From positions 3,722,501-3,786,500 of the forward strand of contig OX359196.1 in assembly GCA_947172415.1 (NCBI GenBank): 64,000 nt of DNA. Direction: 5' to 3'. Positions 1-64,000 of this stretch are shown piece after piece; the stretch's first letter is position 1, and the number at the start of each line of letters is the position of its first letter. Below the pieces are notes generated by a model. The model was not told the DNA's origin and made no database searches. It saw nothing but the letters and a program-made list of their open reading frames with translations. This DNA comes from Chondrosia reniformis. Taxonomy: Eukaryota; Porifera; Demospongiae; Chondrillida; Chondrillidae. The translations under genes were made by a program, and so were the position numbers.

Positions 1-550
1 TTTCTTCGAACTTGTCCAGTGGGGTGGACACATAGTAGGAATGCTGCCTGCAGATACAAATCTACCAGGCACATGGGTGTCCCCTGTCTTTACCCATACT
101 GAGCAGTCATCCGGGAAATGATTTAAGATCTTTGTTCGGTGACAGAGATTATAGTCAAACTATTGTTTTTCCTTAAACTCCTTATCCAACGTCCTAAATT
201 CATTGAGGCATGACCACTGAGGAGTCAGTTGACTTGCTGTTTGTGGGACATCTGTTCTTGTCTTATTTCCTATAAGAAGCTCACTCGGACTGAGGTTACA
301 CCATGGAAGTGGAGTTGTTTGATAACTCAAAAGAGCCATATACGAACCTGAGTAACTCTTGGGAAGCTCTTTAATTAATTGTCTCGACCATTCTTTCCAC
401 CAATCCATTGCTTTGGGGATACCTTGGACTACTGGTGATGTGTCTGAACCCATACATGCTGGAAAATTCCTTCATCTCATATTTTTGGCAGTTGTCACTC
501 ATTAAAACCTGAGGCACTCCATGGCGAGAGAATATAGATTAAAGGGAGGT
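1..550 (-). pseudogene. Ty3/Gypsy integrase, C-terminal part, broken
   Basis: The reverse strand encodes the second half of a retroelement integrase, the enzyme that inserts element cDNA into the host chromosome. From about 540 downwards it reads a core segment with SDN (catalytic Asp), then HITSSPRYPQSNGLVER (catalytic Glu region). A frameshift near 385-395 follows, then a stretch with SYQTTPL and SELLIGNKTRTDVP, typical of the Gypsy integrase C-terminal half. An in-frame TAG at about 157-159 separates this from a further block (CHRTK, GRFVSAG) that runs to the window edge. The frameshift and stop show a dead copy. It is probably the left part of the same minus-strand Gypsy element whose gag and LTR lie at 5265-6080. 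Family call is by motif reading only. Confidence 0.8.
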
Positions 551-2089
551 GATGACCCTTTTAGAGGTTGACTTTGATGTCGTCGGAATTGGAGGCTGTG
601 GTTTCGAGCTGACAAGAGAATGGGTATTGTCTAGTTCAACCCCCCCGAGGGAGCAGGATGCTTAGGCCTTCGTGTGGCATCCTGCGGCTAAATCAGCCTC
701 CCTGCCAACATGCTAGTTTCACTGGGTTACGTTGCACTCTAAAAATGTAGATTTTCAAGACAGGCTCTGGCCTAGGTGCACCAGTGGTGAAGAAAACCCT
801 GGGTTAACCAAAATAGGTGATTCCACTGGTGCCTCACAGGTAGATGTACCAGAATGTAATAGCCCTTCATCGGTCCCCGTGTTGGCCAACCAAGCTCCTG
901 GACACCTAGGAAATGGCTAGGGCACTAATTGATTGCTATGAGCAATCTGAATCCCAAAGAGGTGGCTATCTGAAGCATATTGAGCGGGAATACCTGAGCA
1001 AATACCCAAATTTGCCTTTGACCAGTCGACACAGGTAGAACATGTGCAAATCGCCCACAAAAAGGGCCTTTTGTGGTTTTACAAGAATTTGTTTATATAA
1101 CAGTGTCTCACAATTAAATGCATAGGTTGGTCATGCGCATGGTAGGTGACTTGATCTATGATTCATTTTGACAAATAAAATTATTAAAGTACAGACACGT
1201 TTTATCTCTTTTGTTTCTTAGGCGATAAGTTTTACTTCGCAACGGATGGCTTAAACAACTCGTTGATCAATCAAATCTCCAAATAGACTGTCAAAAGAGG
1301 ATACGTATTCAATGACGTCATAATTACCTCGTGACCTCAGTATGACTTCAGCTTGGGCAATATCTTTTATACCTCTTAAGTTGTTCTTAAAACGTGGTCA
1401 GGTAAATGAAGACTTAGTGCTACCAAACTTTTTTGGCTGGTTAATCAAAGGTAAAACTAAATTTTCACCGTGTATAATTTTGATAGCTTGTACCGTTGCC
1501 GAAATGTGCAAGTGATTTCATATGATTTCTTGTAAAATTATCTGAAAAGCTGCATATCTCGGGAACAAAGTAATATTTTAAAATTATATGCGGTGAAAAT
1601 TTAGATACTTTTGTGCAAAGTCTTTTGAAATTGGTATTATTACTTTAAGTCGTCATTGAAACAACACCGCGTTTTCACTGGAAGCTTTTTTCTTATGATT
1701 GACTAAATCATTAAATCCATCATTAAATATAATATCTGTAAAAACAAAGGTATTTTCCAATACTATAAGTGTTATTGCATTTATAAAAATTGTTTTCAAT
1801 GTCCACTCTAAGACAGAGGGTGAAAATAGGAGTAACTTAAAGACTTTGTTTAGGTGGCCATTTTGTTTTTGGCCACAATATGCACATGTGCTACCTGCGG
1901 AACCCTTGCCTGTCAAGCTAAAAGGAACTTGGCAGAAGACGGAGTACTGCAAGTAACGGATAGCCGAGATTTGGATTTGGCTAATGATACACCGCAAGGT
2001 GCCTCTTGAAGGAGAAGGATCCAAGGGGTGATCTGGAACCTTCAGAGAGATAATATCCTCATGGAGCTTTACCGAGAAAGTATAAGCCC

Positions 2090-3180
2090 ATGGAAAAGTG
2101 GTATGCTGAGCGGTTGTACCAGGCATGGAATGTTGACCATAAAACCACAAAGGTAGCGCTAACTGCAAGAATCCAAAGAGGTCAAGGTCTCTTGAGACTA
2201 AACCTGGTGGAATCTGACTCTCGTGGTGTAGCCACCCTAACTAGGACTGTGGAAGAAGATGTGGGAGCCCAGGGACAGGAGGAGCTCCACCAAGTTCAAG
2301 CTGGGGCTGAACAAAATGGTGAGCTGCCTACAAGCCCTATTGAAACTCCCACACATGATCACCCCAGTCCCAGGACAAGTGGAAATGATTATTTTATGCA
2401 ACTTTTAGGAAAAGCAAAAGATGCCTGTCTTAGAAAGAAACCTGGAGATTTCTCTAATAGAAAATCCTGTGGGGTGGTGGGGTTCAACCATGTAGACACA
2501 GCACTACTTCAGGAGGCCAATGAGTGGGTGAAGTAAGAAGGCCCTAGGTCAGCCTAGCACCTCAACTGCATGGTCTATTTTGTTGCTATGGCTGTGAGGG
2601 GAAAACAACCAAAAAATCAAAGCCATGCAACCAGGGAAGGAAATCGGACAAATCAGAAGGGTAGTAAGAGACAGAAAGGTCACGTAAGTTACAGGGTCTT
2701 AGGTTTAGAAGACTGCTTGCCTGGTTGGATGTGGAAATAGCGCGTCAACAGAATAATAATCCTATGATCAAACGCCAGAAAGCACCGTGAAGAAAGCTTC
2801 GGAGGGAGTTCCATTCATTTAACCTGAATGTGCATGTCAGAGCTCAGAAAAGGACACTGGGGAAACTCAGGGTCTGGACCCAACAAGAGGGAATATCAGT
2901 TGAACGCAGTATATTCCAGTAGCAAAACCACCTTTGGAATACCCAAAGGAAGTTCTGGATGAATGGCAATGTTCCAACCTCCAATGAAGCCCCCTCAATC
3001 GAGGTAGTAGAGACTTTTGGACAAACATTGTAGGTACTGTTGGTAAGGTCAACAAAGATGATCCAGGGTTGAAAGAATGGCTAAAGGAAACCAAAAAATG
3101 GGTGGGTAGAACCTCCTCTGAAGGTTCCGATAGCATTGATGAGACTATACTGAGGAAAGCCTTGAAAAAGCACAAAGCTG
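2090..3180 (+). pseudogene. N-terminal debris of the R2-like ORF
   Basis: An open stretch of 148 codons (2090-2536) begins EKWYAERLYQAWN and runs into a low-similarity linker rich in Gln and Glu. A second readable stretch lies near 3020-3180 (WLKETKKWVG, LRKALKKHKAGQ). Both are in the orientation of the reverse transcriptase that starts near 3480, but stops and frame changes separate them. I recognise no domain; the assignment rests on position and strand inside the element. Confidence 0.4.
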
Positions 3181-3479
3181 GTCAGTAACCCTAATCCACA
3201 CTTTTTGGTTGAAAACACTCCCCTCTGCACAGTCTGCCTTGGAAGATGTACTACGGAGGGTGGTGAGTGGAGATCTGCCAGTCCCAGACTAGCTTACAAG
3301 GGGTTGTACTCTACTCACCCCCGAAAAGGGTGACCCGAAAAGTGCGGCCAACTTCTGACCAATTACATGCCTCAACACAATGTAGAAGGCTGTCACAGCA
3401 TACATTGTATCAGAACTACTAACTTATAACTACACTAATGATCTTTTACTTTTACTAAAAGGGAGGTGGGGCTGTGTGG

Positions 3480-5263
3480 ACTGTCTACTGGTGGATCAAA
3501 CAATCGGTCTAAAAGCCAAAATTGCTGACAAGCCACTTAGTGTGGCATGAAGAGAGTCCCTCACCAGTGGGTGATGAAGGTGCTGAAAACCATCAAATGC
3601 CCAGGTTGGATCCGGAGGTCAGTGGAGCTCTTTTCCACACACTGGGCTACTGTGCTTGAGTTGAAGACTGCGGGGAAGGTGGTTAGGAACACCCCTGTAA
3701 AATATAGCAAATATTATAGGGGACTCTTCCAAGGAGACTCCTTTATTGCCACTCCTTTTTCGTCCAGGCGCTCCCATATCCCAAGTGTTTAACAGAACCG
3801 AGGGTTACACCCTATGGCATGATGGGGAAAGGAACATCATGTCATACTAGCTTGTTGTACATGGATGATCTTAAGATATATGCTGGAGGGCTTGATAAAC
3901 TGAGGGAAGCCATGGAATGTGTGGAGAAAACCTCAAATGCTTGGTTTGGAGTGAGAAAGTGTGGAAAAGCTCACATGCAAAGGGGGAAAGGTCTGGCTGT
4001 TCCAGACAATCCTGAACACAGTGAAGAATCCATAAGGAGCCTTGAAAAGGGTACAACTTATAAGTACCTAGGGCTTGAACAACTTTTTGAGGTAGATGAC
4101 AGCAAGGTCAAAGCTTGCTTTATCAATGAATTGAGTAGGAGACTCCACAAAGTGTGGAGCTCTCACCTCAATGGTAAGAATGCTGCAGAAGCCTCTAACA
4201 TGTTGTGTGCCTCTCTATTGAGATACTCCTACCCAGTTTTAAATTGGACTCAACGTGAGCTTCCAAAGCTGGACCGAATGGTGAGAAAGATCATGAGAAA
4301 GTACCAGTGTCATCACTCTAACTCTGCCATTGAGAGAGTGAACTTGCCTCGTTCTCAAGATGGTAGAGGGCTCTGTAGTTAGTTTACCTTTGGATCACGA
4401 CAGGGCTGTTGTGAATCTGGCAAGATACCTCCATACTGCAAATGATCCACTCACAGCTGTTGTGGTTAAACACCAAAAATGGCTGGAGTGCTCAAAGCAG
4501 AGGAGGACTGTCTTAATAGAGGACAGATTGATACTGGAAAGCCACTGTATAGAACTAGAACCGGAAATGTAGCTAAAGACAGATCCCTCACAAGAGAGTG
4601 TAGGAGAATGTTGTAGAGTGGCATGTGAACTCCGGGAGGAACAGACTGAAAAGTTAAAATGTAACCTAGCCGAAAAGTCCCCCCAGGGCTCATCCCACAG
4701 ATAAGACACAAATAGGGAGTCTTATGAGTGGCTTTCTGTGGGGAGACTCAGACCTCAAACTAAGGCTCTGATTGTCGCAGCCCAAGATGATGTGCTGCAC
4801 ACTAAGTGGTACCGAAACAGGATTCTGAGGAATTCTAGCCCCCTAATATGCAGAGAATGTGGCAAGGCTATGGAAACAGTCAAACACATACTAAACATGT
4901 GTGAACCCAAGGGATTTTCTCTCTACAAAGAGAGGCATGACCGGGCAATACTGAGAGTGTTGTTGAGATTGTTGAAAGAATATGGATTCAAGCAGGAAGA
5001 GCCCTGGTATATACAAACTAGAAGCAAAACCAGTTTATGAGAATAAGTCTGTCAAAATCTTGTGGGATCCTAGTATCCCTACAGATGAAGAAATGACAGA
5101 AAGAAGGCCAGATTTAGTGATTGAGGATTGGCTATGTAAGTCCATCTTCATTATTGAGATTTCAGTTCCTACTGACAACAATCTTAATGGAAGATGGCAA
5201 GAGAAGTTCCAGAAGCTGGTGGCTGAGATGAGGAAACAATTTAGGGGCTACCGAAATAATTGA
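3480..5263 (+). pseudogene. R2-like reverse transcriptase plus zinc knuckle plus REL endonuclease, frameshifted
   Basis: Broken in at least four pieces. Piece 3547-3792 has the RT motif YRGLFQGDS (the usual P is lost, then a frameshift). Piece 3819-4382 has the active-site box LLYMDD and the thumb motif KYLGLEQ, then HSNSAIERVNLPR...GRGL, typical of R2/NeSL-type LINEs. Piece 4738-5040 has a CCHC knuckle (CRECGKAMETVKHILNMC). Piece 4982-5263 has RRPDLVIEDW and FIIEISVP, the core of the PD-(D/E)XK restriction-like endonuclease that nicks the target in this group. The two last pieces overlap in different frames, marking a frameshift. R2, NeSL and HERO cannot be separated by eye. Confidence 0.8.
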
Positions 5264-5264
5264 A

Positions 5265-5514
5265 AAAAGTTGTCAAACTGTTCCATGACTGTTGCGTACT
5301 TTTTCTTGTCGTCCTCGGATATGTGGGTTGACCTCAAGACATCCTCAGCGCTCTCACCCAGGCAATAAAGCAAGGTACAAACCTGTCGTTCGTCGGATTC
5401 TGAACACAATCCGGAAGCTGAATGGTATTGCTGGAATCTCCTCTTACATCTAGTCCACTTGTTGGGGTTTCGAAAGTTAAAGCGACCAGGGGCTTGCAAC
5501 TGTAGGCTAGCCAT
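5265..5514 (-). pseudogene. Ty3/Gypsy gag, N-terminal fragment
   Basis: The reverse strand starts ATG at 5514 and encodes about 84 residues with GRFNFRNPNKWTRCKRRFQQY and ASGL...QVCTLLYCLGESAEDVL, the pattern of the N-terminal gag (capsid-like) region of Gypsy elements, whose product builds the cytoplasmic particle for reverse transcription. The reading runs only to about 5265, where the R2-like LINE abuts it; normal gag continues well beyond. The start codon sits just downstream of the primer-binding site at 5530-5546, as expected for a first ORF. Confidence 0.75.
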
Positions 5515-5529
5515 TCGCTAACTATGGGG

Positions 5530-5546
5530 ATCCCACTCTGACACCA
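5530..5546 (-). promoter_or_regulatory. Primer-binding site of the Gypsy element (tRNA-Leu type)
   Basis: On the minus strand the 17 bases TGGTGTCAGAGTGGGAT match the complement of a tRNA 3' end including CCA. The series TGGTGTCAGAAGTGGGAT is the usual tRNA-Leu form, and one base is missing here. It lies directly after an LTR end (..GACA) and 16 bases before the gag ATG, which is the right arrangement. Confidence 0.7.
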
Positions 5547-6080
5547 TGTCAAAATCAGTTCACCCGAGCACCACTCAATTTTAATAATTAATATAATACA
5601 ATACAGATATATATATATATACATAAGGACAACTTCCGATCATATAGTCCAAACAGTATATAAATCAATTGGGTCAGCTTGCATAATGCCACAGTATCCT
5701 TCCTCATCCTCTGTAATAGTGTAGTTAACGGCCTCCATATATGGAAGTATGCAAGTACATGCTTACATTAAGAGAATCAGTTGCAGTTAGTGATTGTTCT
5801 GCAGCCTTCCTGTGATATCCACAGGAACATTGGAATTCTTTTCCAAGGACATTAGTGGTTGCTAGGTGAAACTATTTTCTAGGACACCTGTCAGTTCCTT
5901 TCCCCTTCGAGATTCCTTTGCTGGCTTTTGGCTTTTATGAAAGGTAAAAACTCCCAATAAGAAGTCTTCTCCATAGTAACTTTCTGATGGTCCAGTCTTT
6001 GGCATACATATGCTTCATCGTTGAAACTGCAGCTTGTGTGCACTACTGCTCTATACATACTGTCCATAGATGTCCGCATT
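5547..6080 (-). repeat. 5' LTR of the Gypsy element (outer edge uncertain)
   Basis: The inner LTR edge is precise: plus strand TGTCAAAATC starts at 5547, so the minus-strand LTR ends in ..TTTTGACA next to the primer-binding site. An AT-rich TATATA stretch at about 5606-5622 could be the promoter. The outer edge is set at about 6080, where a different LINE tail begins; the partner LTR would lie left of the window, so it cannot be compared. Confidence 0.45.
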
Positions 6081-6229
6081 CTTGAGCAATTTAGTGATGG
6101 GGTAAGAGCCAGATTGTTAAAAGAGTAATCGATTACATTTTAGCAAATAATATAAGGGTTGACTGGGTCTCAAAGATTGTTAGCATATTTGATAAGTTGA
6201 AACTAGGGGACCCTATATACTGACTGTAA

Positions 6230-6716
6230 GAGCCTATCCAGCAAAGAGTTTAGAGAAGTAGTATTCAGTTGTCTTAACAGAGAGCTACAAAGTGAATGGA
6301 AGGAAAGTATAGCTAGTTGCAGTAAACTGCAGGACTTAGCTGGCCTACTGGCTGTTGAGGAACCTAGTTATAGTACTGATATTAGAAATAGAGAAGTTAG
6401 AAGTCTTATTATTAAGATAAGAGGAGGCACAGCCAGACTGAGAGTAGAGGAGGGTATATGGTCTAGAATAGAGAGGAGTGAGCGTCTTTGTCAGCACTGT
6501 GAATACAGGAAGTAGAAGACAGTAGCCACTTCATTCTTAGGTGTGAAAAGATCAGTGATGAAAGAAGTAGTTTGTTTGAGGATTTAAGAGAGAGAGTTGC
6601 TGAATTTGATAGTGAGCTAGATAGTGAAAACCTGTTAGAGGCATTGACTGAGGCTTGCAGGAGTACTAAAATCGGGTTTTTAATACTAAATATGTGGAAA
6701 AGACGAAACTACGTCG
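6230..6716 (+). pseudogene. LINE ORF2 C-terminal end (Jockey/CR1-type zinc region)
   Basis: A readable stretch encodes RNREVRSLIIKIRGGTARLR, then SERLCQHCE and, after a one-base frame change near 6510, VEDSSHFILRCEKI, ending with a stop near 6714. This is the cysteine/histidine motif that follows the reverse transcriptase in many APE-type LINEs (CxxC..H..C). No RT or endonuclease core is present, so this is a 5'-truncated insertion, as is common for LINEs. It is followed by a ~350-bp 3' UTR and a trinucleotide tail. Confidence 0.65.
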
Positions 6717-7063
6717 GATAATAACCCCATGGCTCCCTCCCTTGTATATATTTCATATTTCATATATCTCCTGGATACCTTATTTTCTTTCTTTTATTAC
6801 CTTTATTGTATACATACATCAATATTATCTACATTACCCACATCATCCCACTCTGCAAATCACCCTTCATCCTTTATTTCACCTAAACTATAATATAATC
6901 CAACACCTCCGAACTCGTTGCTTGTGTATGTAACTGTCTGGGAAGTGCGGCCTGGTAGCCTTAAGTGGCGATGGTTTATACGTGTTCAGGTATAGCCCTG
7001 TGCCCCTTAACCACCTCTGGTTTGCATCTTATATATACATTTATATGTTGTATGCATGGCCAC

Positions 7064-7091
7064 TATAATAATAATAATAATAATAAATAAT
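7064..7091. repeat. (ATA)n microsatellite, LINE tail
   Basis: About nine ATA units, nearly perfect, at the 3' end of the truncated LINE. Confidence 0.85.
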
Positions 7092-7509
7092 ATATACTAC
7101 TACAATGCTGACTCTATGTGCCAAGACAGCAACCACAATAACAACACTGAGTCACTCAATCACAGAAGTCTAAACTGATCATGACCTTTATGTGCTTTAC
7201 TGTAAATGGTATTCTACTTTTGCAATTCTTGTATACTTATATCTGCAGAAGTTGCATGCATTTGTTATGTTTGTACATAGTGTTGTTCTTTGTATGCATT
7301 TATGTATTAAAACTGAGCTCCTCCATCTCTTCTGAAGTTATATAAAGAGGCATACGTATGTTTATAGTCCTTGAGTGGTTCCTTAATCACATCGTCACAC
7401 TTAGTCACTGCTGTGCTTTCCAGTTAATTTTTAATTTCCTCTTTTCCACATTTAGTCACTACTTGCCAGGATTCACAATTATGAAGCAAGCATATCTATA
7501 TCTATACAT

Positions 7510-7684
7510 GAATTTGCTATTTGCGTGCCTTCTGGATCTGTTTATGTATGGTGAAATTAACCATACACAATTTGCTATTTGCATGCCTTCTAGATCTGTT
7601 TATGTATGGTGAAATTAACCATACACAATTTGCTATTTGCATGCCTTCTAGATCTGTTTATGTATGGTGAAATTAACCATACAT
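7510..7684. repeat. 58-bp tandem repeat, 3 copies
   Basis: Three head-to-tail copies of a 58-bp unit containing TTTGCATGCCTTCTAGATCT and ending in AACCATACA. Copy 1 differs at a few positions (GCGTGCC, CTGGATC); copies 2 and 3 are almost identical. Each unit contains a short palindrome, TATGGT..ACCATA. No protein is supported. Confidence 0.9.
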
Positions 7685-7689
7685 AATTT

Positions 7690-8480
7690 TGTAGTGTATA
7701 GAACCATAGGACCATAGAACCACACTTCAGGCAATGTATACGTGCTATTCTCTACAGTATATAAGGTTATACTTGAGTAAATCCGTTTTTAATGTTGATC
7801 TGCCACAACAACTTATGATTCTTAGTCACACACCCGCTTGCCAACTAGCTACTTTCCTCATCTGAAGTTATATCATTCATGAATTTAAAGCAAGCAAGCA
7901 TCTTTACGACTGGAGCTAGCAATTTTTGTATAGCTAGGTCATTTCTAACTCGATATATTGTTTGTGTGTTCAACTTTCTCAAGGTACCTATTCTAATAAT
8001 CAATATACTGTTTGCGCTCCATCGAGAGGCCATTCTAAATGTAATAAGTGAATAAGTCTACCAGCATTTGAAGGCCTATAGAATGGAATTCTAAATAGCT
8101 TAAGTAAACTTACGCATTTTGTTGGCCGTAACGTCTCTGTCATTTGGCGTGAAGCAAGATGTTTCAAATTGAACGCCTTGTTTTGTGAAAACAGCCGTGC
8201 ATGCAAGACGTTCCAATGTTCCAAAATTTGGAGAACTCTGTCGGTGGCGGAGCGAATTAAAACGATCAAGTGTCCGATAATACATGGTGTTCAATAATTG
8301 ATTTTTTACTTTACTAAGGGAAGAACGCGCTCTGAGGATGCCAGCATCTTGCTGACTTGGCATGGATAGTGGACGATAATTGCATGGGACCCGATAGACT
8401 TCAAGACACTCGCTAATCTCTACCCACTAGACGTCGGACTTCGAATCTTGGTAGAGAACGATTATGGGTTATAATAGAGG
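7690..8480. other. No gene recognised
   Basis: Unique-looking sequence between the tandem repeat and element E1. Short open frames occur on the minus strand (7845-8363), but they overlap in different frames and show no family motif. I support nothing here. Confidence 0.5.
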
Positions 8481-8836
8481 AAGTGATCGATCATCGGACA
8501 CCATCAAACATCGGACACTATTAGACAAACAAAGGACTCACTAACGGCGATTGTGACACGATAGGTTGAAGCAACAAAGCGCACTTCCATAGACAAGAAA
8601 TCAGGCTTTAATTCCTCCGTGTATACGCATGGCAGCCAAGAAAGTGGGCTGGCCGAAAATATTGAAGATCGAACACTTTTTGGACGGCGGACTTGCTCTT
8701 TTCACGACGATTTGAAAAAAATGAGCAGTCGTATACGATTAATTGAGACTAAGTAGAGTCCTTTATAGCCTCCAGAAAAGCCTACAACTACAATAATTAT
8801 TATTGCTTTGGTCGCCATTTAATTATAATTAGCGGC
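8481..8836 (+). repeat. E1 left terminal inverted repeat
   Basis: About 355 bp, pairing with 12268-12638 over its length. Shared blocks include AAGTGATCGATCATCGGACA, GACACGATAGGTTGAAGC, ATACGCATGGCAGCCAAGAA, TCGTATACGATTAATT and the inner edge AATTAGCGGCCAT. Confidence 0.8.
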
Positions 8837-9011
8837 CATCTTATAGCTTTCATTTAGCGCATGCGCATTGCAAACTTCAGATCACAGCGATTACTAACTC
8901 ATTCATTCTTTACGTACAAGTAACAAATTTTATTACTAGAACTTGGTAAGTTTCCTTTTAGAAGAAGAGTATTTTCCCATGTCTAGTATAAGCATAGTCC
9001 ACACAAGCTGA

Positions 9012-10570
9012 TTGCCAGCCACATGTATGCATCTGCAAATGTTAAACTTCACTGTTATTCAAGTGTTTGTGTTTATGTATATCTACAGGGCTAGTATCAT
9101 TTATAAAGGCTCAGGCATATGGAGCAAGCACGAGCACTGTGCAGCCTCATGCTCCAAGCTTGCACAGTCGTGTGATTTCATCATGGGCCATTGTGAATGG
9201 ATATGCATTGCATTATCAACCACAGATCCACAATTGATGTCAACCCACCAAGTTCGTTACAAGGCATGGGACAATGACAGTATGAAAGGAGCAATGATAG
9301 GTGTTATAGAGAAGGGAATGTCAATTCGAGAGGCTGCAGAACGACACAATGTACCCAAGAGTACACTAGGTGACCACATTTCAGGTAGAGTACTGCCAGG
9401 CATCAAAAGTGGTCCACGGTCACATTTGATGGTAGAAGAAGAGTCAGAACTAGTAAAGTTTCTGTTGCACTCATCTTCCATAGGATATGGACGTACACGA
9501 AAAGATGTAATGGCAATTGTTAAAGGATTACTACTTGTAAAGGAACAAAAGAACATTGAAATTTCAAATGGTTGGTGGGAAAGATTTATCAAACAGCACC
9601 CTGAACTTTCACTTCGCACACCAGCAACAATCTCTATAGCTAGAGCTAAAGCAGCTGATCCCCAGTCCATTCATGCTTACTTTGATATTCTAGAAGAGAC
9701 TTTGGCACAGAATAAACTCACTGATAAATCATGTCAAATTTTTAACATGGACGAAACAGGCATGCCGATGGATATAAAGCCTTCAAGGATCATCCATTTA
9801 AAGGGAATTAGAAACCCATCTTATATATCAAGTGGGAATAAGTCCCATATAACTGTGGTTGGTTGTGTAAGTGCTGCAGGACAATGTTTACCACCTATGG
9901 TTATATTCAATCAAAAGAAACTAAAGCCAGAAATAGCTACTGGAGAAGTAAGTGGAAGACTCTATGGCCTTTCCCAAAATGGTTGGATGGACCAAATATT
10001 GTTCAAATTATGGTGTGAACGTCATTTCTTGCGATATGCTCCAGCTGCTAGACCACTGCTACTCTTATTGGATGGACATTCTTCTCACTACTGCCCAGAC
10101 ACCATAAAATATGCTGCTTCTGAAAAGGTTATTATTTTCACCTTGCCACCAAATACAACTCACCTAACTCAGCCTTTGGACAAGGGTGTGTTTGGGCCTT
10201 TGAAAACACATTGGAAAAATGTATGCCATCATTTTTTGGCAACCCATCCGGGAATGGTAGTCTCACGCTATTCATTCTCTGCACTATTTAGTGAGGCTTG
10301 GCTAAATGCTATGAGTGCAAGAATATTATATCTGGCTTCCGCACAACAGGTGTATACCTTCTGAGTATAGAGGCACTGCTTCCACCTGATAATAATAGTA
10401 AAAGCTTAGCAGAACAAACAGGAATTGCTTATATTCCATTTTATACACCATTGAATCGCACTGTTCATCCTCCTGTGCAGAGTCCAAAGTTTTCAGAAGA
10501 GCAACTAGAAAAATTCCCATGGGCATACAATGAAGAATCCACAGAGCTAATTGCAGATGAAGAATATTAG
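9012..10570 (+). pseudogene. Pogo/Tigger-like DDE transposase, one frameshift
   Basis: Cuts and pastes the element. The long frame from 9012 (450 codons) contains an HTH_psq-like DNA-binding region (residues 90-130: SIREAAERHNVPKSTLGDHI), then the DDE_1 core: FNMDETGM (D247), LLLLDGHSSHY (D354) and LTQPLDKGVFGP (D390). The real start is more likely Met76 (9237, STHQVRYKAWDN), since the first 75 residues look like read-through. At about 10319-10325 a one-base slip moves the frame. The downstream frame (to 10570) continues with the conserved NIISGFRTTGVY, and the C-terminal tail ends in a TAG stop. Apart from this slip the protein looks complete. It belongs to the Tc1/mariner-pogo superfamily, near the CENP-B/Tigger-like DDE_1 family. 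Confidence 0.85.
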
Positions 10571-10782
10571 AAGTGGGTTGAAGTGTACCACCCACAAAAG
10601 GAAGTGTCTCTGGATTCCAGTTATATATATCGTGCAATATCCTGCTGCGTGAATGCCAAAAAGTGTAGGGGCGGAGTGTATAAATTATATTGAGATATGC
10701 ACATAGCATAATATAACATTCAGGTTATATTCAACTTGTAATTTAAATATATATAGACATACATGATCTTCCTGGGCCAAAA

Positions 10783-11742
10783 GTGATTGAAATTGATGAA
10801 GAGGCTACCACTCCTGAAAGTTTTAAGAATATGTGGTGGTTGAAAGAAATGAACGTATCTAAATCAGATGAGCAGGCTCTCCTATCAGCAAAAGAATTGC
10901 CCGAAAACATTTATATTGCTTCACAGATGCTACTCAAAAAGCAATATCCCCATATAGAATCACTGCAGGATACATTTAAGGGCAAATTTTTGTCATTTCA
11001 ACCAGTTCGTGAAAAGAAAATGTCAGTGCAGATTTTGCATACAGGTATGTAGTCTTCAAGTATTAATTTATTCAAGCATATACTAATTTGTATTTATAAT
11101 GATTTGTTTATATATAAGCTTTTTATCTTGTCAGGTGACTAGGGTCTGTGTGGCAACACAAAGAGAGTCAAACTCCTCTGAGGTGCAGTTGTTCGATAGC
11201 CTTGTTGCTTCAAAGGATGTTGGCCGTCTTATTGTCCTACAAGCTGCCTGTTTATATAAAAAGTATTCTCAAACGGGAAATTTAAGGAGACAATACATGC
11301 CATCCCAACAGCAAGATGGTATAGTGGATTGTGGACTATTTGCCATTGCTTTTGCAGTTGAGTTTAGTCAGGGCAGAAGGCCAGGAAAAGCAACTTTTGA
11401 ACAAAAGAAAATGAGAAAACATCTACATCAATGTCTTATGCAAGGGCCTTGAGATCATTTCCCACCAAGAAGTTAGCAAAAATCATCATACGCCGAAAGA
11501 GTACAAGGGTTATTTCTTATAAACTCTACTGCTACTGCTTCATGCCAGATACTTATGAGACTGATATGATCCAATGTGGAAAATGTGTGAGATGGTTCCA
11601 CTTCACCAGCGTAGGAATAGAATATAAACATGCTATTCCCAAAGTCTGGAAATGTCCCAAATGCCAGGGTCTGCAAATTGGTTCAAATGCACTTGCAAAA
11701 CCAATAGAATTTACTTCTGCAACAGCCAGCAAGAAAGCATAG
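10783..11742 (+). pseudogene. ULP1-type cysteine protease plus PHD finger (E1 copy), decayed
   Basis: Related to the intact gene in E2 (13902-19908). Exon 10783-11047 encodes the N-terminal protease half (ELPENIYIASQMLL, KKMSVQILHT), ending at a GTATGT donor. The next exon begins near 11137 and reads VCVATQ, LFDSL (catalytic Asp) and QQQDGIVDCGLFAIAFA (Gln-x5-Cys active site). The catalytic His-Trp expected before VCVAT is missing: the bases GACTAGGGTC look like a small deletion of CAC-TGG. After CLMQG the frame shifts, and 11431-11742 encodes a PHD-like finger (YCYC, QCGKC, WFH, CPKC) in which one ligand Cys after the His is Ser. ULP1 proteases remove SUMO or ubiquitin-like tags; PHD fingers read histone H3 tails. 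This copy should be inactive. Confidence 0.8.
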
Positions 11743-12267
11743 ACTAAAAGTAAAAAGCAGCCTGCAACTTTTTTTCAAGTTTTTAAGTGTTGATTTTCTA
11801 ATTTTTGCACGTAAATTTAGTAATTTTGATTAATATTATAATTGATCATGAATATATAACACATGCATCCACTGGATCACATGCAACTTTGTGTGTGTAG
11901 TGTACGTATGTATACATAGCAATCATTGGCTGGGCTCACGCAGATCAGCAATATATAATCATAACTAATTATATAATGCACTGTATATATATACATAAAC
12001 TGAGTTTGTATATATATTTGTTTGTTTGTATGATAATATATCCACAATTAAGTAAGGAGCTTGAAATTGCATGACCTTGCTGAGTCTGGTGAATTTACCC
12101 TGTACGATTGCAAAAAATATACAGACCAAATTAGATCCATGCATATTTACATATGCATATACATGTGCTTGGGACTTGGGAAGGATTTATAGCTTGATTT
12201 ACATGCATATTGCAAAGAGGGAGTGGAAAGTACAGCGGCCATCTTTATTTCAGCTACCTGAAAAAGA

Positions 12268-12638
12268 AATGGCCGCTAATTAGTTAAATGGCGACCAAAT
12301 TATATATCAATTAGTTATAGGCGTTTCTGGAGGCTATATATAAAGGACTCTACCTAGTCTCACAACTATGAATTAATCGTATACGACTGCTCATTTGTTT
12401 CAAAACGTCGTGAAAAGAGCAAGTCCACCGTCCAAAAAATGTTCAATCATCAATACTTTCGGCCAGCCTACTTTCTTGGCTGCCATGCGTATACACGGAG
12501 GAATTAAAGCCTCATTTCTTGTCTATGGTAGTGTGCTTTGTTGCTTCAACCTATCGTGTCACAATCGCTGCTGGTGAGTCCTTTGTTTGTCTAATAAAGT
12601 GTCCGACGTTTGATGGTGTCCGATGATCGATCACTTAC
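12268..12638 (-). repeat. E1 right terminal inverted repeat
   Basis: Inverted partner of 8481-8836, about 370 bp, with small indels. The outer end is GATCGATCACTT at 12638. Confidence 0.8.
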
Positions 12639-12849
12639 TCTATATCAATCGTCCTCGGTGCGAGTCCTTGCAAGCCGCCATGATAGAGAGATACAGGACT
12701 TAGCTACTGCTACAACATAGAGGTGAAAGCAATATCTATGTCCTTTCGAATCATATTCATCTTTCTAAAGATAAAATGGATGGTGGCCGATAATTGATTT
12801 GTTACTACATCGTTCGAAAATAAGAACGCTTCATAACGCAATTTGTAAA

Positions 12850-13740
12850 TTTTTCGTTTCCTTAATGTGCTTTAACCGCACCCAATGCACCTCCGGAGGT
12901 GGTCTCGTGCCCAACCCCACTTCCACAATAATGGCTGCCGCCTGCGTAAGGTGGGTCTGGCACATTTCGCCGCATTTCTTGGTCTTGCTGACTCAGCATA
13001 CCAGGATTCTGGAGGGCCAATCAGATTGCTTGAAAATATTGTAAATAAAACTACTATAATAATAAAAATTGAAATGTGCGCTGGCGTCCGCGCATATCAC
13101 CATTTAACACACTGTCATAGATTGACGCTTCCTCTTGCCCACCACCAACAAAGGCAGCTCTCATTCCCCTTGCTGTAAAGTTGGTGACTTGATCCTGCAT
13201 CAGGGCGTTGAGTGGCGAGAGAACTATACAAATTGAATGGTGGCTTGGCGTGCCTTTAATTTCACGAAATCGGTCATACACTAAAGGAACACATGCAAAA
13301 CAAAGACTTTTGCCACTTCCTGTGGGTAACAAAATGAAGGTGTCTTGGCCACTGACAAAATGTAACACTGCTTCCAGTTGATTGGGCCTCGGCCTGTCAT
13401 AACCTAGCTGATGCACACTCTTGAAAATTACCTGCTTGATGATGGACGTTTCTATAGCGTGATACCAAGGCAAGGAACTGAAGCACAGCTGTCCATTTCG
13501 CGCGGACACCAGCGAATATTTCAATTTTTATTATTATAGTAGTATTATTTACAATATAATATTTTCGAGTACTCTGATTGGCCCTCCAGAATCCTGGTAT
13601 GCTGAGTCAGCAAGACCAAGAAATGCGGCGAAATGTGCCAGACCCACCTTAAGCAGGCGGCAGCCATTATTGCGGAAGTGGGGCTGGGCATGAGACTACT
13701 CCGGAGGTGAATTGGGTCGATGCGGGTAGTTCTAAAGCTT
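12850..13740. mobile_element. TIR element with captured RecQ-like helicase fragment
   Basis: Inverted repeats of about 210 bp (12855-13070 and 13520-13735) flank 450 bp of helicase coding sequence. Shared blocks on the two sides are CACCTCCGGAG, TGGGTCTGGCACATTTCGCC and GGCCCTCCAGAATCCTGGTA (or their complements). The right end touches element E2, so the exact boundary is uncertain. Confidence 0.7.
13054..13524 (-). pseudogene. RecQ-like DEAD-box helicase, N-terminal motor fragment
   Basis: The minus strand encodes about 156 residues. RPNQLEAVLHFVSGQDTFIL is the motif 0/Q-region of RecQ-type helicases; LPTGSGKSLCF is Walker A (motif I); CIVLSPLNALMQDQV is motif Ia. Walker B (DExH), the second RecA lobe and the RQC zinc region are absent, because the frame runs into the flanking inverted repeat. 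RecQ helicases unwind DNA 3'-5' in repair and recombination. This fragment lacks the residues needed for turnover. Residues 1-14 and the last ~25 derive from the inverted repeats. Confidence 0.75.
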
Positions 13741-13790
13741 AAAACGAAACGAAACGAAACGAAACGAAACGAACGAAACGAACGAAACGG
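13741..13790. repeat. (GAAAC)n / (GAAC)n simple repeat in E2 left end
   Basis: AAACG and AACG units in a row, mirrored at the E2 right end (21168-21191, CGTTTCGTTC). Part of the element ends. Confidence 0.85.
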
Positions 13791-13901
13791 ATACAACAGC
13801 CAAAACGGATACAACGGTCGAATATTTGTAGATACGTAGCACTATATACACATTGTACTTATGTATATATAAAACAATTGCTGGATAGAAGACATCTTAT
13901 A

Positions 13902-14332
13902 ATGACGTCACAAATTCATGTCATGAGAATGGAAGAAGAAGGACCCATTCAATCTCCTGATGTTGTGGATTTAATCCAAGATGTAAGTTGACCAATACTT
14001 TGTAGTAATTTTTTATGACCTATATTTGGTTAAATTATCGCAAACATTATTAATTATGTGTATGTAGACTGACAGTGAAGCATCACTAGAATTGTTTAAT
14101 GACCCTGATACTCCATCAAAATACATACCAAGAAAGCAGCCAAAATGTGAAATGTAAGATAAATTACATTGACTGTCAGTCTACATACACAAAATTAATA
14201 ATGTTTGTGATGATTGAACCAAATATAGGTCATAAAAATTACTACAAAGTATTGGTCAACTTACATCTTGGGTTAAATCCACAACATCAGGGGTCCTTCT
14301 TCTTCCTTTCTCATGTCATGAATTTGTGACGT
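13902..14332. repeat. Inverted duplication of exon 1-intron 1 of the E2 gene
   Basis: 13902-~14080 (exon 1, intron 1 and the start of exon 2) is repeated in reverse at ~14172-14332, e.g. TGACGTCACAAATTCATG on the left and CATGAATTTGTGACGTT on the right. Arms are ~165-175 bp with a few mismatches and indels; the loop of ~90 bp contains the rest of exon 2 and its donor. The transcript would carry a long hairpin across the first intron and start of intron 2. Confidence 0.85.
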
Positions 14333-17300
14333 TGTAGGAGTAAAATGAGCCCCCTGTAAAAAGGGTCCAGGGGGGCGTAATTTCCTAGGAATTTAGGCCC
14401 CCCCATTTTAGGAATTTGGTCCCTAGGGGGCTCATATTGCTAAAAAATAGGCCCCCTGCTTAGAGCAGATCAGGCCTCCCCGTGAATCGGGCCCCCTTTA
14501 TCTATCGATCTATGCGGCGCGCTGTTGAAAGGATCTTTAATACAAAGCTGGCATGCGCACAAGCTATAGGCCTTCGAATATATACTATTGAAAGTACACG
14601 CAATCAGTGATTATACATAGCTACGTATATATATACGCAGTGTTTAGTATTAGTAAAACAAGTATTTCGAGTTTAAAAACTCGTGGGGCTGCCGCCCCCC
14701 GAATTAACTCGAACTACTTGGCCGTATCGTTGGCATTTAATTATTATATATTCGTAATACTAACGATTGAGGACGCTTAAGTGTCCTGAACATTATAAAT
14801 AGCGACAGAAAAGCTTCGTTAACTAAAGCTTCCTGAACGCCGCCATTTGCAAAACGATGTATTGATGTATAAATTAAGTATTATAAAGTATTATAATGGT
14901 TGCGTATATATGAACCTGTATTAAATATATATCGACGTATAAATAAAGTGTTATAACAGTTGTGTATGAACCCGTATTATATATATATATATATATCTTT
15001 CCGTAACATGAAGCCGTACAACGTAATCGGCAAATGAAAACAATATAAGGGGCTGCCTGTGGCAGCCCCTAAAAACAACTTATTTTACACTTGAAAGTTG
15101 AAATGGCTACTAACAAGCTCGAGGACGAATCAGTAAAAGATCCAGAAGGCCAATTCTCATACTCTGATATATACTGTTACCTCAAAACAGGAAAATATCC
15201 AGAAGTTAGCAAGAGTATATGCAGAGCAGTGTAAATATATATAGTTAGAATGAACACAATCTGGTATCAGAGAGTACGGTAGTACTCTCTATGTAGGGAT
15301 GGTACGGGTAGTTTCGTTTTCCCCATACATTGGTATAGGAGCAAAATTCCGAATTAGGCTGAAAATCGCCAAAACGAGACTATGTAGAGTTAAATATAGA
15401 ACAGCCATGCTATAAATTGGCCTTGAAGGCAAGCGACCGTGTATCGTTGGCAAATGAACCAACTTTGAAATCTCCCATTTTCGTTTTCTTCTTCTTCATC
15501 TTCTTCTTCTTCATCTTCTTCGCCCGCTGTAACTAAAAAACGAAATAAGCCTTCGGACTACTTCTTAATCGAAATTACTCTAAATTTTCCGAGCTGTATT
15601 CTTTTGTAGAAGCGAGAGCGATAACGCTATTATTGAGTATGACAGTTTTCATGGCTCCAGAGTCAAGACCTCAATAAAATCGCCATTTTAATGACGTCAT
15701 AATCAGTCGAAGATTGCGAAACCAAAGTGGTTTAAAATACAACGAATTCCTAGCTTATGCTCCATAAAAAGTACAGAAACTAGAGAACAATAAAAATTTT
15801 CTACAAAAATAGTGAAGATGTAGGGATGGCACAAAAAGCATAGAAACAAGAAAGGGATGTTACACAGTGAAGCATTAGCTATGCATGAATCCTACAAGCA
15901 AGGGTGTTGTATGATTCATGCATATATAGCTAATGCTTCACTGTGTAACATCCCTTTCTTGTTTCTATGCTTTTTGTGCCATCCCTACATCTTCACTATT
16001 TTTGTAGAAAATTTTTATTGTTCTCTATAAACCTTTAAAATCTTAAATAGCAGCTATTCAGAAGTTGCAGCTGTTTCTTATATTCTTTCATGATCTATAT
16101 ATACTCAGTACAAGAAACAGCTGCAAATTCTGAATAGCTGCTATTTAAGATTTTAGGATTTATACCAGATTGTGTTAATAATTACAATGACTCATGATCA
16201 GTATGTATAATATATACATAGATATATGCGCAGCATGCAGTGCATCGATCCATATACCGGATTTGCAAAAAGGGACCCTTAAGATAATATTTAAGATGCT
16301 CCATGGCCAGAATTCTTGAGTAACATCCTTACTGATTTTACCAAACCAAACCAAACTCATGATCATGATCGAAGGGTCACTGGATATACGTATATACTTC
16401 TTATTGAACAGAAATTCGAAATTATTTCTATAATATGATGTTTAATTAGATTATTCATGCAATTACACAAAAGTTGATAATATAATGCTGTTATACAGTA
16501 CAATAATATAAGTAGAGTTTCCAACAATTGAATAGAAATAGGCATACTAAAGATAATGGTGTTAACCACAGCTGCATCTTCATTAGTCTGGCATTCTTTT
16601 GCTTGAAATTATCTTTATGATAATAGAACTGCAAAAAGGAAGAAAAAAGAGCATTAAGAAGAAGAGCTGCATACTTCTTTGTGGAACATGATTGTAATTT
16701 GTATTATAAAGGCAACAAACCCACCACAGCAAAAGATTTCAGGAAGAGACAAGTAGTGCAGAGTGCAAGCACTAGAAGAGACCTCATAAAATGTACACAT
16801 GACCAAGGTCACTTAGGTAGAGATCAAACCTATGGAGCATTGAAAGATCGGTATTATTGGCCAAAAATGTACACAGATGTCTTAGATTATGTAAGTACAT
16901 TATTAAAAACTTTTAAAATAGTAATTGTTTTAGGCCCTATATGTGACTGCACTATATTAAGATGCATGAGCCTTCAAATGTTACAGCAAAGTCAGGTGTT
17001 GCATCTAGGCTAACCACTTTGGAAGCCAAAGCAGTGTATACACACTGCTATGGCCACGCTTTGAACCTGGCTGCTCAGGATGCAATCAGGAGGCTGAAGA
17101 TAATGGGAGATGCTCTTGATACCGTCTACGAGATAACCAAATTAATCAAGAAATCTCCCAAGCGTGATGCCCTTTTCCAGAAAGTGAAAGAAGATGTCAC
17201 TCCTGGATCCCCAGGAATACGTATTCTGTGTCCGACACGATGGACTGTCAGGGCTGAGGCATTGTCATCAATTTCAGAGAATTATCAAGCACTGCAGATG

Positions 17301-19908
17301 ACTTGGGATGCTGCCAAAGAGGCTACGAGAGATTCGGAGATGAGAGCACGCATTGGAGGAGTTGCCGCACAGATGGAAAGGTTCGACTTTTTCTTCGGAG
17401 TTGAACTTGGAAGAAAGATTCTTAGCATGGCTGACAATCTATCTCGCTCATTGCAGGAAAAATCTATTTCGGCATGTGAGGGACAAAAACTTGTCTCTTT
17501 AACGCTTGCATCATACCAGTCCATTCGCTCTGAAGACTGCTTTGATCTCTTCTGGGAGTATGTGGAGGGCAGACGGTCCAAAGCTGATGTATCCTCACCC
17601 ACTCTCCCTAGACAAAGGAAGGCTCCACGGAGATTTGAAGAAGGCGAAGGTACCTCTGAATACCCCAGCACAGCAAAGGATTACTATCGGAGGATATATT
17701 TTGAAGGTATTGATCTGATCACATCAGCAATTAGAAATAGATTTGATCAAAAGGGTTTCCAGATTCTCCAAAAATTGGAGACAGTCCTGACCACCATCAA
17801 ACAGGCCCAACAGTCAGAAGCACTAAAAGCTGTAGTAGCATTCTACGGAACTGACTTTCACAGTCAAGACCGTCTGCTGACACAGCTGACCTGCTTGCAT
17901 TCTGCAGCTGGCAGTGGAACCCCTTTGACTGATTTACAGTCAATAGTTGCCTACCTGAAATCCTTGTCCACTGCACAAAGGAACTACTTCTCCGAAGTGA
18001 TCAAGCTGGTTAAGCTTATTCTGGTGATGCCTGCAACCAATGCGCACAGTGAGAGAAGCTTTAGTGCACTGCGCAGGCTCAAAACATGGCTGCGTACAAC
18101 CACCAGTCAAGCGAGGCTCAACTGGTGCATGATTCTGCATGTCCATCAGGACAGAACAGATGCCTTGCCCATGCTTAGTTTAGCTAACGACTTTGTATCC
18201 CGCAGTGACAACAGAATGCGCATGTTTGGACAATTTAAGTGATATTTTCATAGTTTGTACTATTGTTTTGGACTGATTGCATATAGCTATAATATAGCTA
18301 TATGCAATCAGTCCAAAACAATTTCGGTATATAATATATACCGAAATTTCTGGTTTACTGGAGCAACATAGTTGATGATAATGGCGGCCAGCATGAGTGG
18401 GCATGAGTTAGTATTTAAAGAAATAGAAAATATAGGTTGTGGCTAAAAAACTGGGGGGGCTTAAGCCCCCAAAGCCCCATAGGTTGCTACACCCTTGTTA
18501 CTTAATTATAAATGATTACCCTTAATTATAATAGTCAACATAGCAATTTTTATCATGCATGTTGACTGTATTAACGTATAATGATGCTTAAATATACCAT
18601 ATGACATGAAATGATTCTTTGGTACATGCAGTATACCAGAATGCAAGCAATCAGGTTTGCCTTGCAAAATAGTGGAAGAAGACAAGAGGACTTCAAATTT
18701 TCAGTACAAAGGTACACTCAAATACGTATATATTATGTTTTAATTTATAGACTTTTAATCAATGTTCGGGTAGTTACAACTACCCACGTAAAGATAATTT
18801 CCATGCCTACTGTAAGCCATATGTTCTAGGAAGCTCAAGGCAAATGTAATAAAATAGATTCTGTGTCTTTCCAATATTAGATACACCTACAAAACTACCA
18901 GCAAAAAGACCTCATGATCAAAGACCAATGTCACAAGATGTGTCCCTCTCCCACTGCCCGGAGAAGTCCCCCTCAAAGAAATCATCCAACAAGATATGTT
19001 GCACCTGTAAAGCAAGATGTGCAAGTAGTAGAAAATGTTTATGCAAAAAAGAGAAACGTTGGTGCAGCCAGTTTTGCCATCCAGGGAAAGATTGTGTTAA
19101 TAAACCTTCACAATGCATTCCTGTAATGGTGGATTTAAGTCATTCAAGTAATGCTGCTGTCATTGCTTCTAAGGATGTTTGGGTAACGATTGAAGAAACA
19201 CCCATCTTTATAGAAGATCGCGACACTCTTGCAAATGGTGCATGGCTAAACGATGGCTTGATTAATGCAGCACAGACATTAATGAAGATTCAACATCCAC
19301 ATATGGCTGGACTACAGAACACTCTCTTACAACAGGTTAGCTGTTTTGATGTCCTTGGGGAGAAGCAATTTGTCCAAGTACTTCATGTCAACAAGAACCA
19401 TTGGATTACAATATCAAATGTTGGATGTAAAGCAGCATCCACCCGAGTCTTTGACAGCCTTAACCTTTCACTGTCACCAACTGAGATCAAAGTTATAGCC
19501 GAGACCCTGTACACTTTTAACAAATTAATGGTGATAGAATATGCCGACATGCCATTCCAATGTGGATCAGACGATTGTGGCCTCTTTGCTATAGCGTATG
19601 CCTGTTCCATTTTTAATGGAAAGGATCCATCCCAAGAGAACTTCACACAGAAGTTGATGCGATCCCACCTAGTGAAAGGCCTGGAGGAAAAATCATTAAC
19701 ACCATTTCCTTCAAGAAAGAGAGCACACAAAGCATGCAAATGGAGAAGACAGGAGGTAGCCCTATACTGCACATGCAGATTGCCAAGAGACAGCAGACAA
19801 CTTGTGCAGTGCAGTACCTGCAAAGAGTGGTACCATCCTGAATGTTTGAAAATCCCCTCAAAATACATTAATTCACAAGAGGCATGGTTTTGCAATTCAT
19901 GTATATAA
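13902..19908 (+). CDS. Cys-rich / ULP1 protease / PHD-finger protein (E2 cargo gene, 4 exons)
   Basis: Spliced model: exons 13902-13982, 14068-14153, 18632-18711 and 18881-19908. All introns are GT..AG with matching phases, and the sum is 1275 nt (424 aa plus stop), with no internal stop. Residues 1-98 are acidic to linker-like (DSEASLELFNDPDTPSKY). Residues 120-157 form a dense Cys cluster (CCTCKARC, KCLCKK, WCSQFCHPGKDC), resembling CXC-type or other zinc-binding domains. Residues ~190-345 are a ULP1/SENP-type C48 protease with WLNDGLIN, catalytic NKNHW (H256), FDSL (D274) and QCGSDDCGLFA (Q309, C315). Residues 379-423 are a PHD finger: YCTC, QCSTC, WYHPEC, CNSC. It probably removes SUMO-like tags in the nucleus at chromatin, but its role for the element is unknown. 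Alternative starts at codons 8 and 10 are possible. Confidence 0.8.
14334..14520. repeat. C/G-run-rich inverted block, left copy
   Basis: AGGAGTAAAATGAGCCCCCT, AAAAAGGGTCCAGGGGGGC and CTAGGAATTTAGGCCCCCCC. It pairs inverted with 20918-21079. Rich in C6-C7 and G6-G7 runs; it may be part of the E2 ends or a separate MITE. Confidence 0.65.
14658..15078. repeat. Repeat family RF1, copy 1 (uninterrupted)
   Basis: Begins ACAAGTATTTCGAGTTTAAA, continues CTCGTGGGGCTGCCGCCCC and ends with the hairpin AAGGGGCTGCCTGTGGCAGC. About 80-90% like 25710-26020 plus 28509-28557, which is the same family split by the giant palindrome. Terminal GGGGCTGCC blocks are inverted at the two ends, as in a MITE. It includes a (TA)n tract at 14977-14997. 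Confidence 0.8.
15782..16026. repeat. Near-perfect palindrome, ~110-bp arms
   Basis: 15782-~15892 is repeated inverted at ~15915-16026, e.g. GATGTAGGGATGGCACAAAA on the left and TTTTGTGCCATCCCTACATC on the right. Loop of about 22 bp. Confidence 0.9.
16036..16157. repeat. Hairpin with ~43-bp arms
   Basis: AAATCTTAAATAGCAGCTAT near 16036 pairs with ATAGCTGCTATTTAAGATTT ending near 16155; GCAGCTGTTTCTT pairs with AAGAAACAGCTGC. Confidence 0.85.
16681..16905 (+). pseudogene. Integrase H2C2 zinc-binding fragment (Ginger or Gypsy type)
   Basis: Encodes CTHDQGHLGRDQTYGALKDR, then YYWPKMYTDVLDYV, the His-His half of an integrase HHCC domain. The CxxC half that should follow is cut off at a splice-donor-like GTAAGT near 16900. 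No DDE core follows. Ginger DNA transposons and Gypsy retroelements share this domain, and I cannot separate them. It lies just upstream of the hAT fragment on the same strand. Confidence 0.6.
16962..18242 (+). pseudogene. hAT transposase, 5'-truncated (ZMYM/DUF4371-like)
   Basis: An intact frame of 426 codons. It carries CYGHALNLAAQDAI (hAT catalytic-region motif after the insertion domain), RILCPTRWTVRAEAL (the CxxRW motif of hAT transposases) and a C-terminal dimerisation region, VMPATNAHSERSFSALRRLK. The N-terminal zinc finger and first catalytic Asp region are missing. No stop for >1.2 kb and a clean C-terminus suggest a recent loss of the 5' part, or an upstream exon I cannot find; an AG acceptor (TTTTAG) at about 16930-16935 would allow one. 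hAT enzymes move elements by cut-and-paste. Confidence 0.75.
18262..18345. repeat. Two adjacent short palindromes
   Basis: ATTGTTTTGGACTGATTGCA pairs inverted with TGCAATCAGTCCAAAACAAT (arms ~29 bp). TTCGGTATAT pairs with ATATACCGAA right after it. They sit just past the hAT stop codon. Confidence 0.85.
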
Positions 19909-20161
19909 CAAAGACACCATTTAGGAACTCATTTTTTGAACTTACTGTTAATGTATACATTTAGTATTACTTTAATGACCATTTTACGCTGATGTTAGTT
20001 TAAATTTAATATTGTTGAAAATTTAATTCAAATATAAACTGATGGCTTACACTGTAAGAAGGGATCCTCTTTACATACTGTAAAGATGAGCTTAAAGATG
20101 GACAGGTACAGCTTTAAGTTCAATTTAAAGATGCTCAAGATGTCTTTAAGCTGACATTATT

Positions 20162-20507
20162 AGGCCAGGCAAATTCGATTCCCAGTTTACCGTCCCTGCC
20201 CGCATGCTTGTTTGGGCACACTGTCGAACTTTCATTTTTCATTAGAGCACATAAATAGGCACCAATGACTTTTGGTTACAACTTGCTTCTGTGCTCCTTT
20301 ATTACATTTTCAACTTTAATACTGTGTGTTCTGCTTTAATATGTACAACTTACAATTGTTTCTTTATTATTGGCAATTCAGTGAGTCTTGTATGTCTGAT
20401 GACTGATTGCATTTGTAATAATGAATAATGAAAAATGACCTCCTCCCTCATGCTATTTTCAAAACTGCTGGACGATAAACTGTGAATCGAATTTGCCTGG
20501 CCTTACC
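20162..20507. mobile_element. PIF/Harbinger-type MITE (345 bp)
   Basis: TIR of about 35 bp starting GGCCAGGCAAATTCGATTC, inverted at 20475-20505. Flanked on both sides by TTA, the usual 3-bp target duplication of PIF/Harbinger elements. No coding sequence. Confidence 0.7.
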
Positions 20508-20917
20508 ATATTCTCTCTAATACATACTGGGTATTCTTACTACAATATAATGATATTCAATATTCAAACGTGTTGCTCTCTATACATACATAAAAAGTGG
20601 CTCAAACGTCAACATTAAAAGAAGATCCGTTTTCTTTCATACAGTGACACTTTCTCTTAAACATTTTCGTTTTAATCGATACAATTAAGCAAGAGTAAAT
20701 GGTATAACAATTGAGATTACACTATTAAGTCGCTCTTTCTAAACTTACTAGTGTCACACCATCGCACGCCGCCGCCGCCTAATATAACCTGTACAACATG
20801 CTTTACAGTTGACAAAAGAACGTTAAAATTAAAAAGTGAAATAAAATTTGACAACTGATTTAGTTAAACTATGCATTGAGCGTTACTCACCTTTCTTGGT
20901 AGGCAAATGAGGAAGGG

Positions 20918-21079
20918 GGGGCCTAAATCCCTAATCGTTCAAAAAGGGACCCAGATCACTAACAGCTGCTTAAAACAATGGCCGCCATTTTTCCAGTGAA
21001 CCATGTCCAGGGGGGCCTAAATTCCTAGAAAATTAGGTCCCCCCCGGACCCTTTTTACGGGGGGGCTCATTTTACTCCT
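20918..21079. repeat. C/G-run-rich inverted block, right copy
   Basis: Inverted partner of 14334-14520: GGGGGGCCTAAATTCCTAG, GGACCCTTTTTACGGGGGGG and CTCATTTTACTCCT. Contiguous with the E2 right end. Confidence 0.65.
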
Positions 21080-21314
21080 AAACGTCATTATAAGATGTCT
21101 TCTATCCAGCAATTGTTACGTAAGTACAATGTATAGCGCTACGTATCTACGTATATTCGGCCGTTGTATCCGTTTCGTTCGTTTCGTTTCGCTTTTTAGA
21201 ATTACCCGGGTCGATGCGCATTAAGGCGGATCGAGGAATCGAATGCGCATTGAAATTTTATCGTGTGAAACCGATTAATGCGCAGTATCGTTGCAAGTGT
21301 GAAAAGGCCTTATA

Positions 21315-21555
21315 ATGGCGGGTCTTTTGCAAGATGATGGTGAGTTTTTGAGGACCTCATCCAGGGCCAAAGGAGACGATAGGGGCTGGTAGGGCATTTG
21401 CCTTACCACTTTTAGGGCATCCTAATTTTCATTCTCCTTAGGTGGGCATGGATCTGATTCTGACGAAGAAACACTGAAATATTTGAACTCCTTACTGGAT
21501 GGTGAAGGATGCGATTCAAAATGCCAGCTAACCACTTCGTTCAGCCAAATTTCTG
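21315..21555 (+). CDS. MCM10: Probable MCM10 exons 1 and 2 (N-terminus)
   Basis: ATG at 21315 opens MAGLLQDDG; a GTGAGT donor follows 21339. The next exon (acceptor CCTTAG, start 21442) continues GHGSDSDEETLKYLNSLLDG and ends at a GTGGGT donor after 21555 in phase 1, the phase that exon 3 (36869) needs. The acidic, Leu-rich start resembles the N-terminal helix region of MCM10 proteins, but this part is poorly conserved, so the link rests on phase, order and strand. These could instead belong to a separate small gene. Confidence 0.5.
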
Positions 21556-24500
21556 GTGGGTTTGAGTTGACTGAAGCGGGACAGTATTTAACCGAAAGTG
21601 CCTATAGGTTTTAGTCCCTTGGGTAATGGTCATTGCGGTAAATTTGTTAGCCTTTCAAACGAACATGCTTGCACTTTAAGGTAACTTTGTAAGGTAATAA
21701 CTAATCGCATGTATAGTCTACTACAGGGACGTCGGAAGTATTTTACTTAATGGTTAAAAGCATCCGCCCATTTATTTGGCAAAACAGGAGCCGGCATTGC
21801 ATCTTCGCACTTAAAGTTAAATGGTCAAGATATACTGTCCTTTTGGTTATAAGAATGAAAGGCTTAGTCTTACATTTTACTGTTTTCTTAAAGAATAGAA
21901 CATGGTATATTGATAGGTGCTCCTTGTCGAAAGATTAGATAGATAGAATTTATTTTACAACAGGAATGCTGTATCTACAGTACACAGTAGATTTTCATAC
22001 AGGTCCTGGAAAAAAAACAGAAACAAAAAGTTTTATACTAAACAGTTAACAACAACAATATCAAAAGTAATGAAAATAGTGATCCAGCTAATTCTACAAG
22101 TCAGAATCTCTTCTATGTCTAAGCACGGCATCCCTGAATAGCTTCCTCTCCTGTAACTCTCGGATAGTCGTGGGTAGATTGTTAAACATCTTGGCGCCTT
22201 GAAACTCAAAACTTGCGTGATAAAATTTAGTCCTAGGATGTGGTAGATGTAGTTTGGTTGAACCTCGAGTCTTTGCATAGTGTAGACTTGAGTTAGATGT
22301 GAACTTAGAGGAGAGGTAAGATGGTGCTTGATTTGTAACACAACGATGGACCTGACAGACCAATGCATTTCGTCTTCTCACTTCCAGGGTAGTCCACCCC
22401 AGTGTCCGTCTAAGCAATTCTCTACTTGTAAGTGGTGGCTTCCGCAAAATCTACCTGAGGGCATAGTTCTGCACCCTCTCTATGCGCTTGCCCAGTGTTG
22501 CCCCACAGGAGTTCCATACCACCGAGCAGTAGTCCAGGTGTGGAAGCACAAACGCTTGGTATAACAGCTTCCTGATGTGGCAGGGCAGGTATGACCCAGC
22601 TCTTCTGATTGCTGCCAGCTTTCCCATGCACTGATTGTATACCTTCTGAATATGGGCCTTCCACGTCAGATCCCTGTCGATCTCAACTCCAAGGTACCTC
22701 ACACAACTTTGTTGTTGTAGCTCCACTTCCCCAATCTTCACCCGTACAGAGTCAGCCTCCTCACGCCTCCCTCTTCTGCTAAGGACCATCAGCTGTGTCT
22801 TTGCCACATTCAGTCTTAGTCCATTGGAGTGAATCCAAAGGGCTACTCTGCCTAGGTCCTTCTCCACTCTCTCTCCAAGCACCGATGGGTCAGAGTCCGC
22901 TGAGTAGATGGCTGTGTCGTCTGCAAAAAGGTTAATGGATGTCTCCTGTACAACATCCGGTAAGTCATTCACAAACAACAGAAACAGTAGGGGTCCGAGG
23001 ATAGATCCTTGGGGGACACCCATGGTGACCCTTGCCCACTCTGATGGAACACTGTTCAATACCACCCTCTGTTTTCTCCCTGACAAGTAGTCAGTGAACC
23101 ATGCCAATTCTGCACCTTGTATGCCATAGGCATTCAGTTTCCTCAGCAGCAGGTCGTGATTGATGGTGTCAAAAGCTTTACTGAGATCAATCATTACTGT
23201 GGCTACAATCTGGCCAAGATCCAGGGCTTTCTTCCAGTCATCAGTTGCTCTTAACAACACGTCTTGGGTTGATCTGTTTGGTCTGAACCCAGCTTGCTCT
23301 TCGTTCAGAATCCTATTCTTCTCCACGTACTCAAAGAGTTGGTCATAGACAATGCACTCAAATACTTTAGCTAACACAGGTATCACTGAGACAGGACGGT
23401 AGTTATTCACTTCATTTCTGTCCCCAGATTTGGGCACAGGCGTCACATTTGCCTCCTTCCACTCAGTTGGAAAATGACCTTGTGATAAGCTAGCATTGAG
23501 TATAGAAGTAAGACTGTTGGATATAGCAGGGGCAACCATTCGAAGGAGTTTGGCAGATAGACTGTCAGGTCCAGTGGCCTTTCGCTCGTCCAGTTGAGAC
23601 AGTTTCTTTAGGACATCTTCCTCCGAGACAGGGATAAATGAGAATTTGCTGAGAATGGGTTGTACATGGCATTCCAAGTTGGTTGATGATGATTGCTTTG
23701 AAGAGCTGAAGTGCTGCACAAACCCATTGGCAATGTCTGAGGGTTGAGCCAAGACTCTTCCTCCCCAGTTGATTGCATCAATAGCACCATTCACCTTCCT
23801 TCCCAGAGCAGTGTTTAGCTGCCTCCAGGTGAACCTGGGCTGATGGGAGATGTCCTTACATACTCTCCTAAAGTACTCAGACTTTGCGACCCGCAATCTT
23901 CGGTTCACCTCATTTCTGATAGCTTTGAATTTGTGCCAATCTTGCTCTGCACGGGTCTTTCGATGTTTCTTCCTATAGTAATTCCTAGACCGCATCAAAC
24001 TCCGCAGCCCTGAATCGATCCAATCATCATCTTGATTCTTAGTCTTCATTCTAACCTTCATGAGTGGCGCATGCTTATCAACAACACTGAGGAAGAGGGT
24101 CATCCAGTAGCTCAATTTGTCATTGACGTCGTCAAAACTGTCCATTACCTGCCATGGAGCACTTCCTAGGTCTGATAGTAACGCTTTCTCTTCACACTTC
24201 TTGAAGCTTCTGACTGTACACACCTTTGCTGGTAACTTCACCTCTTCTTTGTGTTCACCAAAAATCATGAGATGGTCACTTCCTACACACTCGGTTGCTC
24301 CTGAAGAAGAAAACACATCAGGAGAAGAGGTAAAAAGAACATCCAGGAGAGTTTGTGAGTGGTCGGTGATGCGGGTTGGCTCTGAGATCAGCTGCTTAAG
24401 ATTATTCTCACTCGTAATGAGGAGAAGTCTGTCAGTCTGAGAGGATGGAGTCAGTAAGTTGATGTTGAGGTCACCCATCAAGACCACATCCCTGCATTCG

Positions 24501-27500
24501 GCTGCCACCCTCTCCATCATTACTTCAAAGTTGGAAAATACACTCAAGTCAGCATTTGGCGGTCTGTACATGTTGCCCAACAGGATAGTCATTTTGTTCA
24601 ATCGCACTTCAACCCAAACACACTCAATCTCGTCATCCTCTAGATCCAGTCGCCTCTTACTTTTGCATCTCTCTGGCACATACAATAGTACTCCCCCACC
24701 TCTGCTTTTGCGGTCACGTCTAAACAACTTATAGGAGGGTATGGCAACTTCACCATCAGGGACATCACTCTCCAGCCATGTCTCACTGATTCCGAAGATC
24801 GCAGGCCTCTTAGCATTAGTGAGAATGGATCGCAATTCATCCATCTTGTTTCGCAGGCATTGGGCATTGAGGTGGCAGAAGACAACCCTGTTGGTGCAGC
24901 TGTCTAGTGGCGATGAAGTTTTGGATATATCAAGCGGGCTGGGACGGAAGGTGTCCGTGGTCAGGCTTTCTTCAGCGAACGACAGCTCCTCAGATAAACA
25001 CGATGCACTGCTGTTGGCAAACGGTAGTTCATCAGAAACACACGCTGGGCATAGCCAATCGTTAATGCAGTCAAGGCTGAGCTGATCGTACTGGTCGTTT
25101 GACACACGACAGCAGCGGGCATGGGTCCACAAGTTACAGACATCGCAGCACAAGCCGCGCTGGTTCTTCTTGACGGGATTCTTGCAGATGGTGCAAGGAA
25201 ACTTCACCGGCCCTGGGTTTAGCTCTATATCCCCCGACAGCAACAGAAGCCAGTAGTAGGAAGGGATAGTAGGCGATCGTGACCTACGCGATTGTATGTG
25301 AAAATCGGGGCGAAGGTGCGAATTTCTCATCCACAAGCATTGGACAAATCCAGAGCAACTGCCCTCGTTGAAAGCCAGCGGTGCGAACAGCAGCTCCCTG
25401 TTAGACGATTGGGAGGCTTGGGGGAGTTCGTAGTAGCCAAAAATCCGGAAAATCAGCAAACAGATCCAAAGGTAAGCGCGCAAGAATCTCCATGCCGCCA
25501 TCTTTTTTGCTAAAATAATATTTCGGATTGAACCAAACACCTGGATTTGTATACAGTGCTTATTCGGATTGAACCAAACACCTGGATTTGTATACAGTGC
25601 TTATTTTTTCTGGAGCTAAGACTAATAGACCACTTTCCTTATACTATCTCCTTCTGTATTAAGCTGTATAGGACTTGAGTAAAGTGAAGAATTACCAAAC
25701 ATATGGTTACAAGTATTTCGAGTTTAAAAACTCGTGGGGCTGCCGCCCCCGAATTAACTCGAACTACTTGGCAGCATCGTTGGGATTTAATATATATATT
25801 CGTAATACTAACGATTGAGGACGCTTAAGTGTCCTGAACTTTATAAATAACGATGGAAAAGTTTCGTTAACTAAAGCTTCATGAACGCCGCCTTTTGCAA
25901 AAACGATGTATCGACGTATAAATTAAGTGTTACAATAGTTGCGTATGAACTCGTATTATATATATATCGACGTATAAAATAAGTGTTATAACAGTTGCGT
26001 ATGAACCCGAATTATATATACAGTGCAAGTTACAATATACTAAGGTAATCTAATCTAATATAATGTGAATAATTAAATAATTCATATGGCTCCAAGAAAG
26101 GACCTAGAAACAAAATGGGCATATCATCATAAAGTTTAGGGTATAAAACTCATTTTAAATTAAGGGATTTTTGATTTAGGCCTCCGTTTCTTAGAAAACG
26201 GAGGGCAAAGTTTGCATATAAAAGCCATAGGACTATAGAAACCCTATGGGAAATTTATATGCAAACCATGTGTTATATTGATAAAAATTTTCAGTTTGTC
26301 CAATAACTGTGAAATCAACATATTTCATGGTACATGTGTATAAGAAACGTCTGGCGAAGTTTTGCTTAATTAAATGAGCAAAATAATCAAGATATAATGA
26401 AGAATTCAAAGTTGCGATTGCGCAAGCTGGTGATGTATTGTGATGTTCTTCTAATGCGTCACCAACACCTTCGTATGTCGCTCCGTACACACATTTTGTG
26501 AATCTTGTGACGTTGCGAAAACGTCACCGCCTTGTTGCTAAAGAAGATCATCCTTTCGAGAACGGCTATGACAAGTCGACGCTCTCCTACGAGAAGGAGC
26601 TACCGAATAAGCGAGTTGTAGCGAAGGTGAGATAAAGCGTATTTGTATACGTTCCCGTTAATTTTGAGGCAGAATTGTCCCTATACTGATGCAAAAGAAA
26701 TTCGTTTAGTCGACCGTATTAAAACTTTGGTAATTAAAGCTCTGTCTTCTCTTCTCATGTTTTTATTCATTTTTTACTTGCAATTGTCCATGTGTAGGAA
26801 TAAGGAGTGTTATATATTATGCTTGTTTAAATACAATCAAGTACTACACAGTGCAAGTTACAAATTTATACACGGATGCAAGTGACTCCCAAGATAATCA
26901 CACTGAGGTATATAATATGATACGGATGCAAATGACTCCCAAAATAATCACAATCAGGTATATTAAACGCTACAAGACTTTAGCCACACTGAAATTCTCA
27001 ACTGCTGCATACAGAGTAGTAGTCTCTACAGATCATATAAGGTTAAATACATGGCCTTCCAATTACCTTTTCACACCTAAGTATAGACTGAAGATGATGC
27101 ATCTGGATGCCATTATCAGCAAAAATTCCAGTCTCATGCAGGGGATCTCAGCCAATAATCACCGCAGATTTGACTTGCCTTGAGTGTGAGCTAGGAGTAC
27201 CATTGGTTGCTTGCATGCATTCACATAAACAACAGGGTTAGAGACGATTTGGTAACTTGCACACAGGGACATAAAGGCTGGGGCCTTTAATTTATTTCAT
27301 GAACAATGTCCCTTGTGTGCAAGTTACCAAATCGTGTGAAAAGGTAATTGGAAGGCCATGTATTTAACCTTATATGATCTGTAGAGACTACTACTCTGTA
27401 TGCAGCAGTTGAGAATTTCAGTGTGGCTAAAGTCTTGTAGCGTTTAATATACCTGATTGTGATTATTTTGGGAGTCATTTCCATCTGTATTATATTATCT

Positions 27501-30500
27501 ACCTCAGTGTGATTATCTTGGGAGTCACTTGCATCCGTGTTTAAATTTGTAACTTGCACTGTGTAGTACTTGATTGTATTTAAACATGCATAATATATAA
27601 CACTCCTTATACCTAAACATGGACAATTGCAAGTAAAAATATGAACAAAAAACATAAGAAGAGAAGACAGAGCTTTAATTACCGAAGTTTTAATACGGTC
27701 GACTAAACGAATTTCTTTTGCATTAATAAAGGGAGCTACCGAATAAGCGAGTTGTAGCGAAGATTAGATAAAGCGTATTTGTATACGTTCCCATTAAGTT
27801 TGAGGCAGAATTGTCCTTCAGGCTATATATATAGCAACATTTCTGGCTTAAACTTAACATGAACGTATACAAATACGCTTTATCTAACCTTCGCTACAAC
27901 TCGCTTATTCGGTAGCTCCTTCTCGTAGGAGAGCGTCGACTTGTCATAGCCGTTCTCGAAAGGATGATCTTCTTCAGCAACGAGGCGGTGACGTTTACGC
28001 AACGTCACATGATTCACTAAATGTTTTCGGAGCGACTTACGAGAGGTGTTGGTGACGCATTAGAAGAACATAACAATACATCACCAGATTGCGCAATCGT
28101 AACCTTGAATTCTTCATTATATCTTGGTTATTTTGCTCATTTAATTAAGCAAAACTTCACCAGACGTTTCCTATGCACATGTACCATGATATATGTTGGT
28201 TTCACAGTTATCTGACAAATTGAAAATTTTTATTAATAAAACACATAGTTTGAATATAAATTCCCCATAGGTTTTCTATAGTCCTATGGCCTTTTATATG
28301 CAGACTTTGTCCTCCGTTTTCTAACGAACGGAGGCCTAAATAAAAAATCCCTTCTTTTAAAACGAGTTTTATACCCTATACTTTATGATGATATGCCCTT
28401 TTTGTTTCTAGGTCCTTTCTTGGAGCCATATGAATTATTTAATTATATTATATTATATTATATTATATTATTTATTTAGATTTCCTTAGTATATTGTAAC
28501 TTGCACTGTATATATTTATCTTTCCGTAACGTGAGGCCGTAAGCAGCCCCTAAAAATATGAAAGGAATAATTATGAAAGTCAATGATCATACATTATAAA
28601 AAATGTCAACTGTATATAATTGTTGTTAGAATCTTTCAAAGCTTGGTAACAGTTATAAATATTGTGTTAGTATAAAGGAAAAAGAAATTGTCCGAATGAT
28701 TTTCGTTATTCAGAGGTTCCACTTTCTCAGCCTAAATACCACTATTTAGGAGGTTTTCGTTAAAGGGAGGTTTGTGCAATTCTTGTTTTTACATAGAAAT
28801 AATTACTCAGACTTCATATTTACATGCACGCATGTAACTACAGTCCTTGATTATGATCATCTATCGTAGTCTGTCCGGCACAAACTGAATGCAACATTGC
28901 ACCTTTATCATACGATTGCTGGTAGCAGTTGGTTCAGTAAAGTGTGAATGGCTTTCCAAAAAGTATTTGACATCCTGCAGGGATTCTTTTGAATCCAGTG
29001 ATAGTTCAGCAGCTGCCATCTATAGGCAGAGCATCTCGAAGAAGATACTTTTCAAGACAATTTTAGTGTTGCACAAGCGCGTGCTCATTTAGGTCTTTTA
29101 TACAAAGCTTTTAAAGGACATTTAAAGTTATTACTCTCAGATTGTTATAATTTATCTATTAAGAACAACAGTTTGTGCTTATAGAAACTTTCCTTTGTCT
29201 GTCAATTCTGTTCATATTTTATCTATCTTCTTTGAGATGCTCCTCCTGTCCATAGATGGCAGTTGCTTACCTATCAGTGTAATTGAAAGGAACAAATATG
29301 ATTCAAATTAGGGATGGAACTAATCAGGGAAAGGAATCCTTTATTTACGCCGAATCCACTATTTATGCCATATCTCCCTGCCCTGTGTATATACATATAT
29401 CTTTCAAATGACTGCAACAAGGCCTTTGCTGAAGTCACGGGTGAAAAGGTAAACAGAGGCGGTGGTTATGGCTTGGAAGGTCTTTATATTTACTGCTTTT
29501 GTGGACCAGATTCTACGTTAAGAAGCCCCTTGCATCTTTAACTGCCAATAGACTGCTGTAGATATATAGTAGCTAAAGTCACTTAAAACTGTAACTTATT
29601 CAAATTGTGAATACCTTTTCTGTTAAATAGAGATATAATTTACACTTTGGCAAGGGAAGTAAGTTTGTTATTACGGAAGTGAGAGGTTTCCACTATACGG
29701 AGGGTTCTTATGTACTAGTTTTTTAGGAAGTTCTGTCGGTGCTTTACTTCCGGGCCGTTGTAGTGGAGGTTTTCGTTATTGGGAAGGTCCATTAACTGAG
29801 GGTTCGACTGTAGTAGTTCCAGAAAGTAAATGAGTACTTCAAATCCAGCTGGTAAACAAATTAATTGCCAATTCCACTGAAGGGTGTGCGACCAATAACT
29901 GCTGTATCACAGGACACTAACAAACACATGTATTGATATTTAGTAGGAAGCTAACTAGATACATAGGAAACGATTACTTCTGCTATGGATGCCAGTACAA
30001 CTGTTTGCAATTTGCACTCATGACAAAGTCTTTTAGTAAGCTAATTGCTGACAAAAGTCAATGCTTTGCCTATTGGCAAAGCATTACAATCATTCTTGCT
30101 CTAAACTCTTGATAAACCTGTTTTTTCTCCATTGAATGCTTTGGGCACTTGGTAGCTTGCTGAGATGCACTCTTAAATGCTCACTTGCAAGTTACGTACT
30201 TCAGACACAGGGATACTAACAAGCTGTAACGGCTAATGCCAGATATTTTCGAAGTGAAACGAATTTAAGTTTACTCCAGGATTATTTTCATATGAGAAGA
30301 TAATACATATATACTTGAGACTTAGGAGCAAAGAAATGAACTTTCATTGAACGACTTTCGTGAGTGTATAGCAGGTATGCTTCAAGCTACTTTAGCATTA
30401 CATAATTGTATACAGTCAGACTGTACCTCATATAACTGGTTCCCTTGGCATCTGCATAATTTCCTGTTGAAATGAATCTGCACAATCCATTGTTACCTCG

Positions 30501-33500
30501 ATTAACCAAAAACCTTGCTATCTGCTTCTGATCGCGCTTTTTGTATGAACAAGTGTATACCAATCTGTGTAATTTTCCTGCTGGTTTACATCTGGAGTGA
30601 ATTGTTCAGAAGTCTTTCTGTTTTTTGTTTGTTGTATTTGCCTGATATGGCCTCTAATTTGCCCAAGAAATGTTCGAAAAACTCCTTGGATGCCAGCAAG
30701 AAGAAGCAAATCTGCCTTTACAAGTAAGAAGGCTACATATGATGGCAAAGGACTAGATGAAAATGTGGAGACAGAGCAATCACTAAGTGATGACCAGATC
30801 GTGGAGTTAGAAATGATGCTGAATTTGATGAAGACGAGCCAGATGTTGATAAGGAACTACCTCCACCACTGCCAACTATTGCAGAAGCAGACATGGCTTG
30901 CCAGCTTCTTTCTTCTTTTTATGAGAATGACGTGGCAAAGAATGATTTGTATTCATCAAAACTTACCGAGATTCGAAAGCACATGTAATTTCTGAGTGCA
31001 AAGAAACTGGCTGTTGCAAAGCAAAGAAGTATAACTGACTTTTGTTAATCAAGGTTCTACTGTACTGTGTACTAGTGTATGCTTTTGCTTTTGATATAAT
31101 AACTATTTTCAAGCTCCACAATCCAGATATATGTAATATATTGCATGTTAAAGCAGAATAAACCAATAGATATGGTAAAACTTGCATGCTATACTGCACC
31201 CTCACTTATCTAGTTCCCTCACTTTATCCTCAAATTCACCCAGAACAGATGTTTGTGGATAAGCGAGGTCTGACTGTATTACATTTTATATACCTGTAGT
31301 TTCTAAGGTTCATAGTAAAAGACTTTATACAGGAAATCCCATACTTTTACAATTAAGGGAACAATTATCCAGTTAAGTATCTGATTTGTTACTGACATTC
31401 TATGTATTTTACAGAGAGATCTCCCAGATCAAAAGACAGCTATGTTAGTGAATTCTAATGTACATTATTGTCAGGTGTGTTGCACTTAACTTGATTTTCA
31501 CATAACTGCGGCAGTGGTGTTTCAAGTGCCCATGTATACTGTCGCATTTATAGGACACTAGTGGTTTATCAGTGATCTATTTTAACCCCACACGATTGTG
31601 CAAGGGATTATGTGATTCTCTCCATGTGATATGTGTTGCTTGAAAATAAAATGGCAGACAAGACCAAGTCAGCCGTCAGCTGACACAGCTATAACTTGCT
31701 CATGCTCATCAGAAGAGTCTCCTGTCCTGAAGAGATTTAGCTACTACATTGGAACTGGATTTTGACAGTTGCGTGAAGCAGAAATTGCAGAATGGTGAGT
31801 CTACGTAGGTGTGACACCGCGAAGGTCAAACATACCAGCCGAAAGGGAGGTACAGTCTGTGGAGAACTTGCCATGAAGAGCAGTGGCACAGCACCGGTTA
31901 GTCTGGCAACTACAGGAACAGACTCGGAGCTAACGGGACTTTGACAGGCAGGAGAGGGATTCATCTCACCAATGGCTGGCTGACGGAGGAGGGCAACTGC
32001 AGCCCCAGCGGCCTCCTGTTATTTTCAGAGAAGCTCTTAGACCCTTACCTATACAGGGGCTACGCATGCAGGGCCTGGCATGATGCCAGCCACCTCATTC
32101 CCAAAGGCAATGGCTAGAGAAACAAGATCACAGTTAAGATGGTAAAATGGGGCTGAGTGGCAGAAAGCTGGTGTGAGCCGATTGTCTCAGCCAGCAGGTC
32201 AGGAGCGGGGAAAGAGAATACAGGACTGGAAGTGTAGAGAATTCAAGGATAGACTCCTGAGCCCTCGAGAGGTACAACGATTTGGTACGTGGAATGTGTG
32301 CACACTTTGTGGGTTGGGTAAACCCAAACAGTTAGTGAACGAGATGGAACGGTACAGATTCTCCATTCTAGCAGTGGCAGAAACCCATCTCACTGCTGAG
32401 GGAGAAATGCCACTTGATGATGGAGGCAGATACATCATTCACTTCTCCGGAAGACAGGATGGTTGAAGTGTGGAAGGAGTAGGGCTAGCAGTGTCACCAC
32501 AAGCACTAGCAACCATACATCCACCACCAGAGTATATCACCTAGAATCATGACAGGGGAATTCCTCACCCAGTTTGGTCCGCTGACCGTTGTTGTAGTGT
32601 ATGCCCCTACCAACCAGGCCAGCAATGAGGAAAAGGATCCGTTTTATGAGGACCCGTGTAGTGAATGGAGATAATGGACAGGTGGTGGTGTTGGCGGATT
32701 TAAAAGCTTCTGTGAGTCACAAGTTGCATTGTGTACATAATTGGGCCTTACGGAGTAGAGAGCACAGCTAGTTATAATGGCGAAAGATTGGTGTCATTTG
32801 CATGTGCTATAACTGGCTGTGCATCACTAACACATTCTTCCCAGACAGACACATCCACCAAGCCACTTGGTACCCACCCGACCCTAGTAGACCACCCAGC
32901 CTCATGGATCCTGGTGAAGCCACGACTATTGGTGTCAGTTCTTGACACCAAGGTATTCAGAGGAGCAGACATTGATAGTGACCACCACCTGGAGATCATG
33001 TCTGTAAGACTGAAGCTGCAGAAGAAGCACAAGGAAAAGCATTTTGATGTGAAACTCTTGCAAGGAGAACCCATCAAGGCAGACTTCATCAACACCTTCA
33101 CAAATTGCTTTGATTAAAGGAAAATGCAGGGAAATGTAGAACAAAGGTGAAGAGGGCTGAAGCAGTCTATCCTGGAGTCTACAGAAGAGGATCTGCAATG
33201 CAAGAGATAGAAGCAAAAGGCTTGGATAAGTGATGACACAACGCAGCTAGTTGAGCTGAAAAGAATCAAAGAGCTTACTGCTGATTGCAAATTAAGATTA
33301 CAGAATAGATGTGGAGGGATAGCAGGAATACCGGAATCTTCATTAAGCAGTGAGGAACACAGTGAGGAATGACAGAGAAGATGGCTGCATGCAATGATGG
33401 AAGAAATGGAAGACAGTCTAAAGTGCCACCGACAAGGAGATTTTGTCAGTAAACTGAGAGACCCTAATGGCAGCAGAGTTAAGCCAACATCCACCATTGT

Positions 33501-36500
33501 GGATGAGAGTGGGCAACCAAGGAAGACCAGTGAAAAGAGACTGTTGCGTTAGAATAGGTATTTTGAGGGAGTGCTGAATGTACCGAGTGCTGTAGCAGAG
33601 GAGGTGATTGTAGATGTGGAGGACCAGGCAACTTCTGACATAACAGAAGTAATTAGGGAAGAGGTGGAAATAGCAGTTAGCAAGCTAATGAATGGTAAGA
33701 CAGCTGGAAGTGATGAGATAGTCGCAGAATTGGTGAAGAATGGAGGGCAGGCAATGGTTGACTGGTTGTGGGAGCTACTGAGAGAGGTGTGGAGGAAGAA
33801 ATAAGTTCCTTAAGAGTGAAAGAATGCCATCCTAATTCCACTCCATAAGAGGGACAGGAAACCCTGAGATAACTATTGTGGCATTGCACTGCTGAGTGTT
33901 CCAGGGAAGGTACTATCCCTGATCTTCCTTGGCAGATTGCAGACCATAATAGATCTACAGCTTCTCGAATCACAGTGTGGGTTCCATAAGGGTTGAGGAA
34001 CTATTGATCAGATCTGGGTGACATGGCATGACAAGTCATTGAAAGAGCAGTTGAGTGTAACACATCCACATCTGTGTTTGGTGGGCATTACAGCCTATGA
34101 CTCAGTGAATCATGATGCACTCATCGCCATCCTGAAGAACTACATGGTGCTTAGTCATCTTGTCAACATTATCAATGAAATGTACACCAACACAGGGTGC
34201 CAGATCAGGACCACAGAAGGAGCTTCTGAGGAGTTCTCCGCAGAGGGATTATTCATGACATCTAGAGAGAAGACCATGTATCACAGACATCCAGAACATC
34301 CAATATGCCGACAACCTTACCCTAGTGCAAAATCTACAAGCGAGCTGCAAGTGAAGGTGAATGCACTGCACAGAGCGTGCACACGATGGGATATGACAAG
34401 CAACTCCACCAAGACAAAGACAATGACTGTAGGAGAGGATGACGAGGACCACCCAATGATCACCATGAGGGGTAGTCTACTGGAGGTGGTGGAGTCCTTT
34501 TCCTATTTGGGAAGTGAATTGGGGAAGAATGCCAAAGTAGATGGAGATGTGTGGATCAGATTGGATAAGGCCTCTAGAGTGTACCAGAAGTGGGGGAAGG
34601 AGGTTTTCTGGAGTAGAAATGTTAGCAAGAAGACCAAGGTACATGTCTTGGCAATTATGGTGATGTTTATGCTCCTTTACAGAGCGGAGACTTGGGCAGT
34701 GACACAATGGGGTCTGAGGAAACTCCAGATGAAGTGCTTATGAGAGATTGTAGGGGTGACTCTATAGGATATGAGGAGAAATGTTGACATTTTCGAAGAA
34801 CTACCAGTAGAAGAGCAGGTATGTCAATAGTGGTTGTAGTGGTTCGGTCACCTCAAGGGAATGCCCGACCATCGGCCACAAAAGCAGGTTTGAGGTTCTG
34901 ACCACGTGGGAAGAAGTGGAAACCTGGAGGGACCTTGCAGTGCTGGATAGACATCATTCACAAGGACCTGTACTAGATCCCAACTGGGATGAACTTGTGA
35001 AAAATAGGTCTCAATGGTGATCAGTTATCCACCAGCTTCATTTTCCGGCTCGTCCAACGTCCAGCCATGGACAAGGAGTTCAGAGGAGGAGGAGGAGGTG
35101 ATACCCTTCATCTGTCTTCAGTCAGTCATTTTTTTCAATGTTTTTATATATAACTTCATCGGAGTGTCAATGGCATTAATAGAATCAAATTATTATTTAG
35201 CCACACAGGCATAGAAAGATGGTTTGTAATGTGGGGATAGGAATTTGATCAATTGGTTTTATCATATAAAAACTGATCTTACAATTAGTTGAAGTGTACG
35301 TAGCCTGATGGAAAGGTTCCCACTACTTCGTATGCTACTGAATGTTGTAGATTAGTTAGTAGAATTCAGATAAAACTTTACAATACATTCTAATATGAAT
35401 GAAGAGATGAGTTTAAGCTCATTTGTGTCAAATTAAGATGAACATGCATATACAAATGGAAAAAGGAGCCATATCTACGTATTGCCAATTTAAATTAATC
35501 ATTTGTCATTTGACAAACAACATCAGTTTCAGTTTCTTTAATATTCCAGAAATTAGTTCTACCCTTATGAACCACATGTTTGTATATAATGAGCAGCATT
35601 CCTTTTTAAAAGTTGTCATATCATAAATAACCTCAATTGTCTTTAAATCCCATGTAGCTTACATAAACCAATGTTGGAATTTGCATAAACTAGCTTATAA
35701 CATTTTTGACCAATTTATATGGTCTCCTCAAAATTACCTATTACAAAAGTGAAAGGATGGGATTAGCACCATAATTGAATTCACATAAAGCTGATATGCC
35801 CTTTTAACTGCAAGTTCACTTACCTTAGGGTAATACACAGACCAGTTAAAGTCTAAATACGTATAATAAGCCATCAACATAAAGAGGTATTATGATTACA
35901 GGAAAGTTGATTTTTGATCTGGTTTAAAGTGCTGTTTAAACACAAAGCTGTATTGACCTCTGAGAGTAATCACAAAGTGTGGTTAGGCCAAAGCTAAACT
36001 AGTACTTTCAGCTTCCAACTGTCTTGATAGTTATCCAAAGTAAGGCAAGCAGAAAAATAAAGTCGCAGAGGCCATAAATATATTATTTTATTACCTTCTT
36101 TACACTTTTTGTGTGTTTGTGCCCTGTGATGTAATAAGATTCCTTGTCTTTCGTCATTTATAGGAAATGTTGACTATAAAAGATGATTTTATTGTTTTAG
36201 TGTATTGCAGTCTGTCTAATGAATGCATGTAGAACAACAGCTTTCATAATTTACTCGTTCATGTTGGTATATGTGCCTCAGACTGACTGAAGCCTCTGCT
36301 AAAGCCTAGCATTGCTTCCAGGACACTGGACAATCAATAAACTTGCAGGACAATCCTAGAAATCTGGGACAGTTGGCAAGCATGACATTTGATGTTGCAG
36401 AGATATTCATATTGTATATAGTAGAAATAAAGATTTCTATGTATACGAATAATAGGATATTCAGCAAATGATAGAGCTACAAAGTAAGGGTTGAATGATG

Positions 36501-39500
36501 AATCGTTTACCTGTAGTTGTTTTTGCCTACTTGCGGTCTCGTTAGCCTTAAACCAAATTAATTATATGACTTAGCTGTATTTAGTTTGTATCCTTTTGTA
36601 GTGACATGCAAAAGGACATGGATCTAGTGCAGATATATTTACAACTTACTAGGGGGAGTATAATTTAATTATAGCCATTTGACCAGCCTTGGAGTAACTA
36701 GGTCAGAAGTGATTTTAACCCCATCTAATAACTTTATGGTTATTTACTGAACAGTGTTATATTGTACATCTTTTATAGTTTCCTCAGGAGTTTTACCATA
36801 GTCACTTTGATTTATCTATATGGTATGTTGAATCTACTGTATGTCATGTTGTATCTTTATGTACGTAGTTGAGCACCTAAAGAAATATCAAGCTGCTCAG
36901 TCAACCACAATTACAAAAATGCTTCCAACCACTTCCTCTCCTTTATTGAAGAATGCATTTGAATGTAAACAAGAAAACATTAGGACTGATCCATATTCAG
37001 GATTGAGAATGAGGTACAGTTCATTCAAAGCATTTCACAATTAATGCGCTAAGTGCAAGTCAGCCTTGGGCGCTATTCAAAAGCTCTTTAGTAAGCAGCT
37101 GGATTAAAGGATATGTATATATATAAAGAGTTTTTGTATTGCTTTAGCAACTTTGGAATCATTGCTGCATGTTGCTAAATTAAATTGTTTACTAAGCATG
37201 TCCATTTCAACATCAGCTACCAAGCTTGGAGATTAAGCTAACACTTAACATGTCTTAGTATGTTTAGAGGTGTTGATTGCATATATTTTGTAATAAATGT
37301 AATAGCTTATTTGACTTAATTTTCTCCATTAAGTTCATTGACTTAGTCAATTTTAATAGTACAAGTGGCATTAAATTTTCCCCAATATTCTTTTAAAGTG
37401 ATAATTAATGTATAGTTAAAGAAAAGTTTTGCCAATTAAAGAAACTAAAATGTTGACTTAATTTTTTTATAGAGGGTGTGTTGAGGTTTGGCTTATGATG
37501 CAGCATTGAGGTAGAGAGCAAGGTGTTTGTGTAAACTGTGCAAGTAACCTTATTATATATTTGTTTTCTAAAAGTACCACTAATTGGAGACATAATTATT
37601 ATGAATAAGGGAGAAAAAATCCTCAAGGAACCACAGACAGCTGGGAGGTGACCACTGGTTGTCAGTTTAATAGGACTTCAGTTCTGCAGTCAAAATTAGG
37701 CTACTGTCACTTGGCTGTTTTGCATAGTGCGTTTACTGGGATAACTTGCTTATCATCATAGCCTTTGCACAGCTTACTGCAAATAACTACCTTAGTTCAT
37801 TGTAAGTGCTCAGTCCCGCTTAGACTGTAGGTACATGGCAATAGTTAAACAGTACTAACAAACTTAGCCACGACATACTTCATTATGTCTATATCACTCT
37901 CAGAATTTATATATAGGTGGGGCTTTTTATTAGCTGATTTAATAATATCAGAAGTACTCGAAAAGAAACATCGAGCGAAACATTCAAAATGTAACCATAC
38001 CAATGAGATATACTTAAAGGCAAAACCTCTTTGAATAAGACTAAAGGTTTACATATTTTACTGTTATGTATAATGTTACAGTAGCAAGTAAACTTCCAAA
38101 GACCTTCAGACAATGCTCACTGCTGCTCTCATGAACTCTTTGGCAATGACTGTGATATCCAATGCAACAATCTGCTCCTTATCTTTTGAAAGGATCACTT
38201 TTCGACTTTAGATCGTCTAAAAATGCAGTTTTCTTGTTTCTTCTTGCTGTCAGACGTTTTGACCCTGAGGGTCTTCTTCAGTGACTGCTGTTGGTCTTCA
38301 GGTATCTTTAATAGCTTCATCAGTTCACTCCCTGAAAACTGGCCATCCAATTAAAAATAAGTGGAGCCAAGCCAGAGTGGTGGAGAGGGAGAAGAATTGG
38401 TACAAAAGAAGCATTAAAGAAGCCTTGAAGATCCAACAATGTCAGGTTAGAATGAACCTGGATCAAGGAATTATATTAAAAAGTGATTGGAAACCGGTTT
38501 TTATGAGTACTTCCTTTTTTTCTCCTTCCCCCGGAAATGGTAGTCACTAAAGAAGACCGTCTGGGTCGAAACGTCTGACAGCAAGAAGAAACAAGAAAAC
38601 TGCAACTTTAGACGCTCTAATGGTTGAAAGATGATCCTTTCAAAAGACATGATTGAGGCGTGCTTAACCCCTTTCAATTCATTTCAATTTAATAATCTTA
38701 TTTAGGTTGGGATATATCACTAGCCAAAGTAAAAGGCTACTATGCACTGAGCCCAGACAAATATGTACACAGAAATAGATTGGGCAAAAATAATTAAATG
38801 TTATACAATTGAATTAAACAATGCAGAACATCTATTAAATAGTTAATGATAGGTCTTAGGCAGTGCATAGCACTATTAGTGTACATTGTAAAATACAATT
38901 TAATATAATGCATGGGCAGTGCCCAAAATTGAAGCTGCATTCCTCTGTTGCACAGCCACAGCGAGGCCCTGCAGGAGGAACTGGGGGACCTTGGCTCTCT
39001 AGTCTCGGCCCTGATGTGCGAACCAATGTTGGACAAGAGGGATAGGACCACAAGACCAAAAGCACCGGAGGTCTCCACTGCAAACGGTGAGATATGGTGA
39101 GTGGTGATGAGGTGGGAGTACTTCGGCATCTTCTGCTGCTCTGCCTTGTTTGGCCACCGTGCAGGCCTCCCTAGCAGCCAAGGCTACGTGAGATGGTGCT
39201 AAGGTGTCTTGGCAAGTTGCATCCCAAACTAAAGTCCAGCCATGCTTCCAGGGCATTACTGTGGCTCCATACTCCCTCTTCCCATCAGAGTGCATGATCC
39301 CTGAGGGCTCCAAGTGAGATGGCACTCTAGCTGAAGCCCTCCGGAGGAGCTCATTGACTGCAGCATGGGGTGAATGATGGCCCTGACTTTTCCTACATCT
39401 AAGACCATGTAAGCCAAGCTGCTCCACCATGCTGCTAACAATTGTGTGGTTGGCCAAGTGTGGCTACTAACCGAAGTGCAGCCCCCACTCGTAGTGTGTC

Positions 39501-42500
39501 ATCCTGGATGTGGACACCAACTAACGTGGGGAGAGCCTGCAGCCGGGCCCCTAATTTCACTCTTTTTGATGCCAGGAGGTGGGATCAATTTGTCTGGTCA
39601 GTGGCTGCCCCCAGTTGGGTATCTGCATCTGCAGTCACTCTGGGGTTATCGCAGAATCTCTGGTGGTGGGATGCTTGGACACTAGGAAAGGGGCATCATG
39701 ACCCTGGCTCCAGCACTCAAGTGCTAAGCCCTGAGCTTGTCAGGAAGAATTTGCAGCCTAGGTAGAAGAATCTGGTAGAGAAGGTCTGCTGAAACCGCAG
39801 CTGAGGCAAAGAAGGCAGTGGGAGCAAGCAGGATTGCACTGGGGACCCCCAAGCCACCATACCAGATAGGAAGTGATGCTTGGGACCAGGCTGAGTCATT
39901 GAGGCTGATGTTCAGAATGCTACTCAGAAGTGATATGAGCAGGGATTCAAAAACCTGTAGTTCAGGGGCATGGAAGCAAGGAGACGTGCAAAAGGTGTAC
40001 AGGAGTTTGGGAATAGCAAATGTAGGTCTTAAGTGGCATAAAGCATCGTGCAAGTGCAGATGTAGGAGCCTGTACCCTAGGACCTCAAGAGACCTCGTCT
40101 TGACCACAAGAGTATCATGGAAGCCTTGTATGCCACCAATAGGGATAGCTCTCGCTTGGCCATACAAAGGCTGGGGACCTCCTGGAATGTAGCATTCATT
40201 GTCGAGGTGTCGCTTCAGATGATTTCCGTTTTCCTGAGATTGAGCTGAAGCATTCTCTTGCAATTCGTTCCACAGAGTGGAAGTCATGAAGGAACTCCTC
40301 TAGGTTGCCACCCATATTACCATCATCCAGAAGAATACATTGAGTTGACTACACAACTGCTGTACCATTATGTGGATTGTGAGACAAAAACAGCAAGGGG
40401 CCCAAAAGATCGCCCTGCTGAACACCTTCCGAAGACTGGATAATATCCTGACCAAAGAAAAGAGAGGATGGGGCACCATATGCGTAGAGAACCAGTAGGA
40501 ACAACTTTGGCAGCTGCTCCCTTACAGCAGTGAGCATGTTGTCACAATATAGGCAATTGAAGGCATTTTTGAAATCAAGCTTCAGAAGGAGATGACCTGG
40601 CTGCTGTATGAGCAGCTGCCTCTGCCCCCAAAGGACAAATGGCAAAAATGATTATAATGAAAAGTTACTTTTAAAAAGTAAACTCATGCATACAAACCTG
40701 CTGAGAGCTTTGGATGAGGACACAAGGCCTTCCTTTTGCTTCCTTTTACACTGAGCCAGACAACTGTTTCTGGAAATTCCACCTTTCATTAGTGACCCTG
40801 GGAATCATCCAGTGATGGCAGACACACTCCCTTTGCTTCCAGTGGTTCAGGCAACCCGCCAAAAATGCTCTACTGTTCCCTTGATCTCGGACTTAATTGT
40901 CATCCTGTTTTTTCTCCTTTTGCTCCTCTTCATTGCTGCTAACCAACCTTTGAGTCGACCAACTGTGGATATACGAAAACACTGTATATGTATGTGAATA
41001 AAGTGGAGAAGATCCACATCTGATCATTCCAGCTGTTTCTTAATCCTGTTATCTAACTTCTGAAGATCTGCCAAGGCCTGTTTAGAACATAGTGAGAACA
41101 TGCTGTCTAAGTAATGGGTGTGAGTAGATCCCTGGTACACTTTCTGATCACCTCTTCGGGGATCCTTGTTAGCACCGGCTTGAGTGTAAGCCACAGTTGT
41201 GGGGTCCTTCTTTGCAAGAGACTGAAGAGTGCTGACTGCCTTGAGGACTTGTTTGATGTCCTGTACTATGTCTATGTTATCTTTCTGCAAGGATTGAGTC
41301 AGCACTGATGGTACCTGTCACATGTCCATGTACATGGCACATCCAACGACTGTCTTTTCTTGAGTTCACTTCTGAAGTTATCCCTGCAGCCATCCTTGAT
41401 CTATTCATGTGAATGTGCTATGTTCCACGATGGCAAGTAGACCTGCTGCATAGGCTCCAAAATGATCCACAATTCATTGAAGGGTTTTTGTTGTTGCCTG
41501 ATCCAATGCCTTCCCTGGCACTAAACAGGTGCATTTCCTCGATTTTAGAATTGTAAAGATTTCCTTCAGGTTTTGAGTAATGCCTGTAAGTTCCTGGATA
41601 CTTACTTTGCAAGAGGTACAGTTGAAGAAGCATTTCATTTATTTCAGCTTTGAAATGTATGTATCCTGACAGCCCAACTTAAGACCAAAACAGCCATAAA
41701 ACTGTAGACTGCATCTGCACTTTCATGTCGTTATGGACACTAACATTATTTGAGGCTTTGTCAGTGCCACCAACCACAGTAACCATCCATACCAACCAAC
41801 CAACCAACCAACCAACGAATCATAGCCAACCTTTATATAAAATGTTTGAATATATAGCTGGCATTGAGCACAGCCACACAGAAGCCCACAGTATGGTTAC
41901 TTTATGTAGATGAGATGTGTTTGCCCTTTGGGAGCATGGGAAAAACCGGTTACTTCACTTTCTAGAAAATCTAAAATCTAAATTATGTGTCAGGGATTCT
42001 ATATAATTTTCAATGGATGAAGAGACCCTAGGAAAGCTACCATTTCTGGATGTCCTTGTTAGAAGAGCCCACCATCAGCTAGTGACAAGTTGCCATAGAA
42101 AACCTTCTCATACTGACAGCTATGTTAACTTCAAGTCCAATCATCATCCAGCCAACATATTCAGAGCCGTTCTTTGCCTTGAAAAGAAGTCCATGTTGTT
42201 GGTTTTGTGATTGGTAGAGACACTAACCCAATCACTTGAGCAGTTCCTAATCCCCCCAAATCCTGTGCTCGTTATTCATGCATGCACCACAACACAGCAA
42301 GGAGCAAGTGATCCAACTTGTTCTTCTAACAACCATCGTGTGATGCTCTAGGTCCAGCTGGCACTACCTTTTCTTAAAGTGCATTCCTTTCATAATATTA
42401 AATTTAATCATATGTCTTAGTTAACACCTTATTTAACTTTTGGCGCCAAAATAGTGTATATAAAGTCCCTACATTTAGCATAGAGAGCCAAGGATTCACA

Positions 42501-45500
42501 GAAGATAAAGAAAAGACAAAGACTCCCAGGATCACTGATGAAGGGTGGAATTCCCAGAAACGGCTGTCTGACCCAGTGGAGAAGAAGATAAAAGAAGGAA
42601 GAAAAGACTCCTGTATCCTCATCCAAAAGCTCTCTTCAGGTTTAGTTCCCCTATTGGCTCTTTTACAGAATAGGCATATAGCATGTAGGAAAATGATATC
42701 TTAGATTTTTCATGCATACGTACGTATATAGTCTCATAAAGTCATGCATGTATGATGTTAAGTCTTTAACCTTTTACCGACTGTATTACACCCTTTTGCA
42801 AATGCGTTTATCGACTGAAGACCACATTTCTGGCGCGAACATTTAAAAGCCGTTTTTGGATCATATGGATACATTGAAACCTTCCACAAACTTATATACA
42901 TTAGATATTGTAGATATTCTGGCCCATTTCAGTTGACCATATAGCATCCACATTTTCACCCAAACATCCAGGACTAAAAAAATCCTTACTTTGTTAATAC
43001 CCTTAAAGCACCTAGTAAATTTAGACTTTCATACAACAACAAGCTTAGTCTCACTTTCTTTTCAGCTGCTTTGACTATGAAAGCAATATTTGTCCTTAGC
43101 TTTGACATTTTCTTGCTTTCACACTGCTAGACTTTTTCCCCACTTTTCAGATTCAACGTTTTTCAGATTATGCATGGGAAAAGAAACAGTTTTATCAAAA
43201 TTGTGTACCTCGTTACTTAGGAAGAGTATACCCGCTGAAATCTCTGGATGTCCTTATCATGATGAAACTGTTATTCCTGTCATATTACCAGATTATCCAC
43301 TGATTACTACTTGTTGGATGTTGTACCTTTTTTCCAAGATTCCAGCCAGCCATTTGATGCCGTATATACCAATTATTGTCTAAAGCATCTTTTTACATAT
43401 TTCATCACATATGGAATATGTTAAGGACTGTGTATTCAGACAGTAGTTTATACTACTCTGAGTGACTATTCACAACATTTCGGAAGAAGTATGGCCACAT
43501 CTTTTGCTATTTCATAATTCAACCAGGAATTTATATGAAAGAGCAGCTCTTATCCTGGAAACAAATGGTTTACTTCAATTATTTTCAAAGTGGGCATTTA
43601 AGAGATATATTACTTCCAGAAATAATTCTGGTATATCAATTTGGTTTACATATCGGTACCACGTAAATCTAAGCAACCCTGCACCATCTTTAATTAGAGG
43701 ATTTCCACAGATAAACCAACGAGATTTGTCTGACGTACCTGCTATCAAATTGGGTAGAGATATTGAATCCATAGCCGCAGTTGAGTGTAAGTGTTGTGCT
43801 GTTGGGTAACTAGAGGTCAAATGCCCTTACAAGTATTGTAAATGGCTTCACAATCTATACATGTAGTAACTCTTATATTTGTCTAGAGAAAAGGGGGAAC
43901 ACAGTGGCTTTATGTAGACATCACAGTTACTACATGCTGGTGCAAGGGCAAATGTTAATTTTGGAGAAGGCATGCTATGATTTTGTAGTATAGACATTAG
44001 AGAGAAAATCCATATTGCAAGGCTTCCATTAGTGCTATGATCATTACATTGATGCCAAGATTTTGAAGATGTGCTAAAACCAGCAATTCGCAATCCTAAT
44101 ACTCTTACCCAAAGCCCTGAGGTCAGGGCAGTTGTAACTTCATCTTACCTCAGTTGGGATAGTCTAAGAGTATTTTGCTATTGTCAAAAGAGTGAAGATT
44201 TTGGAGACATGATTGGCTGTGACAACAAAGCATTCCCAACTGAAGGATACTACCTAAAATACTTAGACCTCAAAGAAGTTCCACAGAGCAAATTATGGTT
44301 TTGTCCCGAGTGCCTGTCAGCAGATAAATCAGTAACTGATAATTGAATGTATATTTTTTTATCAAGTTAACTAAGTACAACAGACTTGGATAATTTACAA
44401 ATTGCAATACAAACATGTACTATCCTATCGATTACTACAGTTTCATCATCATGCTTGATTAGGTTTAATGGCAATGTCCAATGTAAAATAGTGCATTTAT
44501 TCTTTAGTAGGCCTAAAGCATGTTCAATAGCATGGATTTGAACTCTGGTGATTTGCTGTGAAAACTCAACATCTCTGAAATAATTCTAGTAAAAGCAGGA
44601 ACTTCTATGTGAGCACCATGAATCATCACTTATTGTTAGCCCTCTATCTGCCAACACAACATCTCCTGGGTCTAGTAAAATCCTAGGGGAACATTCTAAC
44701 ATTCTGAAACATAACTGAAGGATCCCTTTGGATTTCAATTAGAAATATAACAGTTTTGTAGTTAGAAAATGTCTTTGCTCTCGCATCAAGATTTGTTAGC
44801 CTTTCAATAGATATTTCAATACAATCTATTATGCATTGGGTGGATGGATATAAAGTAAAGGTGGGTTATGTAGAACTATCTCCTTTGGTAGCCATGCTAT
44901 TAGAATGCACAAGCGAATGTTCATGCATCAAGCCATCTGTGAAAGATGTTGGACACAGTGCCCTCACTTAAGTTCTTGAGCTCTGTATGCCAAATCTTGT
45001 AGTTAAACATTCAGCCTGAGTTTCATTACTAGTAGGAGTTCATCAATTTTGCTCAGATGGGTGCCTGGCTGAGGAAGACTGCAACTTAGAAAGCTTATAA
45101 GTATAGTAAAATTACTCAATTCCTGCATAGTAATTTGTTCTTTCTTCATTGTCCTTTAAGATATACGTAGCTAAGAAAGCTACTGAGCTGATTCATTTGT
45201 TCAATCAGTAGCGGCAGGACAGACTGGTAAAGACAGTGATGCAAGACTTGAAGCAGCTTCCTGTATTTGTAACAATTCTTCTACCTATCTGCTTCTCTCA
45301 TTTTGCTCTTTTGTGAGTAAAGGTTTTAATGGTTTACAAAAACTAAAGTTAGTTGGCACATAATAGACATTGTTAGTATACGGAGAAGGACTACCGAAAT
45401 ACAAAAATTAAAACACCATTGGCCGAATTTGTGGGGCCCATTTCATTACAAGCCACTAATTTCTAATTTTTTCATAATCACAAACTGCTTATTTCGATAA

Positions 45501-48500
45501 ACACCCATTCTAATTGATGTATAGCCTGTAGCCAGGTTTTGTGTTGGTGAATCGGCTGTCTGGGGATACGATAGAACCCCAATTTACTGCCCTTTTAGTG
45601 TCAATTCATACAGTCTATAGCACAGCAACTGGTCTATAGACATATTCCTTTTGCAATTCTTTTGCCTACTATGGGTGTACGCAGTTAGTAAGATACTCCA
45701 TGTTAAAATCACCTGTATCAGAGAGTGCTGTATTCTCTGAGTAGGAGTGGCATAAAAAATATGTTTGGGTGCATTATCCCTACTTCAGCTACATCATGAT
45801 ACACCCAAACATACGTAGGAGTGATGTGTATGGTTAAGTCACTTTAATTTCAGTATTCCATTTTTGTATATATGATTAGTCTTACTATATGACCCCCATC
45901 TTATTTTGTTACTTTTTCTGAATGTGCCAATCAGTGTTGCAGCACTGTCATCCCTATAGTGCTACACCAGACACCATCCAATGTTCACAAATTATGGAGA
46001 ACTGCCCAGTAGTTAGTACTTTAGAAATTAATGTGATTCTTTAATGTTAAATTCTAAAGATACTTGATAAAGGCATTTTCATTACTGGGTATCTGTATTA
46101 TACAGGATAAAAGCTAAGTAAGGGATACAGTTATTAATCCTGCAGAATACACCGGTGGCCTCGTCTTGCAGGTTTTTATATATCATTCGATGTGAAACAT
46201 TTGGCCTCTCAAAAGAACATCCATTGAATCCGGGTGTCCACAAAAGCAGGTTTTACTGTAAACATTGTGCGTCAAGTATGTATTTTATGATAAACTAGTT
46301 AATGAGCTTCATGTAGCAGCGTGAAACAATTGATGAATTATTTCAGAACGTTTCGGTCTGTAGACCTTCCTCAGCTGAATGACATAAAATTAGTTGCAAC
46401 TCAATATAAACAGACTAATTGGTGAGACAAAGAACCATGATGTAATAAGATGATATAATGGTTGTTTAAGAAAAAAGAGAGTGAATATTAAACAATTAAT
46501 GAGTGACAAAGGGGTGCCAAATATCGTTGAGAACCAATCCACAGTCCAAATTGTTGTTCCTAGGGTGGCTCATAATATGGATAGCTTCCAGGACCCTCCT
46601 TCTCCACTGATGCTCCTCTACCTGGCTTTGTATTTTATCACATAGCCAGCTTTTGATGTATTAGGGGTAGTGTTATAATTGTTTTTGTATAAAGTTACTT
46701 TGTCTAACCATTTCAGAAATCCTCTAATAACAGAAGAAGAAATGAAGAACAAAATGACTGGTAGAAAGATGGTAAAATTATCTAAAATTGGCTCACAGTT
46801 TGCAAGTTATAAAATGGAGACAAACTGGGTTACCATTGGAGTGTTAGTAGAGAAGCTTCCTCCTAAGGAATCATCAAAGGTAACATAATTCTTTATCTAT
46901 ATCATTGACCTGTACTAGTCTATACAATTTGTTGACACTTTGTGACACTGCACTATTTTACAAGATTTTAGGCTGTGTTTTTAGTCATAATATTGAATTG
47001 TATAACTTAAGTACTGTACATACCTTTTCTTTTCAAGGGAAAGATGTACTCCATTTGGAGGTTGTCAGACTTATCATCATTATCAATTGTGTTGACGTTA
47101 TTCTTGTTTGGTGATGCCCATAAGGAACATTGGACTATGCCTCTTGGTTATATCATAGCAATTCTCAATCCAGATCTCAGTACAACAGAGAAGCAGGTAC
47201 ATGACGGTTATATACACAGTATAAACATTACAACATACATACATATAATGTGGGTAAATTTGATTCATCAAGTTTATAAATAAGTGAAGTGTTAATCAAA
47301 ACACAAGTATTTGTTCATAAAGAGTGAAAAACATAAAGGAAACAACTGCTGGGGAATTGAACTCAGGACAGCTGGATATGACTATATACCAGTGCCCTGC
47401 CATTGATCTACCCTTGCCACAGGAATGCTCCCTACATATTTCCCCTCTTATAATAACTACTGTAAGACCTTTTTAAATTCTTATGTGTTGAGAATTCTTC
47501 CGTTTATTATGGGAAATTACTATTAGAATAAATATTGCAGTACGTAGTCCACTTAGCAGTTACACAGAAGCTTATATATACACATATTGTCAATGTATAC
47601 TTAAATCTGTTACCCACAAATGTTTTTAACTAATGAGGGTTTGTTAAGTTAATAGCTGAAATGAAATCCACCAAATATGAATATCTGTAACTGTTAAGCA
47701 ATCCACCTAATATTTTACAGTTTTTGTGCATGACTGTTTGTCTGTATCAGAGAGTGTGGCAGTACCTTCTAAGTACAGTTGGCATAAAGAATATAGCCAC
47801 CCTGTTCAATGTATTACAGATTATCATGCTAAAAATCACACACGAATACAGTTTTAATTCTTTAAGCTCCCAGAATAGGTATTAGTGTGATTTTAACCAA
47901 TTTGAAACCTTGAAAAACTAGCTCTAAGTTAGTACATAGAACAACTATATGCCTATTTTTGGTTTTCTTTATCTTCTTTATCCTTTTATTTCATGCTAGT
48001 GCACGAACTAGCCTATAATTGAATAGATCTTAGATGCATATAAAATTGCAGTGGCTAAGAATAGGCAGCCTCGGGTTGAACGCGCTCTACATGAAGCATG
48101 TTAGTTTTATAGTTGCTAATTTTGGGGCCTTCTTATTTTATTTATTCTAATTTTTTTCATTTTCACATTCTGCACAGTGCAAGGTACCAAATGTCCTGAC
48201 TCCTGAGCTACAATCAAACTAAATATAATATTAAATATAGCAAATTTTACTCACTGTGAATGCTGGCACCAAAAGGTTGAATGAGGTGTTACTAAGACAT
48301 TTTTATAAACATAAAATTGACCTACTTACAATGTAGGATAAAATGAATTTATTAGTTATCTGGCTTATACAAACAAAACTGACTCATGCACACGTATTAT
48401 GAGACATATTTAGGACGCATTACATAGCTCTATCCTTAGGTCTTATAGTAGTATCATTTCTTTGGAGATGGGCTAACACAAGGCAGTCCTAAAGCATACG

Positions 48501-51500
48501 TACTTGCTACTCTTTGCTTCCTATAGGTATAGCCACTATGAATACATTTAGCAATCTCATCTTTAAGGAGATTATGTGGGGATAGAGTATATAAGGTAGA
48601 GAAATCAAAACTAGCTGGCTGGGCTTTCTAGTGGGTCCAAAAGGCTTTAACCCTAGTATTGCTATATATCCCTGGCTGTATTCTCTAAAATGCTTAAGAA
48701 TAGCTCATTTAGGGGATATACGTACATCTTCAGAAGGAACATGTACGTACGTACTTCACCATTTCAACAAGAAAGACTTCACTATGAAATTTAATGGTAA
48801 TTCATAGTCACAGGTACTTGATTGTAATGCCTATGTATATTGGTATGTTAGATTCACAAGGGAAATATCTTTAGTACGTATATTGTTGTAATATCAGTTA
48901 ATTTATGTCAGGGAATTGAAATACTAAATCAGTAAGGCATTGTTATAGCACACATTTTCTGAAGTAATGGTTTATTATTTCAGTTGATCTATTTCATTAA
49001 ATCAAGTACATCTATACATATATGACATATGCATGGTTTATATGCAGCTTCCTGGTAGTAAGTCTCTCTATATTTTTGTTAAATGAAGAATATTTGCTAC
49101 ACATGTACGTATGTACATTAGATGATAGGGATTTATTCTAACTGCCCCAAACTTATCTTTGAGGTGGCTTGTCTTTCAGTCTTTGAGCCTCAAGTGTCTC
49201 AGTTGGTTCTTTTAGAGAAGCAGCTAGCCGTCATCATCAGTTGCTGAAGAAGACTTCCAGGGTTGAACGTCTGAATCTCTAAAGGAACCAACTGTGTCTG
49301 TAAGACACTCAAAAGAATAAAAGGATGAACTTTCTCAAAGATATGTACATTACTGCATTCAGTAGACTGTATAGTTCCCTAATATGAGCTCTAACCAGTA
49401 TTGATATGCTGTATATTAGAGTTGTAACATTGTTATTATATGGTAACTTCTACATACTTATCTGAGATAATCATCCTAATGTACATACATACGTAGGAGC
49501 AGAAGTCTGGAATACCATATTCTGCTTCAATAAATCACCCAAACAAGCTTATGCAACTTGGAATTTCTGAAGATTATACTGTTTGTAAGGCAATAGTGAA
49601 GTCAACTGGTAAACGGTGCCACAATTTTGCAAGTTTGTAAGTTTTTAAAAATACATTTATTATTATTGCTTTAAAATTCGGTGATATTTCATGGTGTGTT
49701 ACGCCAAAATAGCTAGATGTAATACGAAAAATAACATTCTGAAAATGGAACCACAACTAGGATGGTCTCAGACAGCTGTTCATTATATGGAAGATACTAG
49801 CTTGCATGTTAAGCCTACTGTAGTTACAGTCTTACTAAATTACTGAGCTTCAGAACCGTCTTATTTGTAACATTGAAGTGTATCCATTTATGTAGAGTAA
49901 TGAATTATGAGAATTATGGGTAGAAATGTTTAATCAGTGACATGAAAGCAAATTTTGTTTCTATACAGTTTATTATATTTTCCATGTTATTATTTACAGT
50001 ACCTTAAACTCAAAATTTTGTTTCCATGCAGATGGTTATTCTACTCCATAGTATCTTAAATGCGTAATTCTTTATGAAATTGCACCCTTCTAGAATACAG
50101 TAAATTGATTATTATATCGGTGTACCAAGTCACTGACTTCACAAGTTTTCTCCTAACCACAAATTGAAGGAATGTGACATGAAATGATAGTGAATTTTCA
50201 AACTGTTTTCCAAGTAGTTAGTGGAAGAATTCTCTGTGTATCTACTTTATATTCAATATTTTCTATCTACTTAGGAGTGAAGGAGGGTGTTGTGATTATC
50301 ATGTACATGGTGTATACAAAAGTATTAAGGCTAACAGAGGAGAGTTTCAAGCAGGGTAAATGATACAGGTTGACTTTTAGTTTTACTGTATATATACGTA
50401 CTTATATATATGATAAGCATAAATATTCACTGGAAGATAATATGCCAAACCAGCCAAGTGACCGAAGTCTAATCTAAACAACTGCAGCTTCCAGGTTGGC
50501 AATAATGTGAACTGTGGTAATGAGTAAGGGGGCACTATAATACCAAACTCAAATCCTTGGAGTGGTCCTCAAGTTGCACTGAGGACAGGTTCACAAAATA
50601 AGGGCCAAAATGGCCCATGGCCTTGGTTTGTGATCATCCTAGCCAACAGCATGCTGACCTTCTTTTTTGTTGCTTGTTTGAGTTGATGGATACCTTGGTA
50701 GTGTATCATCTCTGTGCTTTTCAATGGCTTCTTGTAATCCAAAGCATCGTCCAACTGGTCCTAACCATTTGAATCTACATTGAAGAAATTCTTTGGTAGC
50801 ATAAACAAATTCAAGCCTGTAAATTTTATCTAGCCACTGACCTTTACAAGTGTAGTTGTTCTTATTCATCAAGACGGATTGCATTCTTATGTGATTAGAG
50901 TGCTATTTTGGTGTAACACGATGCTTACTGTATACGTATATACTGTATTTTACAGGTATGGACCATCTCATGGAAATGGCCTTTCAAAACTAACAATGCA
51001 GATGAAGAAAGAGCGTGTCTTTTATCAAGGTCAATCTTTACCTGGTGCATTTCTTTCTAATGGTAAAGGTAGCTCTACTGGCCAAGCTAAAAGAATATCC
51101 ATGCCAGTTGCAACTAAAACTGTTGCTAAGTCTACCAAGGATTTAGTTAAAAACCGTAAAGATAAAGCTGTACCAAGTCGTGGAATTGTGATATCAGAAG
51201 CTAGTGAAGATTTGTAAGTAGCCTAAAATCAGTAAATAGGTATATGTATATAACATATATTTGCCTAACCACTCTTCATAGCAAGCAGTACTTTCAGCTT
51301 AATTGTGCTGGAGCAAGAAATCTAGTTAATCACTTTAAGAAGAATGAAAGAAAAGGTCAGTAATTTAGCTCACTTCATCCAATTTTGTGTATTTAGCAGA
51401 CTAGAGTTTCTGAGCACCAGGCGCCTCAAGAGTTTTTTAAACTCAAAATACTTGTTCTATCGCACCTCTAGGTATTTGGTGTAAGTTTCATCATTAATAG

Positions 51501-54500
51501 TATTTCACACTTTTCTGCTTCAATAAATTGGCTCCCTTATGTGACCCTGCACTTAAACCTGCTTTAAAGACGTGTGACAGAAATTTAAGAGTTTATACAT
51601 GCATACGAATTTGAAGAATATACATATTATGTAATCTGTTTAGTTATGTAATTTCCTTTACTTTCAATTTGTTCTTTTTGGGCGTTCACCTTTTGACCAC
51701 ATACAAGTGACAACCAGAATCGATGAACCAGACATCTAAGAACCAGCAAGTAGTTTGAGTTTGAGGGCACCAGGTGCCCCATAAGTTTTTTATACTCACA
51801 ATACTTGTTTCCTATATTTTCCATTACATAATTTATTTCCTTATGTACCATGTTATTAGTCAAAGCCTCCAGAGATTTCCATTTATAGCCACATTATTTA
51901 GCCATTTCCTTAATACGTAGTTTCTAGAAATACACTTGGGTTTTGTAATTTTGCAAGCTAATTGTGAGGTTAAACTGTGAGAAACTGTTTAACAATGTCC
52001 AGTATCTGACCGAATGGCTGCATTACCCTATGAAATAACTTCCTTTAGTTTACATTAGGGATAATGGTCAAGAAATATTGTAATTTTTTCTTCAAATACT
52101 TTAGGATGCTATATAAAACTTTGGAAAATGTTTGTAAAGTGTTAATTTCTCTTAAGATTAAAAGTTCATTTAATGTGATATATTTAACTGGCTCAAGAAT
52201 TTTATCTTAACAGGGTTCCACTTTATATGTATTCTGTGGCCCTTGAAATATACAATGAATGTGGGACTCACTCAGGCTTGCCCCATTTTTAGCCTACATT
52301 TTTGGTTTCATGTGAATGTCATAGTAATGACGGTGTGAATGGTATAACAAGCCATATGCTATAATTTTTCATAAATGTTTGAACTGGGGCAAAACTATTG
52401 TAGCTAAGATATAGTTACATAGGTAGGGATACAAACCATGCACTAATGGGGTGGTTGTGATTTTATCACCTTCCAATTGACCCTTTTTGCAAATTGTACT
52501 GCATCTTTTTGTTTATGTGTATTCATTGTTTAGGGTTTGATCTGACACCAGAGGTATCTGCTAATAAGGTTTTGAAGTATCAAGAGAGCATGATGAAAGT
52601 GAATAGTCCCACCCCAAGTAGATGTGTTCAACAAAGACAGCTTCCTTCTCCAAAATTAGCAGGAGGATTGACAGGTGCTGATATTGACCTCTCAGAGGAA
52701 AAAAAGCCTTCAAACTCTAAGGTTAGTGTACATACATATGGTCATATCTCATCAGACAAAGTGAGAAGGAGCCAGTGGATGATTAGCAACACATGTGTTT
52801 CTTTAAATGTGTTGTCTCTGCCCCTATACTGTTAATCATTCCAAACCTATGTAGTTTAGCTTTACTGTTTGGTTATTTTGTTAAGTATCTAGTATGGAAG
52901 AAGCTAAACATTCTAAGGGTGTTTTACTGAAAAGGGGCTCTTTATTTGTGATAATTGACTAATAGCATGTTTTTCTCTTCTGGGTCACATTTAGAATCTC
53001 ATTTGGATAAAGTTTAAACCTGTGATATTCAATTTACCTACTCTCATTATGTAATTATGATTTTTGAATATTTTCCTTTAGTATAACTAGTTAAGCAAAT
53101 GTTGCCATCATCAATGTCTTTGTTTAGCTTTGGTCAATATATGGTATATGTCTAGTATATCACCATGAAGTTTTATCTTTGAGATGGTTTATCCTTTAGT
53201 CTTTTGAACATCTAGAGATGCACTTGGTTATTTAGAATTCTGACGTTTCGACCATGGGGGTCTTCTTTAGTGAGTCTGAACGATGACTACAAGATGAACC
53301 ATCTCAAGATACTTCTGGCATAGTTGGAAGAAATCGTCTAGTGAAGTTTTATCTTTATAAATGTGTGTACTCTGTGCACAGTGAAACCTTTAAATTAAAC
53401 ACCTTTGGGACCAACTATTTACCTTGGCTTAGAGGGGAGTTCAGATTAGTGAGGATACACATGCTAGGAATTTATTAGTCTGGCTGCTAGACCCTACTTC
53501 TCATTACCATACACTGGGGCAGAAGAGAATAGGGTCTAGCAATATTATCAATTTCACACCTTGGCTCAACCAATGGAATTGCTGCCTACTGAAATCACAC
53601 CAGGGATTATCACACCTTTAGCTGCTTTGTGGGCCATTATCTAGTGTGAGATGATTTCATTTGTACAGTCTCTCCAGTCCTTCCTCCAGTCCTTGGAGGT
53701 TTTGCACATTTCTTTGAGCTTTCGTCCGAGAGCGGTGAGCAAGAATCCCTGACATACCCCTCCTCCTCTTCTTGGAATGTACTTCCCTGGAAGCGCAGAT
53801 GCAGCATGTTGTTGAGAAGTCTCTGGGGGTCAAAGCCACATCTGTCTTCTTTCCCAATATTGAGGCTGTTCCAACACATCCAAATTACACCATTCCAATC
53901 AATGTCTGTACAGGTATCACTAATAAACACCCAAGCCGATGATTGCACAAGGTGTGAAATTGACAATACTTGCTAGACTATAGGAATTTATGTGACTGAA
54001 AATAAAGTTTCAGAGATAGGATGAAATTAATACTAAGAAGATTTGGATGCCATGAATGTAATTTCTGTATTACTGTGTTTTCTTATTGTTTGCTATATAT
54101 TGAATAACAGCTGTATGAGAGAGTAAAGTCTTAGCTTCCATTCAGATATACAACAGTTGAAGGCTGACAAAATCTTGACTTTTAGTTATCTGTTTTCTAT
54201 CTGTACCAGTGTGTGGGTGCTTTGCCACTGATCAAATTTAATTGTATAAATTTTGATGAAAAAAATATTTTTGTCATAAATTTCATGCTGGGTGGATAGT
54301 CTGTTTGTGTGACTAGGAAGTCGGAAAAATTAGCAGTCCCACAAATTTTGTGTTTTGTGGGTTCCACTGTATTATACATGTACATATAATGACATTAGTT
54401 ATTTAATTACATTAACTATTTAGATTAGATTATTACATTTTGAGTGGTTTAACCAGAAATACTGTACGTATCTGATTTTTAATGCATAGGCCAAGATACT

Positions 54501-57500
54501 ACATCAGGTGCAGAAGATTGGGCAAATTAAAAATGAAAGAAAGTCAGAGAAAAAGATAGAACTAATAAGAAAAAGAGCATTGGAAGGATCTGCTTTAGGC
54601 AAATTCAATTCCAAAAGTGCAGGTTTGTGATTGGAGCATTATGTTTTTATACAGTACCTTGTGTAAAATGGAAAATAGTTAATTATTGAATAAAGAGGCT
54701 AGGATTATTAAGGGTCTGAAGCTATTCATTCAGTTGATATTTTAGCATTATGTAACTGCTCAAGTACTGATTGTTGTTGTGTATTCACTTTAGACTATAT
54801 CAGATTGATTCTGTAAAGATCATAATCACTTACATACTGTATCTATATTTTATATAAAGACGCATTTATATATATATGGCATTAGAAGTACTGTACGTAT
54901 ATTATTCAGATATTAGTGAAGGTATATCTTCCAAAAAGACAAAGTTTAACCCTGATGAAAAAGACATGCAAGCAATTATCAATGCCAAGTCCTCTCATGA
55001 TTGGGAAGTTACTGAGGTTGGCCAATTATTTTGTCTCTATATGGTCTTGTAGTATTATGGAACGTTTGTTATCAAGAAACTGTTGGTAAATGTTAGCTGA
55101 TCTTATATCTGTTGTGGTAGCTCTTAGGAGAATATTTTATTGCATACTTCTTGGTAATCACTATAGGATGAATGGAAAAGAGAGCAGGAATATTTTAAGC
55201 ATAGTGAAAGGAAAGAAGCCCTGGAAGAGAAGTTGAATTCCATAACTGAGATTAAAGTTCTTGTTGTGCAATGCTTTCAGGTATACTGTGTATAGTATAT
55301 GTGTATGACCTTTTTCGTACGGAATGTATGGTAATTAAAAATTGCTTTTCAGTTTATAAATTTCTAAAGTATTTGTTTTATTTATCTAGTGCAATTATGT
55401 GGCAGAGCATGTTAGTAGCTTGTGTATTAAGGAAAACCATAAAGTCAGAAGATTTCGAACAGTTAAAAGATTTTTTCAATGCAGTGATTGTGACCATAAA
55501 GTCAGCGTACTCAATAAGATTCTACCCATTAATCCCTGCACGTATGTACGCACAAATGTTACTAGATAAATGTACGAAAATTTACGAGTACCTTCTAATT
55601 GCAAACAACCCCATAAAGCAACCTGTGTGCCAAAAACATTCATATGGTACACTTATACAAAATTGCATACCCATTCATATTTCTTTGTGCCTTGAAGATA
55701 CATACGTACGTATGCTACATATGCTATCTGGCATCTTTCCTTAATCAGACAATCTTTATTTTTATGTGTTTAACTTTCAATTGAGGGAGGACTATTATAG
55801 TCTTTCTAATTTGTTTGTCATTGGAATTATCCTTTCCTCCCTATCAGGAACTGTGGAAGTAGCAATTTCAAGAAATGTGGAATGGGAAAGGTTAGTGTTC
55901 CACCTGTATAGGTGTTTACATTCAAGTAGTCAGATTGGATAAAGTGGATGCTGTATGTTTCAGTATGTGGCCGTAGCCACGTGATACGTAGTCATGCACA
56001 TAGTATTTAAATATGCTGTATTTTAGTGACATCAGTGATGTTTGTATGTGGCTATTAAAAAAACTGTCATATATCATGCAAGCTCTTATTGTTGAGTCCT
56101 TGTCCAAAGTAATTGGGCAGTGAATTAGTTAAAAGTGGTCCTTTCAAGAAATTGAGAGATAAAGGATAGATAACGAATAGTTTAAAAGATTTTACTTTTA
56201 CTTGCTCTAGTACAGACTGTCCAAGTTGGTATACCATACTTACCACACTTTGATAGGGTCTTTACAGTAATGTACATATGTTTTATGCAAAATAAACTCA
56301 AATGCTTTAGTTATGAATTGTCATTTTGGCTACCATGCTTTTGGCTGTTTGGCCACACAATTTACAGACATGTTTAGCTTCAACAGTTTACAAGGTGGCC
56401 TTTACTCAAAATAGTTGTCATTTAATATTACCCTTAAGGGAGAGTAGTGAAGCAACCATGCTATGCTCTAAGTGACTCTCATGTTCACCATCCATCTTCT
56501 ACACTTTTGAAAAGACTACTGGGTGTCAGCACTTCTGGCAGGAATTGCAAGAAGAGCTTTAATCAGCACCAGGAGGTTGGGATGCAGTGGAGGGGTTGAT
56601 GTGATCCTATTTGCTTGATCTTGTGTAAGGTAGCCCAAAAGGATGATGTAAGGAAGCCCAATATTGGATGTTTCGATCCTGAGGGTCTGTTTTCTTCAGC
56701 GACTGATGGGCTGGTTGTAGGCTGCTTCTTTTACAGAAGACTCTTCCTGCCTTTGGTATCTTAAGTAATACCAGCTACATCATCCATGTGGGAGTCAAAA
56801 AATTCTGTATTTAGTTCTTCCAATTTGCCAGTATTAGGCAAGCCAAGGTGAGGAAGCTGTTTGGCTAGACATGGGACACAGGAAAGTCATCAAAGTTTCT
56901 ATTTTTGGAATTTAAGATTTGAAAATCACACAAGATGAAGAGTTAAAAGGAAGTTTTTTTCATTGAGGTCTTGACAAAGGTGGGATAGAAAGCCTAGCAC
57001 AGAGAAAGAGTAGATCTACCTCTGGCCACATCCCTTTCGTAAGGAGGTTTACTACCCACAGCTGTGCTCCCTCCCCTCATGAAGCTGAATGCTTGGCTCT
57101 TCAGACGGATCATTGTGACATCATCCCTATTAGATGATATGAATTCCTTTGTCAGAGTTATCTTTTAATGGCACATCTTAAGCCTTTTGAGCATCTAAAG
57201 ACGCAATTGGTTATTTTCTTCTAAATTGGATGTTTCGATCCTGAGGGTCTGTTTTCTTCAGTGACTGATGGGCTGGTTGCAGGCTGCTTCTTTTACAGAA
57301 GACTCTTCCTGCCTCTTTGCACTTACTGTCACATGATTTGACATGTCACTAGCCATGTGACCCTCATTAGAAACAGAAGAACAGGAAGTATAAATATTAA
57401 AAATAATTTGCAAGCCTGACGTAGTATCAGGCCTTGATCTAAAGTCTTTCTTACCTGACAGTTTTGTATCCTGATGGCTTCCTTGATCCTCCCCTCTGCC

Positions 57501-59756
57501 AGTTAGTCTGCTTGTCAGTGACTCTCTGGCTTCCTCCCACCCAATTGAGTGGGCAATCTTAAGATGGTGAATGTCTATACATTGTTCACATCTCCCTTTC
57601 TGATCACTCACTTGTGTTCAGCCAGTCTGACCTTTAGAATACTTTATGTCTCCCCAACTTGAAGAAAACTTCTATAAAGAAGCAGCCTACAGCCAGTCCA
57701 TCAGTCGTTGAAGAAGACACTTTGAAACGTCTGATCTAGAAGAATATAAATCAACTACATATTTAGACATTCAAAAGGATCTACATAAGATGTACCACTC
57801 AAAAGATCATGACATAACCATCCACAAAGTAACAAAGAATATGCTTGGTGATACTCTTCATTTCAGTATGAAGCTGATGGATGTTTGTGTAAGGGCCTGC
57901 TTGAAATGCATTGTTGAAGGCATTTATAGCTGGAAGCAGAGAATTGCAGAAGCAGAAATAGAGCTTGATTTTATCACATACATTTGACTTTTGCACTCTA
58001 CTAGCTTTCTCATCATCTGGGTGACTTTCAGAGTATAACTTCAGTTCTGGCTACTTCTCAAGAATATATACAGTCACCTGCATTAGACACAGTAAAACAT
58101 ACGTAGGATATCTGTAGGTGATATTCACAGAGTTGCAGAATTCCTTCAGATATTTTTCACTTCCATCATGTGAAGGAGTGAATTAATTCTATTGTGCAGT
58201 GATTTAATACAGCAGCTTTTAATGAAATGTCTTCGCTTCTCACCAATTTAGTAAAATAGCCTCCAGTTAGGAATGATCAGTTGTGCTCTGCTACAAACTG
58301 CAAGAATAGTATTTCAGCTTGTTGCAATTGTAACTGCTGGTCATTCACCTCTTTCTGACTTTCTTTACTGTGTTACTTTGTCCAAAACCAAACCTATCAA
58401 AGATACATGTAAAGACTTATAGGACACTACTTGCGAATGATTTTGAGTTGAAAAATGTTTGATAACATCATTTGCTCAACCATGCAAGTGTAGGAATTCA
58501 CACCACACCGTACACTGCACACCTTGTGCTTTCTGCACCCTCCATGCCAGATAAGACCTTACAAGAAATAGTCTTTTCAACTGAAATGGTGATCTCTTGA
58601 TTATTCTTCAGACTTGATGTGACAATACACATTCTTTCTCTTCTTTACCAGCCCAGCTTCATCAGAACAATTAGCAGAATTGGATGATAAAAATATATAA
58701 GTAGGCATATGATCCCAGATAATACATTAATTTTACATCTAGAATGAAGCTATGTACTACTGTAGACATCACTACTTTGGCAGTTGCTGCTGTGCATATT
58801 GAAGGACTTAGCTTTTGATAAATCTATGGCTGTAGAAGCAGTTACCGAAGTGGGGAGGATAATGTTAGCAATTATCTAGTGAAACTGTTTTCATTTTGAT
58901 TCTTTTAACAAAGCTAGGTTAACATATTTATGAGCTAAACTAGGATGTACTATGCAAATATTCTGAATCGCCTCCTTTTTTCCTACATGGCTATCAAGCA
59001 TATACGTAAGAACCTACGGAATGTAATAGGCTAACACACAAAAGATTTATGAAACTTAGGACAAGCATATAGAGCTTTGGTAAAGGATAAAGTTATAGTT
59101 ACTGTACTTTCTCAATTGGGTCAAACAGTTTTAGGGATATCACCCTATTTTTCAACAGTGACCTTGAGGGTTTAGACTCTTGGGCCTTTATGTATGATTT
59201 TTCAGGATTTGGCATCTACAGAAGTAGATTATACTACTGTGATAGAAATAGTCAATGGGAGGTACACTCTATATTACACCCGACCAACCAAGTGACTAAA
59301 GTATGATCTTGGTTGGGAGACTGAAGCACTATTGACCAGCAACCAATGATTGCTTCCCAGTTATCCAATATGACAAAAATCTCATCAAAATACATTGTTT
59401 TGCCCTTATTACAGTTCGTGTGTGATATACATTTGGTGGTGCAATTCGGATGACTGAGTTAACTTATTTATCCACAGCAGTTGAAATAACTGTGGATTGA
59501 TAACAAGTGAAGATGGAGGCTACAGTCTATAGGAGAGACTGAGTGCTCACAGTGAAAAAAGCCCTTTGATGATTATTTCTATTTTATCATAGCCTTTGCA
59601 CTGGCTTAGTGCTTTTAAGTACTATACTATTTAAATTATTACTGTAGGTCTTATTGTTATTTCAAATGTTGATTGTTATTTTAGATCTCAAAAGGACCAA
59701 AACTGGATTCAGAGAACCTTCTTATAAGAGGCATTGAAGAAAAATTTCTCCATTAA
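21315..59756 (+). CDS. MCM10: MCM10 replication initiation factor, 16-exon gene model
   Basis: MCM10 binds ssDNA/dsDNA and the CMG helicase to start DNA replication in the nucleus. Model exons: 21315-21339, 21442-21555, 36869-37013, 46717-46879, 47038-47196, 49497-49636, 50275-50355, 50956-51213, 51282-51355, 52534-52721, 54490-54622, 54910-55016, 55167-55280, 55390-55541, 55848-55890, 59685-59756. All introns are GT..AG, all phases match and the total is 1968 nt = 655 aa plus stop, against about 875 aa in human. Seen: DPYSGLRMRNPL entry, internal OB-fold (WVTIGVLVEKL, SIWRLSDLS, LFLFGDAHKEHW), the CCCH zinc finger (VCKAIV, KRCHNF, CCDYHVHG), the Lys-rich ARNLVNHF region and a C-terminal zinc ribbon (VVQCFQCNY, RFFQCSDC, NPCTNCGSSNF) ending IRGIEEKFLH. 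Exons 3-16 are strong; exons 1-2 are inferred. Introns 2 (15.3 kb) and 3 (9.7 kb) are full of transposons. Confidence 0.85.
22094..25540 (-). pseudogene. CR1/L2-type ORF2: 2A-like leader, PHD, APE endonuclease, reverse transcriptase
   Basis: Frame opens at 25540; the better start is Met14 (25501, MAAWRFLRAYLWICLL). Order: hydrophobic leader (residues ~14-40); 2A-like GDIELNPGP (103-111); PHD-like C4HC3 finger (116-166; CTIC, CCDVC, THARC, WLCPAC); AP endonuclease (~215-430; FCHLNAQCLRN, ISETWLESD, GNMYRPPN, MGDLNIN, GSDHL); reverse transcriptase (~640-870; NNYRPVSVIPVLAKVFE, MIDLSKAFDTINHDLL, GVPQGSILGPLLF, LFADDTAIY); and a C-terminal domain (LDYCSVVWNS). An in-frame TAG at 22451-22453 interrupts the last 118 residues, which stay in the same frame (TSRELLRRTLGW). 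Apart from this stop the protein (~1148 codons) looks functional. The APE nicks DNA and the RT copies the RNA at the nick. Confidence 0.9.
25208..25234 (-). other. 2A-like ribosome-skipping motif
   Basis: Codons 103-111 read GDIELNPGP, matching the D-x-E-x-N-P-G-P core of 2A peptides preceded by a Leu-rich stretch (WLLLLSG). At such sites the Gly-Pro bond is not formed and two products arise from one frame. Here that would separate a ~97-residue hydrophobic leader protein from the PHD-APE-RT protein. 2A-like motifs are known in some invertebrate non-LTR elements. Confidence 0.8.
25522..25603. repeat. 41-bp tandem duplication at the LINE 5' end
   Basis: Two copies of a unit starting TTCGGATTGAACCAAACACC and ending GTGCTTA, at 25522-25562 and 25563-25603. 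Copy 1 overlaps the first codons upstream of Met14. Such repeats often mark LINE 5' ends. Confidence 0.85.
25710..26020. repeat. Repeat family RF1, copy 2, left part
   Basis: Same order as 14658-15078 (ACAAGTATTTCGAGTTTAAA, GTGGGGCTGCCGCCCC, GAGGACGCTTAAGTGTCCTG). It is interrupted after ATTATATATA by the giant palindrome; the remainder is at 28509-28557. Confidence 0.85.
26849..27561. repeat. Inner palindrome with the same CAGTGCAAGTTAC ends
   Basis: Nested within the giant palindrome: CAGTGCAAGTTACAAATTTA at 26849 and its complement ending at 27561. A third, innermost inverted pair, GGTAACTTGCACACAGGGAC (27251) / TGTCCCTTGTGTGCAAGTTA (27307), uses the same motif in opposite orientation. 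Confidence 0.85.
27732..27918. repeat. Local hairpin from an extra copy of a palindrome segment
   Basis: GAGCTACCGAATAAGCGAGT near 27732 pairs with ACTCGCTTATTCGGTAGCTC ending near 27918. The same segment also occurs at ~26600-26680, so this piece is present three times, which lengthens the right arm. Confidence 0.8.
28437..28474. repeat. (TATTA)n microsatellite in the right arm
   Basis: About six TATTA units, expanded only in the right arm of the palindrome; the left arm has the short form near 26055-26080. Confidence 0.85.
28509..28557. repeat. Repeat family RF1, copy 2, right part
   Basis: TATATATTTATCTTTCCGTAAC, GAGGCCGTA and GCAGCCCCTAAAAA match the 3' end of the uninterrupted copy at 14990-15076. 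Confidence 0.8.
28558..29680. other. No gene recognised (MCM10 intron 2)
   Basis: AT-rich. Sequence at 28690-28780 (TTTTCGTTATTCAGAGG, AGGAGGTTTTCGTTAAAGG) looks like pogo/Tigger-derived debris. Short open frames at 28889-29092 and 29314-29541 show no family I know. Confidence 0.45.
29690..29810. mobile_element. Pogo/Tigger-like MITE end
   Basis: Right terminus CCATTAACTGAGGGTTCGACTG followed by TA (29811-29812); its complement begins CAGTCGAACC, the usual style of pogo/Tigger ends. Repeated phrases (GGAGGTTTTCGTTATTGGGA) lie inside. The left end was not found with certainty. Confidence 0.5.
30413..31276 (+). mobile_element. Tigger-like deletion derivative (864 bp)
   Basis: Left end CAGTCAGACTGTACCTC after TA (30411-30412); right end GGATAAGCGAGGTCTGACTG followed by TA (31277-31278). 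It holds only the C-terminal part of a Tigger-type transposase. Confidence 0.7.
30818..31048 (+). pseudogene. Tigger-like transposase, C-terminal remnant
   Basis: Reads EFDEDEPDVDKELPPPLPTI, EADMACQLLSSFYENDVAKN, an in-frame TAA, then in the same frame KKLAVAKQRSITDFC and a stop. The acidic stretch followed by a helix and a short basic K-Q-x-x-I-x-D-F tail is typical for the end of Tigger-class proteins. The catalytic DDE core is absent. Confidence 0.6.
32173..33117 (+). pseudogene. RTE-type AP endonuclease, broken
   Basis: Frame 32173-32466 reads VQRFGTWNVCTLCGLGK and FSILAVAETHLTAEGEM (first APE motifs, with Glu of AETH). After frame changes come VVVVYAPTNQ and VVLADLKAS (degenerate GDFN motif). 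Frame 32731-33117 ends with DIDSDHHLEIMSVRLKLQ, the SDHHL motif. The nuclease would nick target DNA for priming; the copy is dead. Confidence 0.75.
33571..34743 (+). pseudogene. RTE-type reverse transcriptase, broken
   Basis: Frame 33571-33804 reads VSKLMNGKTAGSDEIVAELV (NGKAPGxD-type fingers motif). Then, in shifted frames, HKRDRKP, CGIALLSVPGKV and SQCGFHKG. Frame 34018-34743 has ITAYDSVNHDALIAIL (DSVNH palm motif), INEMYTNTGCQIRTTEG and, after loss of the QGDP..FADD part, VESFSYLGSELGKNAKVDGD and LLYRAETWAVTQ (thumb/C-terminal motifs). Loss of the active-site Asp box and many stops make it inactive. Confidence 0.78.
35105..36868. other. No gene recognised (end of MCM10 intron 2)
   Basis: AT-rich unique-looking sequence without coding motifs or clear repeats, up to the exon 3 acceptor at 36861-36868. 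Confidence 0.5.
36869..37013 (+). CDS. MCM10: MCM10 exon 3
   Basis: Acceptor GTACGTAG, then VEHLKKYQAAQ, a Ser/Thr-rich linker and TDPYSGLRMR, split in the Arg codon. The GLR-(I/M)-(R/K)-NP junction to exon 4 is the conserved entry to the MCM10 OB-fold core. Confidence 0.8.
38190..38660 (+). mobile_element. Penelope-like element C-terminus between inverted hammerhead-like repeats
   Basis: 38340-38500 encodes WSQARVVEREKNWYKRSIKE, then ALKIQQCQVRMNLDQGIILK and DWKPVF, the tail that follows the GIY-YIG domain in Penelope-like elements. On either side are inverted copies of one block: 38190-38290 (minus) and 38540-38660 (plus), with shared parts GTTTCTTCTTGCTGTCAGACG and its complement. Each block contains GAAGAAGACC..GGGTC, discussed as a hammerhead-like fold. 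Confidence 0.65.
38860..40650 (-). pseudogene. Unclassified non-LTR reverse transcriptase, broken
   Basis: Minus strand, read from high to low coordinates. 40645-40349 encodes LLKLDFKNAFNCLYCDNML and EGVQQGDLLGPLLF (RT palm and QGD motifs). 40287-39724 encodes GYRLLHLHLHDALCHLRPTF and LPIWYGGLGVPSA (thumb/C-terminal region). 39457-38999 encodes ECHLTWSPQ-like debris and WKHGWTLVWDATCQDTLAPS. The last motif recurs after the RT in a group of invertebrate elements I cannot name with certainty. The catalytic xADD box is not readable. Frames change several times, so the copy is dead. Confidence 0.65.
40708..40810 (+). repeat. Interspersed repeat RF2, copy 1
   Basis: TTGGATGAGGACACAAGG..CAGACAACTGTTTCTGGAAA..CATTAGTGACCCTGGGAAT. 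The same block occurs inverted at 42526-42630 and direct at 60522-60616. Confidence 0.7.
41024..41305 (-). pseudogene. hAT / DUF4371-like protein fragment
   Basis: Encodes LTQSLQKDNIDIVQDIKQVL, then KAVSTLQSL and a C-terminal DNRIKKQLE. The pattern LSR.LQ...D...A...V......L..L is seen in the middle domain of hAT-derived ZMYM/DUF4371 proteins. There is no catalytic motif in this short stretch, so the call is weak. Confidence 0.4.
41790..41816. repeat. (ACCA)n simple repeat
   Basis: Six ACCA units in a row, then ACGA. Confidence 0.85.
41875..42235 (+). pseudogene. Penelope-like reverse transcriptase fragment
   Basis: VWLLYVDEMC (the Y-V-D-D active-site box with the second Asp changed to Glu), then after frame changes LLHFLENL, SMDEETLGKLPFLDVLVRR and SCHRKPSHTDSYVNFKSNHH. 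The order (YVDD, then F.ME.E..G.LPFLDV, then VYRKPTHTDRYL) is diagnostic for Penelope-like elements. No GIY-YIG domain follows directly; a related C-terminus is at 38340-38500. Confidence 0.75.
42526..42630 (-). repeat. Interspersed repeat RF2, copy 2
   Basis: Plus strand CACTGATGAAGGGTGGAATT, CCCAGAAACGGCTGTCTGAC and TCCTCATCCAAAAG; complement of the blocks at 40708 and 60522. Confidence 0.7.
42640..43455. other. No gene recognised
   Basis: AT-rich. An open frame at 43090-43383 lies just before the YqaJ remnant and in the same orientation; it could be its N-terminal debris, but I see no domain. Confidence 0.4.
43460..44346 (+). pseudogene. YqaJ-like nuclease plus PHD finger (ISL2EU/IS4EU-type second gene)
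   Basis: 43462-43809 reads NPAPSLIRGFPQINQRDLSD, then VPAIKLGRDIESIAAVEC, the PAIxxGRxxE motif of YqaJ-type exonucleases. After a stop and frame changes come LEVKCPYKY (catalytic E-x-K) and SYYMLVQGQMLILEKACYDF (the conserved YYxQxQGQM motif), then TAG. 44160-44346 encodes a degenerate PHD finger: VFCYCQ, GCDN, KLWFCPECL; the central His/Cys pair is damaged. YqaJ nucleases with a PHD tail occur in invertebrate DNA transposons. Convergent with the transposase remnant on the minus strand right behind it. Confidence 0.75.
44400..45180 (-). pseudogene. DDE_4 transposase (ISL2EU/IS4EU-like), broken
   Basis: Read from 45180 downwards in shifting frames: NYYAGIE; LTTRFGIQSS; TSFTDGLMHEHSLVHSNSMA; QCIIDCIEISIERLTNLDAR (first catalytic Asp in IIDC) with AKTFSNYKT; ILLDPGDVVLADRGLTISDD (second catalytic Asp in ADRG); and IEHALGLLKNKCTILHWTLP (third-acid region). 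This series matches the DDE_4 family found in IS4EU/ISL2EU and Harbinger-like elements. Many indels; inactive. Confidence 0.75.
45716..45812. repeat. Repeat family RF3, copy in MCM10 intron 3
   Basis: TATCAGAGAGTGCTGTATTC, CTCTGAGTAGGAGTGGCATA, then a hairpin TATGTTTGGGTG / CACCCAAACATA. Related copies are at 15263-15305 and 47748-47793. Confidence 0.6.
46341..46380 (-). ncRNA. Hammerhead-ribozyme-like motif (best copy)
   Basis: Minus strand: stem I strand TTCAG, core CTGAGGA, one extra A, stem II GGTCT-AC-AGACC, core GAAA, C, GTT, stem I strand CTGAA. All three helix positions fit the hammerhead layout, except for the extra A after the CUGANGA core and a stem III with no loop. Related, more damaged copies flank Penelope-like remnants in this window. 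Confidence 0.45.
46717..47196 (+). CDS. MCM10: MCM10 exons 4-5: OB-fold core
   Basis: Exons 46717-46879 and 47038-47196. Key signatures: KMTGRKMVKLSKI, NWVTIGVLVEKLPP, KMYSIWRLSDL, VLTLFLFGDAHKEHW and GYIIAILNPD. This is the ssDNA-binding OB fold that also contacts Pol-alpha and PCNA in studied homologues. Confidence 0.92.
47748..47793. repeat. Repeat family RF3, copy in MCM10 intron 5
   Basis: TATCAGAGAGTGTGGCAGTA and TTCTAAGTACAGTTGGCATA; compare 45716 and 15263. Confidence 0.55.
47800..49180. other. No gene recognised (MCM10 intron 5)
   Basis: AT-rich intron sequence with ACGTAC-rich stretches; no coding motifs seen. Confidence 0.5.
49180..49320. repeat. Penelope-terminal-like hairpin repeat
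   Basis: CAGTTGGTTCTTTTAGAGA pairs with TCTCTAAAGGAACCAACTG around TTGCTGAAGAAGACTTCCAG. A degenerate copy of the GAAGAAGACC family. Confidence 0.6.
49497..50355 (+). CDS. MCM10: MCM10 exons 6-7: CCCH zinc finger
   Basis: Exons 49497-49636 and 50275-50355. Reads INHPNKLMQLGISEDYTVCK, RCHNFASL and GGCCDYHVHGVYKSI. The three Cys and one His of the internal zinc finger are all present; the finger packs on the OB fold to bind DNA. Confidence 0.9.
50956..51355 (+). CDS. MCM10: MCM10 exons 8-9: linker and ARNL region
   Basis: Exons 50956-51213 and 51282-51355: a basic, Ser-rich linker (ERVFYQGQSLPGAFLSNG), then QLNCAGARNLVNHFKKNERK. Without exon 9 (74 nt) exon 10 would be out of frame, which confirms it. 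Confidence 0.82.
51411..51458 (-). repeat. RF1-like terminal fragment
   Basis: The complement reads CAAGTATTTTGAGTTTAAAA, then CTCTTGAGGCGCC, like the start of RF1 (14658). A second fragment at 51762-51809 has the same orientation. Confidence 0.55.
51762..51809 (-). repeat. RF1-like terminal fragment
   Basis: The complement reads ACAAGTATTGTGAGTATAAA and TTATGGGGCACCTGGTGCCC; direct repeat of 51411-51458. Confidence 0.55.
52534..55016 (+). CDS. MCM10: MCM10 exons 10-12: linker
   Basis: Exons 52534-52721, 54490-54622 and 54910-55016. Reads FDLTPEVSANKVLKYQESMM, AKILHQVQKIGQIKNERKS and KKTKFNPDEKDMQAIINAKS. Charged helical region between the core and the C-terminal domain; frame-consistent throughout. 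Confidence 0.8.
53240..53273 (-). repeat. GAAGACC..GGTC hammerhead-like family copy
   Basis: Plus strand CTGACGTTTCGACCATGGGG, then GTCTTCTTTAGTGA. Core bases are partly changed (CTAAAGA) and stem I does not pair. Confidence 0.5.
53485..53981. mobile_element. MITE-like element with GTCTAGCAA ends
   Basis: GTCTAGCAATATTATCAATTT at 53530 is inverted at 53950-53980 (AAATTGACAATACTTGCTAGAC); a smaller hairpin, CTAGACCC..GGGTCTAG, precedes it. A 109-codon open frame inside (minus) has no recognised motif. Confidence 0.55.
55167..59756 (+). CDS. MCM10: MCM10 exons 13-16: C-terminal zinc domain
   Basis: Exons 55167-55280, 55390-55541, 55848-55890 and 59685-59756. Reads ERKEALEEKLNSITEIKVLV, CFQCNYVAEHVSSLCIKENH, FRTVKRFFQCSDC, NPCTNCGSSNFKKCGMGK and ISKGPKLDSENLLIRG. 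The last exon encodes the conserved terminal K.GPK.....L..RG.E.KFL tail and the TAA stop. No AATAAA is seen close behind the stop. Confidence 0.88.
55891..56639. other. No gene recognised (MCM10 intron 15, first part)
   Basis: AT-rich sequence after exon 15, without coding motifs. Confidence 0.5.
56640..56745 (-). repeat. Penelope-terminal repeat, direct copy of 57225-57310
   Basis: TTGGATGTTTCGATCCTGAG, GGTCTGTTTTCTTCAGCGAC, TGATGGGCTGGTTGTAGGCT and GCTTCTTTTACAGAAGACTC; about 95% like 57225-57310. Confidence 0.75.
57180..57790 (-). mobile_element. Penelope-like C-terminal remnant between inverted terminal repeats
   Basis: Left block 57180-57310 and right block 57650-57790 are inverted copies (e.g. 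CAGTGACTGATGGGCTGG left; CCAGTCCATCAGTCGTTG right). Between them the minus strand reads, in shifted frames, IAHSIGWEEARES, then EAIRIQNCQVRKTLDQGLIL, matching the Penelope-like C-terminus seen at 38340-38500. Same architecture as 38190-38660. Confidence 0.6.
57791..59684. other. No gene recognised (MCM10 intron 15, last part)
   Basis: AT-rich. A 65-codon open frame at 57790-57987 shows no known family. Nothing else supported before the last exon. Confidence 0.5.
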
Positions 59757-62021
59757 CTCTGTAACATTTACTGTACATTTGCTAGTTATTGTGATACATT
59801 TGTAGATACATTCTTAGATTCATCTTCAGTCTTATGATTTTTTTATTTTGGATGGATTGTATAATCATTAATGAGTATTACAGCCTAATTGGCCAAAATA
59901 TAGCAACTGCTAAAGATCAAACCTTTCTTTTCTACTTTAGCTCTGTGTACAAGGTACTATATATGTACTTTAACTATCTTAGCTACAGGAAGACAGTCAA
60001 GTAGAAACAAATGCTAATTAGCAATCCTTGTGGTGGTGGCATCTGATTGTTATTTGTTAGAGCATAGTGTAAATAGAATAAGTCTCATATTTTTGATAGC
60101 TAAGAATTATTACTAAGTGTGGGTGGATGCTAAGTCTATACATCTACAACTACAATTATAGGATGATACACTTTTCAGTGGCTTTGATAAGGTTTTGTTA
60201 GTACGTACCTATGTAGGTATATATTTAGTGTTTAATATATTAGAATCATTGCCACTATGACTAAACTATATAACCCTTTATGACTTTACAGCTTATGTAT
60301 GCTTTACCAATGAAACTTTAAACTTGTAGATGTAGATTAGAGGAACAGTCAGTTTAATTTCTAGAGTGACCATACCCACTTTTCTATCCCGTAAAAGTTA
60401 CTCTAGAGTCTTTAGACTTTTTTGTAAACTTAGTACAGGTGAATAATCTAACACCATTTTTCAACATTCTACAACACTATTCTGGAGTAAACACTTTATA
60501 GGGAACTGGAGCTAGTGAGAATTTTGGATGAGGATATATACAAGAGTCTTCTACTATTTCGTCTCCACTGGGCCAGACAGTTGCTGAAAATTCCATCCTT
60601 CCTCAATGAACTGGGGTATCTTTTTATAATGTGTACTTTATGGTACAATCAAAATATAACTATCCACTAAACCTATTGTTGTATGTATGAGATACATAGG
60701 TACGTATGTGTCCTCTTTTTACGAGTTACCAGTTTCTTCATCTAATGTATTATAATGACGGTGGTGGTGGATTCAGGGGGCTATTGGTGCTAAAGCATCC
60801 CCCTCTGAGTTTGAGTTTGTAGTAGCCATATTCCAACTTTTGATCCTTCGCTGTCACACTCCTGTTACATACATTGAATATTTATAGAGCATCACTGAAT
60901 CTTATTTTAGGAAGGATGGTCCTATTAGACAGATGCATGCATAAACCATATGAATATCTAGGTCTTAGCTTAATTTAAATGTACGTACATGTCTATTAGA
61001 TGAAAGATGTATCAGGGACAGATCTATGTAGAATTATTCTTATTTCATGTCTTGACTAATAGTTTAACTTAGCAGATGATAGATAATACACAGTATAGTA
61101 GAGCTTGATGTTAGCTGGACAGTTTTTATATACTCATTTTGCTATCATAATGTAGAACAGCTAACTAGTATCTTAGTACTTGTGTTACCTATGTATGTAT
61201 CCTGAAGCTATAACTCTTAAGAACGGAAAATTATCTCATGCTTGTGGTACTATAAACAGACAAACTGACTGCATTAGGAAACCATTTATGAATCAATAAA
61301 ATTGCTTACTGCCAAATATGAAAGTTTTGAATTTTGGAAACCATACAGGTTTTGTTTAAGGTCATGTAAAGTTTGTTATATGTAAGTGATCAATGCCTGC
61401 TAATCAATTTTATGTAATATTCTAAGGGTAACTGAAAATAACTTATGAATGCTAATGCTGTATGCTTCATATCTATATAGTTAGTCTGTAGATGCTTTAT
61501 CGTTTTTTAATTAAGTATACTGTATATTCACATAACAGTCACTTTTTCATACGTATATGTATGCCGTGACATTGTACACATACGTATATATATGAAAATG
61601 TACCATGCATGTAAATGTATATATGTACCTAGCTATTACTGTACAGCATATGCAAGTACGAGTATTGCCTGTCATTTCCTTATATCCTTGATTTTAATAT
61701 CATTTTTATATGCAGGTACAATATATTTTCTAGCAGAGAATGAAAAATCATATTATTTAAATGAGTTCATTTTGATGGGGTGTTTTCACTCCTCTGGGAA
61801 ACCAAACAATGTGGCATACTAATAATTCCTATGTGAAGCCTTATACTGTATCACAGAGTTTCAGTCATTCTTAAGGCATCCTTATATATAATTTCCAGCA
61901 CACAATATTATAGTAGTTCAGTAGATACTTGGTATATACGTATGTAATTAGTCCTGGCTTCTCCAACTGTATTGTATTTGAAAATCTGTGGAGAGACTGG
62001 CTTTGTAGCATTTTAGTTGAA
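59757..62021. other. Intergenic region between MCM10 and the M8 peptidase gene
   Basis: About 2.3 kb, AT-rich, with many TACGTA and CATGCA words. Contains one RF2 repeat copy at 60522-60616. No coding motif or clear promoter element recognised. Confidence 0.5.
60522..60616 (+). repeat. Interspersed repeat RF2, copy 3
   Basis: TTTGGATGAGGATATATACA, TCTCCACTGGGCCAGACAGT and GAAAATTCCATCCTTCCTCA; direct relative of 40708-40810. Confidence 0.65.
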
Positions 62022-63927
62022 ATGTGTTTTACAGCAGTTATTTTAATTTGGATTTTGGTACTCAGCCAAAGTAGTATCTCTGTCCCACTGACTGACCACT
62101 TTCAAGGATTTGAAGGTGTTCCTCCTCCTTTAGTACCTTATAGAAGTGTAAGTGACAATAAAATGGTGATTATGCAACCAAAGCTTTCCTTGTCATAGCT
62201 CTTCATTATGCATTCATTTCCTTATGTAGGTTCCTGAAGATACTCTTGGCCAAACAGACATTAGCAGATGGGAAAATATTCGATTAAAGTTTTTTTCTGA
62301 CAGTACTTTTCAAAGGTCTGCCATTAACAAATTTATTAAGGAAAAGACAATGAAAGTCAATTCCTGTCTTATAACCATTAGCTAAATATCTTCATATGTG
62401 ACTGTAAGATAACCCTGCTATGTACATATGAAATGATAAAAGGTTGGCTTCAAACGTTATATGTCATGCCATGACATTTCCCTACTACATAAATGAATGT
62501 GAAACCTTTTCGTTAATGGAAATAATCCTCCAATAGATTTACCTTTTAAGAGCCATTGTTACCATAAGTTGCAAGATAAATTATGTATTTATATATGCAT
62601 ACATACATATATAAGAAGTACATATACGTACGTAGTACGTATATAATCAGACATTCTGGTTATAGTTATACCTTTTATTGCTATGTAGTCTTTCAAGTAT
62701 TGAAAAGAAAATGATTGAGGTACAGAAATAAGCATGCTGACTATGGATATGTGCACTTTACTGAAAGTTTTCAGATGTACAATTGATGTTATGGCTCCCT
62801 AGCTGTCCATGTTTACATAAATACATTCTCTCCATTTCTTACAGACTGTATTAGTGCCTGCAGCTGTGGATTGGCTTTGGAATGCCATAAAGGTTCACCC
62901 AATCACTACTCCATTGTATTTTGCTAAGTATGTTAAAGGGCTCCTTGTTTTTCTGCACTAATATAATGTGAATAAATTACATTGTGGGCACTTGTATATC
63001 CTTTTTAAATGGCTGCTTTTTGTGGGCTATAATGTATGATGTACATATATTGGATATTACCTACAAAGTGATTAGTGATTTCATCTTAGAACTGTATTTG
63101 CTCTCATGAAAATTGTTTAGGTTACTTCATTTCTTCAGTTGTAACTTCACATTGACCCTAAGTGAAGTTGTAATGTAGCAATGATATGATTAATCTCTTT
63201 AGGTCATGTAAATCACCATTTCAGTATTTGATCAAAAGTGTGAGGTATTGTGATGGTGGGTGTGCAGAGAATACTAAGTGTGGTCCTAGCACAATACCTG
63301 AAGAACACTTAGAAGTAAGTTGGTTTATTCTTCTCCTTAAGTGTTTTGTAATTGAAATTCCAAAGTAAATTTTGTGAGCGTGGGAAGTACCTGTTTCATT
63401 GTTGGAATGTGGGAAACTGCTCTCCCTCACTGTACATTCTTTACTACACCTCTTGATATCTAGGGATGTAAGGTATGTGCTAGGAATGGGAAGTGTAAGA
63501 AGACAACCAGTCCCAGTAATGGTGGAGTTAGGGAAACGGATTTCATCATTTATATGTCTATCAGTGATAATGTAAACTGTGAGTCATTTTAACTTACATT
63601 AGTACTTAATTAAGATCACACCAATTATATACATATTGTAAACATATGTGTATCACTTTTAGATAGAATTTTAAAAGTAGTGTGTTGCAATTTAACTTTC
63701 TAGGTGCACCACTTGCTATAGGAGGCCACTGTCAGCAAGAAGTAGTGTTTAACAGGTTAAAAGGAGAACTAATCCTAACATATACCTATTTAGTGTGTTA
63801 CTACTTCTTTAGACCTATTGCTGGTTATCTGAGTTTCTGCAAGCATAGCCTAATGGATCTGGTTTCCAATAAACAGAATACGGACAAGGCTATCCATACC
63901 ATCCTTCATGAAATCATTCATGCCCTA
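62022..63927 (+). CDS. LMLN: Leishmanolysin-like metalloprotease (peptidase M8), 5' half, runs off the window
   Basis: Exons 62022-62147, 62230-62315, 62689-62719, 62845-62927, 63203-63314, 63464-63578, 63704-63755 and 63813-63927. All GT..AG, phases match, 720 nt = 240 codons without stop. Residues 1-20 (CFTAVILIWILVLSQSSIS) look like a signal peptide; an upstream in-frame ATG at 61929 is less likely. The proregion includes VPAAVDWLWNAIKVHP; the Cys-rich segment has YCDGGCAENTKCG and GCKVCARNGKCKK; then NVNCAPLAIGGHCQQ, RPIAGYLSFC and the zinc motif HEIIHAL, after which a GTTAGT donor follows. The family (leishmanolysin/invadolysin) is a zinc endopeptidase, secreted or membrane-linked. The third zinc His and the C-terminal domain lie beyond 64000. 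Confidence 0.88.
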
Positions 63928-64000
63928 GTTAGTTAAGAGGGACTTGTAATTGCGTATCCATTTTCACATTTTCAAAATGTTTACTGTGTACATAGCACTG

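What the first reader, a model, noticed from the sequence alone, without database searches (positions are those of the whole stretch)
8481..21215. Two DNA transposons with unrelated ends each carry a ULP1-protease plus PHD-finger gene
E1 (TIR AAGTGATCGATC..) pairs a pogo/Tigger-type transposase with a ULP1-PHD gene. E2 (TIR rich in CGAAACGAAACG) carries a homologous gene in better condition. The same domain order and the shared Q-x5-C box (QQQDGIVDCGLF / QCGSDDCGLF) indicate common descent. Either one accessory gene has moved between transposon lineages, or both belong to one little-known group of large cut-and-paste elements. A deSUMOylase joined to a histone-reading finger suggests a module that lets an element remove SUMO-based silencing at marked chromatin. 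ULP1-type proteases are known in several eukaryotic transposon groups; this pairing with a pogo-type enzyme is one I cannot place.
Basis: partly seen in the sequence, partly recalled or inferred. Interest (0 to 1): 0.75.

Follow-up and report, generated by a model that had tools for sequence, protein, structure and literature searches.

The report
SUMO-protease–PHD module shared by unrelated transposons
In a sponge genome, the same two-part protein module (a SUMO-cutting-type protease plus a histone-reading-type finger) is attached to the jumping enzymes of several unrelated DNA transposon groups, including, twice over, the pogo group, where our literature searches found no earlier record of it; what the module does is still inferred.

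Summary
The genes are real, but one attribution is wrong. E1 (8477-12640) is a decayed pogo-type element (TA-flanked TIRs, DDE_1 transposase) whose ULP1-PHD is its own. E2 is two nested elements: the CGAAACG TIR belongs to a foldback element, and its right arm holds a Ginger1-like element (14333-21081; TGTAG start, ACGT duplication) that carries the ULP1-PHD gene and lost its integrase core. Ulp1+PHD in Ginger1 and Mutator is published; the pogo pairing was not found in my searches.

Genome-wide (size fits Chondrosia reniformis), ULP1-PHD loci lie downstream of pogo transposases (11 of 82) or integrase cores (16 of 82), against 0.26 and 0.30 by chance. One pogo family encodes DDE_1, ULP1 and PHD in a single 692-aa ORF; in another, exon phases read transposase-linker-ULP1-PHD as one protein. 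The ULP1-PHD tree shows two pogo acquisitions (AU p 3.7e-5) and copies on a KRBA2-like integrase and a MULE-like transposase with Macro domain. The module has thus been exchanged between transposase types. Fold: SENP/Ulp1; PHD resembles H3K4me3 readers. The anti-silencing function is inference.

The parts
8477..12640 (+). E1: decayed pogo-type element; TIR begins GAGGAAGTGATCGATC / GAGTAAGTGATCGATC, flanked by TA at 8475-8476 and 12641-12642
   Evidence: inverted repeats I1, I9, I19, I22; ends and TA checked; TA beside the one end seen in each of the C2 and C14 copies
9012..10570 (+). pogo transposase of E1 (ORF 9012-10364, frame shifts to ORF 10295-10570)
   Evidence: DDE_1 2.7e-21, HTH_psq 7.9e-7; 112 matches in the genome
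10747..11742 (+). ULP1 (two exon-like pieces 10747-11049, ~11130-11450) and PHD (~11530-11670) of E1; decayed: frame shift, catalytic His-Trp absent in this copy but present in the C2 and C14 copies
13724..21207 (.). outer foldback element with the CGAAACG-rich TIR; 10-bp direct repeat GGGTCGATGC at 13714-13723 and 21208-21217
14333..21081 (+). Ginger1-like element nested in the foldback's right arm: starts TGTAGGAG, 4-bp duplication ACGT at 14329-14332 and 21082-21085, TIR about 70 bp
   Evidence: inverted repeats I10, I14, I21; joined-flank comparison; relatives on C2 and C5 stop matching within a few bases of this end
16627..16987 (+). integrase H2C2 zinc-binding domain of the Ginger1-like element; sequence shared with copy 2 ends at 16987
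   Evidence: PF17921 4.4e-14; copy 2 (L067) continues into an rve core
16988..18686 (+). stretch with a hAT dimerisation ORF (16947-18242) in place of the integrase core
   Evidence: PF05699 5.7e-7; gap in the alignment with copy 2
18853..19908 (+). CXC-like Cys-rich stretch + ULP1 + PHD ORF of the Ginger1-like element, 351 aa
   Evidence: PHD 2.4e-9; SENP/Ulp1 by profile and fold; CXC by eye

Best explanation
A ULP1-PHD cassette forms the C-terminal part of transposases of unrelated types and has been exchanged between them. E1 belongs to a pogo lineage that acquired it and kept it across at least three families whose transposases have diverged. The window's second copy belongs to a nested Ginger1-like element, not to the CGAAACG TIR. 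A second pogo lineage acquired it independently; its module lies among integrase-linked ones in the tree. Shown: linkage, one single-ORF fusion, shared catalytic residues and linker, fold, trees. Inferred: as part of the transposase protein, the PHD docks it on H3K4me3-bearing open chromatin and the SENP-type protease strips SUMO (or another ubiquitin-like tag) from the transposase or nearby repressors, so that transposition escapes SUMO-dependent control. I put about 0.85 on the structural and evolutionary part and about 0.35-0.4 on this function.
For: Linkage: of 82 merged ULP1-PHD loci, 11 have a pogo transposase and 16 an integrase core within 4 kb upstream on the same strand; 1000 shifted controls gave means 0.26 and 0.30, maximum 3 each; downstream controls 1 and 1; opposite strand upstream 2 and 0, the 2 being loci that also have a same-strand pogo match. 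Fusion: L045 one ORF of 692 aa with DDE_1 2.5e-14, Peptidase_C48 9.9e-5 (22.7 bits, cut-off 20.7), PHD 1.5e-4 (22.2 bits, under its cut-off of 24), between 25-bp TIRs (92%) with TA flanks, N-terminal exon BrkDBD + HTH_Tnp_Tc5; P0162, 78% identical in the module and with a piece of the same transposase, lies on a 223,910-base contig of no named organism. In element C8:4209615 the transposase exon leaves in phase 1 and four linker exons are multiples of three; ULP1 exon borders fit phase 1 by eye. TIR-bounded element on C1 with both genes, TIR 388 bp at 98.5%; the C3 copy also has both TIRs and both genes' remains. Trees: pogo ULP1-PHD rows one clade 97/96, Ginger1-like rows not one clade p 0.0003; the two pogo groups not one clade p 3.7e-5. 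Transposase tree: a 96/95 branch separates 24 of 24 non-carriers from 9 of 9 carriers plus distant L045. PHDs of ULP1-bearing pogo are nearer to integrase- and MULE-linked PHDs (mean 37%) than to PHDs of pogo without ULP1 (29%), 14 chosen segments. Fold: SENP1/SENP2/Ulp1; PHD nearest Spp1, PHF2, SHORT LIFE, DIDO1, EBS.
Against: 55 of 82 ULP1-PHD loci had neither enzyme within 4 kb at the thresholds used. Copies within families drift nearly neutrally: 13 module comparisons, dN/dS 0.37-1.97, 8 of them 0.75-1.27, on small counts; so recent selection is not shown. Between families codon position 3 differs most in 21 of 21 pairs, a weak sign of past constraint. One transposase-bearing relative with the 388-bp TIR (C14) showed no ULP1 hit. 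Among the 120 listed of 451 pogo relatives in other data none had a ULP1 or PHD Pfam label, although exon-wise predictions could hide it. The 9 carriers are not one clade in the transposase tree because L045 roots among them; holding them together is not rejected (p-AU 0.071), and L045 covers only 41% of its columns. The groups of the test were set after earlier trees: P0021 and P0029 were put with pogo by tree place alone. Neither copy of the C7/C8 pair is whole: the C8 copy has a stop in its first ULP1 exon and the C7 transposase frame ends early. No expression, biochemical or transposition data.
Confidence: 0.72

Rival explanations
1. Only the Ginger1-like case is real biology; pogo copies merely have a neighbouring or nested Ginger1 fragment.
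For: E2 in this very window is a nested insertion, so nesting happens; E1's own ULP1-PHD is broken.
Against: No ULP1 locus had both enzymes upstream; the pogo-linked modules form their own clade (97/96; 100/99) whose three groups match groups of the transposase tree; one uninterrupted ORF fuses DDE_1 to ULP1-PHD; TIR-bounded pogo elements hold both.
Confidence: 0.06
2. Each transposon captured a host ULP1/SENP gene and a PHD independently, so the order arose by convergence.
For: Gene capture by transposons is common (recalled); PHD without ULP1 occurs in other pogo elements (L029 one ORF; L009, L011, L014).
Against: The linker between ULP1 and PHD is conserved (F-Q-MR-HL ... FP ... YC-C), and PHDs of ULP1-bearing elements resemble one another more than the PHD-only type. 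That fits movement as a unit.
Confidence: 0.12
3. The module mainly chooses or opens target sites: PHD reads H3K4me3 and the protease clears SUMO or ubiquitin from local chromatin; relief of silencing of the element itself is secondary.
For: PHD nearest to PHDs that by recall read H3K4me3, by sequence and fold; position at the transposase C terminus.
Against: No insertion-site statistics near promoters were made; the L045 PHD lacks the conserved Trp.
Confidence: 0.3
4. The protease stabilises the transposase by removing ubiquitin-like tags from it, with no chromatin role.
For: Ginger1 transposases carry either OTU or Ulp1 but not both, one family having neither (PMC2836005, passages read), as if the two kinds of de-conjugating protease were interchangeable.
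Against: Does not explain the coupled PHD.
Confidence: 0.25

Closest known systems
Ginger1 DNA transposons with C-terminal Ulp1 (and PHD), e.g. Ginger1-9_HM of Hydra (Bao et al. 2010, PMC2836005; passages read)
   Same: H2C2 plus rve integrase, C-terminal Ulp1 and PHD, TGTNR start, 4-bp duplication, short TIR
   Different: duplication here is ACGT, not CCGG or CCGT/ACGG; a CXC-like stretch precedes ULP1; window copy lacks the integrase core
Mutator elements with Ulp1 in hydra, lancelet and plants, and Ulp1/PHD of Mutator TPases in a figure legend (PMC2836005; passages)
   Same: same protease type on a MULE-type transposase
   Different: here a MULE-like transposase ORF also holds a Macro domain, with ULP1-PHD in a later ORF (L075/L038)
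pogo/Tigger elements (IS630-Tc1-mariner)
   Same: HTH_psq or BrkDBD/HTH_Tnp_Tc5, DDE_1, TA flanks
   Different: C-terminal ULP1-PHD; no such pairing found in searches of the held library
Crypton elements with Ulp1 in oomycetes (PMC3212892; passages read)
   Same: Ulp1-related peptidase shared by two transposon groups; the authors say domain shuffling could explain it
   Different: tyrosine recombinase; PHD not mentioned in the passages read

Membership tests
pogo/Tigger (E1) | DDE_1 transposase with HTH DNA-binding domain | tested here: met
   DDE_1 2.7e-21, HTH_psq 7.9e-7
pogo/Tigger (E1) | TIRs with TA target duplication | tested here: met
   TA at 8475-8476 and 12641-12642 outside matching TIRs; TA beside the one end seen in each of the C2 and C14 copies
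pogo/Tigger (E1) | catalytic acid triad tested against solved or aligned transposases | not tested
   motifs seen by eye only
Ginger1 (14333-21081) | Gypsy-type integrase with H2C2 and rve core | tested here: met
   H2C2 4.4e-14 in the window and 1.4e-13 in copy 2; rve 2.1e-4 in copy 2, 21.9 bits, below its gathering score of 32.6; rve absent from the window copy
Ginger1 (14333-21081) | 5' TGTNR terminus | tested here: met
   TGTAG at 14333; the 3' end reads CTCCTAA in the window and CTCCTACA in the C5 copy
Ginger1 (14333-21081) | 4-bp duplication CCGG or CCGT/ACGG | tested here: not met
   4 bp, but ACGT; C2 and C5 copies show ACGT and ATGT beside one end only, hence 'Ginger1-like'
Ginger1 (14333-21081) | GPY/F and YPYY motifs | not tested
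   only an SH3_Tf2-1 hit (2.8e-4, under its cut-off) in another integrase-linked locus, L060
Ulp1/SENP protease (C48) | His, Asp, Gln, Cys catalytic residues and fold | tested here: met
   for the 18853-19905 protein: H173-W174, D191, Q226, C232 invariant or at least 90% in 36 sequences; SENP1 2.5e-9 by profile; Foldseek SENP2 2.9e-8; Pfam C48 not found in it; activity untested
H3K4me3-reading PHD | aromatic cage and peptide binding | tested here: inconclusive
   nearest solved PHDs are Spp1, PHF2 and others; cage positions (Y, M/L, W) judged from recall; binding not testable here

The most novel reading that the evidence does not exclude
A transposon-borne ULP1-PHD cassette is traded between otherwise unrelated DNA transposon superfamilies (pogo twice, Ginger1-like, KRBA2-like integrase, MULE-like) as an exchangeable counter-silencing and chromatin-docking part, comparable to exchangeable anti-defence genes of phages.
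Probability: 0.35. Interest if true: 0.8.

Novelty: new variant of a known kind. Interest (0 to 1): 0.6.

Why it matters
If an enzyme module is shared across transposase superfamilies, transposons have a common pool of host-interaction parts, and SUMO becomes a direct candidate for a control that many DNA transposons must overcome in animals. The pogo group is of special interest because it gave rise to CENP-B (named in PMC3212892, passages) and POGZ (recalled). A single-ORF transposase-ULP1-PHD protein, and the two-acquisition tree, make the idea directly testable.

Tried and rejected
Rejected or weak: (a) CGAAACG TIR as the end of the gene-bearing element. (b) The three other CGAAACG places as empty foldbacks: they match only the left part of the window's foldback (to about 14172), so the window copy looks like a foldback derivative of a longer element, and no empty foldback was found. 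(c) Within-family dN/dS as proof of selection: near neutral. (d) The MULE assignment of L075 rests on a Pfam match below threshold (0.012, 16.4 bits against 27.6, nearly the whole domain) plus a SWIM-like motif by eye. (e) KRBA2-like is a recalled name; the result is rve 1.5e-5 in L039, 25.6 bits, under its cut-off of 32.6, and the other four rows are grouped with it by sequence. (f) The left end of Ginger copy 2 was not found in 11.5 kb. (g) pogo relatives in other data: none of the 120 listed of 451 had a ULP1 or PHD label. (h) Papers: among the listings of searches I judged PMC2836005 and PMC3212892 the relevant ones and read passages of these two only; others listed (for instance a review and a survey of plant transposons with Ulp1) were seen as listings. 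(i) Host SENP genes were not put in the trees. Rows dropped: 4 matches under 145 aa (PHD-only) from the ULP1 alignment, leaving 33; one near-identical row from the tree of 32; two short rows from the transposase tree; 9 of 33 rows and 14 of 33, to thin near-copies and, long branches. 'Non-carrier' means no ULP1 match in the fetched flanks nor within 4 kb; 13 of the 24 have a PHD-like match, some of them weak (E up to 0.056).


Full report
What is there. The window lies on contig C8 (3722501-3786500) of a 117,379,552-base genome in 15 contigs. Size and contig number fit Chondrosia reniformis (117.37 Mb, 14 chromosomes plus mitochondrion; PMC12181767, seen as search listing and start of abstract). 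That naming is an inference.

E1. The inverted ends extend from 8477 to 12640, with TA just outside on both sides. Inside are a pogo-type transposase (DDE_1, HTH_psq) and, downstream on the same strand, ULP1 and PHD pieces with exon-like borders. The copy is decayed: the transposase and ULP1 frames are shifted, and the His-Trp of the protease is missing, whereas the C2 and C14 copies keep it. Its TIR finds two other copies. Both carry ULP1-PHD remains. Transposase remains in C2 only as an N-terminal piece, and none was detected in C14.

E2 is nested. The CGAAACG ends (13724 and 21207) are flanked by the 10-bp direct repeat GGGTCGATGC. The left arm is matched by a right arm that is interrupted at 14333-21081. 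With the flanks joined the arms align over 281 columns at 86%, with one extra ACGT at the junction, the duplicated target. The inserted element starts TGTAGGAG, has an inverted end of about 70 bp, an integrase H2C2 domain (4.4e-14) and the ULP1-PHD ORF. Copy 2 (L067) continues from H2C2 into an rve core. In the window that part is replaced by DNA with a hAT ORF. It is Ginger1-like. Ulp1 plus PHD in Ginger1 and Mutator transposases is in Bao et al. 2010 (PMC2836005; passages). The CGAAACG end has three other places in the genome, 27, 154 and 196 kb from the nearest ULP1-PHD place. They match only its left part.

How general. One search gave 112 pogo-transposase matches, one search gave 96 ULP1-PHD matches and one search gave 99 integrase-core matches; the tool calls such counts lower bounds. 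They merge to 85, 82 and 97 loci. Of the 82 ULP1-PHD loci, 11 have pogo and 16 have integrase within 4 kb upstream on the same strand, none has both, and 55 have neither. Shifted controls: means 0.26 and 0.30, maxima 3 and 3. Downstream controls: 1 and 1. Opposite strand upstream: 2 and 0.

One protein or two. L045 is one ORF of 692 aa with DDE_1, Peptidase_C48 (22.7 bits, cut-off 20.7) and PHD (22.2 bits, cut-off 24). It lies between 25-bp TIRs (92%) with TA flanks, and an upstream exon has BrkDBD and HTH_Tnp_Tc5. In the C8:4209615 element the transposase exon leaves in phase 1 and the four linker exons of 105, 111, 105 and 123 bases each keep phase 1; the ULP1 exon borders fit the same phase (read by eye). 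That copy has a stop in its first ULP1 exon, and in its near-twin on C7 the transposase frame ends early. Some other pogo elements have a PHD without ULP1, in one ORF in L029 and in TIR-bounded elements L009, L011 and L014.

Families by TIR. The 388-bp TIR of the C1 element has 10 matches. C1 and C3 have both ends and remains of both genes, C8 has the right end and both genes, C14 has transposase but no ULP1 hit, and the C5 place and the short C3:6217523-6217732 place have no hit or 9 beside them.

Trees. In the ULP1-PHD tree of 32 rows, the 10 pogo rows form one clade (97/96), Ginger1-like rows do not (AU p 0.0003), and the L045 module lies among integrase-linked rows. The first test of pogo plus L045 as one clade gave p 0.021, with a warning of long branches. 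A second set of 34 rows with 15 outside relatives, built to break them, gave p 3.7e-5. Outside relatives P0021 and P0029 fall within the pogo-type clade (no transposase is known beside them) and P0162 falls with L045. In the transposase tree of 34 rows a 96/95 branch separates 24 non-carriers from 9 carriers and the distant L045. The 9 are not one clade there, and holding them together is not rejected (p 0.071). Direction of exchange is not resolved.

Other carriers. L039 has rve (1.5e-5, under its cut-off) and Peptidase_C48 in one 280-aa ORF that seems to have lost its middle part; four further loci share its ULP1-PHD type. L075/L038 has a MULE-like domain (0.012) and a Macro domain (3e-31) in one 767-aa ORF, with ULP1-PHD in a later ORF. 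A Daphnia protein, P0198, has MULE plus a Peptidase_C48 match under its cut-off.

Fold and residues. The predicted model of the 18883-19905 protein (mean pLDDT 82.5; ten-residue blocks of ULP1 and PHD 88-99) matches SENP2 and SENP1 first (E 2.9e-8 and 3.1e-8, TM by target about 0.6), and its PHD part matches BPTF, PHF23, TAF3 and PHF2 at E 0.007-0.008. By sequence the PHD is nearest Spp1, PHF2, SHORT LIFE, DIDO1 and EBS. That such PHDs read H3K4me3 is largely recalled; the listings name H3K4me3-bound BPTF and TAF3.

Mechanism. Shown: a SENP-type protease with conserved catalytic residues, fused or linked to transposases, with a PHD. Inferred: docking on H3K4me3 chromatin and removal of SUMO or a related tag from transposase or repressors. 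That OTU and Ulp1 replace each other in Ginger1 (PMC2836005) fits a generic de-conjugating role. Against: no selection signal within families, no functional data.

Verdict. A real and wider pattern than reported, with E2 mis-assigned. The pogo pairing, its two acquisitions and the MULE-Macro version were not met in the searches made (none of them asked for Macro). Repbase reports and most subscription papers were not available. New variant of a known kind.

Noticed in passing
window 12870-13720: Inverted-repeat element (arms 12899-13043/13555-13699, 94%) enclosing a DEAD-helicase fragment, RecQ-like by eye (PF00270 5.5e-12). The inverted ends recur at many places; of the 83 matches listed only C10:1502500-1502950, besides the window itself, covers a good part of the helicase stretch.
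   Followed up: partly
window 22451-25600 (-): 1049-aa ORF that looks like a non-LTR retrotransposon and contains a GDIELNPGP stretch (2A-like, recalled) followed by a Cys-rich finger and reverse-transcriptase motifs (by eye).
   Followed up: no
L075/L038 (C2:3559600-3566333): MULE-like transposase ORF that also contains a Macro domain (3e-31), with ULP1-PHD in a later ORF.
   Followed up: partly
L053, L052, L055 (C5:4676951-4683572): Tandem triplet with a HIRAN-like domain (2.5e-5, just under cut-off) and a ULP1-like domain without PHD, beside a piggyBac-type fragment (PF13843 9.6e-8); P0028 shows the same pair elsewhere, HIRAN weak.
   Followed up: partly
L009, L011, L014, L029: pogo elements with a C-terminal PHD-like finger of another type and no ULP1 found; L029 in one 663-aa ORF.
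   Followed up: partly
L061/L004 and L005/L062: Near-identical pogo-ULP1-PHD element pair whose linker is built of several similar phase-1 exons, as if duplicated.
   Followed up: no
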